This document shows positions 1 to 33,334 of a DNA stretch of 33,334 bases, in pieces. Source of the DNA: Bryobacterales bacterium. GTDB taxonomy: Bacteria > Acidobacteriota > Terriglobia > Bryobacterales > Bryobacteraceae. The notes beneath the pieces were generated by a model. That model did no database searches and was not told the DNA's origin. It saw nothing but the letters and a program-made list of their open reading frames with translations. The first letter of the stretch is position 1. Every line of letters begins with the position of its first letter. The stretch covers positions 1 to 33,334 of the forward strand of contig DAHVTI010000215.1 in assembly GCA_027324255.1 (NCBI GenBank), given 5' to 3'. The translations under genes were made by a program, and so were the position numbers.

Positions 1-1
1 T

Positions 2-78
<77 letters not shown>

Positions 79-83
79 CTCTT

Positions 84-112
84 ATGCTAGCAGCGGCGTC
101 ACAGCTTGGCAA
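84..112 (-). promoter_or_regulatory. Promoter of tRNA-fMet
   Basis: On the minus strand, TTGCCA (107-112) lies 17 nt upstream of TAGCAT (84-89), which is also preceded by TG one base away (extended -10). This is one of the best sigma70-type promoters in the window. Normal spacing puts the start at about 77-80, so the tRNA leader would be only 0-2 nt long. Confidence 0.6.
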
Positions 113-138
113 CAGTCCGTCGCATTTTCGCCTTCCGT

Positions 139-1569
139 CTACTGCTGGAGGGGCAGGGGGCCGAAGACGGGGGCGGGCATGCCGGCTTCGTCGCGGAGGT
201 TGACGTAGGGGTCGCGGCCGGCGCCGTGGTAGAGCGTTGCGCCCTCCGGCAGCTTGCCGCCGAAGAGCAGTTCGACCACGTGCGGATTGGCGCGGCTCAC
301 CCGCTGGCGGTAGATCAGGGGCACGGGGTTGCCGGCGGCGTCGTGGATGGTGAAGCCGTAGAGGCGCCCGGCGTGGGTCAGGCGGCCGTTCACCTCGGCG
401 AACTCCACTTCGATGACGGAGCCTTTGACGCGCGCCGAAAGGGGCCGCGGGCCGCGGCGCAGCTCGCCGAGAGCGAGGTTGGCCAGCCGCCTGCCGAGCA
501 GGCCGAACTGGTCGGTGCCGACATGGATGCCGTCGTCGAGCTCGCAGTCGGCGCAGCCGGTCATGAACACGTTGGGCAGTTGGGACTCCACCTTCAACTG
601 GGCGTTCTGAACCAGGTTCCAGTAAGCGGCCGAGGCGCCGCTGACGTAGCGGCCGATCTGGACGTAGTAGAAGCCGAGGTCGGGCTGCCCGAAGTCGGCG
701 CGCACGGCCTGGATGAATTCGCGGAACTTCCGCTCGAAGAGGGGGCCGGCCTTCTCGCTGGCGTCGGATTCGCCCTGGTACCAGAGAACGCCCTTCACTT
801 TGCCGCCGGCCAGCTTGAAGCGGCGCAGCATGCCGCCGTAGAGGGAATCCCCACCCTGGTCCCTGAGGGCGGGATCCCACTGGGCCATGGAGGTGCCGCC
901 GTGGGCGCAGGGGATGAGACCGACGGGGACGCCGGTGCGGCGGACCATTTCGAGGGCGAAGGGCAGGCCGACGCCGGCGCCTTTCTTGCGGTTGGCGATC
1001 CACTTTGCCAGGGCCTCGCCCTGGAGGCGCTCGGGCTGGCCTTGGGCGTTCTTTCTCCAGTGGACGCGGTCATTGGAGTCGGGCAGGCGGTGCAGCGGGT
1101 CCTCGGCGGCCACCCAGACGTCGGTCATGTCCAGGGAGTTGACGCGGGCGCTGGGCAGCGGGAGGTTCACGAGATTGCCGACGCCCTCCATGTTGGACTG
1201 GCCGGCCAGCAGCCACAGGTCGCCGACCAGCAGGTCGGAGACGGCGGTGACGGCGGAGGCGCCGGCGGCGCGCAGTTCGAGGCGGTAGGGCCCGCCGGTG
1301 GGTACGTTGGCGAGCTCGGCGCTCCAGTCGGAGCCGGAGACTTTGCCGGCGGCCTGCCAATCGAAGCCGGCGACGGGCAAGCCGGCGGCCACCAGGCGCG
1401 CTTCCACCGCCTTGCCGGCGGCGCCGGCGGCCGTGCCCTGCAGGCGCAGGGTGGCGTTGTTGCCGGGACCGCGCTGGAAGACCTGGTAGTCGGCGGCGCC
1501 GCTGAGCACCTGAAGGCTCTGGGCGGCCAGGGGAAGAGAGAGGGCGAGGAGTAAGGCCGTCGCGCGCAT
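139..1569 (-). CDS. Secreted sialate O-acetylesterase-family (SASA) hydrolase
   Basis: A 476-residue SGNH-type carbohydrate esterase that probably removes O-acetyl groups from sugars outside the cytoplasm. The start at 1569 was chosen because a clear signal peptide follows (MRATALLLALSLPLAAQ) and GGAGGA lies 7 nt upstream; an in-frame start at 1665 would add 32 residues of no obvious signal. Family marks are the nucleophile block LLAGQSNMEG (Ser at about residue 125), the LWYQGESDA block, and the late DGIHVGTDQF block supplying Asp/His. The N-terminal 100 residues look like a beta-sandwich. It is monocistronic and divergent from the JAMM operon. The natural substrate cannot be read from sequence; xylan, pectin or sialic-acid acetyl groups are all possible. 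Confidence 0.85.
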   Translation of the reverse strand: MRATALLLALSLPLAAQSLQVLSGAADYQVFQRGPGNNATLRLQGTAAGAAGKAVEARLVAAGLPVAGFDWQAAGKVSGSDWSAELANVPTGGPYRLELRAAGASAVTAVSDLLVGDLWLLAGQSNMEGVGNLVNLPLPSARVNSLDMTDVWVAAEDPLHRLPDSNDRVHWRKNAQGQPERLQGEALAKWIANRKKGAGVGLPFALEMVRRTGVPVGLIPCAHGGTSMAQWDPALRDQGGDSLYGGMLRRFKLAGGKVKGVLWYQGESDASEKAGPLFERKFREFIQAVRADFGQPDLGFYYVQIGRYVSGASAAYWNLVQNAQLKVESQLPNVFMTGCADCELDDGIHVGTDQFGLLGRRLANLALGELRRGPRPLSARVKGSVIEVEFAEVNGRLTHAGRLYGFTIHDAAGNPVPLIYRQRVSRANPHVVELLFGGKLPEGATLYHGAGRDPYVNLRDEAGMPAPVFGPLPLQQ

Positions 1570-1714
1570 GAAACAATCCTCCAAGCGCACGATTCTATCG
1601 CTTCTTTGCCGTTCGAGTTTGGCGCGCCTGCCGCCTGTCGGAGGAGGAAGTGATTGAGGAATCAAGTCGGGAGGCGCGCCGCTTGATGAGGTAGTGCCGC
1701 GGTTCGGGCAGGGC

Positions 1715-1731
1715 TCTCAAAATATTTGAGA
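1715..1731. promoter_or_regulatory. Operator-like palindrome in divergent intergenic region
   Basis: TCTCAAA-ATA-TTTGAGA is a perfect inverted repeat with 7-bp arms and a 3-bp centre. It is A/T-rich inside a G/C-rich 281-bp gap between the divergent SASA gene and the JAMM operon. It has the size of a dimeric repressor site. No regulator gene is adjacent, so its role is open. A TATCTT hexamer at about 1826-1831 could be the -10 of the JAMM operon. Confidence 0.35.
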
Positions 1732-1850
1732 CACGCCACCCCAAAATGACGCGCTGATCGTACGTCCCGCGCAGGGGGGCGGCCACCGCCTGGACGGGGC
1801 CGCCGTGGGCGCGCTGGAATCTTCCCTATCTTGACTGGGATGATGGTGAT

Positions 1851-2300
1851 TTGCGATTCTGGCATCAGATCGTGCTGAACCTGCTGGCCGAACCCTGGGG
1901 CGTGATTGTGAGCCACGCGCGTGCGTGCTATCCGCGGGAGTGCTGCGGCATTCTGCTGGGCACGGCGGCGGAGGGCGACGTCCGCACCGTGACCACGGCG
2001 GTGGCGTGCGTCAACGCCTACCAGGGAGAGCAGTCCGACCGCTTCGAGTTGGACCCGAAGGACCAGTTCGAGGCGCAGCGGGCGGCGCGGCGGCAGGGGT
2101 TGGAGGTGCTTGGCTTCTTCCACTCGCACCCGGACTGCGACGCCTACTTTTCCGCCACGGACCTGGCGAACTCCTGGCCGTGGTACTCGAACCTGGTGGT
2201 GTCGGTGCGCGGCGGCGAGGTCAGCCACGCCCGCGCTTTCCGGGCGAACGACAACCAGACCGCATCCACTGAAGAGGAGCTTCGATGCCCACAGTCCTGA
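1851..2300 (+). CDS. JAMM/MPN+ metallopeptidase (Mec/QbsD-like, M67 family)
   Basis: A 149-residue zinc isopeptidase-like protein of the JAB1/MPN+ fold. Every JAMM residue is visible: Glu30 in PRECCGILLG, then His91, His93, Ser101 and Asp104 in HSHPDCDAYFSATD. Family members cut after the C-terminal Gly-Gly of ubiquitin-like sulfur carriers, either trimming a cap (QbsD) or releasing cysteine from a carrier (Mec). The next gene is such a carrier with two residues after Gly-Gly, so trimming is the likely job. The start is uncertain: TTG at 1851 gives the full length, and an in-frame GTG at 1872 would also keep the whole domain. It overlaps the next gene by 16 nt, indicating one operon. Confidence 0.85.
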   Translation: MRFWHQIVLNLLAEPWGVIVSHARACYPRECCGILLGTAAEGDVRTVTTAVACVNAYQGEQSDRFELDPKDQFEAQRAARRQGLEVLGFFHSHPDCDAYFSATDLANSWPWYSNLVVSVRGGEVSHARAFRANDNQTASTEEELRCPQS

Positions 2301-2563
2301 TTCCGACGCCGCTGCGCCCGCATTGCGGGGGGCAGTCCAGCGCGGAGGCGGCCGGCGCCACCGTGGGGGAGGTGCTGGAGTCGCTGACCGCGCAGCACCC
2401 GGGTCTGCGCCAGCACCTGTTCAACGAGCAGGGGAAGCTGCGCAGCTTCGTGAACATCTACCTGAATGACGACGATATCCGCTACCTGGACAAGGAGGCG
2501 TCGGCCGTGACGGCTGCGGACACGCTCACCATCGTGCCCTCCATCGCAGGAGGCCGGGCGTGA
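2285..2563 (+). CDS. Ubiquitin-like sulfur carrier (ThiS/MoaD/CysO family) with capped Gly-Gly tail
   Basis: A 92-residue beta-grasp protein of MoaD/ThiS type. The segment VTAADTLTIVPSIAGG is the characteristic C-terminal strand ending in Gly89-Gly90. Two residues, Arg91-Ala92, follow, so the reactive glycine is not exposed in the primary product and would have to be uncovered before adenylation. The upstream JAMM protease is the obvious processor, by analogy with QbsE/QbsD. AGAGGAG lies 7 nt before the ATG. The gene overlaps the protease by 16 nt and the next gene by 4 nt (GTGA), so the three are translated together. The sulfur acceptor is unknown: no CysM-like, moaE-like or thiG-like gene is in the window. 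Confidence 0.85.
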   Translation: MPTVLIPTPLRPHCGGQSSAEAAGATVGEVLESLTAQHPGLRQHLFNEQGKLRSFVNIYLNDDDIRYLDKEASAVTAADTLTIVPSIAGGRA

Positions 2564-3639
2564 CCCTTTCGGCGGCGGAACTGGAGCGCTATTCGCGGCA
2601 CATTCTGCTGCCGGAGATGGGCGAGGCGGGGCAGCGGAAGTTGAAGCAGGCGAGCGTGCTGTGCGTGGGCACGGGCGGACTGGGCTCGCCGCTGGCGCTA
2701 TACCTGGCGGCGGCCGGGGTGGGGAGGCTGGGGCTGGTTGACTTCGACACGGTTTCGCTGTCGAACCTGCAGCGGCAGATCATCCACGGCACGCCAGACA
2801 TCGGGCGGCCGAAGCTGGATTCGGCGGCGGACGCGCTGGCGCGCATCAACCCGCACGTGGAGATTGTGCGCCACGAGGCGGCGCTGAACTCGTCGAACGC
2901 CATGGAGATTATCGCGCAATACGACGTGGTGGCGGACGGCACCGACAACTTCCCCACGCGCTACCTGGTGAACGACGCCTGCGTGCTGCTGAAGAAGCCG
3001 AACGCCTACGGCTCGATCTTCCGCTTCGAGGGGCAGGCGTCGGTGTTCGGACTGGAGGATGGCCCGTGCTACCGCTGCCTTTATCCGGAGCCGCCGCCGC
3101 CGGGGCTGGTTCCGTCGTGCGCGGAAGGCGGCGTGCTGGGGATCCTGCCGGGCATCATCGGCCTGGTGCAGGCGACCGAGGTGGTGAAACTGATCCTGGG
3201 CATCGGCGAGACTCTGAAAGGCCGGCTGATGCTTTACGACGCCCTGAACATGCGTTTCCGCGAGTTGAAGCTGCGGAAGAACCCCGAGTGCCCGGTGTGC
3301 GGGCCCAATCCGTCTGTCACCAAACTCATCGATTATCATCAATTCTGTGGAATGCCCATGGAAATCCTGCCCACTGAAGTGAGAGCCAAGCTCCAGCGCG
3401 GAGACGACTTCCTGCTGCTCGACGTCCGCGAAGCGCACGAATACAAGGCGCGCAACATCCCGCAGGCGATGCTGATCCCGCTTGGCGAGATCCCGCGCCG
3501 GCTCCACGAGATCGACCGATCGAAGCAGATCGTGATTCACTGCAAGTCGGGGGTGCGGTCGGCCAGAGCCTGCTCTTTTCTGCGCGAAAACGGCTATCCG
3601 AACGTGCTGAACATGCGCGGCGGCATCGACGCCTGGTAA
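2560..3639 (+). CDS. MoeB/ThiF-type adenylyltransferase fused to rhodanese (MoeZ-like)
   Basis: A 359-residue E1-like enzyme that adenylates a ubiquitin-like carrier and, through a C-terminal rhodanese domain, supplies sulfur to make its thiocarboxylate. The ThiF domain (about 1-255) shows the nucleotide loop GTGGLGS (37-43), DGTDNFPTRY (126-135), conserved Cys187 in PSCAEGGVLG, and zinc pairs Cys170/Cys173 and Cys244/Cys247. The rhodanese domain (about 268-359) carries Cys328 in HCKSGVRSA. The GTG start at 2560 overlaps the carrier stop and has AGGAGG upstream. This two-domain layout matches mycobacterial MoeZ. Together with its neighbours it forms a complete activation cassette lacking only a dedicated acceptor enzyme. 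Confidence 0.9.
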   Translation: MTLSAAELERYSRHILLPEMGEAGQRKLKQASVLCVGTGGLGSPLALYLAAAGVGRLGLVDFDTVSLSNLQRQIIHGTPDIGRPKLDSAADALARINPHVEIVRHEAALNSSNAMEIIAQYDVVADGTDNFPTRYLVNDACVLLKKPNAYGSIFRFEGQASVFGLEDGPCYRCLYPEPPPPGLVPSCAEGGVLGILPGIIGLVQATEVVKLILGIGETLKGRLMLYDALNMRFRELKLRKNPECPVCGPNPSVTKLIDYHQFCGMPMEILPTEVRAKLQRGDDFLLLDVREAHEYKARNIPQAMLIPLGEIPRRLHEIDRSKQIVIHCKSGVRSARACSFLRENGYPNVLNMRGGIDAW

Positions 3640-3712
3640 GCGCCGAAGCTGCCCGGGAGAGGGGCGGGGGACGCGCCTTCTTCGCCCGATGCCGCTGACG
3701 CGGGGATTCTAG

Positions 3713-3718
3713 TACAAT
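3713..3718 (+). promoter_or_regulatory. -10 element (TACAAT) immediately before the CDF gene
   Basis: TACAAT ends 7 nt before the GTG at 3726, so the predicted transcription start coincides with the start codon. No convincing -35 is seen and there is no Shine-Dalgarno before 3726. Either the mRNA is leaderless, or translation begins at the ATG at 3768. Confidence 0.4.
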
Positions 3719-3725
3719 CCGGCCT

Positions 3726-4643
3726 GTGGTCCCGCAAGAGTCCAGGAGCGATGATTCCGCCTTCGCCATGAAGCTGTCGCTCTACACCGGCTTCGTCATG
3801 CTGGCCGGAAAGAGCACGGCGTACTTCATCACGCACTCGTCGGCGATCTTCTCCGACGCCATCGAGTCCGTCATCCACCTGGCGGCGGTGGCGTTCGCGG
3901 CCTTTGCGCTCTGGCTGAGCCGGCGTCCGGCGAACGAGCGCTTCCATTATGGCTACGAGCGCATCAGCTTTTTTTCGGCGGGTTTCGAGGGGGCGCTGAT
4001 TGCGGCGGCGGCGGTGGCGATCATCGTCACGGCGATCTACGAGTGGATGCAGGGGCTGCGGCTGCAGTCGCTCGGCCTGGGCACACTGATCACCCTGTCG
4101 CTGGGCCTGCTGAACGGAGGCCTCGGCTTCTACCTGATCCACGCCGGACGGCGGAATCACTCGCTGATACTCGAGGCTAACGGCCGCCACGTGCTCACCG
4201 ACTGCTGGACGAGCCTGGGTGTGATCGTCGGACTGTGCCTGGTGCTGCTCACCGGCTGGAAGCCCTTCGACCCCATCTGCGCCATTTTGATGGCCCTGAA
4301 CATTCTGTGGTCGGGCGCGCAGTTGATCTGGAAGAGCGCGCGGGGCCTGCTGGACTATGCGGACCCGGCAGCCGAGGCGCTCCTGCGGGAGATCCTGGAC
4401 GGGCTGACGGCCAGCCAAAACATCGCATACCACGGCTTGCGCCTGCGGGAGACGGGCGGCCGTTTCCTGGCGGAAGTCCACCTGCTCTTTCCGTACGAAT
4501 CCTCGCTGGGGGAGGCGCACGAGAAGGCCACCACGATCGAAACCGCCATCGAGCAGAGCTTCGGGCAACCGGTGGAAGTGATGACCCACCTGGAAGCATG
4601 CGAAGACCACGCCGAGCGGCACCCGCGGGAACATCCACGCTGA
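3726..4643 (+). CDS. Cation diffusion facilitator (CDF) family metal efflux transporter
   Basis: A 305-residue inner-membrane transporter that would export divalent metal (Zn, Fe, Co or Mn type) in exchange for protons. About six membrane segments fill residues 15-205 and a soluble C-terminal domain follows (about 210-290). Metal-site marks are SDAIES in TM2 (Asp44) and HVLTDCWTS in TM5 (His155, Asp159), plus the HYGYER loop after TM2 (His74). TM2 has Ser rather than Asp four residues after Asp44, so the site is not the classic zinc DxxxD type and specificity cannot be assigned. The last 15 residues are His/Glu-rich and could bind metal. The start may be GTG 3726 or ATG 3768; both leave the transporter whole. 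Confidence 0.85.
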   Translation: MVPQESRSDDSAFAMKLSLYTGFVMLAGKSTAYFITHSSAIFSDAIESVIHLAAVAFAAFALWLSRRPANERFHYGYERISFFSAGFEGALIAAAAVAIIVTAIYEWMQGLRLQSLGLGTLITLSLGLLNGGLGFYLIHAGRRNHSLILEANGRHVLTDCWTSLGVIVGLCLVLLTGWKPFDPICAILMALNILWSGAQLIWKSARGLLDYADPAAEALLREILDGLTASQNIAYHGLRLRETGGRFLAEVHLLFPYESSLGEAHEKATTIETAIEQSFGQPVEVMTHLEACEDHAERHPREHPR

Positions 4644-4676
4644 GAGTGCCGGTGCTATCCTTGTGAGGTTCCAAGC

Positions 4677-5342
4677 ATGCAGCCCAGTCTCGGGGAAAAA
4701 ATCTCGTTGCCTGGAGGCCAGCCGCTGGCCGCGCTCGAACCCGTGCTCCGGCACCTGGCTCACGATCTGCGCCAGCCGCTTTCCGGGATCGAGTCCATCG
4801 CCTATTACCTGGAGATGGTTCTGGCCGACGCGGAGCCCGAAATCGGGCAGCACTGCCAGCGGCTGCGGCGCATGGTGCAGCAGGCCAACTGGATTCTGAA
4901 CGATGCTTCGCTGGCGGCCCGGCTGCTGGCGAATGAGGCGGCCCCGCTGGACCTGCGCGCTTACTTCTCCCGGCTGGGCGCCAGGTTCGCGGCGCAGGAA
5001 GAGTGCACGCTCGAACTCCACTTTGACGAGCCCTTGCCCGTGATCGCCGTTCCGGAGCAGGCGCCGCGGCTGTTCGAGCACCTGCTGGCGTTCGTGCGCG
5101 ACGTGGCGCTGGCCAGCGATCCGATCCGGGTGATCGCGGTTGGAGAAGATCGCCGCGTGCGGCTGGTCTTCGAGGCCGAGACGCAATTGGATCCGGCGGA
5201 TACACTGAGGATTCTGGAAACGCCTTCCCCGGCCAGCGGCGTGCACCGGTTCTTCGAGGCTTGCGGGGGGAGCCTGGCGTCAACGGTCTCCGGCGGCGTG
5301 CTCACCCTCACCATGCTCTTTCCCGCTGTGGAGCAGGCCTAG
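4677..5342 (+). CDS. Kinase-like phosphotransfer protein with degenerate ATPase domain (ChpT/Spo0B-like)
   Basis: A 221-residue cytoplasmic protein. Residues 20-75 look like a histidine-kinase dimerisation helix pair, with an H-box HDLRQPLSGIES (His29 the candidate phosphosite). The following 130 residues have the length of a shrunken HATPase domain, but the N-box Asn, the DxGxG box and the glycine lid are not visible, so ATP binding is unlikely. Proteins of this build (ChpT, Spo0B) relay phosphate between response regulators. No sensor or TM segment is present. GAGG lies 9 nt before the ATG. Its 3' end overlaps the converging MobB-like gene by 63 nt. The alternative is a dead kinase or scaffold; the reading frame is intact. 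Confidence 0.6.
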   Translation: MQPSLGEKISLPGGQPLAALEPVLRHLAHDLRQPLSGIESIAYYLEMVLADAEPEIGQHCQRLRRMVQQANWILNDASLAARLLANEAAPLDLRAYFSRLGARFAAQEECTLELHFDEPLPVIAVPEQAPRLFEHLLAFVRDVALASDPIRVIAVGEDRRVRLVFEAETQLDPADTLRILETPSPASGVHRFFEACGGSLASTVSGGVLTLTMLFPAVEQA

Positions 5343-5717
5343 GAGCTTAGCGTTCTCGATGCGGTCCGGCGCGATGGCCAGCAGGGCGTAGTCGTGCGGG
5401 AGCAGGCGCACGGCGCGCGTCGATTCGACAATCCAGTTTTCGGCCGCGGCGAGCAGGGCCTTCAGCTCTTCCAGCCCGGCTTCGAGGTCGCCCTTGAGCC
5501 AGAAGGCCCGTGCGGCGCCGGCGGCCAGGTAGCGGCGGGTATCTCCGCTCTCTCCCGGTTCGAACTCCTCGGACAGTTCGTAGGGCGCGCCGCCGTGTGG
5601 CGCGTGGTGGCTCACCTTCACTGCCACCCAGCGGTTTTCCGGGGTCAGGCTGATGATGCGGCACACCAGGGTGGTCTTGCCCGTCTTGCGCGCCAGGCCG
5701 CCGACGATGATCCTCAT
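5280..5717 (-). CDS. Small P-loop NTPase, MobB-like
   Basis: A 145-residue protein with an N-terminal phosphate-binding loop, GGLARKTGKTTL. It resembles MobB, the GTPase that assists molybdenum guanine dinucleotide synthesis, in its small size, in the SGDTRRYLAAGA segment and in the IVEST strand end. The Walker A spacing is slightly irregular: the glycine sits one residue early. No other molybdenum cofactor gene is near, apart from the generic MoeB-type enzyme 2 kb away. Its ATG overlaps the lpxD stop by 4 nt (ATGA), so it is translated with lpxD and may instead have an envelope role. Its 3' end runs into the convergent kinase-like gene. Confidence 0.5.
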   Translation of the reverse strand: MRIIVGGLARKTGKTTLVCRIISLTPENRWVAVKVSHHAPHGGAPYELSEEFEPGESGDTRRYLAAGAARAFWLKGDLEAGLEELKALLAAAENWIVESTRAVRLLPHDYALLAIAPDRIENAKLLGLLHSGKEHGEGEHAAGDR

Positions 5718-6697
5718 TCGCCTTTGGCCTTCTCGAGTTCCGCCAGCCGGCGCTGCATTTCCTCCATATCGCGCCGCAGTTGGGGGAGCCGCGCCACGTT
5801 GGCCAGAGCCTCCAGGTATTCCTTCAGCGGGCGCGCCGGCGTACCCCAGTAGACCTCGCCGCCGCCCTTCAGGATCTTCGAGCTGAGGATGCCCGCGCCG
5901 GAGCCGACGACGGCGCCGGACTTGACGGTGACGTTGTCGCCCATGCCGACCTGGCCACCGATGACGGCGTAGTCCTCGATGACGGTGCCGCCGGCCAGTC
6001 CGGTCTGCGCGGCGATGACGACGTGCCGGCCGATGCGGCAGTTGTGGCCGATGTGAACGAGGTTGTCGAACTTGCAGCCGTCGCCCACGCTGGTGACGCC
6101 GAGCGCGGCGCGGTCGATGGTGGTGTTGGCGCCGACTTCGACGTCGTCGCCGATGACGACCCGCCCGATCTGGGGGAACTTCTCGTAGCGGCCGCGGGTG
6201 AAGACCATGCCGAAGCCGTCGGCGCCAATCACCGCGCCGGAGTGGACGACGGCGCGCGCGCCGATTTCGACGCCCGCATAGAGGGTGACGTTGGAGTGCA
6301 GCACGCTGCCGGCGCCGATCTTGACGCCGTCGCCGACGGCGCACAGCGGGCCGATGGAGACGCCTTCGCCGAGCTCGCAATCCCGGCCCAGCACCGCGCT
6401 GGGATGGATGCCGGCGGGCGGCGCCGGCGGAGGTTGCAGCAGCCGGATGACGGCGGCGCAGGCGGCGCGGGGATCCTTCACGCGGACGACCGTCCGCCCG
6501 CCGCCGTTGTCGAACTCTTCCGCTACCAGCAGGCAGCCGGCCGCCGAGGCCTGCGCGTCGCGCACCGCGCGCCTGCTGCCGACGAACGAGACGTGCTGGG
6601 CGCCGGCGAGCTCCAGGGAGGCCACGCCTTCGATCCGCTTCTCGCCGTCGCCTTCGAATGTGGCTCCGAGATGTTCCGCGATTTCCCTGACAGTCAT
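5714..6697 (-). CDS. lpxD: UDP-3-O-acylglucosamine N-acyltransferase LpxD
   Basis: A 327-residue enzyme that adds the amide-linked hydroxyacyl chain in the third step of lipid A synthesis, in the cytoplasm. Residues 1-95 form the uridine-binding N-terminal domain (TVREIAEHLGATFEG, VSFVG). Residues 97-290 are a left-handed beta-helix of hexapeptide repeats, including VIGADGFGM and VHIGHNCRIG with the likely catalytic His218. The last 35 residues are a charged helix (RRDMEEMQRRLAELEKAKGE), as in other LpxD trimers. The start at 6697 has GAGG 6 nt upstream. It is separated from lpxB, fabZ and lpxC and divergent from lpxA, unlike the usual lpxD-fabZ-lpxA order. Confidence 0.95.
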   Translation of the reverse strand: MTVREIAEHLGATFEGDGEKRIEGVASLELAGAQHVSFVGSRRAVRDAQASAAGCLLVAEEFDNGGGRTVVRVKDPRAACAAVIRLLQPPPAPPAGIHPSAVLGRDCELGEGVSIGPLCAVGDGVKIGAGSVLHSNVTLYAGVEIGARAVVHSGAVIGADGFGMVFTRGRYEKFPQIGRVVIGDDVEVGANTTIDRAALGVTSVGDGCKFDNLVHIGHNCRIGRHVVIAAQTGLAGGTVIEDYAVIGGQVGMGDNVTVKSGAVVGSGAGILSSKILKGGGEVYWGTPARPLKEYLEALANVARLPQLRRDMEEMQRRLAELEKAKGE

Positions 6698-6727
6698 GGT
6701 TCGCCTCGCTCTCCGCCGCCCGGCCTG

Positions 6728-6745
6728 TATCATACACAGTGTATG
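6728..6745. promoter_or_regulatory. Symmetric divergent promoter and palindrome between lpxD and lpxA
   Basis: Only 45 bp separate the two start codons. TATCATA at 6728-6734 reads as a -10 in both directions: TATCAT on the plus strand for lpxA and TATGAT on the minus strand for lpxD. Overlapping it, CATACAC-A-GTGTATG (6731-6745) is a perfect inverted repeat with 7-bp arms whose right arm ends in the lpxA ATG. The lpxA transcript would start at or within a few bases of its ATG; the lpxD leader would be about 25 nt with a GAGG site. A dimeric regulator on the palindrome could block both genes. Confidence 0.5.
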
Positions 6746-7531
6746 CCGGTTGATCCTTCGGCTTATGTCGCGCCGACGGCGCGCGTGCACCCCGGTGCGG
6801 TGATCGGGCCCCAAACCAGAATCGGCGAGTATTGTGTCGTCGAGGAGGAGACGGCGATCGGCTCCGGGTGCCTGCTGGAGCCGTACGTTTACGTGAAGCG
6901 CTGGACGACGCTGGGCGACCACAACGAGATCAGCGCCGGCACCGTGCTGGGCACGGATCCGCTGGACAAAAACTTCGCGGGCGCGCGCAGCTACCTGGTG
7001 ATCGGCAACGGCAACAAGATCCGCGAGCACTACACGGTGTCGCGCGGCACGGCGCCGGAGAGCAAAACGATCATCGGCGACGGCAACTACATCATGACGT
7101 CGGGCCACATCGCGCACAACGCGGTGATCGGCAACCAGACGGTGATTGCGAGCTGCTCGCTGGTGTCGGGATATGTGGAGATCGAGGACCGGGCCTTCGT
7201 CAGCGGCGGCGTGGGCATCCACCAGTTTTCGCGCATCGGCACGCTGGCGATGATCGGTGGCAGCGTGCGGGTGAACCAGGACGCGCCGCCTTACTTCCTG
7301 TACGGCGGCCTGTACCTGAAGCCCACCGGGCTGAACATCGTGGGGTTGCGCCGGGCGGGCTTCACCGCGGCCGACGTGGCCCCGATCAAGCAGGCGTACA
7401 AGCTCCTCTACCGCAGCAAGCTGAAGCTGGAAGACGCGCTGTCGCGCATCGAGGCCGAAGCCGCGACGCCGCACACGCTCCATCTGGTAAAGTTCATCAG
7501 AGGCAGCAAAAGGGGCATCTGCCGCGAGTAG
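6743..7531 (+). CDS. lpxA: UDP-N-acetylglucosamine acyltransferase LpxA
   Basis: A 262-residue enzyme (the same length as the E. coli protein) that performs the first acylation of lipid A synthesis. Hexapeptide-repeat beta-helix occupies residues 1-190 and a helical C-terminal domain follows. His122 and His125 in GHIAHNAVIGN match the position of the E. coli catalytic His125, and KIREHYTVSRGT is the family substrate loop. The ATG at 6743 has no Shine-Dalgarno and lies directly behind a -10, so the message may be leaderless. The stop codon is 10 nt before the TolC-type gene, whose ribosome site overlaps the lpxA stop, so lipid A synthesis and export are probably co-transcribed. Confidence 0.95.
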   Translation: MPVDPSAYVAPTARVHPGAVIGPQTRIGEYCVVEEETAIGSGCLLEPYVYVKRWTTLGDHNEISAGTVLGTDPLDKNFAGARSYLVIGNGNKIREHYTVSRGTAPESKTIIGDGNYIMTSGHIAHNAVIGNQTVIASCSLVSGYVEIEDRAFVSGGVGIHQFSRIGTLAMIGGSVRVNQDAPPYFLYGGLYLKPTGLNIVGLRRAGFTAADVAPIKQAYKLLYRSKLKLEDALSRIEAEAATPHTLHLVKFIRGSKRGICRE

Positions 7532-7541
7532 GAGGCTGGAA

Positions 7542-8864
7542 GTGCGGATCACCGTGGTTGTGCTGGGCGGAGCGCTCTGCGTTTGCCCGCTGATGGCGCA
7601 GTGGACGCTGCAGGACGTGGTGCGCCGGGCGGGCGAGAAGTACGCGGGTGTGCAGGTGTCGTTCGAGCAGGCGGCAGCGGCGGCGGCGGCGGTGCAGCAG
7701 GCGCGCACGGCTTTTCTGCCGCGCGGCGACTTCTACGCGCAGGTGAACCGCGCGACACGGAACAACGTCTTTGGCATGCTGCTGCCGAATCCGGTGATTC
7801 CCTCGATTTCGGGACCGCCGCAAACAGCCAATGCGGGCACCAGCGTGTGCGGCTCGGCCACGGGGTTCCTGGTGCAGTGGGAGCCTTTCGACCTGGGCCA
7901 GCGCGGCGCGAAGGTGGCGAGTGCGGACGCGGGGCGCCGGCGCGCGGAGCGCACCTACGCGCGCACGCGATTCGAAGTGGAAGCCGCCGCGGCGGATGCG
8001 TACCTGACGGTGCTGGCCGCCGACCAGACGGTGAGCGGCGGGAAGGCGGCCGTGGAGCGCGCACGAAGCCTGTATGCGATGGCCGCCGCGCAGGCGGAAG
8101 CAGGCCTGCGGCCGGAGGCGGACGCGTCGCGCGCCAAGGCCGAACTGGCGGCGGCGGAGGCGCAGTTGATCCTGGCCGAGCAAGCGGCACGGACGGCGCG
8201 CATCGGCGTAACGCAGTGGACGGGCGACCGCTGGGATGCGGTGAAGCTGCAATCGAAGCTGGCGGTGAAGGATCCCGCCGCGCCCCCCGCGACGGGCGGC
8301 GCGCACCCCGCTGTGCGCGAGCAGGAAGAGGCCGTTCTGGAAGCGGCCAGCCGCCGGCACGAAGCGGACATCGCCTGGCGGCCGCGCTTCAACACGCAAA
8401 CGGCGCTGTATGCGCGCGGCACGGGCGACGCCGCGCAGATCGGGCCCCACTTCTACAATTGGGGCATCGGTTTCAGCGTGCTATTTCCCTTTCTGGACCT
8501 GCCTTCGATCCGCGCGCAGCAGCAGGTGGAGAAGCACAAAGTGCTGGCGGAGGAGGCGCGGCTGAAGCAGGTTTCCGCGGACCTGGACGCGCAACTGGAG
8601 CGGGCCCGGGCGGCGCTGGACGCGGCAAATCGGATCGCCGGGACGACGCCGGTGCTGCTGGAGGCGGCAAGCGCGGCCCATGCGCAGGCGCGGGCGCGTT
8701 ACCAGTCCGGCCTGGCCAGCATCGTCGAGGTATCCGACGCGCAGCGGCTGCTGTTGCAGGCGGAGGTGGACCAGTCGCTGGCGCGGCTCAACGTGTGGCG
8801 GGCGCAACTGGCCTTCGCCGTGGCGGCGGGCGACCTGGAGCCGTTTCTGGAGGCCGCGCGATGA
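7542..8864 (+). CDS. TolC-family outer membrane efflux protein
   Basis: A 440-residue outer-membrane channel subunit. It has a signal peptide (MRITVVVLGGALCVCPLMAQ), followed by two repeats of the long-helix outer membrane factor domain, rich in Ala/Gln/Glu coiled coil (about 30-200 and 260-430). The region around residues 70-110 (NNVFGMLLPNPVIPS and the following loop) matches the first beta-strand pair, and ARYQSGLASIVEVSDAQ is the family's second-repeat motif. AGGAGG sits 6 nt before the GTG start. It shares an ATGA overlap with the RND pump gene. The partner pump and adaptor follow directly, so a complete tripartite system is encoded. Confidence 0.9.
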   Translation: MRITVVVLGGALCVCPLMAQWTLQDVVRRAGEKYAGVQVSFEQAAAAAAAVQQARTAFLPRGDFYAQVNRATRNNVFGMLLPNPVIPSISGPPQTANAGTSVCGSATGFLVQWEPFDLGQRGAKVASADAGRRRAERTYARTRFEVEAAAADAYLTVLAADQTVSGGKAAVERARSLYAMAAAQAEAGLRPEADASRAKAELAAAEAQLILAEQAARTARIGVTQWTGDRWDAVKLQSKLAVKDPAAPPATGGAHPAVREQEEAVLEAASRRHEADIAWRPRFNTQTALYARGTGDAAQIGPHFYNWGIGFSVLFPFLDLPSIRAQQQVEKHKVLAEEARLKQVSADLDAQLERARAALDAANRIAGTTPVLLEAASAAHAQARARYQSGLASIVEVSDAQRLLLQAEVDQSLARLNVWRAQLAFAVAAGDLEPFLEAAR

Positions 8865-11800
8865 AGCTCGTCCATTTCGCACTTTCCCGGCCCGTCACCA
8901 TCACCGTGATCGTTCTGGCCGTCGCGCTGTTCGCCGGCCTGGCGGTGGTCCGCATGCCCGTGGACATTTTCCCCAAGCTGGGCGATCCGGCCATCTACGT
9001 CGCGCAGCCTTACGGCGGCATGGACCCTTCGCAGATGGAGGGCTTCCTGACGTACTACTTCGAGTACCACTTCCTGTACATCACCGGCATCGAGCACGTC
9101 GAGAGCAAGAGCATCCAGGGCGCCTCGCTGATGAAGCTGGTGTTCCACCCGCGGACGGACATGAGCTCCGCCATGGCGGAGGTGGTGGGCTACGTCAACC
9201 GCGCCCGCGCTTTCATGCCGCCGGGCACGGTGGGGCCGTTCATCACGCGCTTCGACGCCGGCAGCGTGCCGGTGGCGCAACTCGTGTTCACCAGCGACAA
9301 GCGCAGCGCCGGGGAACTGCAGGACATCGCGTTGAACCGGGTGCGGCCGCTATTTGCCACGCTGGAGGGCGTCTCGGCTCCGCCGCCATTCGGGGGGAAC
9401 CAGAAGACCATCGTGGTGCGGGCGCAGCCCGAGAAGCTGCGGCAGTACCGCATTTCGCCGGAAGAGCTGATGGCCGCCGTGAACCGCGCCAGCGCCGTGA
9501 TGCCTTCGGGCAACGTGCGGGCCGGCGACATCAACTACATCGCCTCCACCAACGCCGTGCTCGGCGCGAAGCTCGACGACCTGCTCGACGCGCCGGTGCG
9601 GCGCGGCGTGTGGCTGCGCGACGTGGCGACGATTGAAACCGGGACGGACATCGTCACGGGCTACGCGCACGTGAACGGGCGGCGGACTGTCTACATCCAG
9701 GTGACCAAGCGCGCCGACGCTTCCGCGCTGCGCGTAATCGAGCGCGTGAAGAACGAGCTGCCGGAGATGCGCAAGGTGGTGCCGGACGACGTGCGCGTGA
9801 CATTGGAGTTCGACCAGTCCGGCTACGTGGCCTCGGCCATCCGCAACCTGTCGTTCGAAGCGGTGCTGGGCGCGCTGCTGACCGGCCTGGCCGTGCTGTT
9901 GTTCCTGCGCGACTGGCGCGGGGCGCTGATCGTTATCACCACGATTCCCGTCTCCCTGTTGTCGGCGCTCGTGTGGCTGTGGGCGTTCGGACAGACCATC
10001 AACATCATGACGCTGGGAGGGCTGGCCCTGGCGGTGGGCGTGCTTGTGGACGAGGCCACGGTGGAGATCGAGAACATCCACTCGCACATGGCGTCGGGCC
10101 TCAAGCGGGCCGAGGCCGTGTTGGAGGCGTGCCGCAAGACGGCCACGCCGCGGCTGCTGGCCATGGTCTCCGTGCTGGCCGTGTTCGTGCCCGCCTACTT
10201 CATGACGGGCGTGGTGCGGCAGTTGTTCTGGCCGCTGGCGCTGGCCGTGGGGTGCGCAATGGTGTCGTCGTACCTGCTGTCGAGCACCCTGGTGCCGCTG
10301 ATGGCGTCACGCCTGCTGAGGGCCCACGTGGACGACCGCGTGCGAACGGCCGGCATCTACGGGCGCTACATCTCGCTGGTGCTGCGCTGGCGCTACCTGC
10401 TGGCGCCGTTCTACCTGGTGACCGCAGCGGGCCTGCTGTGGCTGCTGGCGCCGCGTCTGGGCCGCGAAGTGTTTCCGCCGGCGGGCGAGGAGATTTTCCA
10501 ATTGAGAATGCGTGCCGCCACGGGCACGCGCATTGAAAAGTCCGAGCAACTGTTGCTGAAGACTCTGGACGTGATCCAGCGCGAAGCCGGCAAGGACAAT
10601 GTGGCCATCTCCACCGGCTTCATCGGCGTGCAGCCGGCGAGCTACCCGATCAACACGATCTACCTCTGGACCAGCGGTCCGCAGGAGGCGGTGCTCAAAG
10701 TGGCGCTGAAGAGAGATGCGCCGCTGAAAGGCGAAGCCCTGCAGGAGCGGCTGCGGGCGCGCCTGAAAGCGGAGCTGCCCGGGGTCGCCTTCAGTTTTGA
10801 GCCGGGCGACATCGTCGGGCAGGTGATGAGCTTCGGTTCGGCGGCGCCGGTGGAGGTGGCGGTACAGGGACCGAACGTGGCCAACAGCCGCGCGCATGCC
10901 GCCAGGGTGAAGGCGGAGCTCGAGAAGATTCCTTCGCTGCGCGACCTGCAGTACGCGCAGGCGCTGGACTACCCCGTGATGGACGTCAAGATCGACCGGC
11001 GCAAGGCCGGCGAATTCGGGCTGACGATGGCGCAGGTGGCGAAGTCGATGGTGGCGGCGACGTCTTCGTCGCGCTTCGTCGAGCCCAACTACTGGCGCGA
11101 CCCGGCCAGCGGCAACGCGTTCCAGATCCAGGTGGAGATTCCGTATCAGCGCATGGATTCGCCCGATGCGCTGAGGGCCTTGCCGGTGATGTCCGGCGGC
11201 GAGGCGCGCCCGCTGCTGGGCGACGTCGCCACCGTGAGCGAGAGCAAGGCGATGGGGCTGGTGGAGCGCTACAACATGCAGCGGGTGGTGAGCCTGACGG
11301 CCAACATCCACGGCGAGACGCTGAGCGAAGCGGCGGCGGACATCGAACGGGCCATCGCCCGGGCGGGCGAGCCGCCGAAGGGCGTATCGGTGAAAGTGCG
11401 CGGCCAGATCCCGCCGTTGCAGGAGACGGAGACGAACCTGAAGTACGGCATCGCGGCCTCGCTGGTCGCCATCTTCCTGCTGCTGAGCGCGTTTTTTGAG
11501 AGCTTCCGGATCGGCCTGGCGGTGGTGCTGACCGGCCCGGCGGTGCTGGTGGGGGTGGTGCTGGCGCTGCTGGCTACTGGTACCACGTTGAACGTGCAGT
11601 CCTTCCTGGGCGCGGTGATGGCGACGGGCATCGCGGTGGCGAACTCGATTCTGCTGTGCTCGTTCGCCGAGCGCGCGCGCAAGGAGGGAGCGGACATTTC
11701 TGAGGCGGCTCACGGCGCGGCCGTGGGGCGGCTGCGGGCCATCCTGATGACGGCCACGGCCATGACGGCGGGCATGCTGCCCATGGCGTTGGGCCTGGGC

Positions 11801-11944
11801 GAGGGCGGAGCACAAACGGCGCCACTGGGCCGCGCGGTGATCGGCGGCCTGGCGGCGGCGACGGTGGCCACTCTCACCGTGCTGCCCGCCATTTACGCGG
11901 TAGTGATGAAGGGAACGGAGAGGAGCAGCGATGAAGTGGCTTAG
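8861..11944 (+). CDS. RND-family efflux pump inner membrane subunit
   Basis: A 1027-residue proton-driven transporter of the AcrB/CusA superfamily: an N-terminal TM helix, a porter domain, TM2-6 (about 330-480), a second porter domain, and TM8-12 (about 870-1015). The TM4 proton-relay motif reads VDEATVEIEN (396-405): Asp397 is conserved but the second acid is Glu398 where AcrB has Asp408. It starts MKLVHFALSRPVTITV, a normal RND N-terminus. The CusA/CzcA methionine and charged metal relay is not obvious, so a heavy-metal role is not supported; substrate is unknown. It overlaps the upstream gene by 4 nt and the adaptor by 14 nt. Confidence 0.92.
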   Translation: MKLVHFALSRPVTITVIVLAVALFAGLAVVRMPVDIFPKLGDPAIYVAQPYGGMDPSQMEGFLTYYFEYHFLYITGIEHVESKSIQGASLMKLVFHPRTDMSSAMAEVVGYVNRARAFMPPGTVGPFITRFDAGSVPVAQLVFTSDKRSAGELQDIALNRVRPLFATLEGVSAPPPFGGNQKTIVVRAQPEKLRQYRISPEELMAAVNRASAVMPSGNVRAGDINYIASTNAVLGAKLDDLLDAPVRRGVWLRDVATIETGTDIVTGYAHVNGRRTVYIQVTKRADASALRVIERVKNELPEMRKVVPDDVRVTLEFDQSGYVASAIRNLSFEAVLGALLTGLAVLLFLRDWRGALIVITTIPVSLLSALVWLWAFGQTINIMTLGGLALAVGVLVDEATVEIENIHSHMASGLKRAEAVLEACRKTATPRLLAMVSVLAVFVPAYFMTGVVRQLFWPLALAVGCAMVSSYLLSSTLVPLMASRLLRAHVDDRVRTAGIYGRYISLVLRWRYLLAPFYLVTAAGLLWLLAPRLGREVFPPAGEEIFQLRMRAATGTRIEKSEQLLLKTLDVIQREAGKDNVAISTGFIGVQPASYPINTIYLWTSGPQEAVLKVALKRDAPLKGEALQERLRARLKAELPGVAFSFEPGDIVGQVMSFGSAAPVEVAVQGPNVANSRAHAARVKAELEKIPSLRDLQYAQALDYPVMDVKIDRRKAGEFGLTMAQVAKSMVAATSSSRFVEPNYWRDPASGNAFQIQVEIPYQRMDSPDALRALPVMSGGEARPLLGDVATVSESKAMGLVERYNMQRVVSLTANIHGETLSEAAADIERAIARAGEPPKGVSVKVRGQIPPLQETETNLKYGIAASLVAIFLLLSAFFESFRIGLAVVLTGPAVLVGVVLALLATGTTLNVQSFLGAVMATGIAVANSILLCSFAERARKEGADISEAAHGAAVGRLRAILMTATAMTAGMLPMALGLGEGGAQTAPLGRAVIGGLAAATVATLTVLPAIYAVVMKGTERSSDEVA

Positions 11945-12722
11945 CGCGCTGGTGGCCCTGGCCGCCATGGGACAGACGGGCAAACTGCCGGCCGAGCTGG
12001 CGCCCTACCAGAAAGTGACCGTGCGGGCGCGCGTCGCCGGCACCGTGGAAAAGGTGCTGGTGGACCGCGGGAGTGTCGTGAAAGAGGGAGACCTGCTGGT
12101 GGAACTCTCCGCGCCCGAGATGCAGGCCCAGATCGCCGAAGCCGAGGCGCGCGCGCAGGCGATTGAAGCGCAGCGGGCCGAGGCGGAGGCGAAGCTGGCG
12201 GGGCTCGAAAGTACGCTCGAGAAGCTCAGGACGGCGGCGGCCACGCCAGGCGCGGTGGCGGCCAACGACGTGGTGCAGGCGGCCAAACAGGTGGACGCCA
12301 CCCGCGCCCTCATCGCGGCCATCGGGAAGAGCGCTTCGGCGGCGCGCGCGCAGGCCAAGGTGCTCTCGGAGATGCAGGCGTACCTTCGGATCACGGCCCC
12401 GTTTGCCGGGGTGATCACGGCAAGACTCGTCGATCGCGGCGCGCTGGCCGGAGGCCCGCTGCTCGAACTCGAGCAGGTGTCGCGGCTGCGGCTGGTGGTG
12501 CTGGTGCCGGAGAGCGAATGGAAAAACACGGCGCGCGGGGTGCGCGTGAACTTCACGGTGGCTTCGCACGGTGACCGCGTCTTCAGCGGCACGGTGGTGC
12601 GCATCTCGCGCTCGCTGGACGTGAAGACCCGCGCCATGGCCGTGGAGGCCGACGTCGATAATTCATCGGGAGCGCTGGCCCCGGGCATGTACGCCGAAGC
12701 TACGCTTGCCGTGAAGAAGTAG
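11931..12722 (+). CDS. RND efflux periplasmic adaptor (membrane fusion protein), short form
   Basis: A 263-residue adaptor linking pump to outer-membrane channel. It has a short N-terminal signal (MKWLSALVALAAMGQTG), a lipoyl half (VTVRARVAGTVEKVLVDRGSVVKEGDLL), an Ala/Glu-rich hairpin of about 100 residues, the second lipoyl half (LRITAPFAGVITARLVDRGAL), then a beta-barrel ending APGMYAEATLAVKK. It stops where the membrane-proximal domain would begin, about 100 residues shorter than AcrA-type adaptors. The end is not frayed, so this looks like a natural short form. The order outer-membrane factor, pump, adaptor is less common than adaptor first. AGGAG precedes the ATG within the pump gene's 3' end. 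Confidence 0.88.
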   Translation: MKWLSALVALAAMGQTGKLPAELAPYQKVTVRARVAGTVEKVLVDRGSVVKEGDLLVELSAPEMQAQIAEAEARAQAIEAQRAEAEAKLAGLESTLEKLRTAAATPGAVAANDVVQAAKQVDATRALIAAIGKSASAARAQAKVLSEMQAYLRITAPFAGVITARLVDRGALAGGPLLELEQVSRLRLVVLVPESEWKNTARGVRVNFTVASHGDRVFSGTVVRISRSLDVKTRAMAVEADVDNSSGALAPGMYAEATLAVKK

Positions 12723-14117
12723 ATGGAGCGGGTGCAGCGGCTGTGGTTCTGGGCGATCGTCGCCCTGCTGGAGGGGGCGGTGTGGTGGTGCGGGGTGTTC
12801 CCTTCGCAGGACGGTCCGGCGCACGCCTACAATGCCGCCCTGCTGCGCGCGCCGCTCGGGGATGTGTACGAGTTTCAGCGCGGACTCACCACCAACTGGA
12901 CGGCGCACCTGCTGCTGCTGCCGCTGCTCTCCGTGATGAGCCCGGAGAGCGCGGACAAGGCGGTGGTGACGCTGGCATTGCTGGTGTGCGCCGCCGGCGC
13001 AGCTTGCTGTTTGCGGCAGGCGCCCTGGCTTCTGCCTTTTGCCCTGCCGCTGTTTTTCAACGGGCTGCTCTTTTCGGGCTTCTACTCGTTTGTTTTCGGC
13101 CTGGGCTTCCTGCTGCTGGCGGGCGGCGGAGCGCGGCCGCGCTGGCTGTGGTTGGCGCTGTGCTGGTTGAGCCATCCGCTCTGCTGGGCGGCGGCGCTGG
13201 CGGCCGCGGCGGTGGAGGACTGGCCGCGGTGGCGGAGGCTGGCGCTGGAGGCGTCTCCCGGGTTGGCGTGCGCCATCCTGTTTGTCTTCCGGAGCAGCGG
13301 AGCAGGGATCACCGCGCCGCCGCTGCTGGCGGGGCACTTCAGCGAATTCTTCTTCGGAGAGAACCCGTTCGCCGTGGTCCATGCCGGTTACGCGCTGGCT
13401 GCCGGCGGGCTGATGGCGACGCTGTGTGGCACGGCCCTGTGGGCCTGGCGGCAGGGCGGCGCGCGCGACGGACTGGCGCTGCTGGCGGCCGCCTGCTGGG
13501 CGGCTTGGCCGCTGGCTCCCAAGCAGACGATGACAGGCAACCTGGTGCCGCGCCGCGTGCTGCTGTGCGCGCTGATCTTCACGCTGCTGTGGGTGAGCCG
13601 GCAGGAATGGAGCCGCCACCTTCAGGCGCGGACCTGGGCCGCGGGGGCTGTTCTGGCCACGCTGCTGGCCGGCGTTTCCGTGTGGCGCATGGCGGTCATT
13701 CAGCCGCCGCTGGCGGAGTATCGCGGCCTGAGGGTGGAAGGCACGACGCTGGCGCTGCGCTACTCGCTGGAGGCGGGCGGCCACGGCGCGATGCGCGGCG
13801 TGGATGCGTTTCTGCACGCCGCGGATTGGATGATGCTGCGCGACGGCGCGCTGGACGCCGACAACTACGAGGCCCGCACGGCCCACTTCCCGCTGCGTTA
13901 CCGGCGCGCTCCGGTGGAGGGGCTCATCAACACGAGCGCCGCGCCGCCGCGGGTGCAACTGCGCGAGACGAGCCTGCCGGATACCGTTTTACTGTGGGGC
14001 TATCCGGCGGAGGATCCGCTGCGGCAATCGCTGCGGCAACACTACCGGCTGGCGCAGCGCAGTGCGCCGCGGGGTCTGGGAGAAGTCTGGAGACGGATGC
14101 CGCCTACTGAGCGCTGA
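12723..14117 (+). CDS. Polytopic membrane protein of unknown function (possible GT-C-like fold)
   Basis: A 464-residue protein whose ATG abuts the adaptor stop codon (TAGATG), so it belongs to the efflux operon. About nine to ten membrane segments lie between residues 8 and 335; the last 125 residues are soluble. The first loop contains SQDGPAHAYNAALLRAP, an Asp and His placed like the catalytic loop of GT-C glycosyltransferases, which is the only functional hint. I cannot name a family. The tail includes a possible periplasmic domain (RVEGTTLALRYSLEAGGHG onward). The 3' end overlaps the convergent hpnI by 14 nt. Co-translation with an export pump suggests an envelope role, but this is inference. 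Confidence 0.6.
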   Translation: MERVQRLWFWAIVALLEGAVWWCGVFPSQDGPAHAYNAALLRAPLGDVYEFQRGLTTNWTAHLLLLPLLSVMSPESADKAVVTLALLVCAAGAACCLRQAPWLLPFALPLFFNGLLFSGFYSFVFGLGFLLLAGGGARPRWLWLALCWLSHPLCWAAALAAAAVEDWPRWRRLALEASPGLACAILFVFRSSGAGITAPPLLAGHFSEFFFGENPFAVVHAGYALAAGGLMATLCGTALWAWRQGGARDGLALLAAACWAAWPLAPKQTMTGNLVPRRVLLCALIFTLLWVSRQEWSRHLQARTWAAGAVLATLLAGVSVWRMAVIQPPLAEYRGLRVEGTTLALRYSLEAGGHGAMRGVDAFLHAADWMMLRDGALDADNYEARTAHFPLRYRRAPVEGLINTSAAPPRVQLRETSLPDTVLLWGYPAEDPLRQSLRQHYRLAQRSAPRGLGEVWRRMPPTER

Positions 14118-15231
14118 CAATTCGGCCGTCGCGCGAAAGCGTGATGCGCCGGCCGCGCCACCACGCTGTCCGGCCGGCTAAGCCCGCGCTCCACACCACA
14201 AAGGCCCACACGTCCCACAGGGGTAGCAGCGGAGCCAGGAACAGAGCCGGCCAATAACGCAGGACGGCGAATCCGGCCACGGCGCCCATGCTGGAACGCG
14301 CCACCCACAGCGCCGTGGCCGCGCCCACGTTGCCAACCGCCAGGTTTGCCAAGGCCCAGACCCCGGCGTGCGTCACCGGGAGTCCGGCGTAGCCGCCGGG
14401 CCGGGAGACGCGGATGGTGCGCGCCCAGCGGAGCTGGTGGCGCCAGACGGCGCGCCAGTCCGGACCGGCCAGGTGCGTATCGACGATCACCTCCGACATC
14501 ACGGCGTGCCGTCCGAGGGCGGTGATGCGGCGGGCCAACTGGTAGTCGTCGGCGATGTAGTCTGCAAAGGCCTCGAAGCCGCCCGCCGCTTCCAGGTCCG
14601 CGCGGCGGAAGCAGAGCGTGGATCCGAGGCCGAACTCCTGGACTCCGACCAGGGGCGCGACGAGCGTGGAGGGGATGAAATCGACGGCGATGCCCAGGCA
14701 TTCGAAGGCGCCGGCCAGAGTGGCCGAGGAAGCGCGGTAGAGGCAGGTGACGACGCCCGCGCGGGAGCTTTGCAGCGGGGCCGCGACCCGCCGCAGGTAG
14801 TCGCGGGGCACGCGGATGTCGGCGTCGTTGACGATGAGGACCGAGTGCTTCGCCTCGCGGGCGAGGTCGATGAGGCTGCCCACCTTGGCGTTGGCGGTTT
14901 TGGTGGAGCAGAACACGAGCCGCGCGCGCGCCGCGGGTTGATCGGCCAGCGCCGCGCGGATCACGGGGACGGCGGGGTCGTCTTCGTCCTGCACGCCGAG
15001 GAGCAGTTCGTACTCCGGGTAGTCCTGATCGAGGTGCGAGCGGATAGCCGCGTCGAGGGCTTCGTCGAGGCCGCGGACCGGTTTCAGGATGGAGACCGGC
15101 GGGGTGTGGGGCGGAATCGGTTTCGAGCGCCGGATCCGGCTGCGCTCCAGGAACACCAGGCAAGCCAGCAGCGCCACCGCCTGGTAGGCCAGGGCGATGG
15201 CGGCGGGCAGAAGTAGGAACAACGACAGCAT
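14104..15231 (-). CDS. hpnI: Hopanoid-associated glycosyltransferase HpnI (GT21, ceramide-glucosyltransferase-like)
   Basis: A 375-residue membrane glycosyltransferase. HpnI enzymes attach an N-acetylglucosamine-type sugar to bacteriohopanetetrol. An N-terminal TM helix (3-27) is followed by a GT-A domain with VSILKPVRGLDEAL (46-59), the metal-binding NDADIR (135-140), LVGVQEFGLGSTLCFRR (194-210), a DD pair in ADYIADDYQLARR (223-235) and HQLRW (265-269) in place of the usual (Q/R)xxRW. Two or three TM segments close the protein. The ATG overlaps the stop of the upstream mini-transporter by 1 nt (TGATG). Location in an operon with hpnJ supports the hopanoid assignment over sphingolipid synthesis. 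Confidence 0.82.
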   Translation of the reverse strand: MLSLFLLLPAAIALAYQAVALLACLVFLERSRIRRSKPIPPHTPPVSILKPVRGLDEALDAAIRSHLDQDYPEYELLLGVQDEDDPAVPVIRAALADQPAARARLVFCSTKTANAKVGSLIDLAREAKHSVLIVNDADIRVPRDYLRRVAAPLQSSRAGVVTCLYRASSATLAGAFECLGIAVDFIPSTLVAPLVGVQEFGLGSTLCFRRADLEAAGGFEAFADYIADDYQLARRITALGRHAVMSEVIVDTHLAGPDWRAVWRHQLRWARTIRVSRPGGYAGLPVTHAGVWALANLAVGNVGAATALWVARSSMGAVAGFAVLRYWPALFLAPLLPLWDVWAFVVWSAGLAGRTAWWRGRRITLSRDGRIVSAQ

Positions 15232-15545
15232 CAGTGTGAGAGCAGGGCCACGCCGGCCGCCACCAGCAGGGCTCCGGCCCAGCGGCGGGCGGTGACGTTT
15301 TCCTTGAGCATCCAGCGGGCCAGCAGCGTTTCCAGGACGAAGCTGGCGGCCGTGGCCGGGACCGCAAAGCTGAGGTCGGCCACCTTCAATAGCCGGGTAA
15401 AGCAGAAGAACGATGAGGCCATGAAGACGATGGACAGAGGCAGTTTCCACTTCGCGCCGCCGCGGCGCATGCCGTGCGATTGCAGCAGGTCCGCGCAGAC
15501 GGTGCTGAGGACGACGCCGGCCACCAGGGGCCACTGGAGCATCAT
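15231..15545 (-). CDS. Half-size EamA/SMR-type membrane protein (second of a pair)
   Basis: A 104-residue, four-helix membrane protein built like the small multidrug resistance/EamA half unit. Its last third (FVLETLLARWMLKENVTARRWAGALLVAAGVALL) is the typical EamA repeat end, with the conserved Glu and Gly positions. It is paired with a sister gene upstream, overlapping it by 4 nt (ATGA), and with hpnI downstream by 1 nt. Two short, non-identical half proteins encoded together resemble the ArnE/ArnF flippase pair that moves undecaprenyl-linked aminoarabinose. In this operon the cargo could be a glycosylated hopanoid or its sugar donor. That cargo is inference; the fold class is well supported. 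Confidence 0.75.
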   Translation of the reverse strand: MMLQWPLVAGVVLSTVCADLLQSHGMRRGGAKWKLPLSIVFMASSFFCFTRLLKVADLSFAVPATAASFVLETLLARWMLKENVTARRWAGALLVAAGVALLSH

Positions 15546-15931
15546 TCGGCGTTCTCTCCAGCGGGTGCCTTCTCCGTGGCGTGGGGCGTGAGCGAGGTGA
15601 GGGCCGCGCCTGCCACGATCAGCAGCGTGCCGGCCCAGCGCTGCGGGGAGACCGTTTCGTGCAGGAAAGCCGCGCCCATGACGGCGTTCAGCACGTAGCC
15701 GACGGCAGTGATGGGCAGCACGTAGGACAGATCCGCCAGGCCGAGCAGGCGGATGCGGAGCAGCGTCCAGGCGATGAGCAGACCAATGCCGAGCAGGACG
15801 AAGGGCTCCAGCAGCGAAAGCAGGGGGCCGGCGCCGGCGGGAGCGTGCTTCATGCCCCAGCCGAGAGCGAAGTTGCCGAGCACGTTGGAGACGACCACCG
15901 CGATGGTCAGGAGGATGGTCGCGGGGCGCAT
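15542..15931 (-). CDS. Half-size EamA/SMR-type membrane protein (first of a pair)
   Basis: A 129-residue four-helix membrane protein of the same half-EamA build. The core is ILLTIAVVVSNVLGNFALGW, LLSLLEPFVLLGIGLL, and the closing repeat YVLNAVMGAAFLHETVSPQRWAGTLLIVAGAAL, which aligns closely with the same part of its partner. It carries a short polar C-tail the partner lacks. The start lies 6 nt after the hpnJ stop and its end overlaps the partner by 4 nt, so the four genes hpnJ, this gene, its partner and hpnI form one transcript. Length and pairing match ArnF (about 128 residues) next to ArnE (about 111 residues). Confidence 0.75.
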   Translation of the reverse strand: MRPATILLTIAVVVSNVLGNFALGWGMKHAPAGAGPLLSLLEPFVLLGIGLLIAWTLLRIRLLGLADLSYVLPITAVGYVLNAVMGAAFLHETVSPQRWAGTLLIVAGAALTSLTPHATEKAPAGENAE

Positions 15932-15937
15932 GGAGAA

Positions 15938-17392
15938 CTAATCGCCGTTGGCCATGGCGGCGCGGTTGGCCTGCGCGTCGGCCACGAACTGCTTGCGCTT
16001 GCTGCGGAGGCTGAGGTACTCGCGAGCCTCCTTATAGAGGCGCTTCGCGTCGCCGTTGAGGATGGCCTTGGCAACCACGCGGAAGGCGGCCTTGGGGCGG
16101 TAGTAGTATTCGTCGTAGAAGCGCTGCACCCAGTCCACCAGTTCGGCGCGGTCCAGGCCAGGGTGGACGATGTTCGGTAGCTGGTGGCCCGCCTCGTCGG
16201 TCATGGAGACGCCGAGCTGGATGAGGCCGTTCTTCTCCGCGTGGTCGTAGAACTCGGTGCCGGGGTAGGGATGGGCGATGGAGACCTGGATGGTCTCGCA
16301 GTCCAGTTCCTTGGCGAAGTTGATGGTGTTGCGGATGGACTCGCGGGTCTCACCGGGCAGGCCGACGATGAAATCGGCGTGGATGGTCAGGCCCAGTTTG
16401 TGGGCGTCGCGGGTGAAGCGGCGCGCCATGTCGAGGGTGGCGCCCTTCTTGATGTTCTTCAGGATCTGGGCATCGCCGGACTCGTAGCCGACGATCATCA
16501 GGCGCGCGCCGGCGTCCTTCATGGCGGCCAGCGTGTCGTAGTCGGTGGTCACGCGCGAAGTGCAGGACCAGGTGACGCCGAGCGGGGCTAGCTTCTTGCA
16601 CAGCTCGATGGTCCGTGCGCCCTTGTAGTTGAAGGTGTCGTCGTCGAAGAAGATTTCCTTGAGGCCCGGGAAGTTCTCCTTCGCCCAGGCGACCTCGGCC
16701 ACCACGTCGTCCACCGAGCGCAGGCGCCAGCGGTGGCCGGAATGGGTCTGGGGCCAGAGGCAGAAGGTGCACATGGCCGGGCAGCCGCGCGAAGTGTAGA
16801 GCGCGATGGCCGGGTTCATGAGGAAGGGGACGTTGTAGCGGGTGAAGTCCAGGTCGCGCTTGTAGACCTTGGTGACCCAGGGCAGCGCGTCGAGGTTTTC
16901 GATGTAAGGCGCCTCGGGGTTGTGAACGACGGTGTCGCCTTTGCGGTAGCTGGCGCCGGGGATTTCGGAGATCGGCTTGCCGTTGGCGTAGTCGACGATC
17001 TGGTAGTCGAACTCGCGGCGGATGACGAAGTCGATGGCCTTGTGCTGAAGCGCCTTGTCGGGTTCGACGGTGACGGGCGGGCCGACGAAGCAAACCTTGA
17101 GGTTGGGGTTGGAGTCCTTCATCATCTCGGCCATCTTCACGTCCACGTGGAAACCGGGGGTGGAGGTGAAGAGGACCAGGAGTTCGAAATCCCGGGCCAT
17201 CTCAACGGTCTGTTCGATGGTGATCTTGTGCGGGGGGGCGTCGACCACCTTGGAGTCCGGCAGCAGGCCGGCGGGGTAGCAAAGCCACACCGGGTACCAA
17301 TACGACTCGATTTCGCGGGTGGCCGGCCAGCGTGAGCTGGCGCCGCCGTCAAATCCCTCAAAAGAGGGCGGATTCAGAAAGAGAGTACGCAT
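15938..17392 (-). CDS. hpnJ: Hopanoid-associated radical SAM protein HpnJ
   Basis: A 484-residue B12-binding/radical SAM enzyme. HpnJ converts the sugar head group on bacteriohopanetetrol into the five-membered cyclitol ether ring. The N-terminus MRTLFLNPPSFEGFDGG is diagnostic of the HpnJ family. Residues 1-170 form the cobalamin-binding-type Rossmann region; the radical SAM cluster motif is Cys204, Cys208, Cys211 (GCPAMCTFC), with IVGLPGETRESI and VSIAHPYPGTEF further on. GGGA precedes the ATG at 17392. It is the first gene of an operon that ends with hpnI. The deacetylase HpnK, expected between the HpnI and HpnJ steps, is absent from the window. Confidence 0.88.
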   Translation of the reverse strand: MRTLFLNPPSFEGFDGGASSRWPATREIESYWYPVWLCYPAGLLPDSKVVDAPPHKITIEQTVEMARDFELLVLFTSTPGFHVDVKMAEMMKDSNPNLKVCFVGPPVTVEPDKALQHKAIDFVIRREFDYQIVDYANGKPISEIPGASYRKGDTVVHNPEAPYIENLDALPWVTKVYKRDLDFTRYNVPFLMNPAIALYTSRGCPAMCTFCLWPQTHSGHRWRLRSVDDVVAEVAWAKENFPGLKEIFFDDDTFNYKGARTIELCKKLAPLGVTWSCTSRVTTDYDTLAAMKDAGARLMIVGYESGDAQILKNIKKGATLDMARRFTRDAHKLGLTIHADFIVGLPGETRESIRNTINFAKELDCETIQVSIAHPYPGTEFYDHAEKNGLIQLGVSMTDEAGHQLPNIVHPGLDRAELVDWVQRFYDEYYYRPKAAFRVVAKAILNGDAKRLYKEAREYLSLRSKRKQFVADAQANRAAMANGD

Positions 17393-17431
17393 TCCCGGGA
17401 GCCTTTTCGCGGATTGGCCGCAGTAAGGATC

Positions 17432-17440
17432 ATTGTATCA
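17432..17440 (-). promoter_or_regulatory. Extended -10 promoter of the hpnJ operon
   Basis: On the minus strand TGATACAAT forms an extended -10 (TG, one base, TACAAT) about 40 nt upstream of the hpnJ ATG, giving a leader of roughly 33 nt. No good -35 is present, which fits an extended -10 promoter. Confidence 0.45.
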
Positions 17441-17476
17441 GGGGAGGTGATTCACGGGCTGTGGGACGCCGGCCTC

Positions 17477-18001
17477 CTAAGAGGAGAAGAACTGGATCAG
17501 GACGGTGGAAAGCACCGCCAGCATGCCGAACAGGGCGGCGAGCGAGCGCCAGTTGAAACGGCGCCGCGCCGGGGCATCCGCGCGAGGAAGGGCATCGGCG
17601 GGCGGAAAGGCTTCCGGGGACGGCGGCGCCGATGCGCCGGCCTGGGTGGTGAAGCGGGGCGCGTATCCGCCGGCCGGGATGGTGATCTGGATGGCATGCG
17701 AAGCGCCTTCGGTCTGGTGGTACTGCTGAAGGCGCTTGCGCAGGCGATGCAGTTCCACCCGGACGATGGAGTCGCGCTTCTGGTTGAACGGTTCAGGCCG
17801 CCCCAGGGCCTCCACGGCGATGTGATGCTCCTTGATCAGGTGCGCCTCGCCGTCGAACTGCTTCTGGCAAAGGTAGCGGAGCAATTGGCCAAGGGATGGG
17901 GCGCGGGTAAACAGGGGAGATGCGAGGACTTCTTGCAGTTCAGCCGCCTCGGCATCCCACCCGGGCTGGGCGCTGATCTCAACTGACCCTGAATCCGTCA
18001 C
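17477..18001 (-). CDS. Tail-anchored regulator-like protein with acidobacterial winged-helix-like domain
   Basis: A 174-residue protein. Residues 18-120 have the pattern of a domain common at the N-terminus of acidobacterial adenylate-cyclase-, TPR- and WD40-type regulators: LGQLLRYLCQKQFDGEAHLI, then VEALGRPEPFNQKRDSIVRV, LRKRLQQYH and IPAGGYAPRF. It is thought to be a winged-helix DNA-binding module. A Pro/Ala linker (122-145) leads to one TM helix (about 150-171) ending three residues from the C-terminus, so it would be anchored to the inner membrane facing the cytoplasm. The usual large sensory or effector part is absent. The start is GTG at 18001 with no clear Shine-Dalgarno. It lies between the hopanoid and polysaccharide genes, both on the same strand. 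Confidence 0.65.
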   Translation of the reverse strand: MTDSGSVEISAQPGWDAEAAELQEVLASPLFTRAPSLGQLLRYLCQKQFDGEAHLIKEHHIAVEALGRPEPFNQKRDSIVRVELHRLRKRLQQYHQTEGASHAIQITIPAGGYAPRFTTQAGASAPPSPEAFPPADALPRADAPARRRFNWRSLAALFGMLAVLSTVLIQFFSS

Positions 18002-18110
18002 TCGGCATAGAGCTTATCACACCCTTCCAGGGAGGTGCCGCACCCTAGGAAACACCAAGTAACCCGATTGGAAATAAACAGCTTAGGCGTCGAGACCGCG
18101 AGACTATGCG

Positions 18111-19334
18111 CTAGGTCTTCGCGGACTCGGGGAATTGCTGCTCCGCGCTTTCTCCGGCGATCAAGGCAGTGCAGACCAGCAGGGCGGTGAAGGCCGGCAA
18201 CTGGTGGAAGGGATAGTCGATGATGGCGTGGACCAATACGGTGAAGAACCCCACCCCCCACACCGAGCGGAGCAGGGGACGGGCCAGGAGGGCGGCCAGC
18301 GAGCAGAAAGCCAGCAAGAGGGGCACGCCGCCTTCGGCCGCCCACTGCAGCCAATCGCAGTGGGCCTGGTTGGCGAACAGGCCGATGTCGAAGACGGCAA
18401 ACTCGGGGTAGACCGCCGGCCAGGCGCCCAAGCCGCAGCCCCAGAGAGGAAAGCGCGCGATCATGGCCAGGGTGGAGCGCATCATGGGGAAGCGGAGGTC
18501 CGAGAGCGGGTCGAGTCCCGTGAGGCGCGCCCAAAGGAAGTCCCAGCCGGCGATGAAGCCCCAGGCGGCCAGCAGCACGGCGGCCTGCAGCAGGAGCAGC
18601 GCCGCGGCCCGGCCGGAGAGCAGGCTCTTTCTCCAGGCCAGCAGGATTACGACCAGGGTTTCCAGCAGCAGCAGGGCGAAGCCCGAGCGCGACGCGCCGG
18701 CCACGACCCCGGCAAAGAGGATGGCGGCCGCCACCAGCCACAGGGGCGCTTCGCGGCGGCGTGTGAAGGCGCGCCACAGCGCCAGCGGCAGGACCAGTTC
18801 GACAAATTGCGCGTACTTGTTGTGGTACACAAAGGGCCCCAGCACCATGTCGGTGTATCCGCTGTCGAACAGCCAGAAGACCTGGCCCGGGCTGGTGAAC
18901 AACTGAAGCAGCGCCTGCACTCCCAGAAGGGAGGAAAACACCAGGAGCGCGGCGGGGAACCAGGCGCGGAAACGGGGCTGGCCGGCGGCTTGCAGAGCCA
19001 GGAAGGCGGCCAGCAGGCAGACGGTCCAGGAGATGGTTTCCTCCATGGTGAGCCAAGGGTGGAGGGTTTTCCGCAGCAGCAGTTGCGCGGCCCCCCAGCA
19101 GGGGATGAACGCCATGGGGGCCAGCGCCGGGCGAAGCCGCAAAGTTCCGCCGAGCCACGCGTACGCCCAAGACCAGGCGAAAGCGAGCGCCAGGACCGAG
19201 AGCTGGAACGCAGCCAGCGCCCAGCGCTGGCGGACCCACAGCGTCAGGATTCCGAAGGCGAGGAGGAGCGAGAGGCCGTAGCCGGCGAACAGCGCATAGC
19301 GAGGCCCGGCGGCCCCGGCCGAGTTGCCGCTCAT
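18111..19334 (-). CDS. O-antigen ligase / polymerase-like membrane protein (Wzy_C type)
   Basis: A 407-residue protein with about ten to twelve membrane helices. The Wzy_C/WaaL family marks are VVAGASRSGFALLLLE and, in the large periplasmic loop, NQAHCDWLQWAAEGG, which holds the family His and Glu/Gly positions. Such proteins ligate or polymerise surface polysaccharide on the periplasmic face. The start at 19334 overlaps the TPR gene stop by 4 nt (ATGA), so the two are one unit. Which glycan it acts on is not deducible; no other complete O-antigen gene is next to it. Confidence 0.78.
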   Translation of the reverse strand: MSGNSAGAAGPRYALFAGYGLSLLLAFGILTLWVRQRWALAAFQLSVLALAFAWSWAYAWLGGTLRLRPALAPMAFIPCWGAAQLLLRKTLHPWLTMEETISWTVCLLAAFLALQAAGQPRFRAWFPAALLVFSSLLGVQALLQLFTSPGQVFWLFDSGYTDMVLGPFVYHNKYAQFVELVLPLALWRAFTRRREAPLWLVAAAILFAGVVAGASRSGFALLLLETLVVILLAWRKSLLSGRAAALLLLQAAVLLAAWGFIAGWDFLWARLTGLDPLSDLRFPMMRSTLAMIARFPLWGCGLGAWPAVYPEFAVFDIGLFANQAHCDWLQWAAEGGVPLLLAFCSLAALLARPLLRSVWGVGFFTVLVHAIIDYPFHQLPAFTALLVCTALIAGESAEQQFPESAKT

Positions 19335-20614
19335 GGCCGCGCCTCCCGCAGGCTGAAGGCGCGGAGGCGGGCCTCGCCTTCGGCGCGCGTCTGTCCGGCC
19401 GGCCGGCGGATCTCCAGGGAAAGGCGGTACAACGCGTCGCCCGGGGGCAGGGCCCAGGAAGCGGAAATGCGGCTCCAATCGTCCGCCGCCAGCGGCATCG
19501 CGGAGGCGGGCTTGAGCGGGGGGCCGCCGGCTGCCGGGGTGAGCGTCCACGCCAGGCCGGCATTGGCGGAGGTCAGGTGGAGGGTTTGGCAATCGTGCGA
19601 AAGCTGCCAGGACCTGCCTCCCTGGAGGTAGAGCACCTGCTGCAGCAGCGTTGCGGATTCCGGCTGGCTGCCTGAGAAGATGAACTTGATGCCGCGGGCC
19701 GGGACCCCCGGATAGGATTCAATGCCCGGGATCTGGCGGATTCTCCAGTCGAAGCCTCCGCCCGGCAAGGGCCGCGCGAAGTCCGGATTCACCAGGGGCC
19801 GTGCGGGGGTGCGGGCGGGATATGGCAGGAGGCCGGCGGCCGAGAGCCGGTCCCAGAGCCGGATGGCGGGCGAAGGCTGGCCGGAGGCGATGAGGGCGTT
19901 GACGGCGTGGACGACAGGGGTGAGGATCCTCTCAGGCGGGAGGGACGAGGCTCGCGCCGCCTGGAGATAGCCCGCGGCGGCAGCCTCCAGCGTGAGGGGC
20001 GCGGGCTGGGCGTCCGCCGCGAGGAAATGGATGTAGGAGGCCAGGTTTTCGGCATCCGCCGGCTCGATCATCTGCAGGATCCGTTCCGGGGAGGCCCCGG
20101 CTTCACGGCAGAGGCGGAACAGCGCGGTGCGGTCGCCGTAGGCGCGTTGGAGCGCCAGAGCTGCCCAGTGCAGGGTGCGGCCGGGTTGGCCGCGCCGGAA
20201 ATAGAAGTTGGCGAGCGACCAGCGCGGCAGCCAGAGCTGGTTGGTCCGGGCGGCTTGCAGGAGAAGTCGTTCGGCGCCGGGCAGGTCGCCGGCCATTTCG
20301 GAGGCGATGGCGGCTTGCGTCAAGGCGAGATCATTCCGCGGGTTGATGGCGATGGCTCGCCGCCAGGCGGGGAGCGGGTCGCGGCCCTGGTCCTGCAGAA
20401 CCTGAGCGATTTGAATGGGATAGAGCTCGTTGGAGGGGTCCAGCCGGGCTGCCGCCTGCGCGGCCTGGAGCGTCGGATGAGCGGTGACCAGCAGAGACGC
20501 CTGAAGTCGGCGGAGAATAATCGTGGCGGGGGATACTATCAAAAAAGAGATTAAAACGGCGAGGCAAATGCGCCAATGAGTAGGTAGAGCGTTGTGGGCG
20601 CGGGAATGCAGCAT
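19331..20614 (-). CDS. Membrane-anchored TPR protein with C-terminal beta-sandwich-like domain
   Basis: A 427-residue protein. One TM helix (about 16-35) anchors it, probably with the rest in the periplasm. Residues 40-200 are helical TPR-like repeats (AAARLDPSNELYPIQIAQVL, AWRRAIAINPRNDLALTQAAIASEMAGD, LANFYFRRGQPGRTLHWAALAL). Residues 265-427 look like a carbohydrate-binding-type beta sandwich (NPDFARPLPGGGFDWRI, LSLEIRR). This two-part build is often found beside Wzy_C proteins, where the TPR part may organise the polymerase. No Shine-Dalgarno is seen before the ATG at 20614; a TGATAGAAT extended -10 lies 25 nt upstream. It overlaps the ligase-like gene by 4 nt. Confidence 0.72.
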   Translation of the reverse strand: MLHSRAHNALPTHWRICLAVLISFLIVSPATIILRRLQASLLVTAHPTLQAAQAAARLDPSNELYPIQIAQVLQDQGRDPLPAWRRAIAINPRNDLALTQAAIASEMAGDLPGAERLLLQAARTNQLWLPRWSLANFYFRRGQPGRTLHWAALALQRAYGDRTALFRLCREAGASPERILQMIEPADAENLASYIHFLAADAQPAPLTLEAAAAGYLQAARASSLPPERILTPVVHAVNALIASGQPSPAIRLWDRLSAAGLLPYPARTPARPLVNPDFARPLPGGGFDWRIRQIPGIESYPGVPARGIKFIFSGSQPESATLLQQVLYLQGGRSWQLSHDCQTLHLTSANAGLAWTLTPAAGGPPLKPASAMPLAADDWSRISASWALPPGDALYRLSLEIRRPAGQTRAEGEARLRAFSLREARP

Positions 20615-20639
20615 GGACGATGCGGAAGAAGACAGCCGA

Positions 20640-20649
20640 ATTCTATCAT
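20640..20649. promoter_or_regulatory. Overlapping divergent -10 elements between the TPR and FecR genes
   Basis: On the minus strand TGATAGAAT (20640-20648) is an extended -10 for the TPR/ligase pair. On the plus strand TATCAT (20644-20649) is a candidate -10 for the FecR gene, which would then have a leader of about 135 nt. Both -35 regions are weak. Confidence 0.35.
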
Positions 20650-20655
20650 GTGGCT

Positions 20656-20692
20656 CTCCTGCAACTTATTTCTCAACAATCCTTTGCAGGAG
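20656..20692 (+). other. Stem-loop in the FecR-gene leader
   Basis: A perfect 9-bp inverted repeat, CTCCTGCAA (20656-20664) and TTGCAGGAG (20684-20692), encloses a 19-nt A/T-rich loop. It lies between divergent genes, inside the likely 5' leader of the FecR gene and about 100 nt before its start. It could be an RNA hairpin or a protein site. No U-run follows it. Confidence 0.4.
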
Positions 20693-20790
20693 CTTCGTCT
20701 TGCCCGCTCCTGGGAGTTCCAGTACTCTTGAAGGAAGCGATCTCGGACTGGAATCATTTGAATAGGCCAAACATGAAGGTGACTCGAACA

Positions 20791-21669
20791 ATGGCAAAGA
20801 AATTGATCTGCTTGGTAGCCGCTTCGGCCCTCTGGCTGACCGCGGGTAGCGGGGTGATCGGGGTGGCCGTGACGAACGGGCAGATGCAGGTTGACCGGGC
20901 TGCGGTCAGCGGCAATTCGAACCTTGCTGAGGGTTCGAGCGTCCTCACCAGCGCCCAGGCCACCAGGATTCAGCTCCACAACGGCAACCGTGCCACCTTG
21001 GCACCGAACAGCGCTGCGCGTGTCTACGCCGATCGCCTGGTGCTCGAGAAGGGGATGGGGATGGTCGGGTCGTCCGGCTACCGAGTCCAGGCCGGCGGCC
21101 TGGAGGTCGCTCCGGCGGCGTGGCAGGCCAGGGCGCAGGTCCTGGTGAAGGGTGGGACCGTGCAGGTGGCCGCCCTCGAGGGGCCCGTGAAGGTTCTCGG
21201 CGCCGGCGGCATTGTGCTGGCCCGCGTGAACGCGGGAACCGCCATGGAAGTCCAGCCTGACGCGGGCGCGGCAGGCACCTCGACGGTGACGGGCACTTTG
21301 CGCCAGGAAGGCGGCAGGTTCCTGCTGCGCGACCAGGTGACAAACCTCGATGTCGAACTGCGCGGAAGCCAGTTGCAGAGCCGCCTCGGACAGATGGTCC
21401 AGGCGACGGGCCGCGCCAATGCCAGCGCCGACCGCGAGTCTCAGGTGATTGAAGTCGCCAGCCTGTCCCACTTCGAACCGGAAAGGCAGGAGCCCGGCGG
21501 AGCCAGGCCGACAGGCGGCGCCAAGCCCAGCGGCGGGTCGTCTCCGGGCGCCAAGTCGGGCCTGAGTTCGGGCGCCAAAATCGGCATCATCGCCGCCATC
21601 GGCGGCGGCGCCGGCGTGGGGATCGCGCTCGGGATGTCCGGCAACGACAACAAGCCGGTCAGCCGGTAG
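20791..21669 (+). CDS. Secreted FecR-domain protein with glycine-rich C-terminal membrane helix
   Basis: A 292-residue envelope protein. The signal sequence is MAKKLICLVAASALWLTAGS. The middle is a FecR-like beta domain (LAEGSSVLTSAQATRIQLHNGNR, then LAPNSAARVYADRLVLEKG), a type found in acidobacterial surface proteins. After a Gly/Pro/Ser-rich linker a single hydrophobic helix (IGIIAAIGGGAGVGIALGM) with a glycine-zipper pattern nearly ends the chain. The ATG at 20791 is preferred because AGGTGA lies 8 nt upstream; an in-frame ATG at 20773 would add six residues. There is no sigma factor or TonB gene beside it, so classical FecR signalling is unlikely and a structural or polysaccharide-linked role is possible. 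Confidence 0.7.
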   Translation: MAKKLICLVAASALWLTAGSGVIGVAVTNGQMQVDRAAVSGNSNLAEGSSVLTSAQATRIQLHNGNRATLAPNSAARVYADRLVLEKGMGMVGSSGYRVQAGGLEVAPAAWQARAQVLVKGGTVQVAALEGPVKVLGAGGIVLARVNAGTAMEVQPDAGAAGTSTVTGTLRQEGGRFLLRDQVTNLDVELRGSQLQSRLGQMVQATGRANASADRESQVIEVASLSHFEPERQEPGGARPTGGAKPSGGSSPGAKSGLSSGAKIGIIAAIGGGAGVGIALGMSGNDNKPVSR

Positions 21670-21689
21670 TCGGGATCAGTCCTTCCCCA

Positions 21690-21719
21690 CACAGCCCCTG
21701 GCGAAAGCCGGGGGCTGTG
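21690..21719 (+). terminator. GAAA-tetraloop hairpin after the FecR gene
   Basis: A 13-bp stem with one G-T wobble, capped by GAAA (a GNRA tetraloop), starts 20 nt after the FecR stop codon. It is G/C-rich and very stable, but no T-run follows on either strand. It probably ends or protects the transcript, and could also serve readthrough from the opposite strand. Confidence 0.55.
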
Positions 21720-21788
21720 CCGTGTGAGCGCAGGAATGTCCGAACGCCAGAGTTTGAAGGGGAGATTGGGGGAAGGAAAGGAAGCCGG

Positions 21789-21864
21789 TGGTGGACGGCA
21801 TGGGACTCGAACCCACGACCCCCGCGTTGCGAACGCGGTGCTCTCCCAACTGAGCTAGCCGCCC
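21789..21864 (-). tRNA. tRNA-Ala (CGC)
   Basis: A 76-nt cloverleaf on the minus strand with an encoded CCA. The anticodon loop TTCGCAA gives CGC, reading GCG alanine codons, which are plentiful here. The acceptor stem carries G3-U70, the alanine identity pair. All stems are intact. Confidence 0.95.
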
Positions 21865-21882
21865 ACGGTTCAGCTATCGCCT

Positions 21883-21891
21883 ATGATAACA
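21883..21891 (-). promoter_or_regulatory. Extended -10 of tRNA-Ala
   Basis: On the minus strand TGTTATCAT forms an extended -10 about 18 nt before the tRNA 5' end, giving a leader of roughly 12 nt. No strong -35 is seen. Confidence 0.45.
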
Positions 21892-22052
21892 CGGGGCGTG
21901 CGGCTCGCGGATCTTGCCAGCCAAGTCGATCTTCCGCAGATAGGAAACGAAGCCCTGAATCTCGGGCCGGACTGATTTGTCCTCAGCAGATTGCTCCATC
22001 CCTCCGGTGTCGCAGACTCACCGGCCGCTTCGCTGCACTTCAACTTCGGGAT

Positions 22053-23542
22053 TCAGGCTAAAGCCAGTGCCGGCTCCACCAGCCCCAGGAACCCCGGCCC
22101 CATGACGAACTGCGCGCCCACGATGTGGTCCTGCAAGCCGGCGTCTCCGGAATCGCCTTTCCCCAGGGCGAGCAGCATGTTCGGCAGTTCCCGCGTGTAC
22201 AGGCACGTGGCACATTGGCCGCCGTCTCCCGGCGACGGGCACTCCAGCATAGCCGGGACGAAGGCCTGCTCCACATCGCCTTTCGCCAGCAGAGCCTGGG
22301 CCTGGGCCGCCGCGCGCTTGACCGGCAGGCAGACCTCGTTGGCCAGGCCGCAGGAGTGCTCCCGCATCACAACGGCGCTGCCGCGGCCGGAGATCACCGC
22401 TTCGTATCCCAGGGCCCGCAGGAAGGCCGTCCAGAATGGCAGGTACTCCAGGTTCAGCGATGCGCGCAGCAGGCCGAGGCCATGGCCCTCCTTGGAAGGC
22501 GGCCCTTTCGTGAGGCTCTCCAGCAGCCAGCCGCGTTCCGCGAAGAGCTCCGGGAAGGGCCGCCACACGGCCTGCGGCGAATGGTCGCACTGCGAGAACA
22601 GCTCGCGGATGTCTCCGAAATGAACCGTTCGCACTTTCACGCGAATCCCGTTCACCTGGCACCGGTTCTCGCAATGCCGGCATTCGAAGCTCTCCAGTTG
22701 GGCCCCTCCGCAGGATTCCCAGCCAAGAAAGCGGCTGTGTTCCGGATGCGCCCGGGCCGCCGGCAGGGCCGCTCCCACCGCGCCCGAGATTCGATTGTGG
22801 GGATGAACTCTCACCGGAAGGCCGAGCCACTGTCCGAGAGCGGCCACCACGGCGTGATTCGATGCGGTGCCGCCCTGAAACAGAATCGTCCGCCCGATCT
22901 GGTGCCCTGCGACGACCTTTTCCAGTAATTGCGCGCCACTGAATATGCCAGGGCGGCGCAGAGGTCTTCGAGCGCCGCGCCGCGTTCCTGGGCCCGCACC
23001 AGCTCCGCGTCCAGGAAGACCGCGCCGCGCGTGCCCAGGCCGCAGGGATGCCTACCGCGAAAGGCCACTTCTGAAAACCGTTTGACGATGCTGATGCCCA
23101 GCCTGCCCGCCTGCTGCTCCAGGAATGCGCCCGCGCCGGCAGCGCAAAGCCCGTTGCTGGCGAAGTAGAGCACCGCTCCTCCCGCCCCAGCAGGATCCAC
23201 TTCGAAAACTGGCCGCCGAGGCCGATCACCGTCCGCGCCCGGGGATACCGGCGGATGACGGCCAGCGCCGTGGCCGGAACCTCATTAACGGCCCGGCAGG
23301 CGAACAGATTCTCAAGCGCCCGGATCCCGCTGCCGGCGGCCGTGATTTCGCACGCCGTCGAAGGCGCAATGGAAAGATTCCTGACTGCGCTGAGCAGTGC
23401 GGCGGACGGGTGGCCGCGATTCGGAATCAGTGCTCTGTGCCGCACGGAGCCATCGGGCAGGCAGGCAACCACCTTCACTGGCCACCGCCCCCATGTCCAC
23501 GCCGACACGAACCGCCGCCTCCCGGCCGCATTGGCGTCCCAT
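22053..23542 (-). pseudogene. Frameshifted CoA-dehydratase activase-like protein (BcrAD/BadFG/HgdC family plus partial DUF2229)
   Basis: The gene reads continuously only if three frame changes are allowed, near 23476-23483, 23192-23203 and 22919-22930. It starts at 23542 (AGGAGG upstream) with VRVGVDMGAVA, an ASKHA ATPase opening, continues VKVVACLPDGSVRHRALIPN, IGLGGQFSK, then ASNGLCAAGAGAFLEQQAG, and after the third shift TILFQGGTASNHAVVAALG, PHNRISGAVGAALPA and SFECRHCENRCQV. The end covers only the start of the HgdB-like domain of long activases (normally about 1400 residues in all). Intact proteins activate 2-hydroxyacyl-CoA dehydratases through a [4Fe-4S] cluster. Here the second cluster position reads GTRGAVFLDAE, with Gly where I expect Cys. 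The product cannot work as read. Confidence 0.72.
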
Positions 23543-23697
23543 CGTCCCTCCTTTTACGGACGGATCGATCGGCTCATGCCTGCATGGCCACATGGTAACG
23601 CCGTCCTGCCGCGAAAACAGCGGTTTCTTCCGCGCGTTCCGCCGCGCGGTCGCGCCTGGTTGCTTTCCATCCCCGCGGTCTGCGAGCGGATCCGCCT

Positions 23698-24351
23698 TCA
23701 GGCCGAGACAACACCGTGCCGGACCGCGTACCGCGTCAATTCCGCGGTCGTATGCAGGCCGAGCGCCCGCATGATATTCGACCTGTGGAATTCCACCGTC
23801 TTGCACGAAACGAACAGGGCTGCCGCAATCTCCTTGTTCGACCGGCCTTCCGCCACCAACTGCAACACTTCCCGCTGCCTCGGCGTCAGGCGGCCGAACA
23901 ACTCGCCCGGGCCGCCCTGCGGCACCATCAGCATGTCCACCAGGTCTCTCGTCACCAGGGGGGTGATGTAGGTGCGGCCGTGCAGCACCTCATCGACGGC
24001 CTGCAGGAGTTCCTGCGGCGCGGAGCGTTTCACCAGGTATCCGGAGGCCCCGGCCTGCAATGCCTCCGTGACGAAGGTGGCATCGCAGTGCATCGACACC
24101 ATGAGAAGCTTCGTCCCGGGCAGCGAATGCCTGAGCTGCTTGGCGGCATCGATGCCGTTCAGCTCCGGCATCGAGACATCGACCACAATCACGTCGGGCT
24201 TCAGCCGCTCGGCCAGCAGGATTAACTGGCGGCCGTCTTCCGCCACACCCACTACGTCGTAGCCGGGAGACAACAGCGCCTTCATTCCTTCGATGATCAG
24301 GGCATGATCGTCGGCCAGTACGACCCGCGCCCTCTTGGCCGCTACCGACAT
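23698..24351 (-). CDS. NarL/FixJ-family response regulator
   Basis: A 217-residue two-component DNA-binding regulator. The receiver (8-125) has the acidic pair Asp14-Asp15, phospho-acceptor Asp58 (VIVVDVSMPELNG), Ser86 in the Thr/Ser position and Lys108. The LuxR-type HTH (about 154-217) reads LTPRQREVLQLVAEGRSNKEIAAALFVSCKTVEFHRSNI in two halves with the usual spacing. I start it at 24351; an in-frame ATG six codons earlier is possible. Its natural partner was probably the NarX-type kinase whose remains lie 0.7 kb upstream on the same strand, so this may be an orphan. It precedes the broken activase gene by 155 bp. Confidence 0.9.
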   Translation of the reverse strand: MSVAAKRARVVLADDHALIIEGMKALLSPGYDVVGVAEDGRQLILLAERLKPDVIVVDVSMPELNGIDAAKQLRHSLPGTKLLMVSMHCDATFVTEALQAGASGYLVKRSAPQELLQAVDEVLHGRTYITPLVTRDLVDMLMVPQGGPGELFGRLTPRQREVLQLVAEGRSNKEIAAALFVSCKTVEFHRSNIMRALGLHTTAELTRYAVRHGVVSA

Positions 24352-24359
24352 CTGAGGCG

Positions 24360-24365
24360 AGTGTA
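24360..24365 (-). promoter_or_regulatory. -10 element before the NarL-type regulator
   Basis: On the minus strand TACACT ends 8 nt before the chosen ATG, with no Shine-Dalgarno between them. The predicted transcript begins within about two bases of the ATG. The -35 region is weak. Confidence 0.35.
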
Positions 24366-24407
24366 GCACCGCCTTCGGCCGGACGAAAGCGCATTCTCGC
24401 TCTCTTA

Positions 24408-24434
24408 CGCCGCCGCTCGCCTTGCGCGGCGGCG
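24408..24434 (-). other. G/C-rich hairpin between receiver gene and NarL regulator
   Basis: CGCCGCCGC and GCGGCGGCG form a perfect 9-bp stem with a 9-nt loop. It lies downstream of the pseudo-receiver gene on the minus strand. No T-run follows, so it is a weak terminator candidate or a stability hairpin. Confidence 0.3.
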
Positions 24435-24477
24435 GCGCCTCCGGATCACGGCATGGCCGGCACGGGGCGTCGGGGTG

Positions 24478-24990
24478 TCAGGCCCCTGCACTCCGGGTTC
24501 TCAACCCGGCCAGACTGCCGGTCTCGCTTCGAACCTTCTTCCTGGAGGCGGTTTTCCCGGCGTCCCACTCCCGGCACTTGGATTGCCAAGCCAGGGAGAC
24601 CACGCGCCGCACCTCGTCTGCCTCAAAAGGGGTCATGAGGAGATCGTAGGCGCCGAGGTTCAGCACCTCGGACCAGAGCCGGTCGTCGTCGAGACGGGAA
24701 GCCACAATCAGGTTCGGCTTGCCCGGCAGCTTTTCCATTCCATCCAGCAGCGCCCGCCAATCCCCGTCCGGCATCTGCTCTTCGCACATCACTACCGGAA
24801 CTTTGTGCTTCCTCAGAGAATCCAGAGCCTTGCAGCAACCAGGCGATTCACTGAACTGCCACCCGAATGCCCTCGCCATCCGTCTCATCGAACTGCGATT
24901 CTGCTCGGAGCTGCCCACAATCATGAGATGGACGCGGCCAATTCCCTCTGTTCCCGCACCAGACACACTTCCTCTCTTAACCACAGCCAT
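24478..24990 (-). CDS. Pseudo-receiver protein without phosphorylation site
   Basis: A 170-residue protein with a single CheY-like domain (about 20-145) and a charged tail. The fold is clear: HLMIVGSSEQNRSSMRRM, KVPVVMCEEQMPDGDWRALL, PNLIVASRLDDDRLW, NLGAYDLLMTPFEADEVRRV. The chemistry is gone: the acidic pair is Ser-Ser, the phospho-acceptor Asp is Glu70, and the conserved Lys before Pro-Phe is Thr. The sequence closely matches a receiver subfamily I associate with acidobacteria, in which Glu at this site is usual. A Glu there may mimic permanent phosphorylation or mark a purely protein-binding domain. The start at 24990 lacks a good Shine-Dalgarno. The reading frame is intact, unlike its neighbours. 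Confidence 0.68.
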   Translation of the reverse strand: MAVVKRGSVSGAGTEGIGRVHLMIVGSSEQNRSSMRRMARAFGWQFSESPGCCKALDSLRKHKVPVVMCEEQMPDGDWRALLDGMEKLPGKPNLIVASRLDDDRLWSEVLNLGAYDLLMTPFEADEVRRVVSLAWQSKCREWDAGKTASRKKVRSETGSLAGLRTRSAGA

Positions 24991-25079
24991 GTCACAAGCT
25001 TCACAGGTCCGGGCTCGGAATTGAACTGGCAGCACCCCTAGTTTGCCAGGTCTAGTACCGCTCCAACCCTGCTCCCGCC

Positions 25080-25527
25080 TCACGCTTTGAACGCGATTTC
25101 CGCGATCATCCTGGTGCCGCCTCCGGGCAGCGAATGCATCGGGAAGACCCCGCCGGGCGAACGGGCCCATTCTTCCGTGGTCAGCAGGCCGCGGCCGCCC
25201 CGGTTTCTCGCCCGCCGCGGGTCGAACCCAACAGAGGTCCACGCTCTTTTCGCCTTGGCATGCAGGGCCATGCAGGGCTATGCTGAGCAGCGCTGCCTGC
25301 GCAATGCGGTAAAGAAACAGAGCGACTTCACGCGAAAGAGACTGCGGCAGCGGACGACAGGCCCGCCTGACTCCAAGTCCGTACTGGGCCGCCAGCCGGT
25401 CCGCTTCGTTCCTCGGCAGCGCGGGCAGTTCCAGCATCTCCACCGCCGCCGGATGCGGCCGCGATGCCGCATCGCTCATGTCCTCCAGCAGGCCCGATAT
25501 CCGATCCTGCAACCCGGGAACGTCGCC
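25080..25527 (-). pseudogene. Remnant of a NarX/DegS-type sensor histidine kinase
   Basis: The 3' part of a kinase of the HisKA_3 type is recognisable in two frames. The first runs LQDRISGLLEDMSDAASRPH, RNEADRLAAQYGLGV, LPQSLSREVALFLYRIAQA; the second continues FDPRRARNRGGRGLLTTEEW and GGVFPMHSLPGGGTRMIA, the glycine lid end of the ATPase domain. The switch is caused by a 10-bp tandem duplication (25259-25278). About 20 residues around the DxGxG box are missing, the N-box Asn is Ser, and an in-frame TAG at 25528-25530 closes the 5' side. The sensor half is gone. It was probably the partner of the NarL-type regulator downstream. Confidence 0.7.
25259..25278. repeat. 10-bp tandem duplication inside the kinase remnant
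   Basis: CATGCAGGGC occurs twice in direct succession. Removing one copy restores the reading frame and a normal kinase helix (on the minus strand, SIALHAKAKRAW). It therefore looks like a slippage mutation that broke the gene, and not an assembly accident. Confidence 0.8.
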
Positions 25528-25530
25528 CTA

Positions 25531-26426
25531 TACATCGATTGACACTGGAACGTTCTCTGGAAAACCCGGGAAAGGGAAAGCACAGTGAAGGTCATGCCTG
25601 TCAGGCCAGTGGAACTCCTGGCGGAGAGAGGCCGGCACGGGAAACCGCCCGCCTCCGCAAATGGGACAGGTCGAAGTTCCGGCCCACAGGGATTGGCGCC
25701 GGCTGATCCCGGCGGGCGGTAAAACACATTCCGCCTTGCGTACACGCTGTGGCCGTCGCGCCACGGCGCCGCACCGGAATCGAGAAAGAGATCACAAAAT
25801 GAACTGGGGTTGATCCCAGTAGGCACGCGGCGGCATCAGTGCTAAAGTCCACACAAGTGCAGGGGCATGGGAATGTTCGCCGGCCGCGAAGTACGGCATT
25901 CGGGGCTTCCTGGCGGGCGGAGGCTGGGCTGTCATGAAGACTGAGACAACAGGGGCGCCGCCTATGTCGCGCGGCAGCCGGGACGCGCTGCCGGAAGTTG
26001 TGGAACAGCGCGTACGGCCGGTATCCCGGGGCAAGTGCTTGTGCAGAGCCCGCGGATGTCCTGCCAGAACCTGCTCCGGCCGGAAGTTCCTGCCCGCGCG
26101 CCGGCCTTCCGGACGTCCGTTGGGCGCCGGCGCTCTGCGAATCGAAGAGATCGCGGTGCGGTGCGGGATTTGTCGTATGCCTGCCGGCGCGCAATCCGTC
26201 CGGCATGCAGAGGCCTGCGCGCCCGGCGCGCGGGATGTCGTGTTCGAGCGATGTTCGCGGGAGGAATTCTTGCGGAGTGTGGAGGCGGTTGCAGCGGAGT
26301 GCCGGTTTCTAGTGGTGGCGGCGCCTGGCACAAATCCTGCACTCGCATGGCGGAGCGCCGGTCTCTAGCCGGCTCCACACGGAACCTGTCGGCGCCGGCT
26401 CCTCCAGCTATCCCAGCGGAGTGAGG
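25531..26426. other. No convincing gene (about 0.9 kb)
   Basis: I see no supported gene here. Open frames exist on both strands (for example 25934-26368 plus and 25601-26206 minus), but they are rich in Arg/Pro/Ala, lack ribosome sites and match no family I know. The end of the plus-strand frame (DVVFERCSREEFLRSVEAVA, then ECRFLVVAAPGTN) has protein-like composition and might be a remnant. An imperfect repeat of about 17 bp, ending in CTAG each time, occurs near 26296 and 26352. The region probably holds the lost 5' part of the kinase and the promoter of the glucan operon. Confidence 0.5.
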
Positions 26427-27581
26427 ATGAAGATCGCATTGCTTTCCTGGGAATCGCTTCATTCGATTCCCGTGGGCGGCGTGGCCGCCCATGTGACGGA
26501 ACTGGCGGCGGCGCTCGAACGCAAGGGCAACGATGTGCACGTGTTTACGCGCATCGGTCCCGGACAGCCGCTGTATCAAAAAATCGACGGAGTGCATTAC
26601 CACCGCTGCCCTCATCAATTGCATCCCTGCTTCGTCGACGAAATCAACAATATGTGCCGTTCTTTTGTGGACCAACTGTTCGCCGCCGAGTGCTACGGCG
26701 CATTCGATGTCGTTCACGCCCACGACTGGCTGGCGGCCAACGCCATGATCTGGGTAAAACAGGGGCGCGGAAGAAAAAGCGTCCTCACCATCCATTCCAC
26801 CGAGTACGGCCGCTGCGGCAACCAGTTCTGCAACGGCAGCTCCTCACGTGTGCGGGCCCAGGAGCGGGCGGGAACAGACTGGGCGGATCGCGTGATCACC
26901 GTATCCCGCCACTTGCGCGACGAAGTCACCTGGATGTACGAGGTGCCGGGCTGGAAGGTGACGCCGGTCTACAACGGGGTGACCGCCCACAACTTCGACG
27001 GCTGGATCGATCCGGCGGGCGTCAAGCGGCGCTACGGCATCGGCCCGGTGGACCCCATGGTGCTGTTTTCCGGGCGGATGGCGTACCAGAAGGGGCCGGA
27101 TCTGCTGATGGAAGCCGCCCCGTTCCTTCTGCGGTATTATCCGGCCGCGAAATTCGTCTTCGCGGGAGACGGCGAGATGCGGCCCGCCCTGGAGCGCAGG
27201 GCGCACCAGTTGGGCATCGCACATGCCGTGCGCTTCGCGGGCTTCCAGTTGAACGGAGGGCTCGTCGAGCTCTACAAGGCCTGCGACGTCGTGTGCGTGC
27301 CCAGCAGGAACGAACCGTTCGGCATCGTCCTGCTGGAAGCCTGGAGTGCCGGAAAGCCGGTGGTCTCGACACGCAACGGCGGGCCGGAAGAGTATGTCTG
27401 GCACGAAGTGGACGGGCTGAAAGTGGAAGCCCGTCCCGACTCGATCGCCTGGGGCCTGGGCACCCTGTTTACCAACTTCGAATGGGCCCGCTGGATGGGC
27501 CGAAATGGGAGGTATGCCGCGGAAACCGTGTTCAACTGGGATTCGATTGCGGAGCAGACCTTGCAGGTCTACAGGGCGTGA
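26427..27581 (+). CDS. GT4-family glycosyltransferase, glycogen-synthase-like
   Basis: A 384-residue GT-B enzyme. It begins MKIALLSWESLHSIPVGGVA, the donor/acceptor loop with a GGVA motif as in GT4/GT5 glucan synthases. AHDWLAA (HDW motif) and TIHSTEYGR follow, then LFSGRMAYQKGPDLL and the EX7E motif in EPFGIVLLEAWSAGKPVV. These fit a cytoplasmic enzyme extending alpha-glucan from a nucleotide sugar. GGAG lies just upstream of the ATG; an in-frame GTG two codons earlier is possible. The phosphorylase and GH57 genes follow in the same direction, so it most likely makes glycogen or a related alpha-glucan. Sucrose or trehalose-type products cannot be excluded. Confidence 0.82.
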   Translation: MKIALLSWESLHSIPVGGVAAHVTELAAALERKGNDVHVFTRIGPGQPLYQKIDGVHYHRCPHQLHPCFVDEINNMCRSFVDQLFAAECYGAFDVVHAHDWLAANAMIWVKQGRGRKSVLTIHSTEYGRCGNQFCNGSSSRVRAQERAGTDWADRVITVSRHLRDEVTWMYEVPGWKVTPVYNGVTAHNFDGWIDPAGVKRRYGIGPVDPMVLFSGRMAYQKGPDLLMEAAPFLLRYYPAAKFVFAGDGEMRPALERRAHQLGIAHAVRFAGFQLNGGLVELYKACDVVCVPSRNEPFGIVLLEAWSAGKPVVSTRNGGPEEYVWHEVDGLKVEARPDSIAWGLGTLFTNFEWARWMGRNGRYAAETVFNWDSIAEQTLQVYRA

Positions 27582-27681
27582 GGCTCGAAACGTGAAGCCG
27601 CGCGCGGGAGGCGCAGCGGCCACGGCAGTAGGGCCGGTGCGCCGGGCAAGGAAATGGGAGCGAACATTTGAGCCGTAGCCA

Positions 27682-29826
27682 ATGAATCACAAAGGAATCA
27701 AAGCTTTCCCGGACCGCATCGGCCGCTTGGCGGAAGTGGCGCAGGACTTGACATGGAGCTGGTGCCGGACGGCGCGCGAAGCCTTCCGGCGCATGGACTA
27801 TCCGCTCTGGAGGGACACTTCGCACAATCCCTTCCGGATGCTCTCCCGCATCGCGGAGGACCGCATCGAGTGGGCCGCGCGGGATCCCGGCTTCCTCGCG
27901 TTGTACGACCGGGCCGTTGCCGCGATGGATTGCCTGCGCGCCTCGGACGGAAGCTGGTGGGCCGCCAATTACGGCGATCTGAAGGACTTCAGCGTGGCGT
28001 ACTTCTCAGCCGAGTTCGGAATTCACCAGTCCCTGCCCATCTACGCCGGCGGCCTGGGAGTCCTGGCGGGCGACCACGCCAAGGCCGCCTGCGATCTCGG
28101 CATTCCGCTGATCGGAGTCGGATTCATGTATCCGATGGGCTACTTCCACCAGAAGATCGACGAGACCGGCTGGCAGGTGGAGATCTATGAGCGGCTGGCG
28201 GTGGAGGATGTGGCGGTCGAGCGGGTGATGGGCAGCGACGGCACTCCCTGCCAGGTGCAGGTGCCTGTTGGCCACGGCGTGGTGTGGGTTGCGGTGTGGA
28301 GGGTCAGGGTGGGGTGCGTGACGCTCCTCCTGCTCGACACCGACGTACCGCAGAATTCGCCCTGGGACCGGGAACTGTCTTCCCGCCTTTACGTCAGCGA
28401 GCACGAAGCCCGGCTGAGGCAGGAGATCGTCCTTGGCGTGGCGGGCGTGCGGATCCTGCGCGCCCTGGGGCTCAATCCCGTGATCTGGCACCTGAATGAA
28501 GGCCATGCGGCCCTGGTGATTTTCGAGCGGCTGCGGGAGATGGCGGAGCAGGGAGAGAGCCTCGTGTCGGCCTTGCGCAAGGTTCGATCCACCACGGTTT
28601 TCACCACGCACACCCCCGTGTCCGCCGGACATGACGCCTTCCAGTTCCACTTGGTCGACCACCTCCTCAGCGGCTACTGGGAGACCGCCGGAGAGCGCCG
28701 GAACACGCTGCTCGCCCTGGCCAGCTACGGAGACGGCCACTCGCGCATGTTCAACATGACGGCGCTGGCCCTGCGCGGCGCCGAAGGCGTGAACGCGGTG
28801 AGCCGCCAGCACCGCGACGTGACGCAAACGATGTTCGGGCCCATCTGGTCCGGCGCGCACGACGAGGTGCCGGTGCGGGCCGTGACCAACGGCGTGCACC
28901 TGGAGACCTGGCTGGCAGCGCCCCTGGTCGAGCTGTACGACCAGTACCTGGGAGACGGCTGGCAGGAGCGCCAGGACGAGCCCGCCCTGTGGGACAGGAT
29001 CCAGTCCATTCCGGATGAAGAGTTGTGGAAGGTGAGGCTGGCGCTAAAGGACAATCTGCTGTCCTTCATCCGCGACCGCGCGCGCCAGCGTTGGACCAGC
29101 GAGAAGGTGAACGCCTGCCAGGTGGTGGCGGCCGGCACGCTGCTGGACCTCTCGGCGCCGCTCATCTGCTTTGCCCGGCGCTTCACTCAATACAAGCGCC
29201 CCTGGCTCATCTTCCACGACCCCGCCAGGCTCGCGCGTCTGCTGAACGACCCCCGCCATCCCGCGCAAATCATCTTCGCCGGCAAGGCGCATCCCGCCGA
29301 CGAGCCCGGGAAACATTCGCTGCAGGATATCTATCGCCGGGCGATGGATGTGCGCTATGCGGGCAGAATCGCCTTCATCGACGATTACGACCTGCACGTG
29401 GCCCACTACCTGGTCCAGGGCGCCGACGTCTGGCTGAACAACCCGCTCAAGCCGCTCGAAGCCTGCGGCACCAGCGGCATGAAGGCCGCCGTGAACGGAG
29501 TGCCGCACCTCAGCGTGGCCGACGGCTGGTGGCCCGAAGCTTACAGCGGGCGCAATGGCTGGCTCATCGACGCCGGACCCGGCGCCGATGACGCGGCCGA
29601 CGCCGACGCCCTCTACGGTCTCCTGGAGCGCGAAGTGATCCCCGCCTACTACGACCGGAACGAGTACGGCGTGCCCGCAAGGTGGCTGGCGGTAGTCAAG
29701 GAGTCGATCCGCACCATCGCCCCGCGCTTCTGCGCGCGCAGGATGGTGAAGCAGTATGCGCAGGACTTCTACGTCCCCATGACCCGCAGGCTGCACGCAG
29801 ACGGCGTCAGGGGGCATGAACCGTGA
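27682..29826 (+). CDS. Alpha-glucan (maltodextrin/glycogen) phosphorylase, GT35 short type
   Basis: A 714-residue cytoplasmic enzyme that releases glucose 1-phosphate from alpha-1,4-glucan. It belongs to the short, Thermotoga-type branch (about 700-850 residues). The opening IGRLAEVAQDLTWSWCRTAR is that branch's N-terminal domain; VAYFSAEFGIHQSLPIYAGGLG, WHLNEGHAAL and RRFTQYKRPWL are conserved. The pyridoxal phosphate lysine is Lys601 in GTSGMKAAVNG; the usual EASGTSG reads EACGTSG here. It follows the GT4 gene by 100 bp and abuts the GH57 gene. The ATG at 27682 lacks a close Shine-Dalgarno (GGGAG is 23 nt away). Confidence 0.92.
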   Translation: MNHKGIKAFPDRIGRLAEVAQDLTWSWCRTAREAFRRMDYPLWRDTSHNPFRMLSRIAEDRIEWAARDPGFLALYDRAVAAMDCLRASDGSWWAANYGDLKDFSVAYFSAEFGIHQSLPIYAGGLGVLAGDHAKAACDLGIPLIGVGFMYPMGYFHQKIDETGWQVEIYERLAVEDVAVERVMGSDGTPCQVQVPVGHGVVWVAVWRVRVGCVTLLLLDTDVPQNSPWDRELSSRLYVSEHEARLRQEIVLGVAGVRILRALGLNPVIWHLNEGHAALVIFERLREMAEQGESLVSALRKVRSTTVFTTHTPVSAGHDAFQFHLVDHLLSGYWETAGERRNTLLALASYGDGHSRMFNMTALALRGAEGVNAVSRQHRDVTQTMFGPIWSGAHDEVPVRAVTNGVHLETWLAAPLVELYDQYLGDGWQERQDEPALWDRIQSIPDEELWKVRLALKDNLLSFIRDRARQRWTSEKVNACQVVAAGTLLDLSAPLICFARRFTQYKRPWLIFHDPARLARLLNDPRHPAQIIFAGKAHPADEPGKHSLQDIYRRAMDVRYAGRIAFIDDYDLHVAHYLVQGADVWLNNPLKPLEACGTSGMKAAVNGVPHLSVADGWWPEAYSGRNGWLIDAGPGADDAADADALYGLLEREVIPAYYDRNEYGVPARWLAVVKESIRTIAPRFCARRMVKQYAQDFYVPMTRRLHADGVRGHEP

Positions 29827-31332
29827 ATGCACGAAGAGAAACACGAAGCGGAAGCGGAAAAGGAGCGGCGAAAAGTGATTCAGTCTGAGCGATTGCCTGA
29901 GACCGTTGAAGGGCTGCCGAACCTCTGCGGCTCGGAAGCGTTGATCGAGGAAGCAGCTAATAGGCACGGGCCGCACTACCTGAAGGAATCCGGGATTCCA
30001 TTCGGCAGCCTGCGCAGCGCCTTTGCCATCGCCCTCCACATGCACCAGCCGCTCATCCCGGCCGCCGGCCACGACGTGAGGACCGCCGGGGTGATCAGCA
30101 ACCTGCGCTACATGATGGAGAACCAGGGCATCGGGGACAACCACAACGCGCCCGTATTCCAGTGGTGCTACAAGCGCATGGGCGAGTTCATCCCGCAGTT
30201 GGAGGGCGAAGGAAAACAGCCGCGCATCATGCTGGACTACTCGGGCTGCCTATTGCACGGCTTGCGCGAAATGGGCGCCGGGGACGTGCTCGATGCGCTG
30301 AAACGGATCACGCTCGACCGGCAATTCGCCCGCTGCGTGGAGTGGCTCGGCACCGCCTGGGGCCACGCCGTGGCGCCGTCCACGCCCGTGCAGGACTTCC
30401 GGCTGCACGTCTCGGCCTGGCGCCATCACTTCGCGGCCATTTTCGGCCTGGATGCGCTGGCCCGGGTGAGGGGATTCTCGCCGCCCGAGATGGCGCTGCC
30501 GAACCATCCGGACGTCTTCTACGAGTTCGTGAAGACGCTGAAGGACGCGGGCTACACGTGGGTGATCGTGCAGGAACATTCCGTGGAACTCCCTGACGGT
30601 TCGGGCATCCGGCAGCCTCACCTGCCGCACCTGCTGGTGGCGCGGAACTCCTCCGGCGAGAGGCTCGGCATCATTGCCGTGATCAAGACTCAGGGCAGCG
30701 ACACGAAGCTGGTGGGGCAGATGCAGCCCTACTACGAAGCGAAAGGAGTGCCGCGCGCCTGGCTCGGACAGCGCGAGGTGCCCGGACTGACGGTGCAGAT
30801 CGCCGACGGGGAAAACGGCGGTGTGATGATGAACGAGTTCCCGCCCAAGTACCTCGAGGTGATGCGCGAGGCCTCCGGCAGCGACGTTCCGCCCGTCAAC
30901 GTGACGGAGTACCTGGAGCACCTGGAGTCCGCCGGCGTGCGGGAGGAGCATCTGACGGAAATCCAGCCGGTCCTTCAGCACCGCATCTGGGAGCGCTTCC
31001 CGAAACCGGAGGGGCCGGAGGCGATGGAGGCGCTGATTGCGGAGCTCAGCCGGGCGGACAACCGCTTCCACATGGAGGGCGGGAGCTGGACGAACAACCT
31101 CTCCTGGGTGAAAGGCTACGGCGACGTGCTCGGTCCCATGGAGCGCGTGAGCGCCCTGTTCTTCGATAGGACCCGGGGCGTGGACCCCTCCGGGCAGCGC
31201 TACCGCAACGCGCTGTTCCACCTTCTGATCTCCCAGACCAGTTGCTTCCGCTACTGGGGCAGCGGCGTGTGGACGGACTATGCGCGCGAGCTGTGCCGGC
31301 GCACGGAGGACATCCTGCACCACGATTTTTAG
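29827..31332 (+). CDS. Glycoside hydrolase family 57 protein
   Basis: A 501-residue GH57 protein. GH57 members include amylopullulanases, 4-alpha-glucanotransferases and branching enzymes. Motif 1 is ALHMHQPLIP (His71, His73). GFSPPEMALPN probably carries the nucleophile Glu. Motif 5 residues may lie in the segment after FHMEGGSWTNNLSWVKGYGD. The first 20 residues are unusually charged (MHEEKHEAEAEKERRK) and may be disordered. The ATG touches the phosphorylase stop codon (TGAATG), so it is translationally coupled. Branching or debranching of the glucan handled by its neighbours is the most reasonable role; sequence alone does not choose between them. Confidence 0.8.
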   Translation: MHEEKHEAEAEKERRKVIQSERLPETVEGLPNLCGSEALIEEAANRHGPHYLKESGIPFGSLRSAFAIALHMHQPLIPAAGHDVRTAGVISNLRYMMENQGIGDNHNAPVFQWCYKRMGEFIPQLEGEGKQPRIMLDYSGCLLHGLREMGAGDVLDALKRITLDRQFARCVEWLGTAWGHAVAPSTPVQDFRLHVSAWRHHFAAIFGLDALARVRGFSPPEMALPNHPDVFYEFVKTLKDAGYTWVIVQEHSVELPDGSGIRQPHLPHLLVARNSSGERLGIIAVIKTQGSDTKLVGQMQPYYEAKGVPRAWLGQREVPGLTVQIADGENGGVMMNEFPPKYLEVMREASGSDVPPVNVTEYLEHLESAGVREEHLTEIQPVLQHRIWERFPKPEGPEAMEALIAELSRADNRFHMEGGSWTNNLSWVKGYGDVLGPMERVSALFFDRTRGVDPSGQRYRNALFHLLISQTSCFRYWGSGVWTDYARELCRRTEDILHHDF

Positions 31333-31371
31333 GGTTCTCGCGAAACATCGCCTGATCGCCGGGAGGACATC

Positions 31372-31578
31372 ATGAAGTGCTGGTTCTGTGAAAAGGAGGC
31401 CCGTGGAACGTGCGCCGCGTGCGGGCGCGCGCTCTGCTACGACCACTCGCACATCCACGACGAAATGACTCTCGCGAAGTCCGACACGAGCACCGGATAC
31501 ACGAGCTTCTACAACGTGTACAGAGCCCTCAAGTGCAGCGACTGCCGCCTGGAATGGAAGAACTACAAACCCGGCTAG
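31372..31578 (+). CDS. Small Cys/His-rich zinc-binding protein
   Basis: A 68-residue protein with Cys3-x2-Cys6, Cys14-x2-Cys17, Cys22, His25, His27, His29 and Cys55-x2-Cys58, enough for two zinc sites in a compact treble-clef or B-box-like fold. It has no signal or membrane segment. GGAGG lies 5 nt before the ATG, 39 nt after the GH57 stop, so it closes the glucan operon. I do not recognise a named family. A regulatory or scaffolding part in glucan metabolism is suggested only by position. Confidence 0.65.
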   Translation: MKCWFCEKEARGTCAACGRALCYDHSHIHDEMTLAKSDTSTGYTSFYNVYRALKCSDCRLEWKNYKPG

Positions 31579-31599
31579 GCCTCTCCGGGTGAAGCGCGT

Positions 31600-31900
31600 T
31601 CAGCCGGCCGGCGTGCCCGGCCGCGCCTGGATCCCCGAATCGATCCCGGCGCCCGGCAGGGGGGCGATCACTGCGCCTGGCGCGCCGTAGGTCACGCCGA
31701 AGCCGGCGAAGTGGCCGAGGTAGATGCGCAGCCCGGCTGACGCCGCCAGCCAGCCGGCGAGAGCCGCCGCCGCGCCCTTAGGTTCGGTCCGAACGTGAAG
31801 ATCAGTGAAATGCCGGCCAGCAGAAAGCCGGCGATGGCGAGCCACCACCCCCAGCGCCACAGCGGCGTCCGGAAACCGCCCACGCCGGTCCACTCGAGCC
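31600..31900 (-). pseudogene. C-terminal remnant of a YihY/BrkB-family membrane protein
   Basis: Two minus-strand frames together give the end of a YihY protein: LWRWGWWLAIAGFLLAGISL with IFTFGPNLR, then, after a frame change near 31772-31790, GAAAALAGWLAASAGLRIYL with GHFAGFGVTYGAPGAVIA. The tail PGAGIDSGIQAR resembles the family's GAEI(N/D)xEI end but the helix before it is deleted. The 5' two thirds are absent and the upstream side abuts the Wza fragment. Confidence 0.6.
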
Positions 31901-31943
31901 CGCCTTCGGGCAGGCGTCTGAACGCCGCCAGGAACAGGGGGAG

Positions 31944-32216
31944 ATGTCGGTGTTTCAGGCCCTTTCGATGGCTGGAGGCCTGCAAGCCGCGGCGAAGCCG
32001 CAGGAGTCCAGAATCCTGCGCCGCTCGGCCGATCGAGGCGCGCGGGTGGAAGTGGCCGTGGACTTGAGGAAAATGCTCGACGGTCGCATCCAGGACATGC
32101 CCATGCAACCGGAGGATATTTTGTTCGTGCCCGACAATGTGCCGAAGAAGGCGGCTCTGCGGGCTATCGAAGCGAGTGTCCAGACTCTGACTGGAGTTAT
32201 CATCTGGCGCCGGTAA
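31944..32216 (+). pseudogene. C-terminal fragment of a Wza-type polysaccharide export protein
   Basis: A 90-residue open frame equal to the last SLBB domain and C-terminus of an outer-membrane polysaccharide exporter: VFQALSMAGGLQAAAK, VAVDLRKMLDGRIQDMPMQP, EDILFVPDN, then a helix ending GVIIWRR. The signal peptide, export domain and first SLBB repeat are missing; homology stops abruptly at about 31940. The 3' end is normal and the wzz fragment follows 16 nt later, as in intact export operons. Confidence 0.7.
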
Positions 32217-32232
32217 CAGGAAGGACGGATGA

Positions 32233-32664
32233 ATGTCCCTGATGCACATCACACCTAAGCAGCCGCCCCAGGCTTTGTCCCGCAAGGGCTCAGCCGGACT
32301 GGAATGGCGAGGATCCGGCGGTTACGGATACAGCGCTTCCATCATCCCCGATGGCGTCGCCGAAGGCGGCGGTGCTCGCTCGATTCCGTGCGGGCAAGTC
32401 CTCTGGAAACGAAAATGGGCCGTTCTCCTGGCTGCCCTGCTGGGCGGAGCGGCGGCTTACGGCGTTTCGGCCTTGATGCCAAAGGTCTACCGGGCGGGTG
32501 CGCTGATCGAAATTCAGAACCTGAACGAAGACTTCCTCAACATGCGCAGCGTGATTCCCACCGCGCCGGGTTCCGCCTTTGAATCGCCCGAGTACAACAT
32601 CAGGACGCAGGCGGCCATCCTCACCAGCAGACCTGTCCTGGAAAGAACGCTGAACAAACTGTAG
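32233..32664 (+). pseudogene. N-terminal fragment of a Wzz-type chain-length determinant
   Basis: A 143-residue frame with an AGGAAGGA ribosome site. After a 60-residue cytoplasmic part come one TM helix (WAVLLAALLGGAAAYGVSAL) and the Wzz signature (VYRAGALIEIQN, YNIRTQAAILTSRPVLERTL). It ends at TAG (32662-32664), where an intact protein would go on for several hundred residues of periplasmic coiled coil and often a kinase domain. Sequence after the stop belongs to a different gene. Confidence 0.72.
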
Positions 32665-33318
32665 CCCGATCACGCTCACATCCACCACCGCCTCCTGGAT
32701 CGCGGGCTCACTCCGAAGCGCGTCGTCTTCTGCCTCTACATGGTCGGCGGATTCGCGGCCTGCCTCTCGCTGGTGCAGGTGGCCGTGGACAAGTTGGTGT
32801 TCGGCGCCGGCCTGCTCCTCTTCGGCGCGGGGCTCTGGGCGGGCGTCAAGTACCTCGGCTACCGCGAGTTCGGCATCGCCGCCCACCTCTTCGTTCACAG
32901 CCGGTTCCGGTCCACCGTCAGGAGTTCTGTGCTGCTGGATGACCTGGAACTGGCCTTGCGCGCCGCCGGCAGTCCGGAGGAATGTTGGCGTGCCATCCTC
33001 AAGACCGCCCGCAGCTTCGGCCTCAGCCACGTCGTGTTCGTTTGCGACGGAACCGCGCGCCACCAGCGCCTGTCGGCCCACACCGATCAGGAACTGACCT
33101 TGCACATCCCGCTCTCCCATTCCAGCTTCGTGAAGCTCTCTCACCCCTTCGATCTCGCCGAGGAGGCCGACTCACTGGGTTTGCTCGCCGAAACCTTGCA
33201 CCGCGCTCTGGCCTCCAAGACCGCGGCGAGGGTCGTCCTGCCTCGCAAGCCCGCCGCCAGAGCCTCCGCCGGTTATTCGGTTCCCATCCGTCGCGGCGCG
33301 CATCCTCGCGCCTCTTGA
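32665..33318 (+). pseudogene. C-terminal fragment of a WecA/MraY-family sugar-phosphate transferase
   Basis: In the same frame as the wzz fragment and directly after its TAG, translation gives DHAHIHHRLLDRGLTPKRVV, the cytoplasmic HIHHR loop of WecA-type polyprenyl-phosphate sugar-1-phosphate transferases. Two TM helices follow (FCLYMVGGFAACLSLVQVAV and LVFGAGLLLFGAGLWAGVKY), then a soluble tail of about 145 residues (SVLLDDLELALRAAGSPEEC onward). The first eight or so helices with the Asp-rich active site are absent, and there is no start or ribosome site of its own. Confidence 0.68.
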
Positions 33319-33334
33319 AAGAGCCGGATCGGGC

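Follow-up and report, generated by a model that had tools for sequence, protein, structure and literature searches.

A predicted bidirectional promoter with one near-symmetric -10 element between the divergent lpxD and lpxA genes of a Bryobacterales bacterium and its relatives

The window, a 33,334-nucleotide stretch of DNA from a Bryobacterales bacterium (assembly GCA_027324255.1, contig DAHVTI010000215.1), encodes LpxA and LpxD on opposite strands, with 45 bp between the divergent start codons (Table 1). Both predicted proteins exceed the NCBIfam equivalog cut-offs for their families. The assembly comprises 6.17 Mb in 605 contigs and is designated G000, or the own genome, below, where the gene pair is found on contig C329. 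Downstream of lpxA, positions 7542-12722 encode on the same strand a TolC-like protein (below the model cut-off), an RND-like frame and an RND adaptor; the long frame has the look of an RND transporter by eye, and the adaptor scores above its cut-off. The frame following lpxD on the minus strand (5280-5717) starts with MRIIVGGLARKTGKTTL and resembles a P-loop protein by eye, with no match in Pfam. An Rfam search of the window returned two tRNAs and nothing else.

Table 1. Positions of genes, sequence elements and predicted transcription starts in the lpxD-lpxA region of the window
Feature	Position	Strand	Basis or remark
lpxD, 327 aa	5714..6697	-	TIGR01853, 280.1 bits (cut-off 242.5); one of two LpxD paralogues
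Shine-Dalgarno-like GAGG of lpxD	6704..6707	-	6 nt before the lpxD ATG
Predicted lpxD transcription start	6721..6722	-	24-25 nt leader; inferred from geometry
11-bp dyad TGTATCATACA	6726..6736, centre 6731		symmetric unit including the -10
Symmetric -10 box TATCATA	6728..6734	both	sequence; TATNATA conservation in orthologous loci
Palindrome CATACACAGTGTATG	6731..6745		perfect 7-bp arms about a central A; judged a local coincidence
Predicted lpxA transcription start region	6739..6743	+	0-4 nt leader; inferred from geometry
lpxA, 262 aa	6743..7531	+	TIGR01852, 270.2 bits (cut-off 231.05); one of two LpxA paralogues

The heptamer TATCATA between the two genes reads as TATCAT on the plus strand (6728-6733) and as TATGAT on the minus strand (6734-6729), and each hexamer matches TATAAT at five of six positions. 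An earlier note on this DNA had pointed out that the heptamer could be read as a -10 on both strands, and the sequence confirms this. Bidirectional -10 elements have been defined by overlapping hexamers on opposite strands with reciprocal -11/-7 positions (PMC10268837, available in part), and TATCATA has this structure. A further criterion for promoters of this kind is that the divergent transcription starts are 7-25 bp apart; with a spacing of 7 bp from each hexamer, the starts in the window would be at 6722 and 6740, 18 bp apart. The lpxA ATG is located 9 nt past the plus-strand hexamer, and no Shine-Dalgarno-like word precedes it. No -35-like hexamer was found at 16-18 bp from the box on either strand (best match 2/6), and a generic consensus promoter scan of positions 5800-7800 reported no promoter, so any promoter activity would rest on the -10.

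Orthologous loci were collected for comparison. An lpxA match was found in all 101 genomes searched, and upstream DNA was taken from 70 of them (30 loci and 40 stretches). To these we added 80 named lpxA loci, the best 80 of 171, and the nearest named relatives were labelled Bryobacteraceae / Bryobacterales or Acidobacteria. Removal of duplicates gave 125 distinct loci, 66 with lpxD divergent within 80 bp and 59 without. Loci lacking a start codon at the aligned position (two divergent and 11 non-divergent) were left out of the counts, giving 64 and 48. The rows are related and some are nearly identical, with pairs such as L070/L077 and L015/L038 retained, and the locus counts given below are therefore not independent. 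A quick lpxA tree was made of 95 rows, and 40 of its 92 inner branches are drawn open.

By the measure that we set ourselves, retention of the box among divergent relatives, the element is conserved: TATNATA is present between the genes in 35 of the 64 divergent lpxD-lpxA loci, against 0.64 expected from dinucleotide shuffles. When the best hexamer was taken at each locus, 54 of the 64 divergent loci and 20 of the 48 non-divergent ones had a -10-like hexamer 4-11 nt before lpxA. Among these 54 divergent loci, its distance to the lpxA start is exactly 8 nt at 35 loci and 9 nt at eight. Two observations count against a box shared by both genes: ten of the 64 divergent loci are without a -10-like box near lpxA, and some (L023, L096 and L132) have a separate box for each gene. 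The 95-row lpxA tree requires a minimum of 12 changes between C and G at the centre of the box and a minimum of 10 changes in gap class. A centre base that is free to be C or G has the look of a two-way -10, although a one-way -10 may tolerate this too. Nine divergent loci (L104, L097, L119, L092, L101, L102, L108, L111 and L112) are without TATSATA and have in common the motifs CATAGTTAACAT or CATACTTAGCAT, possibly representing a different promoter arrangement.

The lpxD side of the region varies with the position of the box. TANNNTA is found 5-9 nt before lpxA in 35 divergent loci, where the distance from the mirrored hexamer to the lpxD ATG is 5-9 nt in 10, 12 nt in two and 20-62 nt in 23. 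None of the 12 loci with the mirrored hexamer 5-12 nt away has a Shine-Dalgarno-like word before lpxD, versus 21 of the 23 with the hexamer at 20-62 nt (Fisher 1e-7, with relatedness ignored), a contrast that is partly forced, since such a word hardly fits where the box abuts lpxD. Intergenic gaps of 18 bp (L015 and L038), 19 bp (L024), 21 bp (L070) and 22 bp (L109) hold little besides the box, and both genes would consequently be leaderless in such loci.

On the lpxA side, a Shine-Dalgarno-like word is nearly absent throughout, being found in one of 64 divergent and one of 48 non-divergent loci. A published survey describes a TANNNT signal some 12 bp before the start codon of leaderless genes in bacteria, and lists such genes in three of three acidobacterial genomes, with a mean of 13.3% (PMC3160421, available in part). 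The lpxA gene of the window agrees with this description, having a -10 directly upstream of its ATG and no Shine-Dalgarno-like word. Unlike the genes described in the available part of that survey, it would share one box with a divergent gene, and both genes would be leaderless in some relatives. The spacing of 8-9 nt places the expected transcription start at the lpxA ATG or 1-4 nt before it, and the lpxA message probably begins right at the protein start codon or nearly so. The earlier suggestion of a nearly leaderless lpxA thus gains support from the conserved box and spacing and from the near absence of a Shine-Dalgarno-like word.

Leaderless starts seem to be ordinary in this group, as judged from genome samples. 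In samples of the own genome, TANNNT was found 11 times at a spacing of 7-9 before 143 candidate ATGs, compared with about 0.7 at each of the other positions. Samples of genome G006 with 319 candidates gave 10, 2, 2 and 8 occurrences at spacings of 6, 7, 8 and 9, compared with about 1.9 at each of the others. As a leaderless signal, the exact box is uncommon in the own genome, since TATSATA 6-8 nt before any ATG gave three hits there versus two control hits.

The geometry of the region, its conservation and the switch in lpxD Shine-Dalgarno use with box distance are all seen directly in the loci compared. We consider it likely that the lpxD-lpxA intergenic region is a bidirectional promoter of the sigma-70 type, with one near-symmetric -10 used in both directions and an lpxA that is leaderless or nearly so. 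Transcription of both strands, the start sites and competition between the directions are predicted as follows. RNA polymerase would bind TATCATA in either orientation. Rightward transcription would start at the lpxA ATG or within about 4 nt of it, giving a leaderless or nearly leaderless mRNA, and the leftward transcript would have a short leader of about 24 nt upstream of the lpxD ATG, including the Shine-Dalgarno word GAGG. Opposite bindings of the polymerase would be mutually exclusive, so that competition between the directions is expected instead of a joint increase through one regulator. The earlier note had proposed one symmetric -10 driving both genes. Box placement, conservation and the lpxD Shine-Dalgarno pattern support this proposal as far as the shared element is concerned; the driving itself is a prediction from sequence.

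Bidirectional promoters with a shared symmetric -10 have reportedly been described in E. coli and Salmonella by Warman, Grainger and colleagues. Bidirectional -10s are established in these organisms, where the commonest spacing of the starts is 18 bp (PMC12825309, available in part, and PMC10268837). Polymerases in opposite orientations exclude each other at a bidirectional promoter, and basal activity at the promoters tested was too low for competition unless one direction was activated (PMC12825309). As far as the available text of these papers goes, the region studied here resembles those promoters in having one two-strand -10 and, by prediction, an 18-bp spacing of the starts. It differs from them in that the box is flanked by two protein start codons, one or both of which would have a very short leader or none at all, and in its repeated presence at this locus among members of a bacterial family. 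A bidirectional promoter is thus a known kind of element, and the leaderless form conserved at lipid A genes of Bryobacteraceae would be what is new. A search of titles and abstracts, limited to the open-licence literature of PubMed Central, found no description of bidirectional -10s combined with leaderless starts, and no dRNA-seq study of Acidobacteria. Bidirectional -10s are known from maps of transcription starts, and a case that recurs and is conserved between a pair of protein genes would add leaderless starts to them. In loci with a spacing of 18-22 bp, the joint effect of polymerase competition and leaderless translation could be addressed by altering bases of the one box.

The box could instead be the leaderless promoter of lpxA alone, with the lpxD promoter inside lpxA and the symmetry arising because any -10 is roughly symmetric. 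We regard this as unlikely, although several observations fit it. Four of eight genus-mates (L004, L006, L007 and L012) have TATCATT, that is AATGAT toward lpxD, which speaks against a two-way box, and lpxA loci without divergent lpxD keep such boxes too (TANNAT in 11 of 40 non-divergent tree rows). An A as the seventh base provides the lpxD strand with a T at -12. Among the tree rows with TANNAT, 28 of the 40 divergent ones have this A, as do 4 of the 11 that are non-divergent. This enrichment is weak (Fisher p 0.075), and no clear link between the seventh base and divergence emerges. Well-supported branches provided four and three pairs for independent-pairs tests, which likewise gave no significant association with divergence. 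Of the 13 leaderless candidates listed from the genome samples, 7 also have an A at this position, and we rejected it as proof of bidirectionality because it does not discriminate. The two-way reading consequently rests on geometry, conservation and the pattern of leaders and Shine-Dalgarno words. Against a box serving lpxA only are the 10 loci with very short intergenic regions in which the mirrored hexamer comes within 5-9 nt of the lpxD ATG, the presence of a box beside lpxD with none beside lpxA in L126 and L099, and the way in which lpxD Shine-Dalgarno use tracks the box distance.

Divergent operons under one palindromic operator are a generally known arrangement, and the region shares with them two divergent genes with a palindrome in between. 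The palindrome that the earlier note had described as overlapping the -10 and holding the lpxA ATG is present exactly so, its last three bases being the start codon (6743-6745). That it is an operator for a dimeric regulator controlling both genes is nevertheless very unlikely. Odd palindromes with perfect 7-bp arms number 12 in the window, the one at lpxA included, against a mean of 5.0 (range 1-8) in 20 approximate dinucleotide shuffles of the window; such palindromes are if anything common here, with 11 comparable ones elsewhere, and the one at lpxA is unremarkable. Furthermore, three of its seven pairs are formed by the CAT of the -10 box facing the ATG start codon and hence come free.

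The earlier note had called for a check of whether the palindrome arms are conserved among relatives, and they are not. In the same register in 63 divergent loci with an ATG start, all seven pairs are formed in two (the window and L114, from G008) and six of seven in L113 (from G007). The sequence CATACACNGTGTATG is present in two of 61 genomes, the own genome included, at one place each and in both cases at lpxA; besides G008, none of the other seven genus-mates has the exact palindrome motif. With up to two mismatches allowed, the own genome has one other site, at two mismatches, and thus no second exact site; further sites would not be required of a regulator with a single target. In favour of an operator, the palindrome is perfect in the window and G008 and formed at six of seven pairs in G007, though among the eight genus-mates G007 and G008 are the lowest in LpxA identity (65-66%). 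After the searches of the own genome, the 61 genomes and the 63 loci in the same register, the palindrome was rejected as an operator. In contrast to divergent operons of the known type, no conserved operator and no further sites were found in these searches, and with no sign of a regulon the single dimeric protein proposed earlier is not accepted, leaving a small probability for a regulator with this one target.

It is also highly improbable that the dyad TTGTATSATACAA is not a promoter box but a conserved operator serving a single dedicated regulator: the flanking G and C at the box edges do mirror each other (22 and 29 of 31 cores) and the full 13-mer is found at lpxA in L033, L035, L078 and L125, but pair matches outside the 7-mer are near the expectation from column composition (23 vs 20.8 and 15 vs 11.7), the exact 13-mer is present in one of 61 genomes and away from lpxA there (the genomes of L078 and L125 are outside the 61), and the fixed distance from box to lpxA start fits a promoter. 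The dyad at 6726-6736 is the sole exact occurrence of TGTATSATACA in the 6.17-Mb assembly, and a search of the own genome for a dyad regulon gave four one-mismatch sites versus three control hits per strand.

The own genome encodes a second LpxA, in a fabZ-lpxA-lpxI cluster (contig C334), and a second LpxD (contig C315). The second copies score higher than those of the window, with 325.6 versus 287.2 bits for LpxA against PRK05289 and 356.3 versus 311.8 bits for LpxD against PRK00892. The lpxA and lpxD of the window are thus a paralogous set, the lower-scoring of the two; duplications of lpxA and lpxD are known in other bacteria (PMC3087551, available in part). The presence of a second, higher-scoring LpxA and LpxD makes control of total lipid A flux from the promoter in the window uncertain. 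The earlier idea that flux would be set at the first and third steps together is further weakened by the expectation that transcription in the two directions from a shared -10 is mutually exclusive (PMC12825309).

The fabZ-lpxA-lpxI cluster (G000:C334, L164:2857-3347) diverges from an M20-peptidase-like gene, whose NCBIfam matches are below curated cut-offs. In the own genome, 25 bp separate the two start codons and contain a TANNNTA box. We surveyed this gene pair in the own genome and 20 hand-picked genomes, giving 21 loci. The start codons are 22-25 bp apart in 14 of these, with 12 distinct intergenic sequences; in the remaining loci, the peptidase-like gene is missing from the fetched stretch (five) or more than 400 bp away (two). 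TANNNTA is present between the genes in all 14 adjacent loci, and a Shine-Dalgarno-like word is present on neither side in any of them. The box is 8-11 nt from the fabZ start, making a leader of a few nucleotides likely.

We tentatively propose, with somewhat less than even confidence, that some lipid A loci of Bryobacteraceae have promoters reaching from start codon to start codon, in which about 18-25 bp would contain little besides one symmetric TANNNTA and be flanked on both sides by genes with no leader or almost none, and in which exclusive polymerase binding would fix the product ratio without a regulator or leader. The cases covered are lpxD-lpxA in some relatives and the peptidase-like gene with fabZ-lpxA in 14 of the 21 loci. 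If true, these would represent a minimal natural system in which polymerase competition and leaderless translation jointly set the ratio of two enzymes.

A pattern of two ATGs, each 5-10 nt from TANNNTA, gave no hits in 189 kb of the own genome and one in 400 kb of G006. Control cores in the same pattern gave none in the own genome and 0-3 in G006, so the double pattern with TANNNTA is not enriched in these 589 kb, and the exact-length doubly leaderless pattern is likewise absent from the own genome. The 5-10 nt pattern is too strict for the fabZ pair of the own genome, where one of the two distances is 11 nt. The lack of enrichment of the strict pattern gives no evidence that the design is common genome-wide.

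The second lpxD of the own genome (C315; L163:3373-3455) diverges from a small predicted gene, for which no NCBIfam match was found, and the 77 bp between them contain TATATTA, a TANNNTA box.
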